In this document: positions 1 through 64,000 of the stretch, piece after piece
How the letters are laid out: each line of letters opens with the position of its first letter
How positions within the stretch are numbered: the first letter of the stretch is position 1
Assembly (NCBI GenBank): GCA_021787665.1
Contig: JAJYLN010000013.1
Location: 1 to 64,000, forward strand
Source of the DNA: a bacterium
Lineage (GTDB): Bacteria; JAMCPX01
Reading direction: 5' to 3'
DNA length: 64,000 bases
Notes under the pieces: generated by a model
Told to the model about the DNA's origin: nothing
Databases searched by the model: none
The model's input: the letters and a program-made list of their open reading frames with translations, nothing else
Program-made: the position numbers and the translations under genes

Positions 1-66
1 TCCCCCGCGTGGTCACGTGGTAAAATGCTCCGGCATACAATATCCTAAATGGTCTTGACATAATAG

Positions 67-210
67 ATGCTTCTTACTTCATGTAAATACATTTGTCAAA
101 TGTGTAGGCTTGACCCCTATATTTTCCCTGAAGAGCTTATTAAAGATGTTTTAAAAGAACTTGACGACCCGGAAGATGACAGCAAAAAAAGATGGCTTTC
201 TATTTGTTAA
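67..210 (+). CDS. Possible small cysteine-containing protein (47 aa), unrecognised
   Basis: The frame opens directly after two in-frame stops and runs ATG to TAA. The product has four Cys residues near the N-terminus (CKYICQMC and the C before it) and an acidic, lysine-rich C-terminal half ending RWLSIC. An internal ATG at 100 would give 36 aa. I see no good Shine-Dalgarno sequence and recognise no family. It may be a fragment of a longer zinc-ribbon-type protein or a chance ORF in AT-rich DNA. Confidence 0.2.
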   Translation: MLLTSCKYICQMCRLDPYIFPEELIKDVLKELDDPEDDSKKRWLSIC

Positions 211-274
211 TGTTGATGAAAAAAAAGATGAAAGAGAGAAAATGATTTAAGAATAATATAATCTCATATGGTAA

Positions 275-526
275 GGAAAAGAAGGAGCAAAACAGGGATT
301 ACTAATCTTTTTTCGAAGAAACCACACTAATTGGGAAACTCAGGTTACTTTATCGGCAACTGCCGTGGGGAACAAGCAAGTCAGCAGTACTGGCCTTACA
401 CCGGCCCCGTATGGCCGTGAGGAAGATAATAGAAGCAGAAGTAACATAATTTTGCTGTCCTCTCCCTTGAAACTGGGGATCACTCAGACTGAGGCCAATA
501 ATCTGTTGACAGCCGGCGGTTTATAG
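275..526 (+). pseudogene. Remnant open frame, C-terminal fragment of an unrecognised protein
   Basis: An open frame of about 83 codons follows a stop at 272-274 and has no ATG start. Its translation reads like real protein: a run RRNHTNWETQVTLSATAVG, a segment REEDNRSRSNIILL, and the end TQTEANNLLTAGGL before a TAG. The polar beta-type pattern recalls the tail of a surface or pilin-type protein, but I cannot name a family. I infer that it lost its 5' end. Chance is possible. Confidence 0.25.
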
Positions 527-545
527 GGTTACATAAAAAATCCTC

Positions 546-1235
546 ATGGATACCTCGAGCTTAAAAGAGTTTATTTTACTTGTGCCTGTCATACTGTTCT
601 CTCTGACCGTGCATGAGGTCTGTCACGGCTATGTTGCGGATCTGTACGGGGACCCCACCGCGAGGGACACGGGCAGGCTGACCCTCAACCCGATAGCACA
701 CCTCGATCCGATAGGCACGCTCATGCTCTTTATCGCTCATTTCGGCTGGGCCAAGCCCGTCATGGTAAACCCGTACAACCTGAGAGATCCCAAGAAGGAC
801 ATGATATGGATATCCCTTGCCGGGCCGGGCGCAAACTTCGCCCTCGCTCTGGTGGCCGGGCTTGCGATAAGGCTCACGATGTTTTCCGGCGTCATCAACC
901 CGTCAGACCTGCTAACGTCATCCCTGTACTCTATGCTCATCCTCACGCTCCAGATCAATCTCGCACTCGGACTGTTTAACCTCATACCGATACCGCCCCT
1001 TGACGGTGCGAAGGTGTTGTTCGGCCTGCTGCCGTACCATTTGGAGCAGAAATTCGCCTGGCTCGAGAGGTACGGGATGGTCATCCTTCTTGCTCTGTTT
1101 ATTCTCGATAGCTTTACCCCCATCAAAATAATCACGATCCTGATTTGGCTGCCGGCAGACCTCCTTGCGTATCTCTTTTCCGGCCGGTCGCTTTTTTATC
1201 TATTAAATGTCCTGAGCGTGCTCCTGGGCGCATAG
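546..1235 (+). CDS. Site-2 protease family (M50) membrane zinc metalloprotease
   Basis: This 229-residue polytopic protein cleaves substrates within the membrane. It shows the two M50 signatures: the zinc-binding HExxH at residues 23-27 (HEVCH) in the first hydrophobic helix, and the NPxDG-type motif at 145-154 (NLIPIPPLDG), whose Asp153 would be the third zinc ligand. It is the short form without a PDZ domain, so it is not a full RseP. It lies 15 bases upstream of scpA, an arrangement common in bacteria where the protease precedes the scpA-scpB pair. The substrate cannot be read from the sequence. Confidence 0.9.
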   Translation: MDTSSLKEFILLVPVILFSLTVHEVCHGYVADLYGDPTARDTGRLTLNPIAHLDPIGTLMLFIAHFGWAKPVMVNPYNLRDPKKDMIWISLAGPGANFALALVAGLAIRLTMFSGVINPSDLLTSSLYSMLILTLQINLALGLFNLIPIPPLDGAKVLFGLLPYHLEQKFAWLERYGMVILLALFILDSFTPIKIITILIWLPADLLAYLFSGRSLFYLLNVLSVLLGA

Positions 1236-1250
1236 CGGTATGGGTGTTGT

Positions 1251-1970
1251 ATGACGGTGATGGAGGAAGACTACAAGGTCAGGCTGGATGTATTCGAAGG
1301 TCCGCTCGACCTGCTGCTCTTCCTCATCAAGCGCAACGAGCTCGACATCTATGACATACCGATCTCGTTTATAACGGAGCAGTACCTCGCATACATCGGC
1401 ATGATGCAGGTCCTGAACGTGGAACTTGCCTCGGAGTTCCTCGTTATCGCTGCGACACTGCTCGAGATCAAGGCGAGGATGTTGATACCGACACCGTCAG
1501 AGCAGGAAGAGGAGGCCGAAGACCCGAGGCTCGAGCTAACCAACAGGCTGCTCGAGTATCAACGCTTCAAGAATGCGGCCCTACAGCTCAACGACAGTGC
1601 TATGCTGTACCGGGACACATTCATACGGGGCATGCACGAGGACAGCGGCAATGAAGATTTATCGTTGAATATCGATGCAGATCCGTACGATCTTCTCGTT
1701 GCCTTCAAGTCGCTCATGGACAGGGCACGGGGAGAGAAGATAGCCTACATGGCGGTCGAAAGAATAAGCGTCGCACAGCGTATCAACGATATCATGGAGC
1801 GGATCGGTATCGTCAAGAGTATGGCGTTCGATGCGCTGCTGCCTCGTGAATACACGAGGATGGACATCGTGGTGACTGTCCTTGCGATCCTTGAACTATT
1901 GAGGCTGAGGATGCTACGCTGTGAGCAGAAGGAGCCGTTCGGGACTATATGGCTGTTTATGCAGGAGTAA
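1251..1970 (+). CDS. scpA: Segregation and condensation protein A (kleisin)
   Basis: ScpA is the kleisin that bridges the SMC head domains and binds the ScpB dimer in bacterial condensin. The 239-residue product begins with the diagnostic N-terminal pattern YKVRLDVFEGPLDLLLFLI and has the AATLLEIKARMLIP helix that contacts the SMC neck. The C-terminal winged-helix region (ILELLRLRMLR) would contact the SMC cap. A second ATG three codons in (1260) is an equally possible start. Its partners are scpB just downstream and smc at 49993, so all condensin subunits are in this window. Confidence 0.95.
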   Translation: MTVMEEDYKVRLDVFEGPLDLLLFLIKRNELDIYDIPISFITEQYLAYIGMMQVLNVELASEFLVIAATLLEIKARMLIPTPSEQEEEAEDPRLELTNRLLEYQRFKNAALQLNDSAMLYRDTFIRGMHEDSGNEDLSLNIDADPYDLLVAFKSLMDRARGEKIAYMAVERISVAQRINDIMERIGIVKSMAFDALLPREYTRMDIVVTVLAILELLRLRMLRCEQKEPFGTIWLFMQE

Positions 1971-1978
1971 GGTATTCT

Positions 1979-2111
1979 CCCCTCTTACGATACGAGGGCG
2001 GGGTACCCAAGCGGGGCTTGGGTCGGGGCGTCATGATCCTCAGCATACGAACCGAACAGGCAGAAAAAAGCTCCCTTGATCCCTCCTCGGTAGGGGGGAT
2101 AACGCAGAAGA
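1979..2111. repeat. Mosaic intergenic hairpin repeat, copy A
   Basis: The scpA-scpB gap holds three modules. The first is a CCTC...GAGG hairpin at 1981-1997. The second is a 29-base module at 2000-2028 starting GGGGTACCC, with a perfect 8-bp stem (2005-2012 with 2016-2023) around a GGG loop. The third is a G-run followed by GGGATAACGCAGAAG at 2096-2110. The same modules recur at 2763-2792, 21409-21531 and 24598-24786, so this is a dispersed repeat and not a one-off terminator. Confidence 0.6.
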
Positions 2112-2147
2112 ATGAGCATGGGTTATAAATAAACAGGGAGAATTACC

Positions 2148-2750
2148 ATGGAACGAGAGAAGCTTATAGCGATTATCGAAGCGCTCATCTTCGCATCTGA
2201 CAGACCATTGAAGGTGAAGTATATCGATCAGGTCCTGTCCATTATCGATACCGGGGACGTCAGGGTCGAGGACCTGATCGGAGAGCTCAGGGCCAGGTAT
2301 AGTACGGACAGCACGGGAATCGAGCTCGCGGAGGTTGCTGATGGGTGGCAGCTCAGAACCAAGCCGCAGCTTGCAGACTGGGTTAAGAGGCTGAATATCG
2401 TAAAACCTTCCAGACTGTCGACGCCCGCTTTAGAGACACTGTCCATCGTCGCGTACCGACAGCCTATCACCCATGCAGAGATCGACTACGTAAGGGGGGT
2501 CGATAGCGGGGGGGTAATAAAGACCCTGCTGGACAGAAGGCTCATCAAGATTGTCGGAAAGAAAGAGCTGCCGGGCAGGCCCCTTGTCTACGGGACGACG
2601 CAGGAATTCCTCGAGCTATTCGGGTTGAAGGACATAGCGGCACTGCCGAGCCTGCAGGATATAAAACAGATCAGTGCAGCAGAGGAGGAGCTTGAGAAGG
2701 CACAACCGGAGCTCCCACTCCCGACTCATGAAACTTCAGATGAAGAGTGA
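2148..2750 (+). CDS. scpB: Segregation and condensation protein B
   Basis: ScpB is the winged-helix dimer that binds ScpA in the SMC condensin complex. The 200-residue product has the family's two winged-helix domains. The N-terminal one covers roughly residues 1-80 (IIEALIFASDRPLKVKYI). The second contains TLSIVAYRQPITHAEID and the VRGVDSGGVIKTLLDRRLIKIVGKKELPGRP signature, here split across about 110-150. An acidic tail follows. A GGGAG ribosome-binding site lies just before the ATG. A 177-base repeat-bearing gap separates it from scpA. Confidence 0.95.
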   Translation: MEREKLIAIIEALIFASDRPLKVKYIDQVLSIIDTGDVRVEDLIGELRARYSTDSTGIELAEVADGWQLRTKPQLADWVKRLNIVKPSRLSTPALETLSIVAYRQPITHAEIDYVRGVDSGGVIKTLLDRRLIKIVGKKELPGRPLVYGTTQEFLELFGLKDIAALPSLQDIKQISAAEEELEKAQPELPLPTHETSDEE

Positions 2751-2762
2751 ATCCCCTTGGCG

Positions 2763-2792
2763 CCTCGTCAGCTAAGAGGTCCAACGCAGAAG
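2763..2792. repeat. Mosaic intergenic repeat, short copy C
   Basis: Between scpB and rnhB there is a CCTC...AGAGG hairpin (2763-2779) followed by AACGCAGAAG (2783-2792). Both match modules of the repeats at 1979-2111 and 21409-21531. The GGGGTACCC module is absent. Confidence 0.45.
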
Positions 2793-2822
2793 GATTCTTT
2801 GTGGTAAAAAAAAGTTTTGTTG

Positions 2823-3422
2823 ATGGATGTATCAAAAAACTTCCTCTACTCTCGTATCGCCGGCATAGACGAGGTCGGCAGGGGCCCCCTTGCAGGACCG
2901 GTGGTAGCATGCGCCATCGTCATACCGGATAACCTCACGTGTGAGCTCATCAAAGACTCGAAGCTCCTCACACCTCATGCGAGGGTCAGGGCCTACGAGT
3001 ATCTGAAGGAGCATGCGTTGTCATACGGCATCGGCATTGTCGATGAGCAGACGATAGACAGGATCAATATCAGGAATGCGACGATGCGTGCGATGGAGCA
3101 GGCGCTGTCGATGCTGGAACACGAGGTCGAGGTGGTTCTGATAGACGGAAACATGCGGATCAAAACAGAACTGCGACAGGAGACCATCGTTGGCGGTGAC
3201 AGGCTATGCCCCAGTATTGCAGCGGCATCGATAGTTGCCAAGGTCTACCGGGACTTCATTATGGAAAGGTATGATTCGAGTTATCCCGAGTACGGGTTTG
3301 CAAAGCACAAGGGCTATGGGACAAGAGAGCATATGGCTGCGATCAGGAAGTATGGGCCCTGTCCCCTACATAGGAGATCGTTCCTGAAGAAACTCTTCAA
3401 AAAAGAAAGAGAAGGGATGTGA
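2823..3422 (+). CDS. rnhB: Ribonuclease HII
   Basis: RNase HII removes RNA from RNA-DNA hybrids and starts ribonucleotide excision. The N-terminal active-site motif IDEVGRGPLAGPV is present, with the metal-binding Asp-Glu pair. Further matches are KDSKLL, the GGD..CPSIAAASIVAKVYRD region and the C-terminal YGTREHMAAIRKYGPCPLHR block. From the ATG at 2823 it has 199 residues, a normal length. A TTG at 2817 is in frame and could add two residues. It is convergent with the minus-strand TPR gene 4 bases away. Confidence 0.93.
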   Translation: MDVSKNFLYSRIAGIDEVGRGPLAGPVVACAIVIPDNLTCELIKDSKLLTPHARVRAYEYLKEHALSYGIGIVDEQTIDRINIRNATMRAMEQALSMLEHEVEVVLIDGNMRIKTELRQETIVGGDRLCPSIAAASIVAKVYRDFIMERYDSSYPEYGFAKHKGYGTREHMAAIRKYGPCPLHRRSFLKKLFKKEREGM

Positions 3423-3426
3423 GGGT

Positions 3427-4191
3427 TCACTTATTTTTTATAGACTCCAGCAGCTTCCGGGCGAGGGGCTTGTCGTACATGACCCAACCGGCACGATATG
3501 ACGGCGAGCTGAAGTTCAGCACCTCTTTGAGGATCTTCCGTGCCCTGTCATACTTTCCTTCGCTTATAAAGATCTTTGCGAGCGTCGTAAGCGGCATGGT
3601 GTAGCGCGGGTCAATCCTCATCGCTTTATCGATGTAGGTAATCGACTTGTGGTTGCTGCCCCCGAATGCGCCGGGGAGCTGGTAGTAGAGCTCAGCGTAC
3701 GCCTCCAGTACGAACAGCGATTTCGGGTTATACCGGTATGCCCGGTCGAGGTAGAGCAGGAATTCCGGCAGAATAAGCACTGCCTTTATAAAAATCTTGC
3801 GCTGCGCTATCCTGCCTATGTTGCCTGCGTACCAGAAACAGGCGTCGGAGCTTCTCGGATCGAGCTTGATGGCCTTCCATGCTGCGTCCCTGCCGGCCTC
3901 GTAGTCCTTCAACGCGTTCGTATGGGTAAGCCCCGCGAAGTCACCCATGGTAAGGTAAGCCATCGAGATGCCTGCATATGCCCTCGATTGAATCTGTGGC
4001 CGATTGTTTTCTTTTATGACCTGCGTATAGATATGGATTGCCTCTTGAATGCTGGCTATGTTTCTATCGTAATCATCGAAGACGTCCCTTGCCTTTCGGA
4101 GGGTCGCTGCATGGACCGGCATGCCGGAAAGGAAACATACTATCAGCAGGGCAGGGGTGAGGCACGGGTTCTTAAAACGAAAGCGCATCAA
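3427..4191 (-). CDS. Exported TPR protein, TatT-like (TRAP transporter T-component family)
   Basis: The 254-residue product starts with a Sec signal peptide (hydrophobic ALLIVCFLSGMPVHA, likely cleaved after AHA-type residues near 29). The rest is helical with TPR-like repeats (WKAIKLDPRSSDACFWYAG, DKAMRIDPRYTMPLTTLAK, IFISEGKYDRARKILKEVL). The LPGAFGGSNHK stretch resembles the TatT family, periplasmic TPR proteins first studied beside TRAP transporters. No TRAP genes lie nearby, so it may be a general scaffold. Its start overlaps the stop of the upstream membrane protein gene by 4 bases, implying co-translation. Confidence 0.65.
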   Translation of the reverse strand: MMRFRFKNPCLTPALLIVCFLSGMPVHAATLRKARDVFDDYDRNIASIQEAIHIYTQVIKENNRPQIQSRAYAGISMAYLTMGDFAGLTHTNALKDYEAGRDAAWKAIKLDPRSSDACFWYAGNIGRIAQRKIFIKAVLILPEFLLYLDRAYRYNPKSLFVLEAYAELYYQLPGAFGGSNHKSITYIDKAMRIDPRYTMPLTTLAKIFISEGKYDRARKILKEVLNFSSPSYRAGWVMYDKPLARKLLESIKNK

Positions 4192-6428
4192 TTGCTCACG
4201 CTCCGTCCCCGGATGACCCGCTGAAGGGCGCCGAGAGGACGTATCCTGAAGTTACTTATGAACAGGCCCAGCAGCTTTGCATGGTAAGCGCCGTATTCCA
4301 TGAAGTAAGAGGCGGGAGACTCTTCTTCCGCATGCAGTACGATGGTGTTTTTACCGCCGTGCAGATAGACTGACGGGATAGATATCCTGCCGATGTCTGG
4401 CGTTATGATGGAAGACAGGTCGAGTCGGGCTATCAGGGTTGCATCGTCGAATACATCAAGGGTACCTATCCTTGATGACGGTTTAGAAACGAAGAAGCTT
4501 ATGGTTGCGTACCCTCCGACCCAGTGCGACAGCCTGATCTCTGCGTCGATCAACATCGTTCTGTATGCCATGCCATTCGCGTAATAGTGCAGGGGGCCCC
4601 ATCCTTTCCCGAGGTATACGACGGGTTTGAGGACCGTCTTATCCTGATTCGGTACAAAGAACATCGACGTCGATCTGTCGTCGACAAATGGCTTGCCGCA
4701 CATCCTCGTCAGCAACTTATACAGGGCTTGTTCTGCTCCTTTATCGATACCGGATCGCAGGCGGTTTCTGTGGAGCAGTATGACGGAGACCTTGCTCTCG
4801 TTCAATGCGCTGAGTCCATAGGGGAGACAACGCCCGATGTCTCTCTTTATGATATCGCCGCGACTGAGTATCTCCGGTTCGCGGAACGCCTGCAGGAGCG
4901 GGTTGAGCAGCGTGAAGTCGTTGACCTTGTAGGGAGCTGTGGGGATGCGCCCGTAGATGACAGGCTTGTCGTGGTATGTCTGGTAGTACAGGTAACGGTA
5001 CGAATACCTTGTGTACGGTGGATTCGATCTTTTCCCCGAAGGAAGCTCGTAGATCGCATGTATCGCATTGCTGGATTTTATCATGTTATAGATCGGCGGT
5101 ATTTTTGCTACAGAAGTATCGAAGGGTAGGTGAGGTGTCACCTCGAGGGGTACGGCGATTGCAAGAAGTGCTGTCGCCAGGATGGATGAGACATTCCTTT
5201 TCGTGACGAGGGACAGCGCGCCCGCCGTAAAGACGGCAAGCATAAGCTCAACGTCGAGGCAGTACCTGCCGGGTGATCCGAGCAGATGGATCAGAAAAGT
5301 TTTCCCGATCAGCAGGTATGGCATAGGTACCAGGTAGTATGATTTCCTGAAGGGGATAAGGAGAGGGCCGTTTATCATGAGATACGGTCCCCATGAAAGT
5401 AACAGCGCCGCTACAAGAACCAGTATGAAGAGGCCTTTATAGCGTATCGTCGATCTCGACAGCCCGATAAAGGCGAGAACCAGCACGAGGTAGCCTGGAA
5501 AGACATACCGGGACGGCTGGCCCGTGGTTATGTCCGCAAAGAACCGATGCCAGAAAAAATCGCCCCGCGTGGGCAGAAAGTAGCCGAGCAGATCTTGCGG
5601 ACCGGCCACGGTAGCACTCGCCGGATCGTTGAGTACATGGGGCGTACCGGAGCCGGATCGGTAGAAAAGTACCGCGATGCCGACAGCGATGCCCCCGGTC
5701 AACAGGAGACCCAGCAGCCTTTTTTCTGTAGAGAGCAACTGTCTGTTTGACGTCAGGGCGTAGAAAAGAAACGCGATCGCAAACAGAACGAGGAACGATG
5801 TGGCTACAGACGGGGCCGACAGTACGCTCAGCGACGCGAAACACGCCATCAGGAGGAAGTCTTTCATGCCCGGTCGCTCTATGAAGCCGAAGAAGTACAG
5901 CAGAAACAGGGGTAAGAATTCTATCGTGGAAGGGCCGAGTGTATTGCTGGCGGCGAAATGGTAGGCGGAGAACGTGTAGACGACGCCTCCGACAAATGCA
6001 GATAGATCGTCGTCGACGAGCTTCCTGAGAAACAGAAAGGCGAAAAAGCCTGATAGCGCGAAGTGGGCAAGGATCAGCAGGTTGTAGGTGATAAGGCTGC
6101 CGAATAGAGGTTGGAGCGGCAGAGCACCGAGCTCATTGACCGGCGTCGACCAGAACATGGAGACGTTGTGTAGCGGATAGTACAGTGCCTGATTGACGAG
6201 CGGGCTCGTATGCAGCGTAAGGATGGCATGCTGAAACCACCACAGGTCCCAGAGGGACCTGTACGCACGGTCTCCGCCTATGACCCTGCTGCCAAGATGC
6301 AGGACAATCGGGTAGGTAAACACGAGCGTCAAAAAGGCATACAAAGCCAGGGCGAGCCACCAGGGAAGGTCGTAGGGCGTGTTCCTGTCTGAGACGATTA
6401 TGTATTTACCTGTTAAAGCCCTTCTCAC
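4188..6428 (-). CDS. Large polytopic membrane protein, possible GT-C type glycosyltransferase
   Basis: The 746-residue protein has about ten or more hydrophobic helices in its first 450 residues. An extracytoplasmic C-terminal part follows, with a beta-sandwich-like region near 610-710. The N-terminal GGDRAYRSLWDLWWFQHAIL, after the first helix and carrying Asp residues, resembles the first outer loop of GT-C fold glycosyltransferases and YfhO-like proteins. The start is GTG. It follows the MFS gene by 13 bases and overlaps the TatT-like gene, so the three form one minus-strand operon. The substrate is unknown. Confidence 0.55.
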   Translation of the reverse strand: MRRALTGKYIIVSDRNTPYDLPWWLALALYAFLTLVFTYPIVLHLGSRVIGGDRAYRSLWDLWWFQHAILTLHTSPLVNQALYYPLHNVSMFWSTPVNELGALPLQPLFGSLITYNLLILAHFALSGFFAFLFLRKLVDDDLSAFVGGVVYTFSAYHFAASNTLGPSTIEFLPLFLLYFFGFIERPGMKDFLLMACFASLSVLSAPSVATSFLVLFAIAFLFYALTSNRQLLSTEKRLLGLLLTGGIAVGIAVLFYRSGSGTPHVLNDPASATVAGPQDLLGYFLPTRGDFFWHRFFADITTGQPSRYVFPGYLVLVLAFIGLSRSTIRYKGLFILVLVAALLLSWGPYLMINGPLLIPFRKSYYLVPMPYLLIGKTFLIHLLGSPGRYCLDVELMLAVFTAGALSLVTKRNVSSILATALLAIAVPLEVTPHLPFDTSVAKIPPIYNMIKSSNAIHAIYELPSGKRSNPPYTRYSYRYLYYQTYHDKPVIYGRIPTAPYKVNDFTLLNPLLQAFREPEILSRGDIIKRDIGRCLPYGLSALNESKVSVILLHRNRLRSGIDKGAEQALYKLLTRMCGKPFVDDRSTSMFFVPNQDKTVLKPVVYLGKGWGPLHYYANGMAYRTMLIDAEIRLSHWVGGYATISFFVSKPSSRIGTLDVFDDATLIARLDLSSIITPDIGRISIPSVYLHGGKNTIVLHAEEESPASYFMEYGAYHAKLLGLFISNFRIRPLGALQRVIRGRSVSN

Positions 6429-6441
6429 CTGGCTGCTCCCT

Positions 6442-7734
6442 TTATCTGATCGCCGTCAATCTCCTGCCCCTGGTCTCCGGGAAGGCCCATATCCAAAGGC
6501 CAGCGAGGAGCGCAAACAGCGAGGCTATGGATATGCCGCCGCCGAGCCCGTAGTGCGCCGCTACAACGACGATGACGACCGGCGTAAAGAACTGTACCCC
6601 CCGGGCAAGGTTGAATGCGGTCCCCATGGCCGTGTTCCTGATCTTCGTTGGAAACAGCTCTGACATGAGGGGGCCGTACCCTCCGAAGAACCCGGTGCCG
6701 AACCCCACCATGAACATGAAAACGAGTATTACGGAGGGATAGTTCGCAATGAGGCCCCACAGCAGTGTTACCATCACAAGTCCGGACGCCATAAGGATCG
6801 CATAGATGGTAAACGCGGGCCTCCTGCCGAACCGGTCCGCGATGAATCCGAAGGTCGCGTAACCTACGAACCCCCCGGTCTGGGTTATGATCATCCACAG
6901 GCCGGACTTGCTCATCGAGAAATGCCTTTGCTCGTAGAGGTAGCCCGGTAGCCACGCGTAGGTAAACCAGTATGCCGACATGATGAACACCGCGAGCAGC
7001 AGGGACTTCATGAATGTCCCTGCATATGCCGGATCAAGGAGTGCCCTGAGCTTGCCCCCGGTCTCTTTTGTGACAACATCGTTCGATAGCGTGCCGCTCT
7101 CTATGAGGCGATTGCGCTCAGTCCACAGGTCGGATTCCGGCAGCCGCTTCCTTACCATGATGACCAGCAGTGCCGGCAGGACAGATACCATGAACGACAG
7201 CCTCCATCCTATGAGGGGCGAGACAAATCCGCCGATCAATGCAGCAAGCGCTACTCCCACTGGTGCGCCGGTTTGCATGAATGCGCCGAACCTGGCCCGT
7301 ACGCCGGGAGGGAAGGTCTCGCCGACATAGGTTTGTCCGGTGGCCCACTCGCCGCCCACACCTATACCGGTAAGTATTCTGAACAGCACGAGCGAATAGA
7401 AGCCCGGTGCAAGACCGCTCAAAAAGGTCCCTATACTGTACGTGAGGATGGTCCATTGCAGGACGCTCCTCCTTCCGTAGTGGTCCGCGAGTATACCGAA
7501 CACGATTCCTCCGAGTGCGGTCGCTGCCAGCGACGTACCGAGTATGTAGGAAAGGTCGATGTTGGAGAGACGGAGCGCTCTGCCGATAGGGATCAGCAGG
7601 AACGTATAGAGCGTAAGGTCGTAGAAATCGAACACCCATCCGGCCCATGACATAAGCAGGATATAGTAGTGCTCTTTCCCGGGCTTTTTGTATTCGCTCA
7701 ACAGCCTGTCAGCCATGTTTTTTACTATAGGCAT
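6442..7734 (-). CDS. MFS transporter, metabolite:H+ symporter type
   Basis: This is a 12-helix major facilitator of about 430 residues. The conserved loop 2-3 signature is GILADHYGRRSVL, and the repeat motif in the second half is FGFIADRFGRRPAF. The ILTGIGVGGEWATGQTYVGE segment is typical of the sugar and organic-acid symporters related to ShiA, NanT and ProP. An upstream TTG at 7752 is in frame but overlaps an inverted repeat. ATG codons at 7734 or 7716 (MADRLLSEYKK) are better starts. The substrate cannot be deduced; glycerate kinase is divergent from it, so an organic acid is conceivable. Confidence 0.8.
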   Translation of the reverse strand: MPIVKNMADRLLSEYKKPGKEHYYILLMSWAGWVFDFYDLTLYTFLLIPIGRALRLSNIDLSYILGTSLAATALGGIVFGILADHYGRRSVLQWTILTYSIGTFLSGLAPGFYSLVLFRILTGIGVGGEWATGQTYVGETFPPGVRARFGAFMQTGAPVGVALAALIGGFVSPLIGWRLSFMVSVLPALLVIMVRKRLPESDLWTERNRLIESGTLSNDVVTKETGGKLRALLDPAYAGTFMKSLLLAVFIMSAYWFTYAWLPGYLYEQRHFSMSKSGLWMIITQTGGFVGYATFGFIADRFGRRPAFTIYAILMASGLVMVTLLWGLIANYPSVILVFMFMVGFGTGFFGGYGPLMSELFPTKIRNTAMGTAFNLARGVQFFTPVVIVVVAAHYGLGGGISIASLFALLAGLWIWAFPETRGRRLTAIR

Positions 7735-7741
7735 GCCCGAC

Positions 7742-7769
7742 GGCCATGGCAAGGAATATAAACATGGCC
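7742..7769. promoter_or_regulatory. Inverted repeat between divergent MFS and glycerate kinase genes
   Basis: A perfect 7-bp inverted repeat GGCCATG (7742-7748) and CATGGCC (7763-7769), spaced 14 bases apart, sits in the gap between the two divergent genes. Its size and position suit a dimeric regulator's operator serving both. No regulator gene is adjacent. Confidence 0.3.
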
Positions 7770-7829
7770 AAGAAGGTCTGCCACGGTTGAACGTACAGTC
7801 GTTTTCTGCTAAAGATCCGAGCTGGTGTT

Positions 7830-9146
7830 ATGATGGTTTCCATGCGATCGAATGATGCTGCTATTTTGAAAAAAGTGTTCTTTTCTGGCGTTCATGCGGT
7901 GACGGGCTATGGGGCTGTTCATCATGCGGTACGTCCGACGACGCGCGGTATAGAGATTGCCGGCAAAGAGTACAGGTTCGGCTACTACAAAAAGATCATC
8001 GTTGTCGGAGCGGGCAAGGCTTCCTTTTCCATGGCGCGTGCAATCGATGAAGTCCTGGGCAGCCGTATCGACAACGGCATCGTCATAACAAAATACGGTT
8101 ACGCGGGCCGTTTGAAACATATCGATGTCTTTGAGGCAGGACATCCCTTCCCCGACCAAAACGGCATAGAGGCAACGAAGCGTCTGATGTCTCTCGCCGC
8201 TCATGTTGACCGATACACCCTTGTGCTCATGCTGCTTTCCGGCGGCGCCTCATCCTTGCTCGTAGCACCGGACGGCGTGTCGCTCAAGGATAAGATACTG
8301 ACGACCGCGCTCCTCCTACGATCGGGCGCAGGCATCGATGAATTGAATATTGTTCGGAAGCACCTCTCACGGGTGAAGGGGGGGAGGCTTGCAAGACTCT
8401 TTTATCCGGCCCGGACGGTCACTTTGATAATTTCTGATGTTATCGGAAATCGTCTCGGGAGCATCGGATCCGGCCCGACCGTGGAGGACACGTCGACACC
8501 TGCACAGGCGCTGGAGATACTCGACAGGTTCCATCTGAAAAAGGAGGTCCCTGCTGCGGTCATAACAAGGCTGGAGCAAAGGAATATGGGCCCTGCGGTA
8601 CGTCCCGGTCCAGCGCGGGCAAGGAACGTCATTATCGCAGACAATAGGAAAGCCGTTGATGCAGGTAAGGCAGAGTCACGGCGGCTCGGTCTGAGGCCGT
8701 TGATTCTGACCACCCGTCTGCACGGTGAAGCCCGAAGCGTGGGACATGAGCTTGCTGCTTTAGCACAGAGAACGGCAAACAGGAAATACCGGAAAAGCAG
8801 GCCAATCTGCATGATCAGTAGCGGCGAGACAACGGTCACTGTTCAAGGGACGGGGAAAGGCGGCAGAAGCCAGGAACTCGCCCTGGGCTTTGCAATCGAT
8901 ATCAGCGGCAAAAAAGGCATAACCCTGCTGTCTGCAGGGACCGACGGGACTGATGGCCCGACCGATGCAGCGGGGGCTCTCGTCGACGGAACTACCGCTG
9001 ACCGTATGGAGAGGTCTGGTATGGATCCGGCTGCATACCTCCTGAATAACGATTCTTATACGGTACTCGACCGCGTGGGGGCACTTTTCAGAACAGGTCC
9101 CACCGGTACCAATGTGATGGACATTCAGGTGATACTGGTGTCGTAG
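7830..9146 (+). CDS. Glycerate kinase, MOFRL family (glycerate 2-kinase type)
   Basis: The enzyme phosphorylates D-glycerate, usually to 2-phosphoglycerate in this family. The 438-residue product has the N-terminal DUF4147 Rossmann domain (IVVGAGKASFSMARAIDE near residue 55, LLSGGASSLL near 140, IISDVIGNRLGSIGSGPT near 200). The C-terminal MOFRL domain has SGGE-type ISSGETTVTVQGTGKGGRSQELAL near 335-360 and AGTDGTDGPTDAAGA near 375. Start candidates are ATG 7830, 7833 or 7842. It lies next to a glycosyltransferase with a GpgS-like domain, so recycling glycerate from a glycerate-based osmolyte is a reasonable inference. It is convergent with the next gene. Confidence 0.88.
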   Translation: MMVSMRSNDAAILKKVFFSGVHAVTGYGAVHHAVRPTTRGIEIAGKEYRFGYYKKIIVVGAGKASFSMARAIDEVLGSRIDNGIVITKYGYAGRLKHIDVFEAGHPFPDQNGIEATKRLMSLAAHVDRYTLVLMLLSGGASSLLVAPDGVSLKDKILTTALLLRSGAGIDELNIVRKHLSRVKGGRLARLFYPARTVTLIISDVIGNRLGSIGSGPTVEDTSTPAQALEILDRFHLKKEVPAAVITRLEQRNMGPAVRPGPARARNVIIADNRKAVDAGKAESRRLGLRPLILTTRLHGEARSVGHELAALAQRTANRKYRKSRPICMISSGETTVTVQGTGKGGRSQELALGFAIDISGKKGITLLSAGTDGTDGPTDAAGALVDGTTADRMERSGMDPAAYLLNNDSYTVLDRVGALFRTGPTGTNVMDIQVILVS

Positions 9147-9153
9147 GACCTGC

Positions 9154-9846
9154 TCATAGGTGCGATATGCCGTCGTCGTGGTCGCTCTTTGAGTTCTTGA
9201 TCGTCTTCTCGAGCCATTCTTTGACGATTTCCTTTGCTCCGAGGCCGAAGGCTATCGCGAGACCCAGGATCACGCCCCCGAAGGTGATGGAGAACGCCGC
9301 GACGATGACGTTCTTCCCTATCTCGAGTAGGTCGAGTGACACGAAGACGAAAAACACGATGACCGCAAACTTCGTCAGCCTGCCTATCGCCTTTGCGTGG
9401 GGGACATGTGAGCTCACTGCTGCGAGTACCACGATGCGGTCCAGGAAGTTGCCGAACAGATACCCTGCCGTAAAAATAATGATCGCTGCAATCAGCTTCG
9501 GCAGGTACAGGAAGAAGCCCGTTATGAGGTTGTCTATGGGCCCGAGTTTGAGCGCACTGAGACCGAGCATGAGGAAAACGAACACGATGAACCAGAAGAT
9601 AAACCGCTCAGCAATCGCACTCATGGTGGTGCCGCTGAACGCGACAGACAAGCCGGATCTTTCCCCGATCTCGTTCAGTTTTATAAGCTTGAAAATCCAC
9701 TTCGCCGCCTTGCCGAGGAGCCATGCGAGCAGAAACCCGATGATGATGACGAACAGCATGGTCAGGACATTGGGAATGTAGCTCACGACGGTATGATACC
9801 ACGCCAGGAACGGATCGATAACTATCGTGTGGAGAAATTTCATCAT
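9154..9846 (-). CDS. Conserved TM-helix membrane protein, mechanosensitive-channel-like
   Basis: The 230-residue protein has about five hydrophobic helices (near 20-50, 75-95, 108-135, 150-172, 180-205). It contains the glycine-spaced helix VLGLAIAFGLGAKEIVKEWLE-type pattern found in conserved-TM-helix proteins (CmpX type) and in the pore helix of small mechanosensitive channels. The MscS beta domain is missing. It lies 18 bases downstream of the GpgS/MgS fusion gene on the same strand, probably in its operon. Together with the osmolyte enzymes this suggests a role in osmotic response. Confidence 0.65.
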   Translation of the reverse strand: MMKFLHTIVIDPFLAWYHTVVSYIPNVLTMLFVIIIGFLLAWLLGKAAKWIFKLIKLNEIGERSGLSVAFSGTTMSAIAERFIFWFIVFVFLMLGLSALKLGPIDNLITGFFLYLPKLIAAIIIFTAGYLFGNFLDRIVVLAAVSSHVPHAKAIGRLTKFAVIVFFVFVSLDLLEIGKNVIVAAFSITFGGVILGLAIAFGLGAKEIVKEWLEKTIKNSKSDHDDGISHL

Positions 9847-9864
9847 ATACCTCCTCTTATTTTT

Positions 9865-12132
9865 TCACTCCCACATACCTTTCAGGAAAGGCTTCTGTTC
9901 AAGGAAGCTCTTCACGATCCCTTCTACCGACTCCTCTGCCTGCTGTGCAGAAGAATACAGGGTCTTATAGATAAAAGACGCAACCTTTCCCAGGTAAAGG
10001 GGCACCAACACCTTCAGGATGGAGTTCCTGTCCATCTTCTTCACATGAAACGCATAGGCGAACTCGTAGACGATCCTTGCCCAGAGGTCGTTCGGGAATT
10101 CCTTTGTGTCTGCCAGCTTCATAGTGTCCTGAAACGTGCCTTCCGAAACTATCGATCTCAGGATGCTCTCTATTGCCGAGAGTTCATCGGTAAAGCGGCG
10201 CTGCATCCTATCCACATCGACGGCTATCGGTTCTGGCACGGCCTCGTATACGAAGCCGTACAGTGAAACCGACGTTATCTCGCCTGATTCAGACCATGTT
10301 GACCGGTATGTTTCCATGAGCATAAACGTGGTCCCTACTACCTGCATAAACATATCGACCAGGTCCACGGCCGGGTCCTTTGCTTTGTGGATCTTGGTAC
10401 CAAGGTAAGACTGACACACTTTGTATCCTTCCGCAAGGGCAAGGGTCGAAAGCCAGATGTCGATACCGAACCTGGCGATGTCCGTGTCCCAAACCGGCTT
10501 CTCGAGGTAGGTCTTGAACAGATTCCTGGATATGCAAAAATCGCCCCCTATCGGCTGCCTGAGCGACCTGCCGTAAAGTGCCGTCGTAAGCGGATAGATT
10601 ATCATGTTGGTAATGGTGCCGTCGTACTTGTATCGCGAGTAGTACGGGGCCACGAAGTCGTATTGGTTATACAGGATCGGGCCGAGTAGGTTCTCGATCC
10701 ACTCAGGGGAAATACTCCGCAGGTCCGCATCGACGAGCACGCACGCCTTTGCTCCATACTCCTGGGCCTTTTCCAGCACAAGCTTCACCGCGCTCCCTTT
10801 CCCGGGAATGCCGGTATAGGGAATGGAGAGCTTGTGGACCGGGAACAGAGGGTGCGTCGTGTAAACCACGTTCGGGTATTTTCCGGTAAAGGTCTTCACG
10901 ATGTCGGATGTCCCGTCCGTGGAGCCTCCGTCGGAGTTGATGATCACACACCGGCTCGAGGGGAAGTATTCCCTGACACCGACGGTAACAGCCTCGAGTA
11001 CGTGGGGGATAGTATCGGCGTTATTGAAGCTCGGTATGCCCACGACAATATCGAAATCACCCTGATCTGCAGAGACGCGGGCGGTATGCTGCGGATGGTT
11101 TTGCTCCTCTTTTTTCAGGGACGCAACAGCAGGCCTCTCGTGCTCCTCCAGAACCACTTTATCGACCCGGCTTGCGCCTGCCGAGAAGAGGGACTGGAAG
11201 TATTCTGTGCTCGGACTGTCGCGGAGGTCCAGCTTTTTGTCCTCCTGCAACCGTCTCATAAAGGTCTGGAGAATGCCGAAGGCCATCCTGCTCAGTTCGG
11301 CGAGTCGCTGGTTCCGATGGATGCGTGTCTCAAGGTCGACCTGCGCCATTGCGTCGATACCGATGAGCTTTAACAACGAAATGAGCATGCCTATCTCGAT
11401 TCCGTACCCGGTTGGGAAGGGGATCTGCTCGAACACCCGCTTGAAGCCCGCGTACTCCCCTGCGAGAGGCTGGATGAAGCCTGCAAGCTCAGGATAGAAC
11501 GCGTTGATAAGAGGACGCGCGAGGAGCTCGGTGACTCTTCCTCCTCCTACGGGCATGAACTCCTGCCCAGCCTGCAGCGGCCTCATATAGAAGCCCTTGG
11601 TAAAGAGGATATTTTCGTTCCTGAGGATCGGACCGATCAGACCGTAGACGAACCGCGGGTCTATGTTCCGGATGTCCGTGTCAATCCATACGATAAGGTC
11701 ACCTTCGAGGACGAACAGACTCTTGAAGAGCGCTTCTCCCTTGCCGCTGTATGAGCCGAGGGATGGCATGATGTCTTTGTGGATGTAGACCTTCGCTCCG
11801 AGCTCCTGCGCGATGTCACGCGTCCTGTCGCTCGAAGAGCTGTCGATCACGACGATCTCGTCGAGCAGCCCGGTGTTGTCGTAGAGGATGGATTTGAGGA
11901 TGGTGATGATCCGTCGTATGGTTGCCTCCTCGTTCAGAGCGGGCAGGCACAAGCTGATCTTCAGACCGCGTTTTTGCTTCAGCACCGCGAGGGACTGGAG
12001 GTTGGAGAAATCCTGGCTGTGGAACGTATGGGTCTCGAGCCACTGGGTGAGCTGGTATTTGGGCATACCATACATGTAAATCAGTTTGTCCGGAAAATGC
12101 AATAAGAAAGGGGAAATTTCTTCTTGCTCCAC
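9865..12132 (-). CDS. Fusion of GpgS-like and MgS-like glycosyltransferase domains
   Basis: The 755-residue protein carries two GT-A domains. Residues about 55-300 match glucosyl-3-phosphoglycerate synthase: LPALNEEATI (63-72), DTD (151-153), the phosphoglycerate-binding GGGRVTELLARP (196-207), QPLAGEYAG (221-229) and TGYGIEIG (241-248). Residues about 358-750 form a second transferase: VGIPSFNNADTI (364-375), metal-binding DAD (468-470), QPIGGD (526-531), RFGID (554-558) and TKIHK (579-583). That order resembles mannosylglycerate synthase (GT78). A linker of about 55 residues joins them. The start is GTG 12132 with a GAGGAG site upstream. I infer synthesis of a glucosylated or mannosyl-glucosylated glycerate; the second domain's substrate is not proven. 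Confidence 0.75.
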   Translation of the reverse strand: MEQEEISPFLLHFPDKLIYMYGMPKYQLTQWLETHTFHSQDFSNLQSLAVLKQKRGLKISLCLPALNEEATIRRIITILKSILYDNTGLLDEIVVIDSSSSDRTRDIAQELGAKVYIHKDIMPSLGSYSGKGEALFKSLFVLEGDLIVWIDTDIRNIDPRFVYGLIGPILRNENILFTKGFYMRPLQAGQEFMPVGGGRVTELLARPLINAFYPELAGFIQPLAGEYAGFKRVFEQIPFPTGYGIEIGMLISLLKLIGIDAMAQVDLETRIHRNQRLAELSRMAFGILQTFMRRLQEDKKLDLRDSPSTEYFQSLFSAGASRVDKVVLEEHERPAVASLKKEEQNHPQHTARVSADQGDFDIVVGIPSFNNADTIPHVLEAVTVGVREYFPSSRCVIINSDGGSTDGTSDIVKTFTGKYPNVVYTTHPLFPVHKLSIPYTGIPGKGSAVKLVLEKAQEYGAKACVLVDADLRSISPEWIENLLGPILYNQYDFVAPYYSRYKYDGTITNMIIYPLTTALYGRSLRQPIGGDFCISRNLFKTYLEKPVWDTDIARFGIDIWLSTLALAEGYKVCQSYLGTKIHKAKDPAVDLVDMFMQVVGTTFMLMETYRSTWSESGEITSVSLYGFVYEAVPEPIAVDVDRMQRRFTDELSAIESILRSIVSEGTFQDTMKLADTKEFPNDLWARIVYEFAYAFHVKKMDRNSILKVLVPLYLGKVASFIYKTLYSSAQQAEESVEGIVKSFLEQKPFLKGMWE

Positions 12133-12173
12133 GTCAGGCTCCTCAATCGTGGCTATTTCGGGTGTGAAGGATC

Positions 12174-12678
12174 ATGACAGGGAGACTCAGAAGAAAGCAG
12201 CTGTTGCTCGCAAAACTTTTTCTGGGCAGCAAGCCGGACCTCTCTGCCGGACTTGTTCTGTACGGGCTTGCGCCCTGTATAGCAATGGTCATTGTCTTTA
12301 CCTATCTTGCTCAGGGCAACGTGGCCCTTGCGATCGTACTCGTTGCAATGAATTCCATCATTCAGATGCTGCTTATTACGGTCTACGCGAAACTTCTGCT
12401 GGGCAATGTCCATTTCGATGTTCAGGTAGTCGGAGAGAGTGTGCTCCTGTATCTCGGTGTCCCGCTGATAGCGGGCGTTCTGACGAGGTCCCTTAGGCAG
12501 GGACTTCGATATAGCCATTGCCATAGCCATTACCGCTTTCAATCCAACCGTCGCGCTCGCAACGGTCATCGGTCCCCTTATTGAAGTCCCTGTCATGCTT
12601 GTGCTGGTATGGTTTGCGAAAATGACCGGACCCAGGCTCTTTCAACGGAACGGGTCAGAGAAGGGGGTACCCCTGTAG
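12174..12678 (+). pseudogene. Decayed ACR3-family arsenite efflux permease
   Basis: Two pieces of an ACR3 permease lie in different frames. Piece one (12174 to about 12500) reads KPDLSAGLVLYGLAPCIAMV, then VYAKLLLG and VGESVLLYLGVPLIAGVLTR, matching the middle of ACR3. Piece two (about 12502-12678, shifted frame) reads DFDIAIAIAITAFN, ALATVIGPLIEVPVMLVLV and a TAG stop, matching the last helices. The N-terminal third and roughly 100 residues between the pieces are missing, along with the frame. The gene is therefore dead by deletion, not by one sequencing error. No arsR or arsC lies nearby. Confidence 0.8.
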
Positions 12679-12688
12679 CCTAACTCTG

Positions 12689-14812
12689 CTACGACAGCCA
12701 GTCCAAGAAATCCTTTACCTCTGATTGCTCCTGCAGATAGCACTGGGCATGAACGTTCGTGCCGACGCTTATGGTAACGCCGGTAGTCGCGATCGCCCTA
12801 AATGCGTCGTCGTCCGTGACATCGTCGCCGATATACACGGGCATCCTGCCTGTGCCCAGGTTTTTGAGGATCCATTCCACAGCATCGCCCTTGTTCCATA
12901 CGTTGCGGGGCCGAACCTCGGATACCTCTTTGCCCGTGGTTATTCTCAGCCTTTTCCGGTAGCCGTCTGCAATTTGCCGGATCTTCTTCGTCGCCGCCTT
13001 CTTGTGCCGGGCACTTGCATTTCTGTAGTGGATACTGAGCGTCACGCCTTTGTCTTCTATCACGACACCGTCCATAGCTTTGAGTGCTGCGGACGCTTTT
13101 AGCCTAAACTCGTTCAATGTCCCTGTATCGATCGGACCATCGGAACCCGGAACGACGACATTGCCGTATCCTATTTGTGCACCGTGGTTGCCCACGTAAA
13201 CGATGTCTTTTATGTTTACCCGGTCTCTGATGTCTGACAGGGTCCTGCCGCTGATGATCGCGAGGGGATACATCGATTTGAGCCTTTCCAGTGCTGCACG
13301 GACGCCCTGATCCAGCACGGCTAGTGCCGGCCTGCTTACGATGGGGGCGAGCGTGCCGTCATAGTCGAGGAACAGGAATATATTGCCGGCTGGCTGGTGA
13401 AGCACGCGATGACGTTCCTCAAGGGCCGAGACAAAGTCGTCCGACCATTTCTTGAGGTTATTTGCTCTCACTTGGTCCCGCAGCGCCCGCATCCTGCTCC
13501 GCTTCTCCTCGGCAGGCATGAGCAGGGCCCTTTTTATGTTCTCTGCAAATGACTCTATATCATAGGGGTTCAGGAGCAGTGCCCCGGTGAGCTCTTCAGA
13601 GGCACCGGCGAACTCGCTGAGTATGATGACGCCGTTTTCGTCAACCTGCGACGCTATGTATTCTTTCGCCACGAGGTTCATGCCGTCGTACACGGAGCTT
13701 ATGATAGCGACATCGGATATCCTGTAGTAGAGCGCCAGTTCTTTGTGCTCGATCTTGGTCGTGATGTATACGATGGGCATCCACGCTCCGGCGGAGTATT
13801 TGTCGTTGATCCTTCCTATCAGCTCCTCCACGGACCTCTTGTAGCTAATGTAGGGCTCGCTCAGCCGTGTCGGTATCGCTATCTGGACGAACGTGAACCG
13901 TTCCCGGAAGCTGAGGTACTTGTCGAAAAAGAGGTCGATGGCCTGGAGTCTTTTCAACAAGGCCTTTGTATATTCGAGCCTGTCTACCCCTATGCCCACG
14001 TACCCGTTCTTGATGCCGAGCTGTTCACGGAGACGTCGTAGGGCGGAAGGCTTTTTTGCCGATGCCGTATCGCTAAAGCTGGTGAAGTCGACACTTATGG
14101 GGAAGGCCTTCAGCACTGTCCTGTGGCCGTTGTACAGAACCGACAGTCCTTCCTCGTCTATAGCAGCGTTGAGACACTCCTTTGCACAGCCCATGAAATT
14201 TTTCACGAACAGGGGTATCTGGAAGCCGATGAGGTCGTTTGCCAGCAGCCCCTCGAGCACCTCTTTTGCCTGAGGTAATATCCTGAAGGTGCTCCAGTCC
14301 GGCCAGGGGATGTGCCAGAAATGCCCGATGATCGCGGACGGCAGTGCCTGCCTGATCAGTGACGGGACAAGGCAGAGATGGTAATCGTGCACCCATACCA
14401 CGGTGTCCGGCCCGGATTCTTCGATGACAGCATCTGCAAATTTCTTGTTTACCACCTTGTAGAAATCCCAGTATTGCCTCCGGTAATACACCCTGTCCAG
14501 GGTCAGATGCGATAGCGGCCAGAGGACGCGGTTGGAGTAACCGGTGTAGTAGTTATCGACCTCGTTCTGGGCCAGCCATACCCTCTTCAGGATGTACGAT
14601 GGTGTGGATGGAGGAACACGTACACGGTTGTGCCCATCGACGACCTCCCGGTCTCCGCTACCGCTACCCCATGCAATCCAGATACCGTTCACGGCCCCAA
14701 GTACGCTGTCGAGTGCCGAGGCGAGCCCGCCTGCCGGTCTCTCCACGTGTATCGCCTTGCCCACTTTTCTATGAATGAACGGCTCCCTGTTGGAGGCAAC
14801 GATCAATGCCAC
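12689..14812 (-). CDS. otsAB: Bifunctional trehalose-6-phosphate synthase/phosphatase
   Basis: The 707-residue fusion makes trehalose-6-phosphate from NDP-glucose and glucose-6-phosphate, then dephosphorylates it. The GT20 OtsA domain (about 1-455) has SNREPF, PAGGLASAL, VWVHDYHL, FWHIPWP, GVDRLEYTK, IPTRLSEPY, DGMNLVAKEY and LSEFAGASEEL. The HAD OtsB domain (about 470-707) has LDYDGTLAPIV with both catalytic Asp residues, SGR and IGDDVTDDDAF. The likely start is GTG 14812, one base after the treT stop with GGAGATGTAGG overlapping it, so translation is probably coupled. The order treT-otsAB on one mRNA gives two routes to trehalose. Confidence 0.92.
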   Translation of the reverse strand: MALIVASNREPFIHRKVGKAIHVERPAGGLASALDSVLGAVNGIWIAWGSGSGDREVVDGHNRVRVPPSTPSYILKRVWLAQNEVDNYYTGYSNRVLWPLSHLTLDRVYYRRQYWDFYKVVNKKFADAVIEESGPDTVVWVHDYHLCLVPSLIRQALPSAIIGHFWHIPWPDWSTFRILPQAKEVLEGLLANDLIGFQIPLFVKNFMGCAKECLNAAIDEEGLSVLYNGHRTVLKAFPISVDFTSFSDTASAKKPSALRRLREQLGIKNGYVGIGVDRLEYTKALLKRLQAIDLFFDKYLSFRERFTFVQIAIPTRLSEPYISYKRSVEELIGRINDKYSAGAWMPIVYITTKIEHKELALYYRISDVAIISSVYDGMNLVAKEYIASQVDENGVIILSEFAGASEELTGALLLNPYDIESFAENIKRALLMPAEEKRSRMRALRDQVRANNLKKWSDDFVSALEERHRVLHQPAGNIFLFLDYDGTLAPIVSRPALAVLDQGVRAALERLKSMYPLAIISGRTLSDIRDRVNIKDIVYVGNHGAQIGYGNVVVPGSDGPIDTGTLNEFRLKASAALKAMDGVVIEDKGVTLSIHYRNASARHKKAATKKIRQIADGYRKRLRITTGKEVSEVRPRNVWNKGDAVEWILKNLGTGRMPVYIGDDVTDDDAFRAIATTGVTISVGTNVHAQCYLQEQSEVKDFLDWLS

Positions 14813-14813
14813 C

Positions 14814-16031
14814 CTACATCTCCATGACCGTTCTGCCTCTGTTCAGCATCGCGTACCACACGAACAGGTAGTCGCGTATCTGCCTGGTGATGAGGAAATT
14901 GTTCCGCACATACTGCCGTGCGTTGTCTCCCAGGCCTTTTGCCATGGCGGGATCGTTCAGTATCTGCCGTATCCTGAAAGCGGCACCCTCCTCGGAGTTT
15001 ACCAGGAAACCGTTGACCCCGCTGATGATCTGCGACGGTATGCCTCCCACATTCCCTCCGATAACGGGTCTGCCTTTCCACATCGCTTCCGTGACCGTAA
15101 GACCGAAGCCCTCTTTCAGGGACTTCTGCAATACCACGGTTGCCATTCTCTGGAGGGCATTGATGTCCCGGTCGCTGAAGGCCGGCAGCAGCAAGATATG
15201 GATGTCCGGATCATTGCCGGCAAATTCTTTTACCTCCCGGATCACGGCGTCTCCCTCGGGGTCGTCTGTTGCGGAGCTGCCTGCAAGCACCAGTCTGCAG
15301 TCGTTGTACTTTTTTACCAACCTGTACGCCCGAATAACGCCGTTCGGGTCCTTGAACCTGTCGAACCTCGATACCTGGAGCAGGGTGGGTTTGTCGCGGG
15401 GTATTCCGAATCTGTCAGCCACCTCCGCAACTTCCGCCTCAGTCAGGTCCCTGTTCTTGTCACTAAGCGGGTCTATCGTGGGCGTAATGATGAACTCGTC
15501 TATGGACATTTGCTGCGCAAATTTTGATACGGAAAAAATTGCTGCATCGTAGCTCCCTGCGTACGTCGAAATCCTTTCCCATACCTCCCGGACGGGGTTG
15601 GATACATCGATATGACACCTCCATATCCACAGGCCGCTGCGTCTGAATTTTATGAGCGGGACAGGCTGGGGGTCGTGGACGAATACCACGTCGGCATCCA
15701 GGTCCAGGGTCTCTGCATTCTTCGCATTGATGGCCTCGTGGTACGCCCACATGTCGTCCGTAAATACCTCCTGCAGCCCCTGCAGGGCGTTGTGGATCTT
15801 CTTCGTAATACTGAAAAACCTCTGGTCTCCTTCTATCGTTTCCCATCTGACCGCAAGGCCAAGTCCATCCAGCAGCGGGGTCATCCTGTTGAGTATCTCG
15901 GCCACACCGCCCCCGGACTTCGTGGAGTTGATATGGAGAAACCGCTTTTTGGAAAGCCTGTCCGAAAGTTTGTAAATGAGCTGGAGGTCTGCCTTCGGGG
16001 ATATGCCGGTATAATCCTGCAATCGTATCAT
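14814..16031 (-). CDS. treT: Trehalose glycosyltransferring synthase (TreT-like, GT4)
   Basis: TreT reversibly joins NDP-glucose and free glucose into trehalose without a phosphorylated intermediate. The 405-residue GT-B protein shows NSTKSGGGVAEILNRMTPLL near 36-55, the HDPQ motif and WRCHID near 115-140, and TIDPLSDKNRDL near 183. The donor site has VSRFDRFKDPNGVI near 215 and SLKEGFGLTVTEAMWKGRPVIGG in two adjacent blocks near 310-330. Its ATG overlaps the DUF5752 stop by 4 bases and otsAB starts one base after its stop, which is a tightly coupled operon. A generic trehalose-phosphorylase-like GT4 is the alternative. Confidence 0.85.
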   Translation of the reverse strand: MIRLQDYTGISPKADLQLIYKLSDRLSKKRFLHINSTKSGGGVAEILNRMTPLLDGLGLAVRWETIEGDQRFFSITKKIHNALQGLQEVFTDDMWAYHEAINAKNAETLDLDADVVFVHDPQPVPLIKFRRSGLWIWRCHIDVSNPVREVWERISTYAGSYDAAIFSVSKFAQQMSIDEFIITPTIDPLSDKNRDLTEAEVAEVADRFGIPRDKPTLLQVSRFDRFKDPNGVIRAYRLVKKYNDCRLVLAGSSATDDPEGDAVIREVKEFAGNDPDIHILLLPAFSDRDINALQRMATVVLQKSLKEGFGLTVTEAMWKGRPVIGGNVGGIPSQIISGVNGFLVNSEEGAAFRIRQILNDPAMAKGLGDNARQYVRNNFLITRQIRDYLFVWYAMLNRGRTVMEM

Positions 16032-16681
16032 AGGCTCTCCATGTCCTTCTGGACCTTCTGCTCCACGATCTGTACGATTAGCTTTCTCATACCCTCTATG
16101 TCGTACATGAACGGGTCTATGTGCCGGAGCCTCCCGGAAAGCTCTGGTTCGTTCGCCTTCTCGCTGAGCCAGGTCGAGAAATCGTCGGGTCCGTACACGC
16201 CCCGGCTCCTCCCCTCGTAGAAGTGGTAGTAGATGGAGCTGCTGTCGACATACTTTAAGCCTTGCAAGAACTCAGCAAGGTTATGGGCCACGATACCTGT
16301 CGGGAACACGATGGTCGCTGACTCGTTAAAATGGAACTCATTGCCCGCAAGAGCAGGCCTTGGCTCGGGGAAATGTCCGAGATAGTCCTCGATCACGCCG
16401 ACGAGGCGCGTCCTGAGGTCCGCTATCTTATCGTAGGCGTAGGGGTCTATGATCGCGAGATGCTCGGACAGTGTCTTTTCCTCCAGGGCCTCTCCGACCC
16501 ATTGGGCGAAGTCGTTCGTGTACTCGAGCATGTGTCCTTTGAGGAAGTATTGGTAGGTGTGGTGAAAGATGGACGCTTCGCTCACTTCGCTGATACCCGA
16601 CATCAGCTCCCTGATCGTTACGGCCCTCCTCTGTGTCGCCTTCAGTATGTTCGTGCATTGTTTAAATACGAACGGTTGCAT
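16028..16681 (-). CDS. DUF5752 family protein, first gene of the trehalose operon
   Basis: The 217-residue soluble protein appears to consist of two related halves. Each has a hydrophobic-helix pair and a block of the form HxxYxF...F..W (HHTYQYFLKGHMLEYTNDFAQW near 40-60, YYHFYEGRSRGVYGPDDFSTW near 150-170), followed by a DPY/DPF motif (IIDPYAYDKI, HIDPFMYDIE). I recognise it as DUF5752, a family whose genes often sit beside trehalose synthases; its biochemistry is not known to me. Its 4-base overlap with treT supports a shared role. The internal duplication is my own observation. Confidence 0.75.
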   Translation of the reverse strand: MQPFVFKQCTNILKATQRRAVTIRELMSGISEVSEASIFHHTYQYFLKGHMLEYTNDFAQWVGEALEEKTLSEHLAIIDPYAYDKIADLRTRLVGVIEDYLGHFPEPRPALAGNEFHFNESATIVFPTGIVAHNLAEFLQGLKYVDSSSIYYHFYEGRSRGVYGPDDFSTWLSEKANEPELSGRLRHIDPFMYDIEGMRKLIVQIVEQKVQKDMESL

Positions 16682-16701
16682 CTTCTTGTTCCACTCCCGT
16701 T

Positions 16702-16729
16702 ATTGTAATAATACTTGCGGAAACTTCAA
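16702..16729 (-). promoter_or_regulatory. Candidate sigma-70 promoter of the DUF5752-treT-otsAB operon
   Basis: Reading the minus strand, TTGAAG (16729-16724) and TACAAT (16707-16702) are spaced by 16 bases. They lie about 21 bases upstream of the ATG at 16681, and a GGAGTGG ribosome site falls between. Confidence 0.45.
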
Positions 16730-16820
16730 TCGATTTCGTCTCCGCTGATCACCGGCAGAGGAAAGCCTTCTTCGTGGTATGTTCTTTCCTCTGGCGACAG
16801 CGCAGAAGGAATACGGGCCG

Positions 16821-18188
16821 TTACGTGAACGGGAGCCTGATGCTGAAGCATGTGCCTGCGCGGTCGGAGACCACCGAAATCGTTCCGCTGTGGAGCTCCA
16901 CGATCCACGTTACGATGCTCAGCCCGAGGCCGTGTCCTTCCGCGCTCGCCGAGCTCCCCCGGTAGAATCTGTCGAAGATCCTCGGCATCTCTTCCTTCGA
17001 TATCCCGATCCCCTGGTCCCGGATATCTACCAAGGCGTGATCGGCATCCCGGGCTACGGACACGGACACTTTTTTGCCGGACGGAGTAAACTTTATGGCG
17101 TTGTCTATGATATTGCTGAACGCCCTTTTGAGCAGTCGTTCGTTGCCCGGAACGATGATACCGTCCAGAATGTGGTGATCGAGCGTGACCGCTTTATCAG
17201 CAGCAAGAATGCCTAGGAAATCAAGCGATTGCATAGTTAGCAGAGATAAATCCACGGGTGCAAAAGATGCTTTTATGGAAGCCGTATTGGAAAGGGACGT
17301 AAGCAGGAGATCGTCTATGATCCTCGTTATCTGGTCCACCTCCTCGAGGAGGCTGACGAGGAGCTCTCTGTACTCTGTCGGTGTTCTGTCTTCTCTCATG
17401 GTTATCTCGATACCGCTCTTCATCACGGTGAGCGGCGTCTTCAGCTCGTGCGACACGTTGTGCGAGAAGCTGGAAAGTACGTCGAAGGACCTCTTCAGCC
17501 TCAGGATCATGTCGTTGAACGTCGTGGCGAGATGACCGATTTCGTCGTTGTGTGTCTTTGTCGTGATCTGCTCTGTCAGATGGCCGGCTTCGATACGCTG
17601 CGCTGCTCTGGTAATCTCGTCGACGGGCTTCATCGCTCTGCCTGCAATGATGATGCCGCCCCAGCTAGCCACGATGATCACGATGGGTGTCACCAGGGTA
17701 AGGATAATGCCGAGCATGTGCAGGAACTCCTTCTGTTCCGACAGGGACATCGCAATGACCAGATAATAGTCGATCGTATTGCCGGAAGCTATCGGGTAGA
17801 ACAGCATGCGTGCCTTGGTGTGCCTGAACAGGGTGATGTTCCTGAAGGTATAGGTGTTGGATTCTACCGCTTTGAAGGATGCAGTATCCACAGGCAGGTC
17901 CGTATGGTACAGGTTTGCGGAGCTATAGAGCCGCCCACCGTCTATCGAGTAGATCTGGAGGTAGTAGTTTATCCCCCGCAATTCTTCATCAAGCTCTTCG
18001 AACGACGGCTTCGTCATCTCTTCGAGAAAGATGTCCCTGCTCTCCTTTGCCTCAGAAAGAAGCTCACCGTCTACATTGTGCATGACTTTGTGCGATACGA
18101 AGGCGTACAGAAACGAGCTGTACAGTACCAGTGTTATGGAGAAAATGGCGATATACCAGAAGGTCAGTCTAATCCTTATCGGCAGCAT
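16821..18188 (-). CDS. Sensor histidine kinase (CusS/PhoR-like architecture)
   Basis: The 455-residue kinase has TM1 (about 8-30), a periplasmic sensor of about 120 residues, TM2 (about 152-178), a HAMP linker, and the dimerisation helix with SHNVSHELKTPLTV where the first His of HELKTP is phosphorylated. The ATPase domain has N box NIIDNAIKF, G1 DIRDQGIGI, F box IFDRFYRG and G2 GHGLGLSIV. Its start lies inside the response regulator gene (20-base overlap). Both are divergent from the RND efflux operon, which they probably control. The stimulus is unknown; the layout resembles metal or envelope-stress sensors. Confidence 0.92.
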   Translation of the reverse strand: MLPIRIRLTFWYIAIFSITLVLYSSFLYAFVSHKVMHNVDGELLSEAKESRDIFLEEMTKPSFEELDEELRGINYYLQIYSIDGGRLYSSANLYHTDLPVDTASFKAVESNTYTFRNITLFRHTKARMLFYPIASGNTIDYYLVIAMSLSEQKEFLHMLGIILTLVTPIVIIVASWGGIIIAGRAMKPVDEITRAAQRIEAGHLTEQITTKTHNDEIGHLATTFNDMILRLKRSFDVLSSFSHNVSHELKTPLTVMKSGIEITMREDRTPTEYRELLVSLLEEVDQITRIIDDLLLTSLSNTASIKASFAPVDLSLLTMQSLDFLGILAADKAVTLDHHILDGIIVPGNERLLKRAFSNIIDNAIKFTPSGKKVSVSVARDADHALVDIRDQGIGISKEEMPRIFDRFYRGSSASAEGHGLGLSIVTWIVELHSGTISVVSDRAGTCFSIRLPFT

Positions 18189-18858
18189 CCTGTTCCCTCA
18201 GCACGTAGCCGAAGCCCCGCACGGTGTGGAGGAGCTTTTCCCCGAACGGCTGGTCTATCTTGGACCGCAGGTGATTGACGTAGACGTCCACGACGTTCGT
18301 GAAGCTGTCGAAGTCCTGGTCCCACACGTGCTCGACGATCATCGTCCTGGTCAGGACCTTGCCCTTGTTGTACAGCAGGTATTCGAGCAGGGCGTACTCT
18401 TTGGGGGTAAGATCGATCCGGTGTCCTCCGCGCCTCACCTCGTGCGTTACCGGATCCAGATCCAGCTCCGCTATCGTCAGCTTCGTCTCTTTCGTGGACT
18501 CGTGTCTCCGCAAAATCGCCCGTATCCGTGCACAAAGCTCCTCGAACTCGAAGGGCTTGGTAAGATAGTCGTCAGCCCCGAGGTCCAGGCCGGTTATCTT
18601 TTCTTCGGTGGTGTTTTTTGCGGTGAGGAAGATGACGGGCGTGTCGTTCTTGTTGTCCCTGAGCTCTTTCAATACCTGGATCCCGTCTTTTCCCGGAAGC
18701 ATGACGTCGAGGATGATAAGATCATAGGCATAGGTCATCGCCATGCTGACGGCTTCGCCACCGTCGTTTATAACGTCCACGGCGTAGCCCTCCTGCCCGA
18801 GCCCGCGTTTGATATGGCTCGCAACCTTTTTTTCGTCCTCGACCAACAGCAGTCTCAT
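18169..18858 (-). CDS. OmpR-family response regulator
   Basis: The 229-residue regulator has a receiver domain with the acidic pair VEDE, phospho-acceptor Asp in LIILDVMLPGKDG, TAKNT and the conserved Lys in YLTKPFEFEEL. A winged-helix DNA-binding domain follows (DLTPKEYALLEYLL, RTMIVEHVWDQDFD, VVDVYVNHLRSKID, VRGFGYVL). I chose ATG 18858 over an in-frame TTG at 18867 because it starts directly with MRLLLVEDE. All receiver residues are intact, unlike the three degenerate receivers elsewhere in this window. The likely targets are the divergent efflux genes. Confidence 0.92.
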   Translation of the reverse strand: MRLLLVEDEKKVASHIKRGLGQEGYAVDVINDGGEAVSMAMTYAYDLIILDVMLPGKDGIQVLKELRDNKNDTPVIFLTAKNTTEEKITGLDLGADDYLTKPFEFEELCARIRAILRRHESTKETKLTIAELDLDPVTHEVRRGGHRIDLTPKEYALLEYLLYNKGKVLTRTMIVEHVWDQDFDSFTNVVDVYVNHLRSKIDQPFGEKLLHTVRGFGYVLREQDAADKD

Positions 18859-18955
18859 GGTATTCAATTAGGCACGCGGCATAATAATGTCAATCAAGCC
18901 GGTAAGGAGCTTTTGACAGCGCACGTGAAAAACAGCGCCGAGCATGCCCATCGGT

Positions 18956-19015
18956 GAATCATATTAAAATTATTTAATCTTATTTTATTGATAATTTAAT
19001 GTTACGTATTTACTT
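18956..19015. promoter_or_regulatory. AT-rich control region upstream of the efflux operon
   Basis: A tract of about 60 bases of nearly pure A and T, with ATTATTTAAT and GATAATTTAAT direct-repeat-like motifs, sits between the divergent regulator and the TolC-type gene. It contrasts sharply with the GC-rich surroundings and is the natural place for the promoter and response-regulator sites of the efflux operon. No single clear -35/-10 pair stands out. Confidence 0.4.
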
Positions 19016-19065
19016 ATGAGTAGATCGGGGGAAGAGAGACGGGTCTCATCCAGAAGGAAGGTTGC

Positions 19066-20358
19066 ATGAAACATTTTTGTACATGGATAGTCGTGTATGC
19101 AGCGGTGTGCGTTTTAGCCGCTGCTGTCCCTCGTACTGCCTTTGCGGGCGGGACGATTACGCTCAGGCAGTGCATCGACAAGGCAATGAAGGACTATCCT
19201 CTGTCCGGCTATGCAAGCGCCAATACCCGCCTATCGGCCAATAAGTACAAGCAGTCGAGGGCATTTCTGCTGCCGTCCGTGGATATCGCGTCCAGTTATG
19301 GCAGGGCTTATGGATATGATCCTGCTGTGACGAATGGGGGGATTGCCTCACTACAGGCCGTCGCACAGGTCGATATATTTAATCCTTCTCGCTGGCTTAC
19401 CACAAAAGAGCTCAGCATGTCGTACGAGGCCGCGAAGTACAAGCAGGAGGCGGTCGAGAACGAGCTTGCGTACACCGTCAAACGTATGTTCATAGACGCC
19501 GTGACGTACGGAGAGAAGATAGCTATTCTCGAGGAGAATATACGCAGTCTCGATGACTACCTCGCGCTGACGGAGCGCCTTCTCTCCTCCGGGCTCGTTA
19601 CCGAGAACGACGTTCTCAGGACACGGATAGACCTCGACAACTCGAATGCAGCGTTGAAGTCGTTCATTGCGAAAAGGCTTGCCCGACTCAATGCCCTGTC
19701 TTCCCTGACCGGTATACCGATGACGCCGGGCACGGTACTGCAATCGACAGCGGTTCCCTTTACCGTATCGTCCGTACCGGCATTGAACGACGTTACTTTC
19801 AGCAGCAACCCGGCGATGCAGTCCGTTCGGTATGAGGAGAGGTCCCGGCGGTATAATGTCCGCGCAGAGAAATCGAAGCACCTGCCGACCCTGGGCCTTG
19901 AAGCCGATATCGGCTGGGTTGCACAGCCGCAGCCCATGAACTATGCTCCTTACCGCGGCTATTCCTATCTTGCGACACTCGACCTGCCTATCTTCGAATG
20001 GGGCGCCGTGTCGTACGGCGTGGATGCTGCGGAGATGGGACTCCAGAAGATGCATTACAAACGGGAACTATTGAAAAACGAACTTACGCTCTCCTATGAG
20101 AATGCCCTCAAAGATCTGGCAAGCGCTGTAGAGCGTATCGACCTTTACCGGAAAGACATAAAGCTCTCGAAGCAGAATTTCGAGTATTCCGAAGCACGGT
20201 ACACGGGCGGCGGTATGATAAGCAGCTTCGAGGTGTTGCTGGATAGACAGCTTATGACAAACACGCAGACAGCGATGGTTGAGGCAAAGGCCGATTTTTA
20301 CAAGTCGATCTATAAGATAGAATTCTTAAGAGGTGAAATCTATGGTCAAAAAAGGTAA
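19066..20358 (+). CDS. TolC-family outer membrane efflux protein
   Basis: The 430-residue protein begins with a Sec signal peptide (hydrophobic core WIVVYAAVCVLAAAVP, cleavage after TAFA near residue 27). It continues with the two long-helix/beta repeats of the outer membrane factor family: LRQCIDKAMKDYP at the start of repeat one, LPSVDIASSYGR, and LPTLGLEADIG at the start of repeat two. It forms the outer-membrane exit duct for the downstream periplasmic adaptor and RND pumps. A GAAGG ribosome site precedes the ATG. The adaptor gene starts inside its 3' end. Confidence 0.9.
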   Translation: MKHFCTWIVVYAAVCVLAAAVPRTAFAGGTITLRQCIDKAMKDYPLSGYASANTRLSANKYKQSRAFLLPSVDIASSYGRAYGYDPAVTNGGIASLQAVAQVDIFNPSRWLTTKELSMSYEAAKYKQEAVENELAYTVKRMFIDAVTYGEKIAILEENIRSLDDYLALTERLLSSGLVTENDVLRTRIDLDNSNAALKSFIAKRLARLNALSSLTGIPMTPGTVLQSTAVPFTVSSVPALNDVTFSSNPAMQSVRYEERSRRYNVRAEKSKHLPTLGLEADIGWVAQPQPMNYAPYRGYSYLATLDLPIFEWGAVSYGVDAAEMGLQKMHYKRELLKNELTLSYENALKDLASAVERIDLYRKDIKLSKQNFEYSEARYTGGGMISSFEVLLDRQLMTNTQTAMVEAKADFYKSIYKIEFLRGEIYGQKR

Positions 20359-21382
20359 AGAAAAAGCATTTCCGTACCCACGCAGGCACAACAGAGATGT
20401 CCGATGCTTCGGACCAGTCGGACTTGTCCTCCTCTCCTTATTTCTCCTGGCATCATGCTCATCGAAAAAGCAGGTGCAGACGCCTGCACCGCAGGTCGAG
20501 GTGCAGGCCCTCGGCGTCACGAGGGGAGACGTCAATCACCTCGTACAGGCCACCGGCAGGGTGGAAGTTCTGAAGAAGGTGGAAATAACTTCACCGGTAC
20601 AAGGTGTCGTAACAGCGCTCCTTGTAAGGGAAGGGGATTTCATAAAGAAAGGCGGGGTAGTCGTTCGGATACGGCCCATCGAGGCCGAGGCAGCGATACG
20701 GGGGAGCGCCGCCCTGTCCGGCACGATAAGGCAGTCTTTCCTGAGACTCGGCATCATCTCGCTGTCGTCGCCCTTCAACGGGTATATCAGTAAGCGCTAC
20801 GTGAGCGGTAATGCGCTTGTCCAGGCGAATGCGCCCATCGTTCAGGTCGACGATCTTTCGAGTACGTACCTGCACGTGGACCTGCCGTCCGTGTCCCTCG
20901 GGCAGGTGAAGATCGGCGATACCGTATTGATACATTTCCTTGCTTTCCCTGATGAGGTGTTCAGAGGCAGGATTATGACGATCAATCCGACCGTGTCGCA
21001 GGAGACCCAGACTGTTTCACTGGTAGTGAGTTTTTCCAACAATGCGCAGGAGATAAAGGACGGGATGTTTGCGGTGGTCGATATCGTCAGCAATACCCAC
21101 AGAGACACGCTTATTGTCCCGAAAAGCGCGATTCTCTTCGATCCGGACACAGGTGGAGAATACGTGATGGTCGTGGGACAGGATTCCATTGCAAGGTCCG
21201 TTACCGTTACAACGGGGTACAAGGATGACGACAAGGTGGAGATTCTGAGCGGTCTTCAGCAGGGGCAGCCGGTCATTACGCAGGGCAATTATGCGCTGGC
21301 GGACGGGACAAAGGTGGAAGTCATGAACAGCGGGCAGGAGAACGAGCCAGTTCAGCCGCAGCACGGAGAGGGCGGGTATTGA
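20342..21382 (+). CDS. RND efflux periplasmic adaptor lipoprotein (MFP subunit)
   Basis: The 346-residue adaptor joins the inner-membrane pumps to the TolC-type channel. It starts with a positively charged leader, a hydrophobic stretch and a lipobox LASC near residue 39, so it is probably lipid-anchored. Next come the lipoyl-like half motifs (VEITSPVQGVVTALLVREGDFIKKG), a very short hairpin, the beta-barrel region (FNGYISKRYVSGNALVQANAPI, LSSTYLHVDLPSVSLGQVKIG in parts) and the membrane-proximal domain (VPKSAILFDPDTGGEYVMVV). ATG 20342 with AGAGGTG upstream is preferred to the in-frame GTG at 20333; it overlaps the TolC-type gene by 17 bases. Confidence 0.9.
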   Translation: MVKKGKEKAFPYPRRHNRDVRCFGPVGLVLLSLFLLASCSSKKQVQTPAPQVEVQALGVTRGDVNHLVQATGRVEVLKKVEITSPVQGVVTALLVREGDFIKKGGVVVRIRPIEAEAAIRGSAALSGTIRQSFLRLGIISLSSPFNGYISKRYVSGNALVQANAPIVQVDDLSSTYLHVDLPSVSLGQVKIGDTVLIHFLAFPDEVFRGRIMTINPTVSQETQTVSLVVSFSNNAQEIKDGMFAVVDIVSNTHRDTLIVPKSAILFDPDTGGEYVMVVGQDSIARSVTVTTGYKDDDKVEILSGLQQGQPVITQGNYALADGTKVEVMNSGQENEPVQPQHGEGGY

Positions 21383-21408
21383 TACCTGCAGGGTATCCTT
21401 CAGCGTCA

Positions 21409-21531
21409 CCCCTCGTAAGATAAGAGGGGCGGGGGCGTTATGAGATTGTACCACTTAATTTCACTCTATCACTTCAGGATGAGAAAAGTAACCCCCTTAT
21501 TCCCCCTTATGCAAGCGGGATAACGCAGAAG
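21409..21531. repeat. Mosaic intergenic hairpin repeat, copy B
   Basis: Between the adaptor and the first RND pump lie a 21-base CCCCTC...GAGGGG hairpin (21409-21429) and, further on, the same 15-base GGGATAACGCAGAAG (21517-21531) found at 2096-2110. In between are C-rich runs resembling those of the other copies. The GGGGTACCC module is absent. Confidence 0.55.
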
Positions 21532-21556
21532 TACGGGAATAAAAGAGTTAAAGATA

Positions 21557-24500
21557 ATGGATATATCAAAACTATTCGAGACACATAAGAAAGGTATCAT
21601 ATTTCTCTCCGTCGTACTGGCGGTAATAGGGCTTATCCTGCTCAAGACCATGCCGGTCGCTATTTTCCCGGAGATTACGTTCCCCAGGCTCGTCATCCTC
21701 GCAGACAACGGGGACATGCCCATCGAAAAGATGATGATCCAGGTGACGAAGCCCATCGAGGAGGCGATATACTCGGTCCCCGGCGTGACGGACGTGCGGT
21801 CCGCGACCAGCCGCGGGTCCATGCAGATCTTCGTCAACTTCACGTGGGGCACCGACATGTTCAAGGCGCTCCAACTCACGCAAAACGCCATCAACCAGAT
21901 CAGGTCGAAGCTGCCGTCGTCCGCGTCCGTCACCGTCAACTGGATGCGACCGAGCCAATTCCCTATCATCGGATTGAGTCTGACGTCAGAAACGCTCAAT
22001 CAGGTACAATTGAGGGACATAGGCTATTATACCCTGCGTCCTATTCTCGGCAGACTGAAAGGAGTGTCTCAGGTCGTCGTGCAGGGCGGCAAGATCAAGG
22101 AGTATCACGTCGTCGTAAATCCGCAGCGACTCGTTGCCTACCATCTTTCGCTCGACGATGTTATCAACGGCCTGAAAAAGACGAACATCATCTCGTCGGC
22201 CGGCTATATCGGCAAAAATTATGAGCTGTATATGGTGCAGCCCACCGGTCTTTTTACCTCGACGACGCAGATGAAGGACACCTTGATAGCGAACAGAAAG
22301 GGCGTGCCTATCTATGTGCGCGACGTTGCACGTGTGATGACGTCGGTAAAGAAACAGTACATCCGGATAACGAGTAACGGGCATAATGCCGTTTTGATGA
22401 ATGTCCTGCGCCAGCCGGGGGCAGACACGGTCGAGATAGCGAAGGAGCTCAAAAACAAGCTTGCAGATCTCAAGGCCCAGTTGCCGCCGTCTCTCCACAT
22501 AGCGACGTGGTACAATCAGTCCGATCTTATCGTGGAATCCTACGGCAGTGTGCGGGACGCTATTCTGTTCGGCGTGTTTATCGCCATCGTCATTATGTTC
22601 CTGTTCCTGAGGAACGTCAGGATAATGATCATTACGGCCATCACCTTGCCGGTCACGCTGATCATAACAGTCGTGCTTATGAAGCTGTTCGGCCAGACCC
22701 TGAACCTCATGACGCTCGGTGGCATAGCGGCATCCATAGGTCTTATCATAGATGATTCCATCGTCGTGCTCGAAAACATCATGCGGCATTTCCATGCGCA
22801 TGGGTCGAAGAAGAAGGCTGTCGAGACGGGCGTAAAGGAGATACTGCCGGCCATCATCGGATCGAGCCTCAGCACGATCGTCGTGTTCTTCCCGCTCGCG
22901 TTCCTCGGGGGTGTGACCGGCGCGTTCTTCAAGGCGCTTGCCCTTACCATGGCGTCTGCACTCACGGTCTCGATGGTCATCTCCATCACGCTGACACCCG
23001 TACTTGCCATGATCTTCCTCAAAGACGCCGAGCAGGAAAAAGAGGGCAGGATGATGCAGGCGGTGGTCGGCAAGTACGAGAGCGTTATGCAGCGGATTAT
23101 ACGGAAGCCCTTCTTTGTGTTCCTCGCCATCGCCCTGCTCACGGGCGGCTCGTGGGTTATCTACAAACACATAGAAACCGGGTTTATGCCGGCTATGGAC
23201 GAGGGCGCGTTCGTCATGGACTACTTCACACCGCCCGGGACCACGCTCGAGGAGACGAACAGAATCCTGAAAAAGATAGAGAAAATCATCCTGACCATCA
23301 AAGACGTCAAATCCTTTTCGAGAAGGACGGGCACGCAGCTCGGTTTCTTTATTACGGAACCGAACACCGGCGATTTCCTGATCATGCTGAGAAATCACCG
23401 GCATAAGTCCATAGAGCAGGTCATCAATGAGCTCAGGGACAAGGTCTATGCTGCGGAGCCGGGCAAGGTCTACGTGGATTTCGGTCAGATCATGCAGGAT
23501 CTGATCGGGGATATGACCGGTTCGCCCATGCCCATAGACATAAAAATATTTTCCGATAACACGGTAATACTGAACAGTCTTGCAAACAAAATAGCGGACA
23601 TCATCTCACGGATAAAGGGCGTCGTCGATGTGTTCAACGGCATAACGATCAGCGGTCCTGCCATAAACATACACGTCGATCCCCTGAAAGCAGGGCTCGT
23701 CGGCGTCACGCCGCAGTACGTGTCCGACTATATTACGACGGCGTTGTGGGGCACGGTCTCGACCAGCGTACGTGAAGGAGAGAAGGTCATCGATGTCCGG
23801 GTTATGATGCCGGCGTCAGAGACGGACACCATGAATAAACTTGCGTCCATGCAGATCGTCACGCCGCGTGGGCTTGCGGTACCCCTGAAGTCCATCGCTA
23901 ACCTCGAGGTCGCCGGCGGCGAGGCTGAGCTCGACCGGGAAAACCTCAGACAGATGCTTGCCGTAACGGGCAGGATAACCGGCAGGGACCTCGGCAGCGT
24001 CATGCGGGACGTCAAAGCCGAGCTTGCAAAGAAGCTCGCTCTGCCTCCGGGCGTCACGATAAGCTACGGGGGCGTCTACAAGAACCAGCAGGAGTCATTC
24101 AAAGGTCTGCTCATGGTCCTGCTGATGGCGGTCGCGCTGGTGTTTACTGTCATGATCCTCGAGTTCGAGTCGTTTGCCGTGCCGCTCATCATCTACAGCG
24201 TTATTCTGCCGTCGTTCTTCGGCGTTCTGGGACTGCTGTATATAACCAAGACGCCGCTCAATATCTCGTCTCTTATGGGCGCGATCATGATCGTGGGCAT
24301 TGTCGCGGAGAACGGGATATTCGTCGTGCACTACATACAGGACGCGGTGAAGAGCGGATTGCCTGTAAAGGACGCCGTCATAAGAGCCGGGGGGCTCAGG
24401 ATACGTCCGATCCTGATGACTGCGCTCGCTGCGATACTCGCCTTGATGCCGCTCGCTCTCGGACTCGGCACAGGCGCGCAGATGCATGAGCCGCTCGCGA

Positions 24501-24589
24501 TAGCCATCATCGGCGGGTTCTCGTTGTCGGTGCTCCTGCTTATTGTCGTACTGCCGGTGGTGTATGACGTGGTTGCGGGGAAGAAATAG
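21557..24589 (+). CDS. RND efflux permease 1 (AcrB/MdtB-like superfamily)
   Basis: The 1010-residue proton-driven inner-membrane pump has the standard duplicated topology: TM1 near 14-32, a large periplasmic loop, TM2-6, TM7, a second loop and TM8-12. TM4 carries the paired aspartates D399-D400 (IDDSIVVLEN) of hydrophobic-compound pumps. TM10, however, carries AENG with Glu at 918, where AcrB has Lys940 and heavy-metal pumps have Glu. The repeat-2 start GDMTGSPMPIDIKIF is typical. Immediately upstream is an intergenic repeat. A second permease follows, as in MdtBC systems. The substrate is uncertain. Confidence 0.92.
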   Translation: MDISKLFETHKKGIIFLSVVLAVIGLILLKTMPVAIFPEITFPRLVILADNGDMPIEKMMIQVTKPIEEAIYSVPGVTDVRSATSRGSMQIFVNFTWGTDMFKALQLTQNAINQIRSKLPSSASVTVNWMRPSQFPIIGLSLTSETLNQVQLRDIGYYTLRPILGRLKGVSQVVVQGGKIKEYHVVVNPQRLVAYHLSLDDVINGLKKTNIISSAGYIGKNYELYMVQPTGLFTSTTQMKDTLIANRKGVPIYVRDVARVMTSVKKQYIRITSNGHNAVLMNVLRQPGADTVEIAKELKNKLADLKAQLPPSLHIATWYNQSDLIVESYGSVRDAILFGVFIAIVIMFLFLRNVRIMIITAITLPVTLIITVVLMKLFGQTLNLMTLGGIAASIGLIIDDSIVVLENIMRHFHAHGSKKKAVETGVKEILPAIIGSSLSTIVVFFPLAFLGGVTGAFFKALALTMASALTVSMVISITLTPVLAMIFLKDAEQEKEGRMMQAVVGKYESVMQRIIRKPFFVFLAIALLTGGSWVIYKHIETGFMPAMDEGAFVMDYFTPPGTTLEETNRILKKIEKIILTIKDVKSFSRRTGTQLGFFITEPNTGDFLIMLRNHRHKSIEQVINELRDKVYAAEPGKVYVDFGQIMQDLIGDMTGSPMPIDIKIFSDNTVILNSLANKIADIISRIKGVVDVFNGITISGPAINIHVDPLKAGLVGVTPQYVSDYITTALWGTVSTSVREGEKVIDVRVMMPASETDTMNKLASMQIVTPRGLAVPLKSIANLEVAGGEAELDRENLRQMLAVTGRITGRDLGSVMRDVKAELAKKLALPPGVTISYGGVYKNQQESFKGLLMVLLMAVALVFTVMILEFESFAVPLIIYSVILPSFFGVLGLLYITKTPLNISSLMGAIMIVGIVAENGIFVVHYIQDAVKSGLPVKDAVIRAGGLRIRPILMTALAAILALMPLALGLGTGAQMHEPLAIAIIGGFSLSVLLLIVVLPVVYDVVAGKK

Positions 24590-24597
24590 CCCTCACG

Positions 24598-24786
24598 CGA
24601 CCGAGAGGACCGGGTACCCCGAGGAAGTTGGTGCCCGCCCTCTCCCAAAGGGAGAGAGGATTGAGTCCCTGCAAAATACAAAGAAGATGTTGTACAATAT
24701 TAAAAAATCTTCCTACCCTCTTTTCCGGGGTACCCGTGCGAAGCATGGGTCGGGGATTGAGAGTTTCCCCCTTTGAAAAAGGGGGA
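24598..24786. repeat. Mosaic intergenic hairpin repeats, copy D
   Basis: The gap between the two RND permease genes is dense with hairpins. It holds CCTC...GAGAGG near 24592-24610, a CTCTCCC-AAA-GGGAGAG hairpin near 24639-24655, and the 29-base GGGGTACCC module at 24727-24755. The module's 8-bp stem (24732-24739 with 24743-24750) has one G-T pair and one swapped A-T pair relative to copy A. A CCCCCTTT-GAA-AAAGGGGG hairpin lies near 24768-24786. Confidence 0.6.
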
Positions 24787-24832
24787 GGAAGTCGGATGAG
24801 GGCTTTCCGGTTTTTCTAGAGGAGGTGAGGAT

Positions 24833-27800
24833 ATGTTTAAGAAGATCATACATTTTTCCCTGACGCACAGGCTCCTCGTACTGTTGGTGGTGGCACTGTT
24901 GACCGCCGGCGGTATCCTCACCTACAACCGCCTCGATCGGACGTTGCTGCCCGATCTCAATTCCCCGATATTCAAGGTATTCGTATCCGATCCCGGGCTG
25001 CCTTCTGCCTTTATAGAAAGAGAAATAACGTTTCCCATCGAACAGGCGGCACGGGGGCTGCCCGGTGTCGAGAAGGTGTGGTCAAAATCGAAGATCGGGT
25101 TGTCGGTGGTGGTCGTGCGGTTTGCATGGGGCACGGGCTACTTCCAGGCACTCGAGCTCCTGTCACAGCGGATATCTGCCCTCGTACCTTCTCTTCCTGC
25201 TGAGATACGTGCCCCGATCATATCGAATGCCGCAGACAGAATGTCAGAGGTCATTCAGTATTATCTTACCGGTACTGTTGATCCGAAGACATTACGGGCG
25301 CTGGCTGAATACGATGTCAAATATCAGCTCGAGATGATCCCCGGCATCTATGACATCTCGAATATCGGGGGCGAGGTCGCGCAGTACCAGGTCCTGGTCA
25401 ATATGAACCGGCTGAAATCTTATGGTATACCCATCGATGACGTCGTCCGTGCCATCGGTGACAATAATGTGCTTTTTAATGGCGGCTACCTGATTAAAGG
25501 CCCCGTAGCCTATTCCATAAGGGGTAATGGACTTTTAGAAAATTATGAAAAGCTTCCCTCCATAGTGGTAGCGACAAAATCGCATGTTCCCCTTTACCTT
25601 CACGATATTGCGCAGTTTCATATCGGTCATCAGATAAGAGTGGGCAACGCGGCTGTCGACGGCAGACCTGCCGTGCTCGGAACGGTCGTCAAGCAGTATG
25701 GGCTGAATGCGATGCCAATTATCAGGGCCATCAAAAGCAAGCTCGCAGCTATCAGTAAATCTTTACCCGCGGGCGTATCCCTCCATACCTACAACGATCA
25801 ATCCATGCTTATCGATGCCGCTATTACGAACCTCAGGGACGCCATTATCATAGGAACCATAGCCGTCATTATCATCATATTTTTGATCATGGCGGACATC
25901 TACACGACGCTGGTCATAGCAATAATCATCCCGATCGCCATCATCATCACGTTTATACTCATGCGGCTGTTCAATTACAGCCTCAACGTCATGAGCTTAG
26001 GCGGACTGGTCGTGGGGCTCGGCATTATGATAGACGCTGCGATCATCGATACGGAAAATATCTTCAGACACCTGAAGTCGATGCCCGATGATCCCCTCAG
26101 GGCAACGCTCGAAGGCTCTATCGAGGTACGGAGGCCGGTCGTCTATTCCACGCTTATCATTGTTGCGGTCTTTCTGCCGCTCTATACGTTACCTGGTTTT
26201 ACCGGCTCTATTTTCAAGGATTTCAGTTTTACGGTGGTTACGTCCATCGTCATCGGCTTTATTCTGTCGCTGACGTTGACCCCGGTACTCGCCTATGGGA
26301 TCATGAGAAACAAGGTCGGTAAGGTTACCAGCGAGAGCCCGGTCGAGAAAATAGTACTGAAGGCATATAAACCCGCTCTCGCATTTTCCCTGAAACATCC
26401 ATTCTATATCGTAGGGGTCATGTTTGCTTCGTTGATACTCGTCGTTTCACTGTCGCGGTTCATAGGTACGGGATTCCTGCCCCAGATAGATGAAGGGGCG
26501 ATTCTGGTGAAGCTGCATATGCCTCCCGGCACGTCGTTGGAAGAGACGACAAAAAAAGCAGAAGCAATCTCCCGCATACTCGAACATGCACCCGATGTCC
26601 AGAATGTGATAGCGCATATGGGCAGGCCTGCCGGCGCACCGAAAGATGAAGGCATAAGGAAGTCGGGTATTTTCTTGAAGCTCGTTCCATGGTCGAAGAG
26701 GAGATACACGGTTGCTCATATAGACGAGTGGATCCGCAGGCATATCCCCTCTACGAAAGAAGCGACGATTATATTGACGACGCCGAACACCGAGCGCATC
26801 CAGGAGGCACTTTCAGGCATCGCTGTCGGAGGCTCGCTTGCCATAAAGATATTCGGCAATGATCAGAAAGTTTTGAACCAGACCGGCTCGATCCTCTACA
26901 CCATGCTCTCGAAGATCAAAGGCATAACCGATTTATATATCGAGCAGACGGCGAGTGCACCGGGTGTATCGGTAAAGATCGACAGGGCAAAGATCGGGAT
27001 GTATGGTCTTACGCCCCGGCAGGTAGGCAATGACGTTCAGACCGCGCTTGCAGGCAGTGTGGCAACGGTCATCAGACAGGGGATACGGCACTATGAAGTG
27101 TTCGTACGGGCGCAGCCGCAATTCAGAAACAGCGTACAAAGCATTGCCGGACTTTTAATCGACGTGGGCAAGGACAGAAAGATTCCGCTCTCATACGTTG
27201 CGGACGTACGTTATCAGGCCGCTCCGTACATCGTCAGAAGGGAAAACATGGAGCGGGTGCTTCAGCTTTCCTGTAATATAGCGGGCAGATCGACCAGCGC
27301 GGTGGTGAGCGATATAGACAAAGCCATAAAGTCGCTGAACCTGCCGGTCGGCTACTCTGTCGAGTTGGGTGGCGAATACAGGACCCAGAGCGAAATGGTC
27401 AAGAGCATCCTGTTGATTATGGCAATCATTACCGGGCTGATAGTTGTTGTGCTGTACGTGGCGTTCAACTCGTTTGCCATAGCCGGTCTCGTGCTCCTGT
27501 TCATACCGTTCTCCCTTATCGGCGGGGTGCTCGCCCTGATTATTACGCACACAAGCCTGAATATCTCGTCCATCATAGGCTTCCTCGCCCATTTCGGGCT
27601 GTCGGTGCAAAAGGCGATACTGCTCGTGGAGTATATTCTTTACAATGAAGCGGCAGGCATGAGCGATTTCGAAGCCGCGCGGCATGCCGGGATTACAAGG
27701 ATGAGGCCCGTGCTGATGACCGCACTGAGCGCGTCGGTTGCGGTACTGCCGCTCGCACTGGGGATCGGCACCGGCGCTGAGATAGATAAGCCCATGGCGA

Positions 27801-27922
27801 TCGTGCTCATCGGCGGGCTTATGACGTCCACGCTTTTTACCCTTGTTGCATTGCCCGGTATATATGTGCTAATCAATAAACACAGGAAGCATAAACAACC
27901 AGTAAGCGGGGGGCAGCCATAA
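24833..27922 (+). CDS. RND efflux permease 2
   Basis: The 1029-residue RND pump follows permease 1 and probably forms a mixed trimer with it, as MdtB and MdtC do. It has a strong GAGGTGAGG ribosome site. TM4 reads IDAAIIDTEN: D401 is kept but the second acidic position is Ala402, as in heavy-metal-type pumps. TM10 reads SVQKAILLVEY, with Gln926-Lys927 at the AcrB Lys940-Asn941 positions. The two permeases therefore differ at the proton-relay sites and may divide the work. All twelve helices and both porter loops are present. Confidence 0.92.
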   Translation: MFKKIIHFSLTHRLLVLLVVALLTAGGILTYNRLDRTLLPDLNSPIFKVFVSDPGLPSAFIEREITFPIEQAARGLPGVEKVWSKSKIGLSVVVVRFAWGTGYFQALELLSQRISALVPSLPAEIRAPIISNAADRMSEVIQYYLTGTVDPKTLRALAEYDVKYQLEMIPGIYDISNIGGEVAQYQVLVNMNRLKSYGIPIDDVVRAIGDNNVLFNGGYLIKGPVAYSIRGNGLLENYEKLPSIVVATKSHVPLYLHDIAQFHIGHQIRVGNAAVDGRPAVLGTVVKQYGLNAMPIIRAIKSKLAAISKSLPAGVSLHTYNDQSMLIDAAITNLRDAIIIGTIAVIIIIFLIMADIYTTLVIAIIIPIAIIITFILMRLFNYSLNVMSLGGLVVGLGIMIDAAIIDTENIFRHLKSMPDDPLRATLEGSIEVRRPVVYSTLIIVAVFLPLYTLPGFTGSIFKDFSFTVVTSIVIGFILSLTLTPVLAYGIMRNKVGKVTSESPVEKIVLKAYKPALAFSLKHPFYIVGVMFASLILVVSLSRFIGTGFLPQIDEGAILVKLHMPPGTSLEETTKKAEAISRILEHAPDVQNVIAHMGRPAGAPKDEGIRKSGIFLKLVPWSKRRYTVAHIDEWIRRHIPSTKEATIILTTPNTERIQEALSGIAVGGSLAIKIFGNDQKVLNQTGSILYTMLSKIKGITDLYIEQTASAPGVSVKIDRAKIGMYGLTPRQVGNDVQTALAGSVATVIRQGIRHYEVFVRAQPQFRNSVQSIAGLLIDVGKDRKIPLSYVADVRYQAAPYIVRRENMERVLQLSCNIAGRSTSAVVSDIDKAIKSLNLPVGYSVELGGEYRTQSEMVKSILLIMAIITGLIVVVLYVAFNSFAIAGLVLLFIPFSLIGGVLALIITHTSLNISSIIGFLAHFGLSVQKAILLVEYILYNEAAGMSDFEAARHAGITRMRPVLMTALSASVAVLPLALGIGTGAEIDKPMAIVLIGGLMTSTLFTLVALPGIYVLINKHRKHKQPVSGGQP

Positions 27923-27960
27923 AGAACTCATTCTCCAGATCGGCGATTGTAGATGTTCTT

Positions 27961-28263
27961 GTGCAGAAGCGCGACGTGTTCAGCAGCAATGCCGCGTTGG
28001 CCTACCATAAAGTCAAGCGCTTCCTCGTCGTCCACTTCCGAGTCGGTCATGTGAGACAAAGCCTGAGGGCACGGACCGGAGCGTGTGACCAGTGCGGCTT
28101 GTGCTGTAAGATCGTCATCGACTGTCCGTTCCTCGTCCAAAAAAGAGACCACACGGTTTGCCGCATCTACAAGTTAAGACCTCTCCAGTGCAGAACATTC
28201 CCGCTGGGCGAAAAGGATCTGCGGGACATAAACCACCAGTGTACGTACCGGTTTAAGGAGTAA
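27961..28263 (+). CDS. YkgJ-family cysteine cluster protein
   Basis: This short (100-residue) protein has the zinc or iron-sulfur binding cluster CDQCGLCC near residues 42-49, then CPFL, VCRIYKLRPLQCRTFPLG and a last Cys in HQCTYRF. That is the full YkgJ/Fli(B)-type cysteine pattern. The frame is open into the end of the RND gene and the only reasonable start is GTG 27961, without a good ribosome site, so it may be translated by coupling. The function of the family is poorly known. Confidence 0.75.
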   Translation: MQKRDVFSSNAALAYHKVKRFLVVHFRVGHVRQSLRARTGACDQCGLCCKIVIDCPFLVQKRDHTVCRIYKLRPLQCRTFPLGEKDLRDINHQCTYRFKE

Positions 28264-28282
28264 GGGACCCCTCTTTTGCCTT

Positions 28283-29215
28283 TTAGTGGATCGTATAGCT
28301 TATGCCACCGACCCACAGGGCTTGCGGCGTAATGTAAACAGAGCCGCCGGTGGATTGGCTCAGTAACCGATGTGAGAGGGCCAGTTCTACGGCAGCAGTG
28401 ACCCGCAGGCCCTTGACCGGGGTATAGAACACGATGCCCGGGGTCAGATACACGGGGTTCTCATTGAAGGACACGTCCGAGTACGATGGGTCGGTCGATG
28501 CGTACGACCCATAGGCACCGGAGAACTGTGACGTAAACTCGAGCATAGGTTCTAGGTAATATTTAGGCAGGGGGAACAGGACCGATAGTGCCAGCAGGGT
28601 GAGGTTGTCTCCCCGTATGCCCATGGCGTACTTCCCTACAGGAGAAAGCAGGCTGTTATCGTTCGATGAGAGGAGCTCCCGGGTGTTGTCCCATAGATAG
28701 CCGATACGGAAATGAGCGACGCAGGGGAAGGAAAGCTTTGACTGCCTCAGGTCATACGATGCGAGGAGACTCAGGGTGTAGCTCGTCGCACTCCCGTTAT
28801 ATCCGATGCTGTCTGTCTTGCTGTAGACCAGTATCTCGGCAAGACCACCCACAGCCAGCCCCGGTATGGCCTCGTAGCTGCCCTTGATGCCTATCCTGAG
28901 GTCGCCAGAGTAGTCGACGACTTGGGACGCATCGACCAGACTCGTGGAATCGAGCGAGCCTATGGATACCTCGAGGTAGCGGAAGGGAGCATAGGAAAGT
29001 GCGGCGTACACGGTGTTGTTCTCGATTGTATCGCCCACCCCGAGGAAGTCGTTCTGAGATGAATACGCATCGTACAGTGCCATAGAAGTCCTTCCTTGTT
29101 TTATAAATGCGGACGGGACATCGATGGTCCCGCTCTGACCCGTCTTCGAGACCGCTGCACCAGCAGTGCTCGCGAAAAGAACAAGACATAGAACCGTAAC
29201 GAGATAAGTTTTCAT
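28283..29215 (-). CDS. Predicted outer-membrane beta-barrel protein, function unknown
   Basis: The 310-residue protein has a clear signal peptide (MKTYLVTVLCLVLFASTAGA). The rest is alternating-hydrophobicity strands with turns rich in Gly, Asp and Ser, ending in a terminal strand WVGGISYTIH with a near-C-terminal aromatic pattern. It begins GQSGTIDVPSAFIKQGRTS, resembling the start of YjbH-like or transporter-type barrels of the tail-end lipid-export group, but I cannot assign one. I moved the start from 29263 to ATG 29215, where GGGAGAAG precedes the signal peptide. It is convergent with the YkgJ-type gene. Confidence 0.6.
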   Translation of the reverse strand: MKTYLVTVLCLVLFASTAGAAVSKTGQSGTIDVPSAFIKQGRTSMALYDAYSSQNDFLGVGDTIENNTVYAALSYAPFRYLEVSIGSLDSTSLVDASQVVDYSGDLRIGIKGSYEAIPGLAVGGLAEILVYSKTDSIGYNGSATSYTLSLLASYDLRQSKLSFPCVAHFRIGYLWDNTRELLSSNDNSLLSPVGKYAMGIRGDNLTLLALSVLFPLPKYYLEPMLEFTSQFSGAYGSYASTDPSYSDVSFNENPVYLTPGIVFYTPVKGLRVTAAVELALSHRLLSQSTGGSVYITPQALWVGGISYTIH

Positions 29216-29265
29216 GGCTTCTCCCTTTTCCCAGTCCATAGCAGTTCCGGAAAGGATTTTCAATA

Positions 29266-29289
29266 GCTACGAAGAAAGCTACGAAGAAA
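29266..29289. repeat. 12-base tandem duplication
   Basis: GCTACGAAGAAA is repeated exactly twice head to tail upstream of the beta-barrel gene. It looks like a simple replication-slippage product. Confidence 0.5.
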
Positions 29290-29453
29290 GCGTTTTATCA
29301 TCCGCTCGTAAAACAATGCTCTTTGAGCTGAACGGACTTTTACTCCTTGGAGATGATTTGTTTTTTGACACTGAGAGATAAGCTGTCCACGCCGCGGGCT
29401 ATAGCGTCCATGGACCCGTAGCTTTGTCGAGGGTGTAACCCGAGACCCCCTGT

Positions 29454-30179
29454 TCAGACTCCCTTATCCGCTCGTGCATCTTGAGATGCGTAGAGGCTAT
29501 GTGCGAGTTTGAGGCGGTCCATGCTTCCGATGTCCAACCAGAGTCCCTCGTGTACAAGACCTGCGATCGGCCTGCCGTTGCGGAGCATCTCCGGATACAT
29601 GTGAAGCGTGGTCGAGGGACGAGGGAGCGTCCGGGGGATATAGTCCATGACTGTAGGCTTGAGGAATTGGATGCCCGTAAATAAGTAGGGCACAGTGCCG
29701 GGGTAGGGCTTAAACAGGCTTTTTACATAGCCGTTCCCGTCCAGGTAAACATTCGCGATGTCTTCCTGTCCCTGCTTGGCCTTATACAGGACCATCACGG
29801 CATCGGCGTCCCTGTCGTGGAGCAGCCGCGGCAGGAGCGAAAGATCGGCGTCGAACAGGATATCGCTGTTGATGAGGTAGAACGGCCCGTCGAGCAGGGA
29901 CCGTGCCCATAGCAATGCACCGGCAGTGCCCTGAATCTCAGGTTCGTACGAATAGTGAAGATCAAGCCCAAGACCTGAACCATCCCCGAGCCTCTGTCTG
30001 ATCGCATCGCCAAGATAGTGGAGGTTGATTATCACGCTGCGGACTCCCGCCTTCTTCAGGGCAATGAGCGTGTATTCGATGACGGGCCTGCCGTCGATAT
30101 CGATCAGGGGCTTCGGTAGGTCTCTCGTAAGGGGCATGAGCCTGGTTCCAAAGCCTGCTGCAAGTATCATCGCCTTCAT
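29454..30179 (-). CDS. Sugar-1-phosphate nucleotidyltransferase (mannose-1-phosphate guanylyltransferase/MurU-like)
   Basis: The 241-residue GT-A fold enzyme transfers an NMP to a sugar-1-phosphate. It begins MKAMILAAGFGTRLMPLT, followed by KPLIDIDGRPVIEYTL, HYLGDAIRQRLGDG and the product-site NSDILFD. LWLDIGSMDRLKLA near the end matches the MurU and GMP group. It has no left-handed beta-helix domain, so it is not GlmU. If it makes GDP-mannose it could feed the second domain of the fused glycosyltransferase at 9865-12132, which is only a hypothesis. It appears monocistronic. Confidence 0.82.
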   Translation of the reverse strand: MKAMILAAGFGTRLMPLTRDLPKPLIDIDGRPVIEYTLIALKKAGVRSVIINLHYLGDAIRQRLGDGSGLGLDLHYSYEPEIQGTAGALLWARSLLDGPFYLINSDILFDADLSLLPRLLHDRDADAVMVLYKAKQGQEDIANVYLDGNGYVKSLFKPYPGTVPYLFTGIQFLKPTVMDYIPRTLPRPSTTLHMYPEMLRNGRPIAGLVHEGLWLDIGSMDRLKLAHSLYASQDARADKGV

Positions 30180-30377
30180 GGTGCCTTCATACGGGTATAG
30201 TATACCACACGATTTGCCGTAATCATAGGTACTATCACGGGTGTCCGCTCAAAACCTGTCAACATGCCTGAAGCCTCCGATGGGTAGGTATCCTATCGCG
30301 CGATAATGCGGAGTCATTCCATACTTCCGGCAATGCCCCTATGGACTTATCCGTAGGGATGATTATCATAGAATCTT

Positions 30378-31130
30378 ATGAAAACTCGTTGGCTTTTGTT
30401 TGGTGTATTGGGAGTGCTGCTTGCGACAGCGGCCAGTGCAAATGCCCATAACTTTCCTCAATATAGAGGCTATGTAAATGATTTTGCTGGAGTAATGAAC
30501 CAGAGTACCATTGCCTCTCTTGATAACGCTATCGCTTCATTTAATAGGCAGACCGGCATTCAGATAGCCGTCGTTACGGTAACAAATATGGGCGCTATGG
30601 ACATCGATGACTATGCAAACGAGCTTTTCCAGAAATGGGGTGTCGGCGTAAAAGGGCTCGATAACGGGATCATGCTCATTGCCGCGATGAAGGAGAAAAG
30701 GGTCAGGATCGAGGTCGGCTATGGACTTGAGTCCGGTCTTACCGATGAAGACGCAGGCTCCATCATCAGACATTACATAGCCCCGGCATTTAAGGCAGGC
30801 CAGTTCTCACAGGGCATCCTTGCTGGTACCATCGCGATAATGAACAAGCTCTCCATGTCCATAAAACGCGGGGACATATCGTCCCATGCCTCTGCTGCTA
30901 CATCGGGAAGAGGTACGGGAGCAGCGGGTACCATGAATATGGTGATAGGTATCTTGTTGTTCGTTGTCTTCATTTATTTTGCGATACGACATCCGTTCCT
31001 TGCTCTGCTTTTCCTCGGAGGCGGCTTCGGTGGGGGCGGAGGTTTTGGTGGCGGGGGAGGCTTCGGAGGGGGCTTCGGAGGATTTGGCGGCGGGAGCAGC
31101 GGAGGAGGAGGCGCATCCGGAGGATGGTAA
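30378..31130 (+). CDS. TPM-domain protein (YgcG family) with Gly-rich tail
   Basis: The 250-residue protein has a signal peptide (MKTRWLLFGVLGVLLATAASANA), a TPM domain (YVNDFAGVMNQSTIASLDNAI, QIAVVTVTNMGAMDIDDYANELFQKW in pieces, GLDNGIMLIAAMKEKRVRIEVGYGLE in pieces, TDEDAGSIIRHYIAPAFKAG), one TM helix near 193-212 and a glycine tail ending GGASGGW. TPM proteins are linked to membrane-protein assembly in photosystem repair and, with LemA partners, to envelope processes of unclear nature. The two genes after it end in lemA, a common association. Confidence 0.88.
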   Translation: MKTRWLLFGVLGVLLATAASANAHNFPQYRGYVNDFAGVMNQSTIASLDNAIASFNRQTGIQIAVVTVTNMGAMDIDDYANELFQKWGVGVKGLDNGIMLIAAMKEKRVRIEVGYGLESGLTDEDAGSIIRHYIAPAFKAGQFSQGILAGTIAIMNKLSMSIKRGDISSHASAATSGRGTGAAGTMNMVIGILLFVVFIYFAIRHPFLALLFLGGGFGGGGGFGGGGGFGGGFGGFGGGSSGGGGASGGW

Positions 31131-31148
31131 CTCGGAGGAGGAGAAACT

Positions 31149-31853
31149 ATGCATGAAGACACTCTCAACAGGCTATTGGAACTTTTGAAAAGAACCTTTG
31201 GAACAAGGCTCGCGAGCTTTATCGTGTACGGCTCGTCCCATACCGGGGAGTTCCATGAGGGATATTCCAATATCAATACCATGGTACTCGTTTCCGGTGT
31301 CACGGTGAAAGACCTGTCCGCAATGGGAAGGGAGCTGAAGTGGTTTTTATTGAAAGGCAACCCGGCCCCGCTGATTTTCACCAACGATGAGCTGGGATCG
31401 TTAAAGGATGTATTTCCCATCGAAATGCTGGACATGATGGAGCACCATACCGTTCTCTACGGCGAAGACCCGTTCCGGGGTATTACGATAGACCCCAGGA
31501 ACCTCGGTTTCCAATGTGAGTCCGAGCTGAAGTCAAAGCTCATCAAGCTCAGGCAATCGCTGTTCGTGCACCACTCGGAGAAAAAGACTGTAGCGCTTAT
31601 GACAGGATCTCTATCGAGCTTCATCGCCATATTCAAGGGCGTTCTGAGGCTGAAGGGTAGGGACGCACCGGGGCATAAGCGGGACATCGTACTGGCCACT
31701 GCCAATCTTGCCGGATTCGATCAGTCGCCGTTTCTGAAGCTGATCGGGGTGCGGGAAGGCAAAGAGAAGCTCGGAAAGGAAGAGGTCTACAGGACCATGG
31801 AGATGTTCATCGAAGGGATTACAAAGGTCATAAATTTCATAGAAAAGGAGTAG
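31149..31853 (+). CDS. Nucleotidyltransferase-like protein with degenerate active site
   Basis: The 234-residue protein starts like a Pol-beta-type (MNT fold) nucleotidyltransferase: LLELLKRTFGTRLASFIVYGSSHTG, in which the strand and GS motif are clear. Where active enzymes have DxD after a spacer of about 8-10 residues, this one has SNINTMVLVSG, so Asn replaces both acidic residues. The C-terminal two thirds is helical with HHSEKKTVALMTGSLSSF. It probably lacks transferase activity. It lies between the TPM and LemA genes (18 and 4 bases away), so it should act with them at the membrane. Confidence 0.65.
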   Translation: MHEDTLNRLLELLKRTFGTRLASFIVYGSSHTGEFHEGYSNINTMVLVSGVTVKDLSAMGRELKWFLLKGNPAPLIFTNDELGSLKDVFPIEMLDMMEHHTVLYGEDPFRGITIDPRNLGFQCESELKSKLIKLRQSLFVHHSEKKTVALMTGSLSSFIAIFKGVLRLKGRDAPGHKRDIVLATANLAGFDQSPFLKLIGVREGKEKLGKEEVYRTMEMFIEGITKVINFIEKE

Positions 31854-31857
31854 ATGT

Positions 31858-32436
31858 ATGAGCAAGAGATTGACAGCGGTTCTGATAGCGTTCGGGATAT
31901 TGTTTGTCATTGCCATAGCAGTGATAAGTAGTATCGCAGGCAGCTATAACAAGCTCGTGGCGCTCAACGAAAACATAAACAATTCGTGGGCACAGGTACA
32001 GAACGTCATGCAGAGACGCGCGGATCTGATCCCGAATCTTGTCAACACGGTGAAGGGCTACGCCAAGCATGAGAAAGAGGTCTTCGAGCACATTGCAGAC
32101 GCACGGGCAAAGCTTGCCGGAGCGACGACGCCCAAAGACAAGTTCGCGGCAAACGATCAGTTGGACAGCGCGATCAGCAGGTTGCTTATGGTAGTCGAGA
32201 ACTATCCTCAGCTCAAGGCCAATCAGCAGTTCAACCGACTGATGGACGAGCTTGCCGGCACGGAGAATAGAATAGCCGTAGAGCGGCGCAGGTACAATGA
32301 AGCCGTCATGGCGTATAACGTGGCCGTAAAGAGCTTTCCCACGAACATCGTGGCCGGTTTTATGGGATATACGCCCAAGGAGGTGTACTTCAAGGCCACG
32401 AAGAATGCTCAGAAGGTACCTACGGTAAAGTTTTAG
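31858..32436 (+). CDS. lemA: LemA family protein
   Basis: The 192-residue protein has one N-terminal TM helix (about 8-25) followed by the LemA core: YNKLVALNENINNSWAQVQN, then QRRADLIPNLVNTVKGYAKHE, the helix with LMVVENYPQLKANQQF and ELAGTENRIAVERRRYNEAV. Each is a family signature. It belongs with the TPM and nucleotidyltransferase-like genes upstream (4-base gap). It is convergent with the ATPase gene, 1 base apart, with no obvious terminator between. Confidence 0.93.
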   Translation: MSKRLTAVLIAFGILFVIAIAVISSIAGSYNKLVALNENINNSWAQVQNVMQRRADLIPNLVNTVKGYAKHEKEVFEHIADARAKLAGATTPKDKFAANDQLDSAISRLLMVVENYPQLKANQQFNRLMDELAGTENRIAVERRRYNEAVMAYNVAVKSFPTNIVAGFMGYTPKEVYFKATKNAQKVPTVKF

Positions 32437-32437
32437 G

Positions 32438-34873
32438 CTACAGCCCGAGCTTTTTGAACGTGTAGTACTTCGGTAGGTCGATGGCGAGGGTAAACAGTGC
32501 CGATAGACCTAAGACGATCAATATTGTGGACAGGAGAAGGGGCTTGACAAGCACGCCGTACACACCGAGGAGTACGAATGCAACGAGTGCCAGAGCCGTT
32601 GTTATGAGCAGTCCTTTCCCTGGCATGGATGACCAGAAGAAGCCCCTCTCCCTGACGATGAGGATCCTGAACTGGCTGCTGAACACGAGGTTCAGCAGGA
32701 CGATGGTCCGGAGCTGCCCGAACTGGAGATTGAAGTATTTCTTCCCGAGATAGATGATGAGCAGCGTCTCCAGCATGAGCAATAGCCCCAGAAAGAGCGA
32801 GGCGACGGTGATGTCCTTCACGTTCCACGTATTGGGGTTGGCGGTATGCTTCACGTTGTCCGTTGCGAGCGACATGGTGATGAAGTCGTTCGCGAAAACG
32901 AGAAGGGACATGCCGAGGAGAGAGAGCACGAGTTTGTGCAGCCAGAAGAACCCGGCTGTAAGCACCCCCACGAACCCTACGACCTTGGTCTCCTTGTTGA
33001 TGACCCACGAGAGCATCCTCTGGTACGTCTTCCTGCTGACCTTGATGGCGTCCACGATGACGTTGATGCCGAGCTCGGTGAGGACCACGCTTGCAGAGGC
33101 CTTCGCAACATCCGTTGCGTTGCTCACGGCTATGCCCATCTCGGCCTGTTTCAGCGCCGGCGCATCGTTGACCCCGTCGCCCGTCATTCCTACCGTATGA
33201 CCGGTCGACTGTAGCAGCTTGACAATTTTGTACTTGTCTTCCGGATATATCTCTGCAAAGCCATCGCTCTGATTAACGGCCCTGATCTGTTCTTTTTCCT
33301 CGAGGTCCCTGATATCCGACATCCGTATTATCTTGCCGCCGATGCCAACCTGTCCGGCTATCTCCTTTGCTATCGCGATGTTGTCGCCCGTGAGCATCAA
33401 GGGCCTTATCCCGAGCCCCTTTATCTCTTGTATCATGCTCTGAGCGCATTTTCTTGGAGGGTCTGCAAGCGCGATCAGGCCTACGAACCTGACCACGGTG
33501 CCGGTATCGTCCGCTGATCGGGCAATGGCAAGAGTCCGATGGCCCTTTTGCGAGAAATCCCTCACGGCACCCTCCACGCTCTCGATGGCCTCTTTGCCCA
33601 TGCCACTGCTCATGCCAAGCACTGTCTGTGCTGCGCCCTTTATTACCCTGAACCGCTCCCCCGGGCCCTCGATAACTGCCTCGGTCCTCTTGATCGACGG
33701 ATCGAACGGAACGAACGAGACCTGCCTGTACTTTCCTACGGCGCTGTCCAGCCCAAGGCCTCTCCCGTATCGGAGCACGGCGAGGTCTATAGCATCCATC
33801 CCCTTTTCCTGTGAGGACAGCATGGCCAGTTTTACGACATCCTCCCTTGTGTACCCGTTGAACGGCAAGCTGTCAGTCACGGACAGGTTGTTCTCCGTTA
33901 TGGTACCGGTCTTATCGAGACAGAGGATATCTATGGACGCGGCGTCCTCGATGGAGTCGAGCCTCGCCACGAGAATATTGTGCTTCGAGAGCTCCACCGC
34001 CCCAGAGGCCTGCACGATGGTGAGTACGGCAGGAAGTGCTACCGGGACAGCGCCCATAAGGAACGTGACGATAAAGGTCGCTATCAGGATTGGATGAAAG
34101 TGTAGTACGATCGCATACGCGGAGACGATGACTGAGGCAGCGATACCGAGGTACAGCATATACTTTACGATGGCCATCATAACTTCTTCCTGGTGGGACT
34201 GCGGTTTTGCTATCTTGACGAGCTCTGCAGTCCTGCCGAAGTACGTCGTGGAACCGATGTTGACCACCACGCACCTTGCCTCGCCGCGCTTAACAATAGA
34301 GCCGGAGTAAATGATGTCGGATCTGCGGGTCTCTTTGGGCAGGGACTCTCCGGTAAGAGCCGACTCGTCCACGGACAAGGAGTCGTCGAGGACCACGGAA
34401 TCCGCCGGTACTATATCGCCGAGCCTGATCATGATGATGTCACCTGGCACGACTTCTTTTGCATTGATGCTGCCCCACCGACCGTCCCTCAGGACCTTTG
34501 CCCTGACCGCGAGCTTCGTCTTGAGGAGCTCGATCGCTTTCTGCGAGCCCCGCGAGTGCAGATAGCCGATGATAGCGTTTACCGTAAGCAGGGCAAAGAT
34601 TAGGGTGCCTTCTACCAGTCGGTTCAGCAGGATCGAGAGTACCATTGCCAGCTCCAGCAACCACGGCATGGGCCCCCAATATCTCGATATGAACTCCAGA
34701 AACGGGTTCCGTTTCTTTTCCACTATCTCGTTGTAGCCGAACTTCCCGTGTCGATCAGCGACGTCCGGCTGTCGCAGTCCTTCAACCGTGGCCTTCAAGC
34801 GCTTCAACGTCTCTTCAAGGGAGAGCCCTTTATAATCTGACGTATTTGATAATTCGAAATCCATAGGTTGCAT
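32438..34873 (-). CDS. Plasma-membrane H+-type P-type ATPase (P3A)
   Basis: The 811-residue pump has the cation ATPase N-terminal domain (GLSLEETLKRLKATVEGL), actuator motif LTGESLPK, phosphorylation site DKTGTITENNL, TGD in LMLTGDNIA and hinge GDGVNDAPALKQAEMGIAV. The overall length and PALPAVLT-like PVALPAVLTI in TM4 fit the P3A proton pumps found in yeast, plants, archaea and some bacteria. I chose ATG 34873, preceded by AGAGGAAA, over the upstream in-frame 34921. It could drive proton export under acid or low-energy stress. The transported ion is inferred from the subfamily. Confidence 0.88.
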   Translation of the reverse strand: MQPMDFELSNTSDYKGLSLEETLKRLKATVEGLRQPDVADRHGKFGYNEIVEKKRNPFLEFISRYWGPMPWLLELAMVLSILLNRLVEGTLIFALLTVNAIIGYLHSRGSQKAIELLKTKLAVRAKVLRDGRWGSINAKEVVPGDIIMIRLGDIVPADSVVLDDSLSVDESALTGESLPKETRRSDIIYSGSIVKRGEARCVVVNIGSTTYFGRTAELVKIAKPQSHQEEVMMAIVKYMLYLGIAASVIVSAYAIVLHFHPILIATFIVTFLMGAVPVALPAVLTIVQASGAVELSKHNILVARLDSIEDAASIDILCLDKTGTITENNLSVTDSLPFNGYTREDVVKLAMLSSQEKGMDAIDLAVLRYGRGLGLDSAVGKYRQVSFVPFDPSIKRTEAVIEGPGERFRVIKGAAQTVLGMSSGMGKEAIESVEGAVRDFSQKGHRTLAIARSADDTGTVVRFVGLIALADPPRKCAQSMIQEIKGLGIRPLMLTGDNIAIAKEIAGQVGIGGKIIRMSDIRDLEEKEQIRAVNQSDGFAEIYPEDKYKIVKLLQSTGHTVGMTGDGVNDAPALKQAEMGIAVSNATDVAKASASVVLTELGINVIVDAIKVSRKTYQRMLSWVINKETKVVGFVGVLTAGFFWLHKLVLSLLGMSLLVFANDFITMSLATDNVKHTANPNTWNVKDITVASLFLGLLLMLETLLIIYLGKKYFNLQFGQLRTIVLLNLVFSSQFRILIVRERGFFWSSMPGKGLLITTALALVAFVLLGVYGVLVKPLLLSTILIVLGLSALFTLAIDLPKYYTFKKLGL

Positions 34874-34974
34874 TTTTCCTCTTTTCTGGAGTTTTTTTTG
34901 GGACCTGTCCGCTTTAAACAACTCACATAATCTATAATCTTTCTACATGTAATCAAGACATAAAATCAGAACTA

Positions 34975-35003
34975 TTGCAAACGTTCGGCACATTTGGTAT
35001 ACA
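34975..35003 (+). promoter_or_regulatory. Candidate sigma-70 promoter of the alpha/beta hydrolase gene
   Basis: TTGCAA (34975-34980) and TATACA (34998-35003) are spaced by 17 bases. They lie about 18 bases upstream of the ATG at 35022, with AGAGGAGG as the ribosome site between them. Confidence 0.55.
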
Positions 35004-35021
35004 GAATAAAGAGGAGGCCCT

Positions 35022-35960
35022 ATGAAGCAGACTGGTTTTTTTAAAAGTTTCGACGGCGTGAACATAGCCTATTATGTGATCGGGAACAAGAAGGGGATGC
35101 CTGTGGTACTTTCGAACGGTCTGGGGGGCAATATTGCCGCATGGTTGCCGCTTATCAATGCCCTCAAGGACCGATATTTGTTCATAACCTGGGATTATAG
35201 GGGGCTTTATAAGTCCGCTATCCCAAACGACATCCATACGATGGCAATACCGTATCATGTAAGGGACCTTGAAACACTTCTTAAAAAACTTCATATAAAT
35301 AAAGCTATTTTCGTTGGATGGAGCATGGGGGTGCAGGTCAATTTCGAATTTTATAGGTGGCATCCCGACATGTTTTATGGACTCACGGTACTGAGCGGCG
35401 CTGCCGGCTATCCGTTCGATACAACGAAGATGCTGAGCGGGGACCCGCTGAAGATAATGGTGATGATAGTACGTCACCTCGGAAATACGGCGTCAAGGCT
35501 GGTTAAATTTGTTACCGACAGAAAGTACTTTTTTGACCTGCTGAAGCTCTCAGGCATAGTCGCCAAGACGTGCTCCAGGCAGATATTCATGGACATTGTG
35601 AAAGACTTCAGGCACCTCGATTTCGGCGTCTACTTCTCAAGCCTCGTCTATCTCGGGGAGCATTCCGCAGAAGACGTTCTGTCCCAGATAACGTGCCCGA
35701 CACTGATCGTCGTTGGAGAGAAAGACCTGTTTACCCCGCTGCCGGTCGCCCAGAAGATGCATGAGAGCATAAAACACAGTAAGCTGTTTTCGCTGCCCCT
35801 CGGGACGCATTATGCCATGGCGGAATACCCTGAAGAGATAACAGCACAGATCGAAGGTTTCATCAGAAAGCATGGGCTGGGTCGGCGTAGGAGGGCAACG
35901 GTGTCCGTGGTGGAGAGGGAACCGGTCATAGCAGATGTGACAGAGGTAGCCGGACAGTAG
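35022..35960 (+). CDS. Alpha/beta hydrolase
   Basis: The 312-residue alpha/beta hydrolase has the oxyanion-hole region VLSNGLGGNIAAW near 29-41, the nucleophile elbow GWSMG with Ser101, a strand with the acid residue in VVGEKDLFTPLP near 225-235 and the catalytic His in GTHYAMAEYPEEI near 262. A variable helical cap lies at about 125-200. The WDYRGLYKS stretch is like that of esterases and haloperoxidase-type hydrolases. It has its own promoter and no operon partners, so the substrate is unknown. Confidence 0.85.
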   Translation: MKQTGFFKSFDGVNIAYYVIGNKKGMPVVLSNGLGGNIAAWLPLINALKDRYLFITWDYRGLYKSAIPNDIHTMAIPYHVRDLETLLKKLHINKAIFVGWSMGVQVNFEFYRWHPDMFYGLTVLSGAAGYPFDTTKMLSGDPLKIMVMIVRHLGNTASRLVKFVTDRKYFFDLLKLSGIVAKTCSRQIFMDIVKDFRHLDFGVYFSSLVYLGEHSAEDVLSQITCPTLIVVGEKDLFTPLPVAQKMHESIKHSKLFSLPLGTHYAMAEYPEEITAQIEGFIRKHGLGRRRRATVSVVEREPVIADVTEVAGQ

Positions 35961-36044
35961 ACCAGTTTACCTCAGCATGTCGGCGCATGCGGGGGCTATC
36001 GCGACAGGCCCAATGACGGTATGCTGTTCAAGGAGCTAAAAAGT

Positions 36045-36292
36045 ATGATTATAAGTGCTAATGAGATAAAGCAAAAGGGGTTTCCTCCATCGAAAAACTG
36101 CTGAGACAAAACGAAGAGGTCTTTATATCGGTGATGGGGAAGAAAAAATTTACCGTCTTGACGGTAGACGAGTATGAGAAACTGAAGGACCTGGAACTAG
36201 AGAAAACAATAAGAGACGCGGAAGTCGATTACAAACACAAGAGGTACAGGGCCGAGTCCACGGATGAGCATTTCAAAAGACTGAAGATATAA
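36045..36292 (+). pseudogene. Frameshifted Phd/YefM-like antitoxin
   Basis: ATG 36045 follows AAGGAG and starts MIISANEIKQKG. The frame then breaks in a run of four G at about 36073-36078. Adding one G restores a continuous 82-residue protein: VSSIEKLLRQ, EEVFISVMGKKKFTVLTVDEYEKL, and an end with DEHFKRLKI. The FxxV..DEYEKL pattern is that of Phd/YefM-type antitoxins. The stop overlaps the ATG of the toxin fragment as TAATG, the classic layout. Because the break is in a homopolymer, a sequencing error is possible, but the truncated toxin argues for real decay. Confidence 0.7.
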
Positions 36293-36327
36293 TGTTCAGA
36301 CTTGTATTCACCGAGACCTTCATATGA
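36292..36327 (+). pseudogene. First 11 codons of a RelE/ParE-like toxin
   Basis: MFRLVFTETFI followed by TGA directly overlaps the antitoxin stop. The sequence looks like the first beta-strand and helix start of RelE/ParE toxins. The rest of the toxin is not found downstream in any frame, so the gene is truncated. Confidence 0.45.
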
Positions 36328-36552
36328 AAAGAATCGGTTTTCCTGACTACAAACTTTTGTCCTTTCCGGCGGCCTTTGTTAGTTGTTCCTATATTCATGA
36401 GCCAACTCCTTTTGCACTGCTGCAAAAGTATGGCTTAAAAGCCTTTTCAAGTTTAAATCGATAAAAAACATTTTGACTTATTTGTTTATCGACTGTACCG
36501 GGTTATCGTGCCTTTATTGGTCAACAGTATTGATGATGTCTCGGATGTCGCT

Positions 36553-36584
36553 GTCGCGCCCCATGCGGGCGCGTGGATTGAAAC
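36553..36584 (+). CRISPR. Isolated type I-C-like CRISPR repeat
   Basis: A single 32-base unit begins GTCGCGCCCC and ends GCGTGGATTGAAAC, the standard form of type I-C repeats, with the internal GC-rich inverted repeat (GCGCCCC and GGGCGC). No second repeat, spacer array or cas gene is visible within the window. In reverse translation it gives the familiar VSIHAPAWG peptide, which is a hallmark of this repeat and not a gene. Confidence 0.75.
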
Positions 36585-36631
36585 AAATGGGCGCGCAAGG
36601 TGTACGGCATGGCAAAATCGCAGTTTACTTC

Positions 36632-37882
36632 TCACATTAGACGCAGGAAGAGCCAATAGACTGCGATATTGACGATCGTCAGAGGAACGCCGGCCTTTGC
36701 GAATTCGAGGAAGGAGAGGGTCTCGCCGGATTTTTTCTCGGCATTCTGGATGATGATGACATTGCTTGCTGCGCCGAGTATCAGAAGGTTGCCCGCGATA
36801 GTGCTCCCTGCGGCCAGTGCTACCAATGTCTTCGGCATGGCGCCGGCATGGAGCAACAAGGGGACGAAGAGGGCGACCATAGGCACGTTCGATATGAACT
36901 GGCTCAAGACGACGCTGATGCCGAGCACGGGGGCTGTCGAGACGATGCTCCCGGTGTATTCCTTCACGATATGCTGGAAAAATCCCGTCAGCCACACACT
37001 CTCCATCAGAACGAACATCGCGGCAAAGAAAACGAGTGTACGCCAGTCTATGCCCCTGATGATCTCCACCCTTTTTCTGCTGAAGAGCAGCAGGGGCAGG
37101 GCCCCGACCAGCGCTATGTACGTCAGCCTGAAGTCGAATGGTAAGGGGAAAAAAGTGGTAAGTATCTTCAGCCCGACAAGGACGATAACGATGATCAGCG
37201 ACAACCTCGAGAGCGCTGCGAGGCGTCTGTCTCCGATGTGTTCTTCGATATGGACCAGGGGGGTGTCGTGGAACTCCTTCCGGTACAAAATCCTCAGCAC
37301 TCCGTACGCTGCGAGTATGTTCAGTATCGTTGGAACAAAGAGATATCTGAGAAATATGGTAAAGGGGTTGTGGATACCCCCCCTGACGGATATAAGCAGG
37401 TTCTGGGGGTTCCCGATAGGACTCATCACGCTGCCGGTCGTTATCGAGAAGGCAAGCGCGAGCAACAGGACCTTGGCGTGCACGCCGTGTCTCTTTGCGA
37501 GCAGGAGCATGAGGGGCGTCCCAATGACGGCGAGCGTGTCGTTCATCAGAAAGGCTGATGCGATACCCATGGAGAACAGGACATACAGGACAAGCATGTC
37601 CACGGACCGCGTGCCCCTGAATGCCCTATAGGATATATGGAGGAGGTAGCCACTCTTTTCGAGTGCTGATCCGATGATGAACACGCCTGTCAGGAACAAG
37701 AGGACATCCGGATCTATGGCCCTCAACGCCGTTTTGATCGGTATGCTCCGGGTCAGCAGGACCGTTGCAGCGCCCATCAGCATGATCTGCCAGATCTCGA
37801 GTCTTCTCGTGCCGACCTGCCGTACGGCGATCAGCACAAACACAACAAGCAGTACTAGAAGAGGGATAGCCGCGTGTCCCAT
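36632..37882 (-). CDS. SLC13/ArsB-NhaD superfamily ion permease
   Basis: The polytopic transporter of about 416 residues has two related halves. Half one contains DVLLFLTGVFIIGSALEKSG and FLMNDTLAVIGTPLMLLL, then TGSVMSPIGNPQNLLI. Half two contains FISNVPMVALFVPLL and AGSTIAGNLLILGAASNVIII. The paired helix-break motifs SPIGNPQN and LGAASNV are those of the ion transporter (IT) superfamily. An upstream TTG at 37945 would overlap thiD; ATG 37882 is preferred. Candidate substrates are Na+, arsenite or dicarboxylates; the sequence does not decide. It is the last gene of a minus-strand series from dus. Confidence 0.8.
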   Translation of the reverse strand: MGHAAIPLLVLLVVFVLIAVRQVGTRRLEIWQIMLMGAATVLLTRSIPIKTALRAIDPDVLLFLTGVFIIGSALEKSGYLLHISYRAFRGTRSVDMLVLYVLFSMGIASAFLMNDTLAVIGTPLMLLLAKRHGVHAKVLLLALAFSITTGSVMSPIGNPQNLLISVRGGIHNPFTIFLRYLFVPTILNILAAYGVLRILYRKEFHDTPLVHIEEHIGDRRLAALSRLSLIIVIVLVGLKILTTFFPLPFDFRLTYIALVGALPLLLFSRKRVEIIRGIDWRTLVFFAAMFVLMESVWLTGFFQHIVKEYTGSIVSTAPVLGISVVLSQFISNVPMVALFVPLLLHAGAMPKTLVALAAGSTIAGNLLILGAASNVIIIQNAEKKSGETLSFLEFAKAGVPLTIVNIAVYWLFLRLM

Positions 37883-37916
37883 CGCGAAGACCCGGCACAG
37901 AGAGGAAAAAATTTCT

Positions 37917-38699
37917 TCATCCCGCTTTTCCAGGCATCCCCACAAACCTTCTCAGCAAGGGCGAGATCTTGCGGCTGTCCTGTATCGCCGTTTCCGTGAA
38001 CGCCTTGGCGAGCCGTACGGCACCCAGCCTGTCCTGTCCTTTGATCAGAAATGCCGTCATAGCCGAAGACATGATGCAGCCCGTACCGTGTACGTCCCTT
38101 TGGATAGCCTTGCCCTCGAGAAAGGCATGCCGTTTCCTGTCCATGAAGAGATCCAGTCCCTTCTGGACAAAGTGCCCGCCCTTGATCACGACGGCGCCGG
38201 CACCTGTGTCAAGAAAGTATTGCGCTGAACGGACCATGTCGTCCCTGCTCCGTATCCTGATGCCGGACAGCGCGGATGCCTCGTGTATATTCGGCGTTAC
38301 TATCGTGCATAGAGGAAGGAGACGAAGCAGGGCCTGTGCACCGCCGTGCTGCAGGAGCGGGACGCCGTCAGACGAAAGGAGGACAGGATCGAGCACGATA
38401 TTCCTGATAGGGTAGTCCTCTATCGTCTGTGCGATCAGCCTGACGATGTCGGCGCTGCAGAGCATGCCCAGCTTGAGGCCGCTGAAGCGGATATGCTTGA
38501 GCAGGACCCTCAATTGTGCCTTGACATCGGACGGATTCATGCCGATGACCGCCTCCACCGTGTCTGTGTTCTCCGCGACGATGGCCGTGGGTACGGCGGC
38601 AGCGTATATCCCCAGGGACGAGAAAACCTTCATGTCCATGAGCAGGCCAGCTCCGGCGGAGGGATCGTGGCCGGCGATTATCAGGGCCTTTTTAATCAC
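37917..38699 (-). CDS. thiD: Hydroxymethylpyrimidine (phosphate) kinase
   Basis: ThiD phosphorylates HMP and HMP-P in thiamine biosynthesis. The 260-residue ribokinase-fold protein begins KALIIAGHDPSAGAGLLMDMK, has the DPVLLSSDG block near 120, VVIKGGHF near 186 and the anion hole DVHGTGCIMSSAMTAFL near 212-228. The catalytic Asp of the GTGC region is replaced by the usual Cys of the ThiD family. It starts with GTG overlapping the stop of the upstream regulator by 4 bases. I see no TPP riboswitch and no other thi genes nearby. Confidence 0.92.
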   Translation of the reverse strand: MIKKALIIAGHDPSAGAGLLMDMKVFSSLGIYAAAVPTAIVAENTDTVEAVIGMNPSDVKAQLRVLLKHIRFSGLKLGMLCSADIVRLIAQTIEDYPIRNIVLDPVLLSSDGVPLLQHGGAQALLRLLPLCTIVTPNIHEASALSGIRIRSRDDMVRSAQYFLDTGAGAVVIKGGHFVQKGLDLFMDRKRHAFLEGKAIQRDVHGTGCIMSSAMTAFLIKGQDRLGAVRLAKAFTETAIQDSRKISPLLRRFVGMPGKAG

Positions 38700-39382
38700 T
38701 GCTTCTTTATCCCGAGCTTCGTCATCTTCGCCTTGAAGGTGTTGCGGTTTATGCCGAGAAGGAGGGACGCCTTGAGCTGGTTATTGTCCGACAGTTTCAA
38801 TGCCGTCTCCATGAATGCTTTCTCCACGATGGGCATGACGAGGGAGTAGAGGTTCGTGATCCTCTTGTGCGCCTGTCCTGCGAACAGGATGGAGAGCTTC
38901 TTCTTAATCAGCACATCGAGCCCCAGGTCCTCTATCTCACGGTCCGAGAGTTGGTGGTCCGACCCCTTACCGGCACTCTGTTCCTGGTCCGCGTGAAGGA
39001 GTAGCCCTCGGTGGAGCTTCAATACGGTTATTGCCCGTCTGAGGGACGCCTCAGCGACATTCTGCTTGAGCGGCTTCTGGAGAACCTCGAATATACCGTT
39101 GTTTATGAGCTTCGTATAGATGACGCTCTGGTTCCTCGATATAAGGGCGATGATGACGGTCCCGCTCTTTACACTGGATATTCTGTCCACCGTCTCCAGA
39201 ATGTCCACACCCATGCCGCACGTCTCGATGCACACCAGCTTATAGGCCTTCTTGTGCACGAGCCCGATTGCGGAGTCGCAGTCCTTGGCCACGCGGTAGG
39301 CCAGGCCGACCTTCTTTATCGCCTTGAGAAATACGGTGGTCGGCTCATATTTCGAAAGGACCAATACCTTTATTCTATACAC
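38696..39382 (-). CDS. Degenerate receiver domain plus Fis-type HTH regulator
   Basis: The 228-residue protein has a receiver fold (residues 1-120) and a C-terminal Fis/NtrC-type helix-turn-helix (NNQLKASLLLGINRNTFKAKM near 200-222, in two blocks). It has no AAA+ domain. The receiver has lost its acidic pair (LSKYEP in place of DD) and the phospho-acceptor Asp is Glu53 (LVCIETCGMG), while the KPL lysine near 103 is kept. Glu could mimic permanent phosphorylation. The gene overlaps dus by 13 bases and thiD by 4, so all three are co-translated. A dus-fis pair is known from enterobacteria. Confidence 0.8.
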   Translation of the reverse strand: MYRIKVLVLSKYEPTTVFLKAIKKVGLAYRVAKDCDSAIGLVHKKAYKLVCIETCGMGVDILETVDRISSVKSGTVIIALISRNQSVIYTKLINNGIFEVLQKPLKQNVAEASLRRAITVLKLHRGLLLHADQEQSAGKGSDHQLSDREIEDLGLDVLIKKKLSILFAGQAHKRITNLYSLVMPIVEKAFMETALKLSDNNQLKASLLLGINRNTFKAKMTKLGIKKQ

Positions 39383-40380
39383 GATCGGCTCTCCATCAAA
39401 AAATCGAAGTACCTCTCTATTAGCTTTACGAGATCACGGTGTTTGTCAACTATTACAGCTTTAGCCCTGAAGTCTGAGCTGTACCGTGCGCCGGACAGGG
39501 GAGACAAGGGCCCGCCTCTGGAGTAATGCACGAGGTGCTTCCTGAAGAGCCGTACGCCCTTGGCTTCGCCGTAGAGGCCGACCATGAGTTCCAAGTGTCT
39601 GAGCATGGTGTCCCGTACCTTCCGGAGCGATGGCAGTTCGAGCTGGCCGTTCTGCAAGTAGTCGCCCGTCAGCCTGAATATCCACGGTACACCCAGGGCG
39701 CCACGGCCTATCATGACCCCGGCGCAGCCCGATGTCTCCATCATGGCTTTTGCGTCCTGCGGCGTGGCGATGTCCCCGTTGCCTATGACCGGGATGCGGG
39801 AGAATCTCACCGCATCGGTGAGGCTCTTCATATCGATCCCCTTTTTGAAGCCCTGTGTCTTCGTCCTGAGGTGTATAGCAACAGCATCGATGCCGCACTC
39901 GTTGGCTATCTCCACGATCCTGAGGAGGTTCTTTGAGCCCTCGTCCCAACCCGTTCTCGTTTTGATGGTGAGAGGCACAGCTACGGACTTCCTCATCTCG
40001 GTAATGATCTCCTTGACGAGTTCCGGTGACTTCAAAAGCGCGGCACCGGAGCCATGGGTGACGACCTTGTGCGCCGGACAACCGAGGTTGAGATCCACGA
40101 TGTCCGCACCGGCGTCCACGGCTGCCACTGCGGCCCAGGCGAGCGTGCCGGGGTCTTTGCCGAGGAGTTGTACGCTGAGCGGCCTCTCCTCCGGGGAATG
40201 CCTCATGAGTGCCATGGTTTTCACGTTCCTGCGTACGAGCGCTTCAGAACTTACGAGCTCTGTGTAGACGAGTCCTGCGCCTGCCTCCCGGACGAGCCTC
40301 CTGAAGGGGCTGTCCGTGTAGCCGGCGATGGGCGCCATCACGAGGGTACCCTGGATCGGTATACGGCCAATGTTCAGCAT
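39370..40380 (-). CDS. dusB: tRNA-dihydrouridine synthase (DusB-like)
   Basis: The FMN enzyme reduces uridines in tRNA D-loops. The 336-residue TIM-barrel shows MAPIAGYTDSPFRRLVRE, SVQLLGKDP, the catalytic Cys in DLNLGCPAHKVV, TIKTRTGWDE, VIGNGDIATPQDA and GVMIGRGALGVPWIF. The short Dus C-terminal helical domain is present. It is the first gene of the minus-strand set dus-regulator-thiD-permease. The choice of DusB over DusA or DusC rests on overall pattern only. Confidence 0.9.
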   Translation of the reverse strand: MLNIGRIPIQGTLVMAPIAGYTDSPFRRLVREAGAGLVYTELVSSEALVRRNVKTMALMRHSPEERPLSVQLLGKDPGTLAWAAVAAVDAGADIVDLNLGCPAHKVVTHGSGAALLKSPELVKEIITEMRKSVAVPLTIKTRTGWDEGSKNLLRIVEIANECGIDAVAIHLRTKTQGFKKGIDMKSLTDAVRFSRIPVIGNGDIATPQDAKAMMETSGCAGVMIGRGALGVPWIFRLTGDYLQNGQLELPSLRKVRDTMLRHLELMVGLYGEAKGVRLFRKHLVHYSRGGPLSPLSGARYSSDFRAKAVIVDKHRDLVKLIERYFDFLMESRSCIE

Positions 40381-40640
40381 ATCGTCTATCTACCACAAAC
40401 TGGACTATGGCAACAGTATAAAGACTTCTTTTTTTCCTGCATACGCGAGTCTTGTGTCGAAGCATAAAAATGGTGTACTGATAGTCTGTTTCTCAATACG
40501 CGTCAAGTTTTCGATCATGCACCGGTATAAAATAAACTTGAAAATTGTCCCGGCCTGGTGTCACACGTTCGTGCAAAATGTCGTGGAAATGACTTTGAAA
40601 TGCAGGCCACTTCTTCCCTGAGAAGATTTTATGAGTCTAT

Positions 40641-40669
40641 TTGACAATATTCAGCTTCACTATTACACT
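40641..40669 (+). promoter_or_regulatory. Strong sigma-70 promoter abutting the miaB start
   Basis: TTGACA (40641-40646) is a consensus -35 box and TACACT (40664-40669) a good -10 box, with the ideal 17-base spacer. Transcription would start near 40676, only about two bases before the ATG at 40678. No ribosome-binding sequence precedes that ATG. The transcript is predicted to be leaderless or nearly so. Confidence 0.65.
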
Positions 40670-40677
40670 TTTTAAGT

Positions 40678-42006
40678 ATGAAGAAGGTCTATGTCGAGAC
40701 ATACGGGTGCCAGATGAACGAGCACGACTCTGAGCGTATGCTCGCGATCCTCTCCGGCAGGGGTTACCTACGGACCGATAGGCCGGAAGACGCGGGCGTC
40801 GTCATCGTGAACACGTGCAGCGTGAGAGGCAAGGCCGAGCAGAAGGCTTATTCGAGCATCGGCAGGTACGTCGAACTGAAAAAAAGAAGGCCCGGTATGC
40901 GCATCGTCTTCAGCGGCTGCGTGGCGCAGCAGGAAGGAGAGGCAATACTGTCCAGGTTCGAGGGCATCGATGTCGTCCTGGGGCCCTCCCGGGTACATAT
41001 GATAGACGAGCTCCTGGACACGGCCGGGCTGGCGGGCAGTTCCGTCGCTGTGGAGCCATACGGCGGGCAGGACCGGTTCAGGAGTCCTGTGAAAAACTTC
41101 GGCGGTGTAAAGGCCTATGTGACCATCATGGAAGGATGCGACCATTTCTGTACGTACTGCACGGTCCCGTACCTCCGCGGCAGAGAGGTCAGTAGAAGGG
41201 CCAGGGAGATCATAGACGAGGTGGAGGCGCTCGTGGGCTCAGGGGTCAGGGAAGTCACCCTGCTGGGACAGAACGTAACCTCGTACAGGGACGCCTCGGA
41301 GGGCAGGGACATGACGCTGTACTATCTGCTCTCCCTGCTGAACGACATACGTGGGCTCGAGCGTATACGATTTATTACCTCACACCCCAAGGACCTGGAC
41401 GAAAGGCTGATAGCGGCGTTTGCAGACTTCGGCAAGGTATGCCGGCACATGCATCTGCCGGTCCAGTCCGGCAGCGACAGGGTACTGCGGCTCATGGCAA
41501 GGGGGTATACGACGCAGGCGTACATGAACAGCCTCGGGAAGCTGCGGAAGGCTGTGCCGGACATCGCCGTTACATCGGACTTCATCGTGGGCTTTCCCTC
41601 GGAGACCGAGGACGACCACCGGGACACCGTTCTGTTTGTAAAAAATGCAGGGTATGATAACATATTCTCGTTCAAATATTCCGATAGACCGCTCGCAAGG
41701 GCGAGCAAACTGGAGGATAAAGTTCAGCCGGACGTCATAGCGCGGAGGCTCAGGGACCTCCAGTCCGTACAACTCGGGCTGACACGGTACATCTATGCTT
41801 CACTGGTCGGAACGACGCAGCGGGTACTCGTAGAAGGAAACAGCAAGAGACAGGGCAGAATGCAGGGCAGGACTTCACAGGGGAGGATCGTGAACTTCGA
41901 GGGTGTCGCTGACAAGGGCGCTGTGGCTGACATCGTGATTGGAGATTATTCCGATAATGCTTTATATGGCAGATGCATGAACAGGGAGGGCCGGGATGTT
42001 CATTGA
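40678..42006 (+). CDS. miaB: tRNA-2-methylthio-N6-isopentenyladenosine synthase
   Basis: MiaB adds the 2-methylthio group to i6A37 of tRNAs. The 442-residue protein starts with the UPF0004 domain, whose three Cys ligands bind the auxiliary cluster (ETYGCQMNEHDSE, NTCSVRGKAEQK, FSGCVAQQEGE). The radical SAM motif is CDHFCTYCTVPYLRGRE, and a C-terminal TRAM domain begins near 375. The start agrees with the family's usual MKKVYVETYGC beginning. It overlaps the next gene by 11 bases. I-6-A synthase (miaA) is not in the window. Confidence 0.95.
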   Translation: MKKVYVETYGCQMNEHDSERMLAILSGRGYLRTDRPEDAGVVIVNTCSVRGKAEQKAYSSIGRYVELKKRRPGMRIVFSGCVAQQEGEAILSRFEGIDVVLGPSRVHMIDELLDTAGLAGSSVAVEPYGGQDRFRSPVKNFGGVKAYVTIMEGCDHFCTYCTVPYLRGREVSRRAREIIDEVEALVGSGVREVTLLGQNVTSYRDASEGRDMTLYYLLSLLNDIRGLERIRFITSHPKDLDERLIAAFADFGKVCRHMHLPVQSGSDRVLRLMARGYTTQAYMNSLGKLRKAVPDIAVTSDFIVGFPSETEDDHRDTVLFVKNAGYDNIFSFKYSDRPLARASKLEDKVQPDVIARRLRDLQSVQLGLTRYIYASLVGTTQRVLVEGNSKRQGRMQGRTSQGRIVNFEGVADKGAVADIVIGDYSDNALYGRCMNREGRDVH

Positions 42007-42496
42007 GATGAGGGTCGTGGGCGTCATGATCGACCCGGTCAATTCGACACCCATCGTTATCCTGCGCGACAGCGAGAACAAGTATACGCTGCCTATATGG
42101 ATCGGCGTTACCGAGGCCAGCTCAATCATGATGGAACTCGAAGGCATAAAGGCTCCGCGGCCGAACACGCATGACCTCATACGCAGTATATTGGACACGA
42201 TGGGAATCCGTCCAACAAAGGTTGAGATCATGGAGTTGAAAGACAACACCTATTATGCCGTGCTATCCCTGAAGGCAGGTGCCAGGGAGCTCAGGATAGA
42301 CACGCGTCCCTCCGATGCAATAGCCGTGGCACTGAAGACGGCAGTGGCCATATACGTGGAAAAGACGGTGATCGACAAGTCTCTGGAGTCGATCATAGCA
42401 GCAACGGGCATAGCCGACACGGAAGACAAAAAGAAGAAGTACGATGAGATCCTCAAACAGTTCACCCATGCCGATTTCGGAAAGTACAAGATGTAG
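41996..42496 (+). CDS. Bifunctional nuclease (BFN, DUF151) family protein
   Basis: The 166-residue protein has the DUF151 core: VVGVMIDPVNSTPIVILRDSENKYTLPIWIG, here in two parts, then EASSIMMELEGIKAPRPNTHDLI and RELRIDTRPSDAIAVALKTAVAIYV in parts near 95-120. Plant members show both RNase and DNase activity; the bacterial role is not established. The 11-base overlap with miaB is an arrangement I associate with deltaproteobacterial genomes. A helical C-terminal tail of about 40 residues follows. Confidence 0.88.
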   Translation: MFIEMRVVGVMIDPVNSTPIVILRDSENKYTLPIWIGVTEASSIMMELEGIKAPRPNTHDLIRSILDTMGIRPTKVEIMELKDNTYYAVLSLKAGARELRIDTRPSDAIAVALKTAVAIYVEKTVIDKSLESIIAATGIADTEDKKKKYDEILKQFTHADFGKYKM

Positions 42497-42514
42497 GTGT
42501 CATGAGCTACGGCT

Positions 42515-44365
42515 ATGAATAACGGAAACATACTCGTCATAGACAAAGACAGGTTTTACCGGGAGCTCTACCACGATTTGCTCTCCGGTGTAGGGTACGA
42601 GGTTTTTACCCCGGCAGGCTACGAACTCCCGAACACGGACATGGCAAAGTTCGATCTCGTCATCGTTGAGCCGGGTATCCATGAGGGACAGATGGGATCG
42701 CTGATCGAGAAGGTGAAATCCGTGCGCTACCTCCCGGAGATGCTCGTCGTGACTGCCCAGAGTAGTGCCGCCGCACGATCCTTCATGCCCGACGGCTCAC
42801 TGCACTACACCTACATAAAGAAGCCGTTCGACGACAGCAAGTTCCTGCATATCGTGACGAACATGATTGCGCAGAGACGGCTCTTCATAGAGAAGGAGAA
42901 GCTCGCGAAGGAGGGCATGGAGTATCTTATCCTGCTCGAGGTTTACAAGAGATCGAGCGATATCCTTTCTCAGAGCAGCACCGACGGCGTCCTGAAGAAG
43001 CTGATCGATGCGGTTGTCGTGGAACTGAAGCTTGAGCGGGCCATGTTGTGGTTCAGGACCAGCGATGATACCATGAGCCTGGTCCACTCGTTCGGCTACG
43101 AGACGGAGCCTTACGAGGAGCAAATCTCGATCAACTGGAAGACCTTCCGGTACCGATCAGCGCTGAAGGATGGCCATCTCGTTACGGACAGCGATGAACT
43201 GATGTACCTCCTCATCCAGGGGCAGGACGGTGGCGTGTATGCTATGCTAAGGCTCAAGAAGAAGGGCTCGACGTTTTCCATCCAGGACACGAGAGTGGCA
43301 AGGACGCTCGCCACCTTCGGCGGGATCGCGATATCCAACGCGATAAAGCTATCACAGAAGGTCACCGACACCCTCAGGGCTGACAACCTGCCCGCGTACA
43401 GTTTCCGGTACTTTCTCGAGTATACCGAGAACGAGATCAAGCGATCGCACCGGATGCACAGCATGTTCTCTATTGCGGTGATATCCGTGGAGAACTACCG
43501 GGAGCTCATGGAGGCGTTCAGCAAATCGTACCTGGACGAGGTGTTCGTGAAGATAACGAGCCTGATAAACGAGGTCATACGGGACGCAGACACCCTCTCG
43601 ATCTCCGAGCATGCGAACATGCTCAACCTGTTTCTGCCGGACACGGACTACTTCGGATCGATAATAACCATGCGGAGGATCAAGAATCAGTTGAAGCACA
43701 CGCTCTATGTCACGGACGGCTCGATCACGAAACACGTCGAGATGGTCATAGGCTCGTCGACCTATCCGAACGACGGCACGACCGCGCAAACGCTCCTCGC
43801 CAAGGCCTACGAGATGGCGAAGCGATCGAGGAGCGGCAGGCTGAAGGAGATCGCGTCCATAGAGTCCCTCGGATTCATGGATTTCTCTGACAACATCCTG
43901 AAGATATTCAACAAGCCCATGCAAAACGGGGGTGAGGTGACGACTGCCATCTTCACGACGACGAAGGAACACCTCATGGAGATCATAAACCTGCTTTCCG
44001 GCGATATGCTCGCGAGGCCCTTTATGCGGGGACTCATGTTCCTCGGCATGCCTTCCGTAACGAACGAGGTGAGGATCATCAAGGAGCAGTACAAGCTGTA
44101 CAGCTCGAACACGAAGTTCTACCTGCTCGGCAAGAAGACCAACAACGAATTCATAGACATCTCCTATGCTCCCATCATGATCATCAACGAGGAGATCGGC
44201 GGCAGGTATTTCGTTTTTAACCTGAACGAAGAGTACGCCTACGGTCTCATTACCGGAGAGATAAAGGACCGGCAGTTCCCCGTCTTCCATACGAGCGACC
44301 CGATGATCGTCGAAGAGCTCATCGCAGTCCTGCAGGAGAAATACTTTTTACAAAGACAGATATGA
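42515..44365 (+). CDS. Pseudo-receiver, GAF-like and degenerate GGDEF-like protein
   Basis: The 616-residue protein begins with a CheY-like domain (1-125) that keeps ILVIDKDRF and KKPFDD, but the phospho-acceptor Asp is Glu52 (LVIVEPGIH). A GAF-like region follows (about 150-285, LLEVYKRSSDIL and VARTLATFGGIAISNAI). Next is a diguanylate-cyclase-like fold (about 290-450) where GGDEF is replaced by SEHAN (ISEHANMLNLFLP), so it cannot make c-di-GMP. The last 160 residues (MEIINLLSGDM onward) are unrecognised. It lies 18 bases after the nuclease gene and 3 before the next gene. Confidence 0.7.
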   Translation: MNNGNILVIDKDRFYRELYHDLLSGVGYEVFTPAGYELPNTDMAKFDLVIVEPGIHEGQMGSLIEKVKSVRYLPEMLVVTAQSSAAARSFMPDGSLHYTYIKKPFDDSKFLHIVTNMIAQRRLFIEKEKLAKEGMEYLILLEVYKRSSDILSQSSTDGVLKKLIDAVVVELKLERAMLWFRTSDDTMSLVHSFGYETEPYEEQISINWKTFRYRSALKDGHLVTDSDELMYLLIQGQDGGVYAMLRLKKKGSTFSIQDTRVARTLATFGGIAISNAIKLSQKVTDTLRADNLPAYSFRYFLEYTENEIKRSHRMHSMFSIAVISVENYRELMEAFSKSYLDEVFVKITSLINEVIRDADTLSISEHANMLNLFLPDTDYFGSIITMRRIKNQLKHTLYVTDGSITKHVEMVIGSSTYPNDGTTAQTLLAKAYEMAKRSRSGRLKEIASIESLGFMDFSDNILKIFNKPMQNGGEVTTAIFTTTKEHLMEIINLLSGDMLARPFMRGLMFLGMPSVTNEVRIIKEQYKLYSSNTKFYLLGKKTNNEFIDISYAPIMIINEEIGGRYFVFNLNEEYAYGLITGEIKDRQFPVFHTSDPMIVEELIAVLQEKYFLQRQI

Positions 44366-44368
44366 AAT

Positions 44369-45913
44369 ATGGTAAGGACCAAGGGTAAAATTTTCATAGC
44401 CGATACCGATCAGAAGTCCATCGTTCTGATCAAGGATGCTCTCAAGGCACAGGGGTACACGGTCTCCTCGGCTCTGAACGGGGTAAAGGCACTCGAGCTC
44501 ATCATAGAGCAGCTCCCGGACATCATACTCCTCGGGATGGAACTCCCGATAATAGATACGGAGAAACTCAGGGACATTATCAGCACGAACCCCAGGACGG
44601 ACAAGCTGGCGTGCATATTCATGGGCACGCCCGAACAAATTAAGTCCGTTAGCGCGATGGGAGAGAAGGTCATCACGAAGCCTTTCCGTATTGATGCGCT
44701 CATCAATACCATGTCTGCTATCTATCAGAAAAGACAGAAGGCCATTGAGCTGTCCCGGGAGAACAAGGAGATAGAGGGCAACCTCTCGCAGATATCGCTG
44801 GTGGACCTGATACAGATCTTCAGCATGAACAAGAAGGACGGTACGATTACGATATACTCGGACAAGGGGAACGGGTTCATCTACCTGCAGGAGGGCGGCA
44901 TCATCAATGCGACCTTCGAGAAGGTCGAGGGCGTGAAGGCGTTCTACCGGCTGCTCGCCGTCAGGAACGGCAAGTTCGAGTTCATACCGCATCGTGCCCT
45001 GACCCCGACGCGGATTACGTCGACGACAGAATCTCTCCTCATGGAGGGCATGAGACACATCGACGAGACGAAGAAAAACAAGAACATCCTGCCGTCCATG
45101 GAGTCCAGGGTGAAGCTGAAGAAAAAGCTGTCCGAGCTGCCCAAGCAGGTAAGGACGATAACCCAGGAGGTGCTCCTGTTGCTCGAATTCTACGACAAGG
45201 TCGAGGACATCGTGGACAACTGTACCTTCCCGGACTACGATGTCCTGCGTGTTCTCGTGGCGCTTATCGAGAAGGGCATCATCGAGATCATAAAGCAGGC
45301 GCAACCGAAGCAAGGTACGACCGGTGCCGGTATCCTCGCAAACGAAGAGGTCTTCAAGCTCCTGGAGATCGTTTCGGTCAACAAACACACGAAACTCGAA
45401 TCACACCGGGGAAGGATAATAGTCCTCTCGGCAAACTACAACTCGCTCAAGACCTTCGTAAACGGTATCAACAGTATGCCCCGGTTTGTCCTGAACAGCT
45501 CTTTTGCGATAGCGAACCGGGACGATGTGTTCTTCGGAGAGGTGGGCATGCTGACCCTTACGGAGCTCCTCGGTATCGAGATTCTCTCGGTGCCGCCGCT
45601 GATCGAGTACGGCCCCCTATGGCTAGCGCTGTCCAACAGCACCGTAGGTGCCGTCATTGTCTTCGATAAAGGGTCGAAAGACATCCTCGGTCCCTTCCTG
45701 AACGCCGTGAACAAGTTCAGAGAGGCGAGGAGCCTGCCCGTTGCCTATGTGTTTGTGACACCGGACCAGGTCGAATCGAAGGGCAAGACCGTACCGACAC
45801 TGCGCAAGCTCCTAGCAGCCGGCAACGAAGACCCCGTGTTCGTCTTCGACAAGGACTCTGCGGACAGCATGAATGTCATCCCTGCACTCCTGAGGAAGGT
45901 CATCAGCATATGA
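44369..45913 (+). CDS. Pseudo-receiver, DUF4388 and degenerate GTPase-like protein
   Basis: The 514-residue protein has three parts. Residues 1-125 are a receiver with Gly56 in place of the phospho-acceptor Asp (DIILLGMELP), although the N-terminal acidic ADTDQ and ITKPF Lys remain. Residues about 133-230 are a PatA-type DUF4388 domain (GNLSQISLVDLIQIFSMNKKDG in two parts, FIYLQEGGIINATF). Residues about 350-514 follow the pattern of MglA-like small GTPases, but the P-loop reads SANYNSLKTF, with only the KT of GxxGxGKT retained. All regulatory modules seem to be binding scaffolds. The PHP gene overlaps its end by 4 bases. Confidence 0.7.
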   Translation: MVRTKGKIFIADTDQKSIVLIKDALKAQGYTVSSALNGVKALELIIEQLPDIILLGMELPIIDTEKLRDIISTNPRTDKLACIFMGTPEQIKSVSAMGEKVITKPFRIDALINTMSAIYQKRQKAIELSRENKEIEGNLSQISLVDLIQIFSMNKKDGTITIYSDKGNGFIYLQEGGIINATFEKVEGVKAFYRLLAVRNGKFEFIPHRALTPTRITSTTESLLMEGMRHIDETKKNKNILPSMESRVKLKKKLSELPKQVRTITQEVLLLLEFYDKVEDIVDNCTFPDYDVLRVLVALIEKGIIEIIKQAQPKQGTTGAGILANEEVFKLLEIVSVNKHTKLESHRGRIIVLSANYNSLKTFVNGINSMPRFVLNSSFAIANRDDVFFGEVGMLTLTELLGIEILSVPPLIEYGPLWLALSNSTVGAVIVFDKGSKDILGPFLNAVNKFREARSLPVAYVFVTPDQVESKGKTVPTLRKLLAAGNEDPVFVFDKDSADSMNVIPALLRKVISI

Positions 45914-46557
45914 TAGACCTCCACACGCATTCTTTCTTCAGCGATGGAGATCTGGTACCCTCGGAGCTTGTCCGGAGGGCAGAGGTCATCGGCATAGGAA
46001 CGCTGGCGATTACCGACCACGTCGATTTTTCGAACTACCGGTTCATCATAGAACATGTGAAGGCCGCTGCGCGGGAGTTGTCAGGAAGAAAAAAGGGCAT
46101 ACGGGTTCTTGCAGGCGTAGAGATAACCCATGTCCCGGCCGTTGATGTCCCCAGGCTTATCGAGTTATCGAGAAAGGCCGGCGCTGCGGTCGTTGTCGTC
46201 CACGGGGAGACCATTGTGGAGCCCGTGGAGCAGAAGACCAACCTCTCCGGCATAGAAGGGCGTGCGGACATTATTGCACACCCGGGCCTTATCACGATAC
46301 GCGAGGCCGAGCTTGCAGCGAAAAAAGGGGTCTTCCTCGAGATTAGCGGCAGATGCGGGCACAGCTTCACGAACGGACATGTGGCAGCGGTCGCCCGGAA
46401 AACGGGTGCCGGTCTCGTGTTCGATTCGGATGCCCATACGGACCGGGATCTCATGGACTACGACCGGGCACTGAAGATCGTACAGGGTGCCGGACTGACG
46501 GATAAAGATTTCGACGTGATGCTGAAGAATTCCAGAAAGATTGTTCAGGAGAGATGA
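45910..46557 (+). CDS. PHP-domain phosphoesterase
   Basis: The 215-residue protein has the PHP metal-binding motifs in order: DLHTHSFFSDGDLVPSEL with HxH, ITDHVDF, GVEITHVP, IAHPGLI near 118 and DSDAHTDRDLMDYD near 177. Histidinol-phosphate-type phosphatase or another phosphoester hydrolysis is possible. The genes around it do not point to histidine synthesis. Its ATG overlaps the previous gene's stop as ATGA and the next gene's ATG follows its stop by one base. Confidence 0.85.
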   Translation: MIDLHTHSFFSDGDLVPSELVRRAEVIGIGTLAITDHVDFSNYRFIIEHVKAAARELSGRKKGIRVLAGVEITHVPAVDVPRLIELSRKAGAAVVVVHGETIVEPVEQKTNLSGIEGRADIIAHPGLITIREAELAAKKGVFLEISGRCGHSFTNGHVAAVARKTGAGLVFDSDAHTDRDLMDYDRALKIVQGAGLTDKDFDVMLKNSRKIVQER

Positions 46558-46558
46558 C

Positions 46559-49500
46559 ATGATCCTCAGGTGTGAAAACTGTAAGACGATGTACATGTTT
46601 ACCGAGGCGCAGCTTAAGGCCCAGGACTATAAGTTTGCATGCAAGAAATGCGGACACGAGAACACGGTAGCGCTGCCCGCAGAGGCTGGTGGGAACGAGC
46701 ATGCCGGGGCGCCCATTCTGACCGAGACAAAGCCTCCGGAGGCCGCAGGAACGGCCGCCCCGCAGATGCCGGAGCAGCAAGAAGCGCCGGAAGGAGGCTT
46801 GGAAGCGGCACAGGAGGCACTGCTGAAGGGTATGCCCAATGAGTCACTGAAAGAGGCGGAGATCCCTCGGGAAACGAAGGCACCACCCCAGCAGCAAGAG
46901 CCAGCTCCCGAACATGAAGGGTCTGAGTTGGGAGATATATTCTCTTCTCTCGATACCGCAAAGACTGACGAAAAGCAGCCGGCGCCCATGGATGAGTCCA
47001 TGTCGGCACCCGTGCAGCAGGATGCCCCTGCACCATCGCCCGGGAGTGGTGCGGCCGGGGCAGAGTCACCGCATAAGGACGAGGGCATTATAGAGGGCTT
47101 CGAGGAGTTCACCATGGACGATCTCAAGGGCACCGAGGAGGGTCGGTCCGGTACAGACGAAGTCCAGGGCGGCGGCGAACCAGCAGGGCAGCAGGAAACG
47201 GGTTGGCTCGAGTCTACGAAGATCGACGATACCCTCGGTGTCCCCGGCCAGGACGATCTGTCCGGAGAGACGGTCCCGATGGAAGATACGATGCCGGAGA
47301 TGCTGAAGGACAACGAGGCAACGGCGTCAAGCGCCCATGAGGCTGGAGTCCAGCAGGAGCATCAGGCCACAGAACATTCCTTGTTGACGGACGAGACCTC
47401 GGTCATTCCGGAAGTGCCGCAGGCCACGGAGAGTCTGTTTCAGGAGACGGAAGAAGCGGTGCCGGTATACCACGGGCACCTGATGAAGGTTCTTATCGCG
47501 GCAGGTGCGGGCCTCCTTGTCGTCATCCTGATGCTGCTGGGAATCTACTATTACCTCGTCGAATACAGCCCGGCACACCCGGACTTCAACAAGCTGACCC
47601 TTATGACGTACAGCTTTTTCCCTGTCTCGGACAGGGCAAAGGACCAGGCCCGGCATATGCTGAAAGAGGCCGATGCGCTGTATCAGGAGGACACCGTATA
47701 CGCCTATCGGAAGTCCCTGGGCCTCTATGAGAAGGCCGCAGCAACAGATCATCGCCTTACCGGTGCGTTCGTCGGCATCGTCAAGGACTACGCGATGCTG
47801 AAAGACATAGACAAAACCGGTGTACGGATAAAGGACAGCGCCAGGCTCGTTACAAGGATCGGATCGCTCATGCATGACGATGCGGAGTATGATCTACTGC
47901 AGGGTATGGTAGCCATTGCGAACGATGACCTCTCCGTCGCATCGGACAAGATCCGGATGGCGCTCGAAAAATCGCCGAAGCTCCCGGAAGCACTGTACTA
48001 CAGGGCGTACATCGGCTTCAGTCAGGGAGCGACACTGACCGCCACCGCCTCGGACCTCACGCAGGTGATCGCGCTCGATCCGGCTATGACAAAGGCACAG
48101 CTTCTCCTCGCCGAGGTATACCGGCAGCAGCAAGATGCCCCCCATGCCATCGAAATCCTCGAGGGTATTCTGGGCAGAGACCCGTATAATACTGCCGCAG
48201 GAATACAAGAAGCAGAGCTCGAGACGAACACCACGAACACGGTCCAGCAGTCCATTGCTGCGCTCAACACTATGGTGGCCAAGGGCGCGCATGAGATCGA
48301 CGACTACGACCGTGCACGGGTGTACCTTGAAATGGGCAAGCTGGAATTGTTCGATAACGACTATCGAGCCGCCATAGATGCATTCAAGTCATCCATCCAG
48401 AGCCGGCGAACGACGGCGGCATACCTTGCCCTCGGCAACGCGTATCTCCATGGGGGTAACCTGAGCGATGCGGAGACCCAGTACCAGACAGCGGTATCGT
48501 CGGACAGCAGCTCGGCAGAAGCGAGATTCAGACTTGCACACGCATATTACCTCGATCACAAGTATGTGCTCGCTATTGCGAGCTATTCGGACGGTTTGAG
48601 GATACAGGGCGACAATCCTCGGGCACTGTACGGGCTTTCGCGAGCACGGGAGAAAAACGGTGAGCTCGATATCGCCCTGGACGTTATCGAGAAGGCGGTC
48701 AAACTATCGCCCGACAGCCCTGCATTCATCGTGCTGGACGGGAGATTGCTGAGAGAAAAGGGCGACTATAAGAAGGCCTTGGCCATACTCTCGAATGCCG
48801 TCGGGAGGTTTCCTGACTATGCGCCGCTCCATACGGAGTACGGCGTGGTGCTGGGTGATACCGGCGACTATAAAGACGCGATACAGCAGTTGACCGCCGC
48901 TCTGCAGATATCGCCTGCTGCGACAGATAGCTATGCGTACATGGCGGACATGCTGGACAGGACCGGAAAGTATCCGGAGGCGGAAAAGTACGCGAAGGAG
49001 GCGCTATCGGGCACCAACAACTTCCCCTACGCCTATGAGGTGCTGGGGAACGTCTACCTTCACGAGCAGAAACTCAGCGATGCCATCAGGTCATATACCA
49101 CCGCCATCTCTCTCATGCCCTACGACGCCGAGGTACAGTACAGGCTCGCACAGGCATATAAAGCGGGCAAAATGTTTACGGAGGCGGTCACGTATCTTGA
49201 CGGCGCCATAAAGCTGAGTCCGAACAATGCCCTGTACCACTACTGTCTCGGCAATGTATACCGGGATATGGGTAACATACAGTCCGCCATCGATGAGTAC
49301 TCGAAGGCATTGGACGCCGACAGTGCGATGGCCGACGCCTATTACCAGAGGGGACTCATGAACGTCGCGGGTCGGAACGATCTCGCTGCCGTCAACGATC
49401 TGAAGAATGCGATCAAGTATGCGCCGAATAATCCCACTTATATGCTTGCACTGGCGAACTACTACTATACGAACAAGGAGACATTCTCGGCCATAGCTTA

Positions 49501-49987
49501 TCTGAAGCAGGCCCTGAAAAGTGCACCGAAGAACGCAGAGATCCACAGTAAGCTCGGCACGGCGTATAACTATATAGGAAAGACCGATGAAGCGAGAAGA
49601 GAGTTTACCGAGGCTCTCACATTGTCCCACGATTTTCCGGATGCCCTGATCGGCATGGGCAGTATCTCGTACCAGCAGGGAAACATGCAAAGGGCACAGC
49701 AATACTACGAGAAGGCCGTGAGGCTGAGCCCGCAGGACGGTGATGCGCACTATGCCCTGGGTACGGTGTACGAGTATAACGGTATGTACGAGAAAGCACT
49801 GGCAGAATACCGCGATGCGACACGCCTCAGCAGCAACCCTGCGAGCGCCTATTTCAAGGTGGGGATGATGCTGGCAAATCTCAACGAGCCGCACAGGGCA
49901 AAGGCTGCCCTCATGAAGGCGATAAACTTAGGTCTTCCCGGCGATATGGAAAGCGCAGCAAAAAACAAATTAAGAAATCTCATGTAG
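46559..49987 (+). CDS. Giant membrane-anchored TPR protein with N-terminal MJ0042 zinc ribbon
   Basis: The 1142-residue protein starts with a zinc ribbon (LRCENCKTMYMF and FACKKCGHEN, CxxC-CxxC) of the MJ0042 type. A disordered region of about 270 residues rich in Glu, Pro, Ala and Gln follows, then one TM helix near 310-333. The periplasmic part of about 800 residues is almost all TPR repeats, some twenty units such as YAKEALSGTNNFPYAYEVLG and DEYSKALDADSAMADAYYQRG. This topology (cytoplasmic ribbon, extracytoplasmic TPR array) suggests a scaffold. ATG 46559 with AGGAGAG is preferred over TTG 46541. Confidence 0.8.
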   Translation: MILRCENCKTMYMFTEAQLKAQDYKFACKKCGHENTVALPAEAGGNEHAGAPILTETKPPEAAGTAAPQMPEQQEAPEGGLEAAQEALLKGMPNESLKEAEIPRETKAPPQQQEPAPEHEGSELGDIFSSLDTAKTDEKQPAPMDESMSAPVQQDAPAPSPGSGAAGAESPHKDEGIIEGFEEFTMDDLKGTEEGRSGTDEVQGGGEPAGQQETGWLESTKIDDTLGVPGQDDLSGETVPMEDTMPEMLKDNEATASSAHEAGVQQEHQATEHSLLTDETSVIPEVPQATESLFQETEEAVPVYHGHLMKVLIAAGAGLLVVILMLLGIYYYLVEYSPAHPDFNKLTLMTYSFFPVSDRAKDQARHMLKEADALYQEDTVYAYRKSLGLYEKAAATDHRLTGAFVGIVKDYAMLKDIDKTGVRIKDSARLVTRIGSLMHDDAEYDLLQGMVAIANDDLSVASDKIRMALEKSPKLPEALYYRAYIGFSQGATLTATASDLTQVIALDPAMTKAQLLLAEVYRQQQDAPHAIEILEGILGRDPYNTAAGIQEAELETNTTNTVQQSIAALNTMVAKGAHEIDDYDRARVYLEMGKLELFDNDYRAAIDAFKSSIQSRRTTAAYLALGNAYLHGGNLSDAETQYQTAVSSDSSSAEARFRLAHAYYLDHKYVLAIASYSDGLRIQGDNPRALYGLSRAREKNGELDIALDVIEKAVKLSPDSPAFIVLDGRLLREKGDYKKALAILSNAVGRFPDYAPLHTEYGVVLGDTGDYKDAIQQLTAALQISPAATDSYAYMADMLDRTGKYPEAEKYAKEALSGTNNFPYAYEVLGNVYLHEQKLSDAIRSYTTAISLMPYDAEVQYRLAQAYKAGKMFTEAVTYLDGAIKLSPNNALYHYCLGNVYRDMGNIQSAIDEYSKALDADSAMADAYYQRGLMNVAGRNDLAAVNDLKNAIKYAPNNPTYMLALANYYYTNKETFSAIAYLKQALKSAPKNAEIHSKLGTAYNYIGKTDEARREFTEALTLSHDFPDALIGMGSISYQQGNMQRAQQYYEKAVRLSPQDGDAHYALGTVYEYNGMYEKALAEYRDATRLSSNPASAYFKVGMMLANLNEPHRAKAALMKAINLGLPGDMESAAKNKLRNLM

Positions 49988-49992
49988 GATGG

Positions 49993-52900
49993 ATGGTGAC
50001 GATGCAGTTAAAGAGGCTTGAGATCCAGGGCTTTAAGACCTTTGTAGAACCCGTGCGATTCAATTTTGAATACCCGATAGTGGCCATCGTAGGGCCCAAC
50101 GGCAGCGGGAAGAGCAACATTGTCGATGCGGTAAAGTGGTGCATGGGCGAGCAGAGCACGCGACAGCTCCGGGCCAACCAGATGGCTGACCTCATATTCA
50201 ACGGGTCCGAGCACAGGAAGTCTACCGGTATGGCAGATGTCTCTCTGATCTTCTCGAGCAACGGTGCGGGTGAGGCATCGTCCTACGCTTCCTTCTCGGA
50301 GGTGGCGGTTACCAGGAGGATGTTCAGAGGACAGGAGAGCGAATATTACCTCAACAAAGACGCCAAGAGGCTGAGGGATGTCCTCGAGTTTTTGATGGAC
50401 ATCGGCATCAGCGCGAAGGCCTTCTCGATAATAGAGCAGGGACAGATAGGCGAGATTATAGATGCAAAGCCGGAGGTCAGGAGGTACGTTATTGAAGACG
50501 CCGCGGGCATCCTGAAGTACAAGAGCAGAAAGAAGCTGGCACTCGACAAGATTGAGCTGACCAGGGCCAACGTGGCGAGGATATCCGATTTGCTGTCTGA
50601 AATTAAAAGACAGTTGAGCCAGGTCAACAAACAGGTAAAGGTAGCCCAGGAGTATAAGTCACTGAAGGAGGAATACCGGAGTCTGGACCTCGGCATCCTG
50701 AAGACGGAATACGAGCGGTTCGTATCAACGCTCGCGGAGAAGAAGGCCACCCTCGAACAGGCAAGGTTCGAAGCCGCGAAACTCTCTTCCCGTGCGGCCT
50801 CGAGGTATGCTGATCAGCAGCGTTTCAAGGACAGGCTCGACAGGCAATGGGCGGACATTACAGAAAAACAGAACAGGAGTAACAGCCTTTCCTCGGAGAC
50901 GATGCTGCTGCAGGAGAAGATCGAATCGTCGAAAAAGCTCAGAGAAGAGCTCCAGATACAGAACGAGAGGAACCGTATGTTCAGGGATGAGCTTGTTGGA
51001 AAGGAGGCATCTCTCAAGGAGCAGATCGCCGTTGAGGTCGGCAGGCTTGATGAAGAGCAAAGGGAGGTACGCTCGCTGAACGAGACGCTCAATGAATACG
51101 AGAACGGAAAGAGCGGCCTCGTCGAGAGGATAGACTCCATCAAGAAAAAGATAGAGGAGGAAAGGGACAACGAATTCAGCAGGGCAAGGACGATTGCACA
51201 GATCGACAACCAGATAGTCTCGATAGAGCACGACCTCGAGAACACGGCGCACCGGATAGAGAAGCTGTCTCACGACAGCGCCCAGGTCGGGCAGAAGATG
51301 GCCGTGATGGGGGAAGAGAAGGAGAGCCTCGGGAAGCAGGAGTCACGCGACGCGCTACGGATAAAAGAGGCCGGCGACTATGCAACCCTTGCCGGTGAGC
51401 AGCTCGCGGTACTCGAGGGTGAGCAGCTCGCCCTTACGGAAACCCTGGAACAGGCGAAGAAGGCATACGAGAGCACGCGATCGAGACACAGCACCCTCAC
51501 GGACCTGATGAAAAACCTCGAGGGGTATTCCGACGGGGCACGCTTCGTCCTGAAACAGACAGACTTGTTTCATATCGACAGGGTCGTTGCCGACTATATG
51601 GATGTGAAGTCAGGGTACGAGCTTGCCGTGCAGGCAGTACTGGGCGATATTGTCCAGGGACTGGTCGTCCAGGACCATCGCACGGCAGAGGAGATAATCG
51701 ATGTCCTGCGGACACAGGACAAAGGCAGGGCCGTCTTCCTCGTACGATCCGACTTTCAGGAGACCCAACGGGTTACAGAACACCACGGCATCCCTGCGCT
51801 CGATGTCGTCGATGTCAGAGACAGCGCGCTCCAGCCCGTATTCAGGGCGCTCCTCGAAAATGTCTCTATCGTCCCGTCGCTTAAGGACGCCACAGCCGTG
51901 ACCGACGCGGGCGGGATCGCAGTGACTATGGCCGGGGATATCGTAAAGCCCGGCATCATCTACGGAGGGTCCGAGGGTGCCATCAGGGGAGGTATACTCG
52001 ACAGACGGAGCGAGCTGGAGCGGTTGGAGCTGGAGATCAGCGGACTGTCGGAAAAGATAGGGAAGTACGAGGCAGAAAGAGCAGACAGAGCCGGAAAAAT
52101 TAGTGCACTCAACCTCAAGCTGGCGGAGTACAACGACGTCAAGCAGGAGCTGGAGAAGCAGCAGTCGAGCATCAGGACGCGGCTCCAGAACATCGAAGAG
52201 CAGATTGGCGATAACGAGAAGTCGCTTCTCACGCTCAGGATGGAGGAGGAAGAGCTGAAAAAGAGCACAGCCGAGTTATACGAGGAGGCGGGCGATCTGA
52301 GAGAAAAGAGAGCGGTATACGAGGAAGACAAAGGAACGAACGCCAGCGTCATGGACGGATTGAAGAATGAGCTTTCGGACGCGGAGTCGCTGCTCGAGGA
52401 TAGAAAGGACGCCATCGCCGTGTGCAACGCAAAGGTCGCCGGGGCAAAAGAGAGACTCAGTGCCCGGTCATCCGACATAAAGAGGATGCATACGGAGCAC
52501 GAGGGCGTCACAGGCCAGATATCATCGCTCGAGCGGGAGTACGAGGGCAACAGCGGCAGGATCAGGACCATGGAGGAGGAAGCCGTAGCGGCCGGAGGCA
52601 GTCTTGCCGCGATGAGCGAAGAGATACAGAGGATACAGGGCGCAATCAATGACGCCAAGGTATTCTACGATAAGGAGCTCAAAGAGTCAACGGATATAGA
52701 ACAGGAGATAAAGCAGCTCGAGAAGGATGCCTCGGTTCTCAAGGAACGGGAATCTGGCCTTGCCGTCGAGGTCTCCGAGCTGACGATGAAATCGGGCTAC
52801 TGTAACGATACCTCGAAGGACAAGTACGGCGCCAACCTCGAGCAGCATGAGGCCGGCCTTCTGTCTGAAGAGGCAATGGCACAGGGGAGGGAGAGGCTTG

Positions 52901-53532
52901 CGCTGCTCTCGGAACGGATAGCGAGGATGGGTGATGTGAACGTCGGCGCCATAAACGAGCACGAGGAGCTGCAGGGCAGGGTCGACTTCTACGAGAAACA
53001 CAGGCAGGACCTCGAGAAGGCCATTGAGGACCTCAAGAAGGTAATACAGTCCATCAACAAAGAATCGCGGAAGCTGTTCCGAGAGGTCTTCGACAAGGTG
53101 AACGAGAACTTCAAGAAGGTAGTGCCCAAGCTATTCGAAGGGGGGAAAGGAGAGCTGATCCTGACGGACGAGCAGGACCTCCTCGAGAGCGGCATGGAGA
53201 TCGTTATCCAGCCACAGGGCAAGAGGCTCCAGAATATAAGCCTCCTCTCGGGCGGCGAGAAGGCACTCTCAGCGGTCGCCCTTCTGATATCCGTCTTCAT
53301 GGTCAGACCAAGCCCGTTCGCCCTGCTCGACGAGATCGACGCGCCCCTGGACGATGCGAGCGTTTCGAAGCTCAATGCCCTCATCAAGGAACTGTCAGCG
53401 CATACACAGTTCATCCTCATAACCCACAACAAGCGGAGCATCGAGATTGCGGACGTCATCTACGGAATCACCATGGAGGAACCCGGCGTCTCAAAGATCT
53501 TATCCGTGAAGCTCCAGAAAGAACCTGCTTGA
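49993..53532 (+). CDS. smc: Chromosome partition protein SMC
   Basis: The 1179-residue condensin ATPase has Walker A GPNGSGKSNIVDAVKW near 30, the EQGQIGEIIDAKPEVRR segment near 145-160, long coiled coils (about 170-500 and 665-1010) and the hinge (about 505-660, with YSDGARFVL and AVQAVLGDIVQGLVV). The C-terminal head has signature LSGGEKALSAVALL and Walker B FALLDEIDAPLDD. It pairs with ScpA and ScpB at 1251-2750. ATG codons at 49993 and 50002 are both possible. The length matches the family. Confidence 0.96.
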   Translation: MVTMQLKRLEIQGFKTFVEPVRFNFEYPIVAIVGPNGSGKSNIVDAVKWCMGEQSTRQLRANQMADLIFNGSEHRKSTGMADVSLIFSSNGAGEASSYASFSEVAVTRRMFRGQESEYYLNKDAKRLRDVLEFLMDIGISAKAFSIIEQGQIGEIIDAKPEVRRYVIEDAAGILKYKSRKKLALDKIELTRANVARISDLLSEIKRQLSQVNKQVKVAQEYKSLKEEYRSLDLGILKTEYERFVSTLAEKKATLEQARFEAAKLSSRAASRYADQQRFKDRLDRQWADITEKQNRSNSLSSETMLLQEKIESSKKLREELQIQNERNRMFRDELVGKEASLKEQIAVEVGRLDEEQREVRSLNETLNEYENGKSGLVERIDSIKKKIEEERDNEFSRARTIAQIDNQIVSIEHDLENTAHRIEKLSHDSAQVGQKMAVMGEEKESLGKQESRDALRIKEAGDYATLAGEQLAVLEGEQLALTETLEQAKKAYESTRSRHSTLTDLMKNLEGYSDGARFVLKQTDLFHIDRVVADYMDVKSGYELAVQAVLGDIVQGLVVQDHRTAEEIIDVLRTQDKGRAVFLVRSDFQETQRVTEHHGIPALDVVDVRDSALQPVFRALLENVSIVPSLKDATAVTDAGGIAVTMAGDIVKPGIIYGGSEGAIRGGILDRRSELERLELEISGLSEKIGKYEAERADRAGKISALNLKLAEYNDVKQELEKQQSSIRTRLQNIEEQIGDNEKSLLTLRMEEEELKKSTAELYEEAGDLREKRAVYEEDKGTNASVMDGLKNELSDAESLLEDRKDAIAVCNAKVAGAKERLSARSSDIKRMHTEHEGVTGQISSLEREYEGNSGRIRTMEEEAVAAGGSLAAMSEEIQRIQGAINDAKVFYDKELKESTDIEQEIKQLEKDASVLKERESGLAVEVSELTMKSGYCNDTSKDKYGANLEQHEAGLLSEEAMAQGRERLALLSERIARMGDVNVGAINEHEELQGRVDFYEKHRQDLEKAIEDLKKVIQSINKESRKLFREVFDKVNENFKKVVPKLFEGGKGELILTDEQDLLESGMEIVIQPQGKRLQNISLLSGGEKALSAVALLISVFMVRPSPFALLDEIDAPLDDASVSKLNALIKELSAHTQFILITHNKRSIEIADVIYGITMEEPGVSKILSVKLQKEPA

Positions 53533-53596
53533 CCATGGAAGCAGGTATCAGGTGTGCCGCGCCAAAGGCTTCCTCGTCAGAGCTGCCCCATCACCG

Positions 53597-54436
53597 ATGA
53601 GCAGTTTTATTGCAAGACTGGCGTCCCTTGTTACCGGACTGTCCGCAAAGGACGGCACGGCTATAGTCGACCGGGAACGCGCTGCCGAGGAAATGCTGTC
53701 GATGGACATGGGCATCGGAGTCATAGAGAAACTGATGGCAAAGCCCGATGTCCCGGGAACGGATCTCCGTACGATTCTGAAGGACAGGATGAAGCACATA
53801 CTGCTTTCGGCCCCCCTGTGTGAGCCGGCGTGCGGTATCCTTATGATTGGCATTAATGGCTCCGGCAAGACCACCACGATAGCCAAGCTCGGCAGATGGT
53901 ACAGGGGACGCGGATATAGCGTGGTCGTCGGTGCAGGGGACACCTACCGGGCCGCTGCCATAGACCAGATCGCTATTCTGGCAGAGCGGGCCGGTATGGA
54001 TATCGTGAAGGCAAGCCCCGGGGTTGACCCGGCATCGGTCATACACGATGCCGTGATGGCCTACAAGCACAGGTCCCGGGATGTCGTTATCGGTGACACG
54101 GCGGGGAGGCTGCACACGAATATCAACCTCATCAACGAGCTCAGGAAGATTAAGACGGTCATGACCAGGGCCCTGGCCGGTGACCGGCTGGCGACATACC
54201 TTATCCTGGACGCGACCATAGGGAAGAACTCGTTCCAGCAGGCGAAGCTCTTCAACGAGCACATCGGCATCGACGGCATCATCATAACGAAGCTCGATGG
54301 TACCGCGAAGGCGGGCATCATTTTTACCATATGCGACGAACTCGGGCTGCCGGTGGTGGCCATAGGCACCGGCGAAGGTATCGACGATTTTATGCCGTTC
54401 GACCGTGTCGCGTTTGTGGAGGGGCTTTTCGCATGA
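53597..54436 (+). CDS. ftsY: Signal recognition particle receptor FtsY
   Basis: FtsY receives SRP-ribosome complexes at the membrane. From ATG 53597 it is 279 residues: a short N domain with no acidic A domain, then the G domain with G1 GINGSGKTTTIAKLGRW, GAGDTYRAAAIDQ, G3 DTAGRLHTN and G4 ITKLDGTAKAG, ending GTGEGIDDFMPFD. An upstream in-frame ATG at 53552 adds 15 residues but lacks N-domain features. It follows smc by 64 bases, as often seen. Lack of the A domain implies membrane binding through its first helix. Confidence 0.93.
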   Translation: MSSFIARLASLVTGLSAKDGTAIVDRERAAEEMLSMDMGIGVIEKLMAKPDVPGTDLRTILKDRMKHILLSAPLCEPACGILMIGINGSGKTTTIAKLGRWYRGRGYSVVVGAGDTYRAAAIDQIAILAERAGMDIVKASPGVDPASVIHDAVMAYKHRSRDVVIGDTAGRLHTNINLINELRKIKTVMTRALAGDRLATYLILDATIGKNSFQQAKLFNEHIGIDGIIITKLDGTAKAGIIFTICDELGLPVVAIGTGEGIDDFMPFDRVAFVEGLFA

Positions 54437-55158
54437 AAAGGCCGATCGTCTACGCACACCGCGGTGCCTCCGGCTATGCGATCGAGAACACCATACCGTC
54501 ATTCGAGCTTGCCATCACGATGAAGGCGGACGCCGTCGAGTTCGACGTCCAGCTCATGCACGATGGCGAAGTCGTGGTGTTCCATGACTTCGATCTGGGT
54601 AGGCTGCTCCATATCGAAAGGAGCGTATCCGCTCTGACAGCAAAAGATCTCAAGAAAATCATCTTCCCGGATACCCCTATACCTCTGCTCAGTGAAGTGC
54701 TCGATGCTATAGGGCACAAAATCGCCATGAACATAGAGCTGAAGTCACAAGCGGAAGACCCAGTCATCCTCCGGGAACTCTGTGCACGGGTCCTGGAGCT
54801 TGTAGAGGCACACGACCTGCGGCATGACGTCGTGATCTCCTCTTTCAACAGAGAGGCGCTGCGACAGGTGCGGGGCCTGTCTCCGGCGATACGGATGGCA
54901 GTGCTGGTAGACGATCTATCGAATGACCATGCGGTGGCATCCTCTCTGAAGACGGCCAGGGACCTATGCGCGTACGCAGTAAATACCTCGTACACCAGCG
55001 CTGCTACAAAGATCGTACACGACTTGCACGGAGCCGGTCTCGACGTCAATGTCTATACGGTAAACAACGATGATCTGGTCCGGCAGGTCGTCAGGGCAGG
55101 CGTCGACGGGCTGTTCACCAACTATCCGGACAGGGCAATAGCCGTACTTGAGGAATAA
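54433..55158 (+). CDS. Glycerophosphodiester phosphodiesterase
   Basis: The enzyme splits glycerophosphodiesters into glycerol-3-phosphate and alcohol. The 241-residue TIM-barrel has YAHRGASGYAIENTIPSF (the usual His-Arg and Glu-Asn-Thr), VEFDVQLMHDGEVVVFHD with the metal ligands and the second catalytic His, and MNIELKSQ. No signal peptide is present, so it should be cytoplasmic. The start overlaps the ftsY stop as ATGA. Its own stop lies in a 13-base tandem duplication. Confidence 0.9.
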   Translation: MKRPIVYAHRGASGYAIENTIPSFELAITMKADAVEFDVQLMHDGEVVVFHDFDLGRLLHIERSVSALTAKDLKKIIFPDTPIPLLSEVLDAIGHKIAMNIELKSQAEDPVILRELCARVLELVEAHDLRHDVVISSFNREALRQVRGLSPAIRMAVLVDDLSNDHAVASSLKTARDLCAYAVNTSYTSAATKIVHDLHGAGLDVNVYTVNNDDLVRQVVRAGVDGLFTNYPDRAIAVLEE

Positions 55159-55179
55159 AGTGGTTGAATAAAGTGGTTG
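55154..55179. repeat. 13-base tandem duplication spanning the phosphodiesterase stop
   Basis: AATAAAGTGGTTG occurs twice in direct succession. The first copy contains the TAA stop codon of the phosphodiesterase gene, so the duplication does not change the protein. Confidence 0.5.
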
Positions 55180-55227
55180 ATTGACATCCCCGCAGTGCTG
55201 CTGTAAAAAAGAAAAAGGGGGTGGCAT

Positions 55228-56004
55228 ATGGACAGGAGTTTCTTCAATCATATACGGCAGCAGACTGTCAGGCTATCGGGAAGAGATATCCAGTTGCCTC
55301 TATTGTATTATGACGTGTCTGCCTTCGCAAGCTCGTTTACGGCACCCACGAGGCTCGTTAAAGGAATACTTCCCTCCCGTCATATGAAGCCCGCAGAGAT
55401 CCTCCCGGGGAGATCCGTCGTTACCATCGCGGCATTCGAATACCGCGACACGTCCGTTGGGCCTTACAACGAGGTTGGGATAACGATCCCCGTTTTACTC
55501 GATCCGCTTATCAGGCTGCCGGGCCTGCCGCTGCTGCTGGAAAAGCGGTATAAGAAGCTCGGCTTCTATGTCCATCATCTGCCCGTCACGACAAAAGTCG
55601 CGTACGATGCCGGGAGGGAGGTGTGGGGTTATCCCAAATTTATCGGAGAGATCACTTTTGCGGACGACGACAACGCCCTGACCATGACTCTCGAGGAGAA
55701 AGGGGATCTCATACTCAGGGTCCGGCTTAACAAGAAGGCTTTCGGCAGCAGGAAGCCGTCACCTTATTCCTGGGACTTCAGGACCTATACCGTGAAAGAC
55801 GGGAAGATTCTCAGGACCGTCGTGGCGACCAGGAGCATGTACCTGAGGACTATGAAGAAAGGAGTCTCTACCCTGGAACTCGGCAGCCATCGAATAGCGA
55901 AGGAGCTCGCCTCGTGGGACGTGACGAGGGAATCGATCGATACGAGGTGGATGCCGGACTTTCAATCGATACTGCCGGAGGCCGAGAGCAGGCATGAGCA
56001 GTAA
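55228..56004 (+). CDS. Acetoacetate decarboxylase-like protein
   Basis: The 258-residue protein has the acetoacetate decarboxylase fold signature GREVWGYPKFIGEI near 128-141. The Lys that forms the Schiff base in the Clostridium enzyme is kept, but the adjacent second Lys, which lowers its pKa, is Phe. RLVKGILPSRHMKPAEILPG near the N-terminus and YNEVGITIPVLL near 85 also fit. The family includes several non-decarboxylase members, so activity on acetoacetate is not assured. It overlaps the first acyl-CoA dehydrogenase gene by 11 bases, suggesting acyl substrates. The ribosome site AAGGGGGTGG is good. Confidence 0.8.
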   Translation: MDRSFFNHIRQQTVRLSGRDIQLPLLYYDVSAFASSFTAPTRLVKGILPSRHMKPAEILPGRSVVTIAAFEYRDTSVGPYNEVGITIPVLLDPLIRLPGLPLLLEKRYKKLGFYVHHLPVTTKVAYDAGREVWGYPKFIGEITFADDDNALTMTLEEKGDLILRVRLNKKAFGSRKPSPYSWDFRTYTVKDGKILRTVVATRSMYLRTMKKGVSTLELGSHRIAKELASWDVTRESIDTRWMPDFQSILPEAESRHEQ

Positions 56005-57184
56005 TAGGGACGGGAAGGGCATACTGAGCACCGAAGAGCAAAAGGCCATAGAGGCGCTTGCATCGGCATTCGCGAAGAAAACAGTTCAGCCCATGCTCTC
56101 CCCCGCAGCAGGGCCTGATGGCGACCTATCAAAGGTAGCCGCTGTCCTGGCAGAAGGTGCAAGGATCGGACTGCTTGCCGAGCACGGTGACGGAAGGCCC
56201 GGGGCTGAAATGGGAATATGGGGAAAGGTGACGCTGTCAATCGGACCGGGCCTTTCCGTTGGCCTCTTGAAGCACATTTCCGAGGCATGCGGAGGAATAG
56301 GGGCGTGTTTCCATGCCGCGGGCCTCGGAAGCCTTGCAGCAGACCTGTTCGGTCTTACCGGAAACGGAAGGCTTGCCTGTATCATTTCGGACTTCGATGA
56401 CTTCCACGTCATGCCCTGTCTGAGCAGCGCGGAGACGGCTTTCAAAAGGGCTACAATAAAGGGCGAATGGAAGGGTACAAGTCTTGTCATCGAGGGAAGC
56501 AAAAAATTCCAACTCCAGGCTTGTCAGACGGCTTCGTATGTCCTGATTGTCCCGTCAAGGTCAGGTAATACGTACACATGGGTTGCAACAATCATCCCAG
56601 CTTCAGACGATAGACTTAAGACTTCAAAGGTCAAGGGACAAATGGGTATGAGGGCTGTAGAGATAAACACTATAGAGATAGATAATATATCTATTGATAA
56701 ACAATATGTTGCATCTGATGACAACAATAATTACGTGCAGTTGATGTATGCCTATAACCTCGTTGGTATGACTGCTGTGCTGACGGGAATAGCAAGGGGT
56801 GCCATAGCATCGGCGTTCAGCTATGCACGCGAAAGATATCAGGGCGGAGACCTCATCATACGGCATCCTGCAATTAGACTTCTGATCGCCGAGTCAGAGA
56901 TGCAGGTCATCGCGATTGAGTCTATGCTGGATGGCATAGCCGGGCACACCCCAAATGACACTCCACAGGGGCTGGTACCCTATGCTGCAGCACTGAAATG
57001 GATCGGCTCCCGGGGATGCGTGCAGGCTATTACGGACTGCCTCCAGGTATTCGGCGGCTATGGATATATGGAAGACTACGGCATGGAAAAGCGCCTGAGG
57101 GACGGGCAGACATTGAAAAGCATGGCCGGGCCATCTGTTACTCACCAGCATACCGTCATGGATGCGCGGGAGGCATGGTCATGA
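55994..57184 (+). CDS. Acyl-CoA dehydrogenase homologue lacking the catalytic Glu
   Basis: The 396-residue protein follows the acyl-CoA dehydrogenase fold: an N-terminal helical domain, middle beta domain and C-terminal four-helix domain with VFGGYGYMEDYGMEKRLRD near 352-370. Where active short-chain dehydrogenases, including its neighbour, have YEGTNQ, it has MAGPSVTHQ, with Ala378 in place of the catalytic Glu. The flavin-binding TEPxAGSD segment is also lost (CIISDFDDF). I infer a non-catalytic partner that forms a heteromer with the next gene product, as known for alpha-beta FadE pairs of actinobacteria. The genes overlap as ATGA. Confidence 0.75.
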   Translation: MSSNRDGKGILSTEEQKAIEALASAFAKKTVQPMLSPAAGPDGDLSKVAAVLAEGARIGLLAEHGDGRPGAEMGIWGKVTLSIGPGLSVGLLKHISEACGGIGACFHAAGLGSLAADLFGLTGNGRLACIISDFDDFHVMPCLSSAETAFKRATIKGEWKGTSLVIEGSKKFQLQACQTASYVLIVPSRSGNTYTWVATIIPASDDRLKTSKVKGQMGMRAVEINTIEIDNISIDKQYVASDDNNNYVQLMYAYNLVGMTAVLTGIARGAIASAFSYARERYQGGDLIIRHPAIRLLIAESEMQVIAIESMLDGIAGHTPNDTPQGLVPYAAALKWIGSRGCVQAITDCLQVFGGYGYMEDYGMEKRLRDGQTLKSMAGPSVTHQHTVMDAREAWS

Positions 57185-58473
57185 TACAGACGGACTTTAG
57201 GCATGCCATCTCGACATTAAAGCCGCTCGGCCGATGGCTTGTTAACGCCTATAATATAAGCACATGGGAGCACGATACGAAAACGCTGCCTGCTTCTTAT
57301 CGTAGTCTCAGACGCAAGTACAGGGCCTTTGCCAGGGAACATCTCGTCCCGATAGCACTTGGGGTCGACCGTGATATCGGTCATTTCGATCCGTACCCTC
57401 TCCTCAAAAAAGCTGGCAGGGCAGGGCTGCTGTCCGAATTTATGGTAAAGCCCATCGGCTCGGCGAGCTTCTACGGACTGCTCCATCATATGACTTTTCC
57501 GGCCGTCCTGAAGGCAGAAGAGCTGACGAGCGTGTGTGGCGGCCTTGGACTGTTGATACTCGATCACGACCTCGGCGTTGCGCCGATCATGCTTGCAGGA
57601 GACCTGTTCCAATATCTTAAGTGGATGGGCAAGATTGCCTATGCCAACAGATACGGAGACTTATGTCTCGCTGCGTTTGCGATAACAGAGCCGTCTGCCG
57701 GCTCCGATGTTGAAGATTCGGATGGTGCCGCGAAAGCGAGGCTTTCGACATTCGCCCGGCCGGTCGATAACGGATATATTATCAACGGCAGAAAGGTCTT
57801 TATCAGCAACGGAGGTATTGCGAAATACATAACCCTCTTTGCCGCCATAAAAGGGGAAGGAGCCGAGTCTTGGACATGTTTCCTTGTCGACAAGGACATG
57901 AAAGGATTTTCCGTGGGACGTCATGAGAAGAAGATGGGGCAGAGGGCCTCAGATGCATCGGAGCTGGTTCTCGAGGACGTTTTCGTCCCGAACAGCAGAG
58001 TCCTGGGCAGGGTGCGCAGTGGATGGGCGATAAACCGCAACGTCCTTGCGTATTCCCGCGTTGGTGTTGCGGCCATATCCCTCGGCATTGCAAGAGGGGC
58101 ACTCGAGATGGCTATCGATTTTTGCAAGACACATTCTCTCGCGGGCAAGCGACTCATGGATTATCAGGACATCCAGCTTGCCGTAGCGGACATGATGATA
58201 GACGTTGCCGCAGCACGAGGCATCACATGGCAGGCAGCACGGTCGTTTATTCCTTATCAGGGAGCTACGGCGAGCGCCAAGGTCTTTGCGAGCGATACCG
58301 CATATCGGGTCGGTAACAGGGCGATGGAGCTTGTCGGCGACTACGGGTATGTGAACGAGTACGGCATCGAGAAGACGTTGAGGGATGCGCGGCTTACCCA
58401 GATATACGAGGGCACGAACCAGGTCAACAGGCTTGCGCTGATAGAATGGCAGCTCGACTCCGAGCTCTCGTAG
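57181..58473 (+). CDS. Acyl-CoA dehydrogenase, catalytically intact
   Basis: The FAD enzyme introduces an alpha-beta double bond into acyl-CoA thioesters. The 430-residue product has ITEPSAGSDVED near 173-184, the FISNGG block, AYSRVGVAAISLGIARGALE, VGDYGYVNEYGIEKTLRDAR and the catalytic Glu410 in IYEGTNQVNR. The start ATG 57181 overlaps the previous stop by 4 bases; ATG 57175 is in frame too. Electrons would pass to an ETF not found in this window. The tandem arrangement with an inactive paralogue and a decarboxylase-like protein is unusual. Confidence 0.88.
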   Translation: MIQTDFRHAISTLKPLGRWLVNAYNISTWEHDTKTLPASYRSLRRKYRAFAREHLVPIALGVDRDIGHFDPYPLLKKAGRAGLLSEFMVKPIGSASFYGLLHHMTFPAVLKAEELTSVCGGLGLLILDHDLGVAPIMLAGDLFQYLKWMGKIAYANRYGDLCLAAFAITEPSAGSDVEDSDGAAKARLSTFARPVDNGYIINGRKVFISNGGIAKYITLFAAIKGEGAESWTCFLVDKDMKGFSVGRHEKKMGQRASDASELVLEDVFVPNSRVLGRVRSGWAINRNVLAYSRVGVAAISLGIARGALEMAIDFCKTHSLAGKRLMDYQDIQLAVADMMIDVAAARGITWQAARSFIPYQGATASAKVFASDTAYRVGNRAMELVGDYGYVNEYGIEKTLRDARLTQIYEGTNQVNRLALIEWQLDSELS

Positions 58474-58495
58474 ACGGCGCTGGTCGGAGCAGGAG

Positions 58496-58624
58496 ATGGA
58501 CTGTAAGCTCGTTCTCAAGAAGCTTTTAACGGCATTCGAAAAAGAAAAGATCCGAAACCTGCAGAGACGTTACCCGGATGCGCTTCCCAAAGCAAAGGCC
58601 GAGATACGGCAGGAGAAGCCATGA
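58496..58624 (+). CDS. Small basic protein (42 aa), possible nucleotidyltransferase N-terminal remnant
   Basis: ATG 58496 follows GCAGGAG and the stop overlaps the next gene's start as ATGA. The first 18 residues (MDCKLVLKKLLTAFEKEK) resemble the beginning of AbiEii/MNT-type nucleotidyltransferases. The rest (RRYPDALPKAKAEIRQEKP) does not, so this could be a deletion remnant joined in frame. The good ribosome site and the coupled start suggest it is translated, perhaps only to promote the membrane protein gene. Confidence 0.4.
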   Translation: MDCKLVLKKLLTAFEKEKIRNLQRRYPDALPKAKAEIRQEKP

Positions 58625-58992
58625 GCCGGATACGCCTGCTCCCGAGATACGAGCATAAGACCCAGCCGCTGGCCCCGGTCGACGTATTCATGGTACGCCT
58701 CCTGCGTAGCGGAGCGCTGGCGCTGCTGGTGGCCGTTGTCGCCCTGTCGATAGGGATGCTGGGGTACCATGTTACCGAGGGACTTCACTGGGTCGATGCG
58801 TTCCTGAACGCCTCGATGATACTCGGTGGCATGGGGCCGGTAAACGCGATCCATACCACGGCGGGCAAGATATTCGCAGGATGCTATGCGCTCTTCTCCG
58901 GCATCATCTTCCTGGTCGCCGCAGGTATACTCCTTGCCCCGGTCTTTCACCGCTTCCTGCACAGGTTCCATCTTGAAGGTGGGAAGAAGTGA
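58621..58992 (+). CDS. Small membrane protein resembling a two-helix ion-channel module
   Basis: The 123-residue protein has a short cytoplasmic start, TM1 (about 31-52), a re-entrant-looking loop (FLNASMILGGMGPVNA near 62-77) and TM2 (about 84-106), then a basic tail. That helix-loop-helix layout resembles two-TM potassium channel domains. The selectivity filter TVGYG is replaced by LGGMGPV, so potassium selectivity is not predicted. It is probably the last gene of the acyl-CoA dehydrogenase operon. Confidence 0.6.
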   Translation: MSRIRLLPRYEHKTQPLAPVDVFMVRLLRSGALALLVAVVALSIGMLGYHVTEGLHWVDAFLNASMILGGMGPVNAIHTTAGKIFAGCYALFSGIIFLVAAGILLAPVFHRFLHRFHLEGGKK

Positions 58993-59005
58993 GACAGGGG
59001 AATTG

Positions 59006-59033
59006 TTGACTTCTTACATACTTTCTATATGAT
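59006..59033 (+). promoter_or_regulatory. Candidate promoter in front of the SUMF1-like gene
   Basis: TTGACT (59006-59011) and TATGAT (59028-59033) with 16 bases between form a good sigma-70 promoter. The -10 box overlaps the first ATG (59029), so if used, translation must begin at the GTG 59050 after GGTGAAAGC, close to the 5' end. Confidence 0.4.
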
Positions 59034-59049
59034 GCATTACGGTGAAAGC

Positions 59050-59901
59050 GTGACACAGAATCCAGACACTGGTACGGCTAAAAAGAAGGGCACCTGCCTT
59101 ATGCTCCTCGGTATCGGTGCAGTGGTTGCCATCGTATTGCTTGGCTTGTGCGTCTGGTACTACGGATATCACACGGTCGTGAAGGCGCCACCCGGCATGG
59201 TCTATATACCGGCTGGGTGGTTCCGGATGGGATGCAGCACGAGCGATAAAAGCTGTTTTGATTTTGATGGCGAGAAACCCTATCACCGGGTATACCTCAA
59301 TGCCTTTTTCATAGATAGAAATGATGTGACGGTTGGCGATTATTCCCGATGTGTACATGCAGGCAGGTGTACACCGCCGCATTGGAACGACTGCTATATT
59401 TGGGCGGGAGGATGGAAGAAGGGGACAGCAAGCCCGGCCCTTCAGGAAAGTAATAAGCCTGTTGTTTGCGTAGACTGGACCCAGTCAACTACCTACTGCA
59501 CATGGCAAGGCAAGCATTTACCTTCAGAAGCTCAATGGGAAAAGGCAGCACGGGGCACAGACGGTAAAATATATCCCTGGGGCAATACATGGGACCCATC
59601 GAAGGCATGTTTTAATCAGCAATCGACCTGCGCTGTAGGCAGCCATCCGCAGGGGTCAAGCGCGTATGGGGTACTGGATATGGCAGGCAATGTATGGCAA
59701 TGGTGCAGCGACTGGTACAGTACGGATTATTATAGCAAATCGCCCGACCATAACCCGCAAGGGCCCGATCGCGGACAATTCCGCGTTTTGCGCGGAGGCT
59801 CCTGGTTCGATCTCATTCCAGCAAAGCTTCGTACCTCGTACCGCAACGGCAGTGCCCCTTCCTATGCGCTCTTCAATCACGGCTTTCGCTGTGCCCGATG
59901 A
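59050..59901 (+). CDS. Membrane-anchored SUMF1/EgtB/PvdO-type protein without the FGE cysteines
   Basis: The product of about 283 residues has one N-terminal TM helix (about 18-40 from this start). A formylglycine-generating-enzyme-like domain follows outside the membrane: MVYIPAGWFRMGCS, VTVGDYSRCVHAGRC, PVVCVDWTQSTTYCTW, LPSEAQWEKAARGTDGKIYPWG in parts, MAGNVWQW and the C-terminal FRVLRGGSWF and GFRCAR. The two catalytic Cys of true FGE, expected in the SYRNG region, are absent, so it is probably a binding or hydroxylase-type member. ATG 59029 is an alternative start, seven residues longer. It stands alone. Confidence 0.8.
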   Translation: MTQNPDTGTAKKKGTCLMLLGIGAVVAIVLLGLCVWYYGYHTVVKAPPGMVYIPAGWFRMGCSTSDKSCFDFDGEKPYHRVYLNAFFIDRNDVTVGDYSRCVHAGRCTPPHWNDCYIWAGGWKKGTASPALQESNKPVVCVDWTQSTTYCTWQGKHLPSEAQWEKAARGTDGKIYPWGNTWDPSKACFNQQSTCAVGSHPQGSSAYGVLDMAGNVWQWCSDWYSTDYYSKSPDHNPQGPDRGQFRVLRGGSWFDLIPAKLRTSYRNGSAPSYALFNHGFRCAR

Positions 59902-59961
59902 AGAAACGGAACCCTTGAAAAGACGTGTGTCATATAAGAGTTTTACGTATGAAAAGCAAAC

Positions 59962-60034
<73 letters not shown>

Positions 60035-60045
60035 ATTAATGCATC

Positions 60046-60073
60046 AACATAATGAACGGACGTAAATAGTCAA
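60046..60073 (-). promoter_or_regulatory. Candidate sigma-70 promoter of tRNA-Lys
   Basis: On the minus strand TTGACT (60073-60068) and TATGTT (60051-60046) are 16 bases apart. The expected start point is about 5 bases before the mature tRNA 5' end at 60034. It lies just upstream of the divergent radical SAM gene. Confidence 0.55.
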
Positions 60074-60094
60074 GCGTTTTCGTGCGAGGGGCAC

Positions 60095-61495
60095 GTGATC
60101 CACACGATCGGGGCAGGGATGCTTTGGACTTGCTTTTTCCATTTCCGGGAACTATCATTGCGTAACGAAGCAAACAAGAGAGATGGTACCATTTCCAGAC
60201 GATACAAACTACATTTAATCTATCCTGCCCCGGCAAAGAACAGAAATACAAGGCATCGGAAACGGAGTGCGTCGCTTGTCCCGATCAACCTGCCCATCAT
60301 CGCAGGTCTGACACCGGACAACTTCGACATCAAGATTATAGACGAGAACATCGAGAACATCGACTTCAGCGATACGCCGGACATTGTGGGCATTACCGGA
60401 ATGACTGCGGTAATAAACAGGGCATACGAGATCGCGGATATCTACAGGCAGAAGGGCACGAAAGTCATACTCGGCGGCATCCATGTCTCTATGCTCCCTA
60501 ACGAGGCAAGTGGCCATGCGGATGCCATCGTGATCGGTGAAGTGGAGAATGTCTGGAGCACGGTGCTGTCCGATTTCATAAGCGGTCGGCTGAACAGGGT
60601 TTATAAAGGCACCATGCAGATGTCGCTCGATGGTCTTGGACTTATCAGAAGGGACCTGATCGACAAGAGGTCATATTCGATGCCCAACCCCATCCTCACC
60701 TCGAGGGGCTGTCCGCACAACTGCACCTATTGTTCTGTCACAGAGTTCTGGGGTTACAAGTTCAGGCATAGGCCCATTGATGACACGATATCAGAGATCA
60801 AGATGATCGGTGACCGTTGGATAGCGTTCGTAGACGACAATATCTACGGCGATATCAAACACTCGAAAGAGCTGTTCAAAAAAATGAAAGATCTAAAGGT
60901 CAGATGGGTAGGTCAAGGCGACATGCGCATTGCGAGGAATCCGGAACTGCTTGAGCTTGCACGGAAGAGCGGATGCGAATGGCTTTTCATGGGGATAGAG
61001 ACAATCTCTACAGAAAATCTTGCGTCTATTCACAAATCATTCAATAGGGGAGATAAATATGCTGAAGCTATTGCAATGATAAAATCGACAGGCATAAAGG
61101 TATTTGGATCGTTCATATTCGGGCTTGAGAACGACGATGAATCAGTCTTCGATCGAACGGTGAACTTCGGCATCGACAATAGGCTCGATGGAGCAAACTT
61201 CTATATCCTAACCCCGTTCCCTGGCACCCAGTTGTTCGAACAGATGGACAAAGATGGCCTTCTGTTGCACAAGGACTGGTCGAAGTACGATGCAAACCAC
61301 GTCGTATTCAAACATAAGAACCTATCGGCCGATCAGCTTCTGGACGGCCTTGTCTATGCCTATAAAAGATTTTATTCCATCCCTTCGATCATAAAGAGGG
61401 TTGTGTATCCAAGAAAGGACCTTGCACAGGTACTTGCCCTTAACACCATGAGACACCTCTCGACCAAGAGGTTCGAGAGAGGGGTCAGGAACTGA
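60095..61495 (+). CDS. B12-binding domain radical SAM protein
   Basis: This class B-type radical SAM protein has up to 466 residues. The cobalamin-binding-like Rossmann domain includes KLHLIYPAPAKNRN, IDFSDTPDIVGITGM and GTKVILGGIHVSMLPNEA. The radical SAM core has the cluster motif GCPHNCTYCSV, FVDDNIYG, LFMGIETI and FGSFIFGLENDD. Family members modify lipids, chlorophyll precursors, phosphonates and natural products. The start is unclear: ATG 60095 or 60119 add residues that do not look native, and TTG 60158 (before RNEANKRDG) is the shortest option. A possible terminator follows. The substrate is unknown. Confidence 0.8.
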   Translation: MIHTIGAGMLWTCFFHFRELSLRNEANKRDGTISRRYKLHLIYPAPAKNRNTRHRKRSASLVPINLPIIAGLTPDNFDIKIIDENIENIDFSDTPDIVGITGMTAVINRAYEIADIYRQKGTKVILGGIHVSMLPNEASGHADAIVIGEVENVWSTVLSDFISGRLNRVYKGTMQMSLDGLGLIRRDLIDKRSYSMPNPILTSRGCPHNCTYCSVTEFWGYKFRHRPIDDTISEIKMIGDRWIAFVDDNIYGDIKHSKELFKKMKDLKVRWVGQGDMRIARNPELLELARKSGCEWLFMGIETISTENLASIHKSFNRGDKYAEAIAMIKSTGIKVFGSFIFGLENDDESVFDRTVNFGIDNRLDGANFYILTPFPGTQLFEQMDKDGLLLHKDWSKYDANHVVFKHKNLSADQLLDGLVYAYKRFYSIPSIIKRVVYPRKDLAQVLALNTMRHLSTKRFERGVRN

Positions 61496-61527
61496 AACTC
61501 CGGAAGTAATTATGAAACAGTTTCACG

Positions 61528-61566
61528 AAAGAGGGAGGAATATTTGTCAAAAATTTCTCCCTCTTT
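61528..61566 (+). terminator. Stem-loop after the radical SAM gene
   Basis: AAAGAGGGAG (61528-61537) and CTCCCTCTTT (61557-61566) form a perfect 10-bp stem with a 19-base AT-rich loop, 33 bases after the stop codon. Only a weak T run follows (TTTAAG), so intrinsic termination is plausible but not certain. The remainder of 61496-61710 holds nothing recognisable. Confidence 0.5.
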
Positions 61567-61710
61567 AAGATCAGCGATAGGATAGGGGCCTAAAGAAATA
61601 TCCCTGTCAAGTCATGTAAAAATCTAACCGAAACAGGTATCTTGACATAGCCTGAAAAGCATTCTACAAAACGAATCATCATCCGGTAATCTCGAAAAGG
61701 GGGGTGTTCG

Positions 61711-62000
61711 ATGGGTACGCTTGAACATAGATGTTTAGATATACCGCTCCTTGGCCTTCTGGTATTCTGTTCCTGTAACTTCACCCAACACTCACCAGGC
61801 CCCGGCAAATAAGCCTGTAGCTGCCTATGATATTGCGTATGATGCCCATACGCACGTCCTGCGCATGAACTCGATAGACGTGACCCCGCCTTCCTACGTC
61901 CAGAACAATATCACGGGTACAGCCGGCGTGTTCCAGGTCGGTAATGCGACCCTTACGGGCAGCCTTCTCACCGCGTCCATCTACATAAAGAACAACGATG
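61711..62000 (+). pseudogene. Frameshifted, IS-truncated lipoprotein
   Basis: ATG 61711 after AAGGGGGG starts MGTLEHRCLDIPLLGLLVFC and continues SCNFTQHSPGPGK to a TAA at 61809-61811. That is a leader with lipobox-like LVFCSC. The other frame carries on smoothly from the same place with APANKPVAAYDIAYD, VLRMNSIDVTPPSYVQ and ATLTGSLLTASIYIKNND, up to the left end of the insertion element. A single-base frameshift near 61790-61805 plus truncation by the element explains this. The protein was probably a surface or outer-membrane lipoprotein; no family is recognised. Confidence 0.5.
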
Positions 62001-62023
62001 CCATTAACCCGAAAAATGCATTT
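62001..62023 (+). repeat. Left inverted repeat of the IS1380-type element
   Basis: It starts CCATTAACCCG and ends AATGCATTT. It matches the right end exactly on the opposite strand; a subterminal AGAATCTGT lies near both ends. Confidence 0.75.
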
Positions 62024-62115
62024 AGCAAAGAATCTGTAGAAATAAAAAGTCTCCTTTCATAAGAGAATCAAATGGTTATCGGGCATTTGAGACCAAACGA
62101 AAGGAGAACAGAAAT

Positions 62116-63499
62116 ATGCAGGGGGAGAATAGCACAGGCGTAGAAATTAACAAGGTAAAGATCAGGTTCACCGGCAAGGAAATGACGGCATACGGAGGGT
62201 TCAGTTTACTCGCCTTATTTTTTGAGAAAATCAAGTTCAGGGAATGTATTGAGCAGGCCATAGCGGTACAGGAAATATCACCGAATAGCAGGGGGATATA
62301 CGCCAAGATACTTGTCTACCTGTTGATGATCTATGCGGGTGGGAGCAGGTTTTCACATAGTATGTACCCTTGGGAGTAGACAGATAATGACGGCACTGTT
62401 TGGCGTGCTCTATCTGCCCGCTGCTGGGAGCACGCTGACGAGGCTATTCAAAAAGATAGACAGTCAGAACAAGGTGAACGAATTATCGGACAAGATGTGG
62501 AAGTGGTTATCAGGGCTGATACCATGGGGGAAGATTTTAGAGGACTGGCTGACGTTTGATTCTACGGTTTTAGAAAGATACGGGAAGCAGGAGGGAGCGA
62601 AGAGAGGGTATAATCCGAAGAAGAAAGGGCGAGCGAGTCACAGCCCGCTTCTGGCATTCTTGAACAGGAGCAAATACATCGTGCACCTATGGAACCGCAG
62701 CGGGGATGTCATCTCGCACAATAACATCATAGGATTTTTCAGTTCTGCCTATGAGCGTGTATGCGACAAGATAAAGATAGCGGGAGTCATAGCGGACAGC
62801 GGCTTCTACACCAAGGAGTTTATAGCACAGCTTGAAGAGAAAGGATTGCACTACATCATAGCCGCGCGGCTGTATCATCCGTTACAGAGAATGCTGTACA
62901 TGCAGAAGGGGTGGACACAGATAGATGAGGGTATCTTTGGGACATCGTTTGAATTCCGGCACACCGAGGAAGCGAAAACGCGGCGCTACATTGCCATACG
63001 ACAGAATATCAAACGTCGGGAGCACGCGATGGGCAAGACGCTGTCGTTATTTAAAGATGAGGCTGAGATCGGGGATTACCGGTATAGCGTATGGGTAACG
63101 GATCTCGAAGACGAAGTCGAAGTAGTATGGCGGAAATGCCGCCTCCGTGCGAACGATGAGAACATCATCAAGGAATTCAAGGAAGATTTTGCCCTGGGTG
63201 GATTTTCGATGAAACAGTTTTTTGCAACCGAGGCGGCGATGGTTATCCGGGCATTGCTGTACAATCTGTTTGTCTTGTTTCGTCACGAGATACTCGAGAA
63301 CAAGGAAAAGACACAGCGGCTTTTGACGTTGCGGTATAAATACTTTGTTATACCCGGTCAGTTGGGAGGGGACGGCAGGGACAAAGTCCTGCGTATATCA
63401 GTCATAAAACGCAAACTCAGAGCAAAGCTGACCTACTTATTTAACCGTATAGATCAGTATGTTGCACCTGCAACACCCAACTGCAATGCATTTGGGTGA
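62116..63499 (+). pseudogene. IS1380-family DDE transposase, frameshifted
   Basis: The first part (62116-62379) reads STGVEINKVKIRFTGKEMT and then YGGFSLLALFFEKI, and ends at a premature TAG. The rest continues in another frame (LGSRQIMTALFGVLYLPAAG, then WLTFDSTVLERYGKQEGAK). IS1380 signatures follow: GYNPKKKGRASHSPLLAFL, ADSGFYTKEF for the second catalytic Asp region, and RANDENIIKEFKED-type ENxIKE near the third. Removing one C from the run at 62367-62369 joins both parts into a protein of about 460 residues. The gene is probably inactive unless rescued by slippage. Confidence 0.8.
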
Positions 63500-63611
63500 A
63501 CAATGCAGAAAAAACAGGAGGTGTGACGGCAGAACCGCATAAATACTGAATTTAAACAGGCTTGCTTCTGGAGATCCTTAATAGGACAGATTCTACTGGT
63601 GTGCCGTTTCC

Positions 63612-63634
63612 AAATGCATTTTTCGGGTTAATGG
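63612..63634 (-). repeat. Right inverted repeat of the IS1380-type element
   Basis: This is the exact reverse complement of 62001-62023, about 110 bases beyond the transposase stop. Confidence 0.75.
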
Positions 63635-63791
63635 CATACCAGATGTGGCGATTATTGATGCAAGATGGAAGCGTGTATTCACATACGAACGGACGGATGC
63701 CGATAAGGCACACGCCCGTAAAATATCTTGACGACTTTATCCGATAGCGTTAGATGGTGAATCAAAGGGGGCTTTTTTTGCCAAATTGACC
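63635..63791. other. Spacer between the two insertion elements
   Basis: Short open frames run through this stretch (for example one ending VKYLDDFIR at a TAG near 63748, and another reading RTDADKAHARKIS). Neither has a start or a recognisable family, and neither continues the lipoprotein remnant in an obvious way. A GGGGGCTTTTTTT run lies near 63769. Confidence 0.3.
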
Positions 63792-64000
63792 TCACTTGTG
63801 CAGGGTAACTACTTCTGAGACTACATTCTGCACGCCTTCCGTAGTCCTTTTTTCCTGCCAGTAAGCATACCGTATTTTACGGGCAGAGACCAGATTTTGT
63901 TTTCTTTGGTTTACAATCACCTCCTGTAACCCTGAGATCGCCTGAAGCGGGGTCACATACTTCAGGGAACTGTGCGGGTCATTGTTATAAATCTGTGGGA
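63792..64000 (-). CDS. C-terminal end of an IS3/IS481-type transposase (partial, continues beyond the window)
   Basis: On the minus strand an open frame enters from the window edge and ends at TGA 63794-63792. It reads IYNNDPHSSLKYVTPLQAI and then LQEVIVNQRKQNLV and ARKIRYAYWQEKRT. The YNxxRPHSSLxYxTP block is the end of the integrase core domain of IS3 and IS481-family transposases; the Arg before PHSS is absent here. Only 69 codons are visible. It shows that the right end of the window is an insertion hotspot. Confidence 0.75.
   Translation of the reverse strand, partial: PQIYNNDPHSSLKYVTPLQAISGLQEVIVNQRKQNLVSARKIRYAYWQEKRTTEGVQNVVSEVVTLHK

Follow-up and report, generated by a model that had tools for sequence, protein, structure and literature searches.

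The window, by which we mean the whole 64,000-nucleotide stretch of DNA that was analysed, carries on its minus strand a gene in which two glycosyltransferases, referred to here as the N-half and the C-half, are joined in one open frame. This gene and its neighbours are as follows:

7830..9146, plus strand: glycerate 2-kinase (DUF4147 + MOFRL), convergent; also found near some stand-alone C-half genes
9154..9846, minus strand: 230-aa membrane protein with PF05552 MS_channel_1st_1 (MscTM), a conserved neighbour of the C-half family
9865..12132, minus strand: fused glycosyltransferase CDS, 755 aa; open frame with a GTG start and SD
9868..11073, minus strand: C-terminal enzyme, residues 354-755; MgS-fold transferase from fold and residues, probably Ggs-type
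11074..11232, minus strand: linker, residues 301-353; fast evolving (45-71% identity)
11233..12045, minus strand: N-terminal enzyme, residues 30-300; putative GpgS, GT81-like, from an NCBIfam model and catalytic residues
12689..14812, minus strand: OtsA-OtsB, a trehalose-6-phosphate synthase/phosphatase; in the ancestral operon, the gene lying upstream
14814..16031, minus strand: TreT trehalose glycosyltransferring synthase
16028..16681, minus strand: DUF5752 protein, first in the order DUF5752-TreT-OtsAB-(C-half)-MscTM that is common to genome G268

The 755-aa frame opens with a GTG codon preceded by GAGGAG as a ribosome-binding site, and its first ~22 residues are uncertain because the related fusions of four other genomes, which are 76-82% identical to that of the window, start at or near its residue 23. 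Within the fusion set, each half has a pN/pS of about 0.1 to 0.19. A chance ORF or a frameshift artefact was rejected because the same fusion is found in the four other genomes and purifying selection acts on both halves; the fusion of two transferases described at 9865-12132 in the original prediction is therefore real, with its frame on the minus strand. Full-length AlphaFold modelling of the five fusions gave a pLDDT of 43.7 and a pTM of 0.30, at which the packing of the two halves is not readable from the model.

The flanking genes are those first claimed for the locus (a glycerate kinase, a channel-like protein, and trehalose genes), and they support its placement in an osmolyte island. 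The MscTM gene begins 18 bp past the stop codon of the fusion, has a strong SD, and likely shares an operon with it. Between OtsAB and the fusion lies a remnant of an ACR3 arsenite efflux gene (12174-12584, plus strand; SBF domain, ~100 residues), which scores 84.9 bits against TIGR00832 (cut-off 282.8). The OtsAB-to-fusion gap measures 17-51 bp in two relatives (L006, L007).

By the curated NCBIfam cut-off, the N-half is predicted to be a glucosyl-3-phosphoglycerate synthase (GpgS, GT81), scoring 410.7 bits against the model for this enzyme (NF010496; curated equivalog cut-off 262). Its best PDB match is the Rubrobacter MpgS (3f1y, 1e-68), and mycobacterial GpgS is matched at 1e-60. The catalytic residues of the Mycobacterium tuberculosis GpgS are K114, D134-D136, V186-T187, E232, H258, and M269 (PMC2581804), for which alignment gives K131, D151-D153, V200-T201, E246, H272, and M283 as the equivalents in the N-half; the Lys-Asp-Glu network, the DxD, the metal His, and the Val-Thr that contacts 3-phosphoglycerate are all kept (K131, D151/D153, V200-T201, E246, H272). 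Model score and aligned residues support the GpgS assignment that had been made for this half. The donor loop is PLAGE in all five fusions, not the PLSGE of GpgS, whose Ser has been proposed to exclude mannose (PMC2581804). This loop does not define the GpgS family but bears on the donor; PLAGE is also present in the Rubrobacter MpgS and in two Usp-GpgS fusions, with Ser in nearly all other sampled GpgS relatives, and because the N-half shares it with the Rubrobacter mannosyl-3-phosphoglycerate synthase, its choice of donor may be relaxed.

In the C-half, the motif order DAD / QPIGGD / RFGID / KIH that was originally reported is present and aligns with D100-D102, L163, D192, and H217 of mannosylglycerate synthase (MgS). 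The AlphaFold model of this half (pLDDT 91.6) matches MgS (2bo4) from end to end (Z 36.6, 354 residues, rmsd 3.2) and GpgS over 227 residues (Z 21.5). When a profile of 49 C-half relatives was searched against the PDB, GpgS was matched at 1e-14 and MgS at 8e-14, the MgS match extending into the C-terminal helical domain and the GpgS match stopping short. The C-half residues matching those of MgS are K445, D468-D470, R500, D504, I507-T508, G529, D558, H582, and M594, and the active sites of both halves are intact; across the family, MgS positions K76, D100, D102, R131, D135, I138, T139, G164, D192, H217, and M229 are kept in 47-49 of the 49 members. In MgS, I138-T139 bind the glycerate carboxylate, as their counterparts do in GpgS (PMC2581804). 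An ordinary GT2 enzyme is ruled out by the fold (MgS Z 36.6) and the conserved residues, and in comparison by structure and alignment the C-half does not lie nearest to unrelated GT2 enzymes and retains its acceptor site. Its sequence matches PF00535 and reaches 26.6 bits against PF21969 MGS_GT, under the cut-off of 27 (25 of the 49 relatives match this model at E<=0.01); with 15-17% identity to MgS besides, the C-half does not qualify by sequence as an orthologue of that enzyme. The model accordingly describes an MgS-fold enzyme with a predicted D-glycerate pocket, and the earlier assignment to MgS (GT78) holds for the fold and for the metal- and glycerate-binding residues but fails for sequence orthology.

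This pocket bears on what the two halves might do together. The conserved pocket in which the C-half would hold its acceptor is that of an enzyme using free D-glycerate, which makes the mannosyl-glucosyl-glycerate product that had been suggested unlikely. That the halves act in series at all, the C-half adding a second sugar to the N-half product to yield mannosyl-glucosyl-glycerate or diglucosylglycerate, appears quite unlikely to us: fusions often join consecutive steps, and MggS- or MggA-like transferases are found at some C-half or GpgS loci, but the equivalents of R131, D135, I138, and T139 in the MgS D-glycerate pocket are invariant or nearly so, MggS is a GT4 enzyme of unrelated fold, and loci likely to make a disaccharide carry an MggS- or MggA-like gene besides the C-half gene (L052, L059, L062, L063, L066, L070). 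It is likewise rather improbable that the single polypeptide channels a sugar-glycerate into an undescribed disaccharide solute, the C-half taking the N-half product or, with a relaxed PLAGE loop, glucose and mannose being mixed. A still more remote proposal has the C-half using another small hydroxy-acid acceptor or working chiefly as a domain that dimerises or regulates the GpgS half; it draws on the breadth of the C-half family, with its paralogues, and on the crystallisation of MgS with lactate (2y4j title), and we judge it highly improbable given a full catalytic residue set under purifying selection and a context of glycerate and GpgS/GpgP genes.

The fusion turned up in five genomes, all of one family, and among 386 genomes sampled across the domain no case of both halves in one frame was found outside that family. 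Stand-alone C-half relatives are present in 37 of the same 386 genomes, and of 148 genomes sampled from one other phylum, 69 have C-half relatives. The C-half family is widespread and has no specific NCBIfam name; because it is large, with two or three paralogues in some genomes, functions within it may differ. Separate C-half and GpgS genes adjoin, the C-half gene first, in three genomes (L062, L063, L070). A quick tree groups the fusion C-half with loci that hold MscTM, GpgS, and a phosphatase (SH-aLRT 95). It is plausible that the archaeal-type GpgS was at some point replaced by a bacterial one, which then became fused with the C-half gene. An alignment that combined fusions with stand-alone halves (A3) set stand-alone GpgS onto the C-half and was excluded from use.

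Other joined frames were seen in the sampled genomes. A 1314-aa protein of G389 (L166:294-4238, minus strand) has a C-half-like transferase at residues 21-440 and TreT at 885-1297, and G431 and G395 have open frames of 1337-1352 aa that, seen by length alone, are candidates for the same C-half-like/TreT fusion. GpgS was seen fused to Usp (Usp-GpgS; L056, L094), to PTS EIIA (GpgS-PTS EIIA; L068, L073), and to a histidine phosphatase (L079, L081, L083), the types at L073, L081, and L083 having been assigned by similarity and length; the proteins with the histidine phosphatase are likely GpgS-GpgP fusions.

The neighbours of stand-alone C-half genes point to glucosylglycerate. Among 55 such loci, an archaeal-type GpgS (NF040724-like) was present at 14, an MPGP-family phosphatase at 11, a bacterial GpgS accompanied by a histidine phosphatase at four, and MscTM at 16, for totals of 18 loci with GpgS-type genes and about 15 with phosphatases, and archaeal GpgS, MPGP phosphatase, and MscTM were found at none of 22 GpgS-only loci; these counts depend on the loci sampled and ignore kinship. 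TreT, OtsAB, DUF5752, or glycerate kinase genes accompany the C-half gene at several of the 55. In G268 the order is DUF5752-TreT-OtsAB-ClC-(C-half)-MscTM, a chloride channel standing in place of the window's GpgS half, and genes for archaeal GpgS, glycerate kinase, and MPGP phosphatase lie within 20 kb. At some loci of relatives, then, GpgS-type and phosphatase genes accompany the C-half gene; in the window GpgS occurs only as the fusion and the phosphatase is unlinked. Glucosylglycerate genes are the neighbours of the C-half in other genomes, so that it is better read as Ggs-type than as MgS. Across distant groups the C-half gene is followed by a membrane protein of 230-280 aa with an MscS-type conserved TM helix (L046, L047, L050, L051, L161-L164, L167, L168, L170, L173, and the window), possibly a partner in osmolyte efflux or sensing. 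In several glucosylglycerate-type operons a gene of 387-389 aa directly precedes the C-half gene (for example L161:5132-6295 and L167:4940-6109, both plus strand), for which no Pfam match was found.

The phosphatase step that the original prediction missed is probably supplied from another part of the genome, by a gene of the MPGP family (C1:37776-38573; 199.7 bits, cut-off 164.75); the statement that no phosphatase is obvious nearby was right insofar as this gene is unlinked to the fusion. An MPGP-family phosphatase is present in seven of nine genomes of the family, including some relatives where no fusion was found. For the donors, the genome encodes GlgC, above its cut-off, and also a ManC-like GDP-mannose enzyme. 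A search limited to the GMP_PMI type of mannose guanylyltransferase gave no match in G268 or G177, which have the nearest operon arrangement, and glucose is therefore favoured, although not proven. Were both halves to use mannose, the N-half would yield mannosyl-3-phosphoglycerate and the C-half mannosylglycerate directly; Rhodothermus marinus has two mannosylglycerate routes, unfused. The PLAGE loop of the N-half's best PDB match, a Gly in the C-half at the position of the mannose-excluding Ser210 of GpgS, as in MgS, the membership of the phosphatase in the mannosyl-3-phosphoglycerate phosphatase family, and the ManC-like gene would all agree with this. We nonetheless consider it unlikely, as NF010496 places the N-half in GpgS, GpgS models give the best scores for the genes that neighbour the C-half family, G268 and G177 lack the GMP_PMI match, and the C-half lacks MgS-level sequence identity.

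We therefore favour, with moderate confidence, a GpgS and a Ggs-type enzyme on one polypeptide that provide two routes to glucosylglycerate, and we infer glucose as the sugar of both. The N-half would transfer glucose from a nucleotide sugar to 3-phosphoglycerate, and the glucosyl-3-phosphoglycerate so formed would be dephosphorylated to glucosylglycerate by the unlinked MPGP-family phosphatase. The C-half, as a Ggs-type enzyme with the MgS fold, would transfer glucose directly onto D-glycerate and reach glucosylglycerate in one step. The fusion would then couple two alternative routes, encoded by separate genes elsewhere, inside a trehalose/osmolyte operon, with whose genes it would be expressed. 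In Persephonella marina, gpgS, gpgP, and ggs reportedly form a single operon, and glucosylglycerate is made there by two routes, one in two steps and one straight from ADP-glucose and D-glycerate; those C-half loci that hold GpgS and an MPGP phosphatase have the composition of this operon. GpgS and Ggs have reportedly also been characterised in Petrotoga mobilis, and a genome that we take to be of this species has one GpgS and one C-half homologue, in line with that pair. From its gene context, the C-half family is probably Ggs.

We regard the locus as a fused variant of a known pathway, probably that of glucosylglycerate, and not as a system of a new kind. It is unexplained why certain bacteria maintain two routes to one solute, and the fusion, which suggests joint use or co-regulation, offers one clonable protein for testing the joint use of both. 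Fold and gene neighbourhood, moreover, tie a large transferase family that has no specific NCBIfam name to D-glycerate glycosylation.

Among known systems, the N-half resembles GpgS (GT81; M. tuberculosis Rv1208, Petrotoga mobilis) in family model score and catalytic residues and differs in being fused to a second transferase and in having PLAGE at the sugar-discriminating loop. The C-half resembles MgS (GT78; Rhodothermus marinus, 2bo4) in its whole-length fold, its C-terminal helical domain, and its metal, donor, and D-glycerate residues, and departs from it in sequence (15-17% identity; MGS_GT 26.6 against 27), including the replacement of W189 by Phe and Y220 by Lys. With Ggs (Persephonella marina, Petrotoga mobilis; Fernandes 2007 and 2010) it is expected to share the one-step use of D-glycerate, and the operon of ggs with gpgS and gpgP in P. 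marina is like the loci of C-half relatives; Ggs is encoded by a separate gene, unlike the fused C-half, and its proposed kinship to the C-half is read from gene context. The Usp-GpgS, GpgS-PTS EIIA, and GpgS-histidine phosphatase proteins likewise join GpgS to a partner, but in none of them is that partner, as it is here, a glycosyltransferase.

Follow-up and report, generated by a model that had tools for sequence, protein, structure and literature searches.

P1-P2, a conserved gene pair encoding a degenerate GGDEF protein and a PATAN/pseudo-GTPase protein, points to an undescribed regulatory adaptor

Overview of the P1-P2 Gene Pair

Two adjacent genes, here called P1 and P2, encode a fixed pair of proteins which, as judged from sequence comparisons, suggests a regulatory adaptor not described before, perhaps a sensor of c-di-GMP. 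Both genes are on the plus strand of the window, the whole 64,000-nucleotide stretch of DNA that was analyzed. P1 (42515..44365) encodes a polypeptide of 616 amino acid residues with receiver, GAF-like, catalytically dead GGDEF and DICT-like regions, and P2 (44369..45913) one of 514 residues with receiver, DUF4388 (PATAN), helical (wHTH-like) and pseudo-small-GTPase regions, as assigned from the open reading frames, Pfam and orthologs. Their frames are intact and co-directional with a 3-base gap between them, as the preliminary description of this DNA had reported. P1 and P2 were neighbors, with their order unchanged, in 24 of 24 relatives and also in 30 of 30 further loci from one phylum; the latter loci end just inside the GGDEF region and were counted for adjacency, the P-loop and the phospho-acceptor Asp of P2. 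A search of the open-access literature found no description of the pair. Pseudo-receivers and dead GGDEF domains are already known singly. A fixed pair of a dead cyclase and a PATAN/dead small GTPase protein in at least five phyla would represent signaling machinery that is retained for binding alone.

Degenerate GGDEF Domain and Conserved I-Site of P1

The GGDEF domain of P1 (residues 298–436; 43406..43822, plus strand) was identified by Pfam (E 9.9e-12), TIGR00254 and alignment with canonical GGEEF proteins. At its GGDEF site, P1 has SEHAN (S364-E-H-A-N368; 43604–43618, plus strand), in agreement with the earlier reading, and the GGDEF motif was absent from all 24 P1 orthologs. P1 does not have the sequence of an active diguanylate cyclase, as the metal/substrate residues of the DxDxFKxxND motif are replaced.

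The combination of a degenerate A-site with an intact Arg-x-x-Asp, which marks receptors of the PopA/SgmT kind, was found in P1. The putative I-site residues of P1 are on the plus strand within 43580..43678, where Arg356 (43580–43582) and Asp359 (43589–43591) were found in 24 of 24 orthologs and Arg388 (43676–43678) in 22 of 24. The window family has one additional residue inserted; otherwise, their spacing is the same as that of R763, D766 and R794 of SgmT. In SgmT and PopA, a GGDEF domain with a degenerate A-site binds c-di-GMP via the I-site, and this binding is used for localization (PMC3509222). The three canonical GGEEF proteins used as controls also carried Arg-x-x-Asp and a later Arg. 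Both Arg-x-x-Asp and a downstream Arg belong to the consensus of GGDEF domains in general, a serious caveat, since they may have been kept for structural reasons.

P1-P2 could also serve as a constitutive scaffold without any nucleotide sensing, in which the I-site would be kept for folding only and the pseudo-domains would hold partners. Every catalytic site of the pair is dead, pseudo-domains often serve as docking surfaces and the I-site residues match the generic GGDEF consensus too. However, Arg356 and Asp359 were two of only seven invariant positions in the pseudo-GGDEF segment over the 24 orthologs, even though identities to the window protein between lineages were only 16–23%, and the third I-site Arg was nearly as well retained. 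Retention of the I-site residues is the main reason for favoring a ligand-reading adaptor over a purely inert scaffold, which we regard as somewhat unlikely. The scaffold complex proposed in the preliminary description is thus possible, but the retained residues, which that description had missed, suggest ligand reading.

Comparison of the C-terminus of P1 (approximately residues 455–616; 43877..44362, plus strand) with DICT (PF10069) sequences gave an hhalign probability of 87.7% (E 3.4e-6), with controls at or below approximately 1.2%. As the best Pfam match to DICT, found in one member, was below significance (E 0.14), this domain is named DICT-like. A PDB profile search with the P1 C-terminus found no sensible match. 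AlphaFold2 models built from shallow family alignments had pLDDT values of 43 for the C-terminal part of P1 and 39 for that of P2, which is too low for the models to be of use. The GAF-like part and the DICT-like C-terminus are regions of P1 that had not been named previously.

PATAN and Pseudo-GTPase Domains of P2

The DUF4388/PATAN domain (PF14332) of P2 (44774..45070, plus strand) scored 82.3 bits in Pfam against a cut-off of 25 (E 3.6e-23), which bears out its earlier assignment. Between this domain and the GTPase fold lies the helical region, through which P2 might act as a DNA-binding regulator with P1 as a co-regulator. The helix pattern after DUF4388 recalls winged helices, the region is conserved and the receiver is at the N-terminal end, as in many transcription factors. 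Pfam and NCBIfam searches, however, detected no significant DNA-binding family and gave only a sub-threshold match to DnaD_N (E 0.077), and we consider a role of P2 in DNA binding highly improbable.

The C-terminal part of P2 (residues 340–514; 45386..45910, plus strand) is assigned from alignments as a pseudo-small-GTPase of a subgroup with the P-loop GPFAAGKT. Single-sequence searches with Pfam and NCBIfam called neither a GTPase in P2 nor DICT in P1. When the P2 C-terminal alignment was searched against whole genomes, it also matched stand-alone, intact small GTPases of G021 (1.7e-11), G499 (1.7e-9) and G504 (6.4e-8), of which the P-loops were GPFAAGKT or GPFASGKT. The intact GTPase genes of G021 and G499 come directly after a DUF4388 gene, which is the domain order fused in P2. 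In the reverse search with the intact GTPase of G021 as a query, the best match in the window genome was P2 (45536–45907; E 2.7e-8). Moreover, the P2 C-terminus aligned to the GPFAAGKT-type GTPases with an hhalign probability of 96.5% (E 8e-10), whereas unrelated domains were below 6%. This profile-profile similarity and the matches in both search directions argue for an eroded GTPase origin. A PDB profile search with the P2 C-terminus gave weak Rab/Ras matches (E 0.14–0.5), which are suggestive and were not used as proof.

Canonical MglA was rejected as the relative of P2, since its hhalign probability was 6.3% versus 96.5% for the GPFAAGKT subgroup. Of the MglA-like fold proposed earlier, small-GTPase ancestry is thus supported but a specific relationship to MglA is not. 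True mglA genes are found elsewhere in the genome and not at the P1-P2 locus.

The degenerate P-loop of P2 (45428–45454, plus strand) corresponds to S354..L360-K361-T362. The earlier statement that it keeps only KT is correct for the window protein, but KT itself is not conserved among relatives. The G1 motif GxxxxGK[ST] was absent from all 24 P2 orthologs and from the 30 further loci, and the G3 and G4 positions were degenerate in all 24 orthologs.

Receiver Domains of P1 and P2

The receiver of P2 (44390..44710, plus strand) matched the PF00072 profile with a Pfam E value of 6.7e-9. The receiver-like domain of P1 (42515..42874, plus strand) was weak in Pfam (E 0.014, under the cut-off), but the alignments of the P1 and P2 receivers matched each other with an hhalign probability of 99.1%, which identifies the P1 N-terminus, by profile comparison, as a true receiver relative. 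The translations also verified the previously noted replacement of the phospho-acceptor Asp by Glu52 in P1 (codon 42668–42670, plus strand; the KPF lysine region is retained) and by Gly56 in P2 (44534–44536); relatives carry Asp at these positions.

In the window family (G001–G008), position 52 of P1 was always Glu, and the Asp position of P2 was Gly or Ser. The latter was Asn in the f138 group, while Asp was retained in G022, G035 and many others as well as in 30 of 30 further Myxococcota-like loci. Several Myxococcota-like P1 receivers had the complete Asp/Lys set, and in some lineages the P1 receiver was wholly absent. Because relatives keep Asp in one or both receivers, the receiver losses are local, and both domains are pseudo-receivers in the window lineage. 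A change from Asp to Glu in receivers can act as a phosphomimetic (PMC12632262).

Different from those of the receivers, the losses in the GGDEF and GTPase domains are ancestral, because they were common to every ortholog examined. Four independent losses had been proposed previously. All four sites are indeed lost, but two of the losses (GGDEF and GTPase) are ancient and two (the receivers) local.

Distribution of P1-P2 and Purifying Selection

Phylum searches gave separate groups for G022, G035, G051 and G056, which, together with that of the window, make at least five phyla. The next relatives of the window family in the searched set share only the rank of domain with it. In the phylum of G035, which is probably Myxococcota, the P2 C-terminus was found in 130 of 193 genomes, nearly always as a single copy; presence in Myxococcota-like genomes makes the pair testable in a genetically tractable relative. 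The P1 and P2 trees contained the same terminal clades, and their deep nodes were without resolution.

Given that four functional sites are lost, P1 and P2 might be decaying leftovers of an active signaling pair. Within the window family, however, dN/dS of P1 and P2 was approximately 0.03–0.12, similar to that of the flanking bifunctional-nuclease and PHP genes where measurable. The values were low in every domain, including the dead GTPase (0.06–0.09) and the dead GGDEF (0.03). Together with intact frames, the motifs surveyed in the orthologs and an adjacency kept over at least five phyla, these values lead us to reject decay as extremely improbable, in line with the preliminary description. 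P1-P2 is under purifying selection.

Gene Neighborhood

The pair is part of a tight run of genes on the plus strand: miaB (40678–42006, ORF), a bifunctional-nuclease gene (41996–42496; ORF and Pfam BFN_dom), P1, P2, a PHP phosphoesterase gene (45910..46557), a gene for a Zn-ribbon/membrane/TPR protein (46559..49987; TPR matches in Pfam and synteny) and smc. The PHP gene belongs to the PRK06361 family (NF004981, 277 bits against a cut-off of 117). It overlaps P2 by 4 bases and abuts the Zn-ribbon/TPR gene, which in turn abuts smc. From consensus matches only, the top plus-strand promoter-like site of the region was at 40641–40669, just ahead of miaB, and no plus-strand terminator-like site was found before 50372, inside smc. 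Thus, miaB and the bifunctional-nuclease gene apparently share a transcription unit with P1-P2.

The preliminary description had suggested that the whole block of 42515–49987, comprising P1, P2, PHP and the Zn-ribbon/TPR gene, forms one envelope or polarity system. Close co-directional packing with no internal plus-strand terminator-like site is consistent with such a system, as is the gene order, which, including a following smc, is identical between the window family and G022 from another phylum. In addition, PHP follows P2 in G051, G252, G370, G339 and G474. PHP did not follow P2 in the remaining genomes, however, and a TPR gene linked to P1-P2 was found in no genomes other than those of the window family and G022. 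In most of the lineages examined, neither PHP nor TPR was near P1-P2; examples are 9 of 9 Myxococcota-like loci, in all of which dapF is directly upstream of P1-P2, and G308, G442, G569, G348, G386, G484 and G056. Moreover, P1 and P2 evolve far more slowly than the TPR gene, and miaB, which precedes P1-P2 in many genomes, and smc are equally linked, so that the block resembles a housekeeping operon. We therefore consider a single system of the whole block improbable. The conserved unit is the P1-P2 core: the two genes always occurred together, and of the larger neighborhood proposed earlier, PHP was conserved in some lineages only.

Proposed Function and Comparison With Known Systems

Our preferred explanation, to which we give somewhat less than an even chance, is that P1-P2 is a co-inherited, two-protein pseudo-enzyme adaptor for regulation, of which P1 would read c-di-GMP. 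P1 would bind c-di-GMP at its retained I-site in the manner of PopA and SgmT, and its receiver and DICT-like domains would set its assembly state. P1 would also contact P2, onto whose PATAN domain and nucleotide-free GTPase fold the partner proteins of small GTPases from the MglA/PATAN sphere may dock. The level or location of c-di-GMP would then direct assembly or placement of the complex, with no transfer of phosphoryl groups and no hydrolysis of GTP. The receivers of the window lineage would have been freed from phosphorylation, with a conserved Glu in P1 and Gly or Ser in P2, and PHP and TPR might be accessory partners that vary by lineage.

Similar to PopA of Caulobacter and SgmT of Myxococcus, P1 combines a dead catalytic motif with the retained Arg-x-x-Asp and later Arg of the I-site, and receiver and/or GAF domains belong to the one polypeptide. 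P1 differs from them in its DICT-like C-terminus, its lack of a kinase and its pairing with a gene for a pseudo-GTPase, and for P1 the binding of c-di-GMP is a prediction. In ActA of Myxococcus xanthus, a GGDEF domain with a degenerate A-site and an intact I-site is likewise described as following a receiver (PMC3509222). P2 resembles PATAN regulators (PatA, PixG-type; MXAN_3211 and MXAN_4965 of M. xanthus) in having a receiver and DUF4388 and in occurring in genomes with MglA. Unlike the PATAN/DUF4388 response regulators, it carries a dead small-GTPase domain as well, and P1 is its constant partner gene. Residues 340–514 of P2 are homologous to an intact subgroup of the prokaryotic Ras-like GTPases (MglA/Rup; PMC4316618) but, unlike these GTPases, lack the G1, G3 and G4 motifs in every ortholog. 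Finally, FrzS of M. xanthus, which acts on SgmX, also uses a receiver without phosphorylation residues as an interaction module (PMC11580455); different from P1 and P2, it contains a coiled coil and lacks GGDEF, PATAN and GTPase regions.

A more specific version, in which the dead cyclase reads c-di-GMP and passes the signal to the dead Ras-like GTPase-PATAN protein, coupling it to MglA-type polarity without catalysis, is in our judgment unlikely. P2 would in that case occupy or displace partners of small GTPases. PATAN genes have been found near mglA and mglB (PMC4316618), and the two PATAN proteins of M. xanthus named above co-occur with the MglA effector SgmX (PMC11580455). In a sample of 60 genomes, MglA was present in 5 of 5 lineages bearing P2 versus 15 of 47 others (one-sided p of approximately 0.006, uncorrected for phylogeny). 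This co-occurrence over five lineages is a hint that P2 is tied to MglA polarity.

DUF4388 proteins and neighboring genes

DUF4388 proteins are numerous relative to the size of the window genome (2.25 Mb), in which eight DUF4388 matches were found. Their partner domains were diverse and included receivers, J-domain-like domains and TPR parts. A second receiver-headed DUF4388 protein of this genome, 560 amino acid residues long, is located ~7 kb from mglA (G000:C17:169101-176841; loci L002, L136, and L186). The same ~7 kb distance was seen again in five genomes of the window's family (G001, G003, G005, G006, and G008). The PATAN-MglA neighborhood is conserved in these genomes and the window genome.

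In two compared genomes (G021 and G499; loci L118 and L120), a DUF4388 gene is directly followed by an intact GPFAAGKT-type small GTPase gene and then by a lipoprotein gene. This arrangement resembles P2 (44369-45913, +) in an unfused form whose GTPase is still catalytically live. A 596-residue ORF at L119 (G052:C80) encodes a receiver-DUF4388 protein that also has a long linker and, at its C-terminus, a segment similar to the pseudo-GTPase; this is possibly a diverged P2-like protein. This ORF is adjoined by a second receiver-DUF4388 gene.

Just upstream of P1 (42515-44365, +), a small VanZ-like membrane gene was found in several lineages (L044, L046, L101, L122, L123, and L124).

At 46559-46700, the TPR protein (46559-49987, +) starts with an MJ0042-kind zinc ribbon (CxxC...CxxC), after which come an acidic region and a single hydrophobic segment of membrane-like character. 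In G022, a genome of another phylum, the ribbon and TPR parts are encoded by separate genes.
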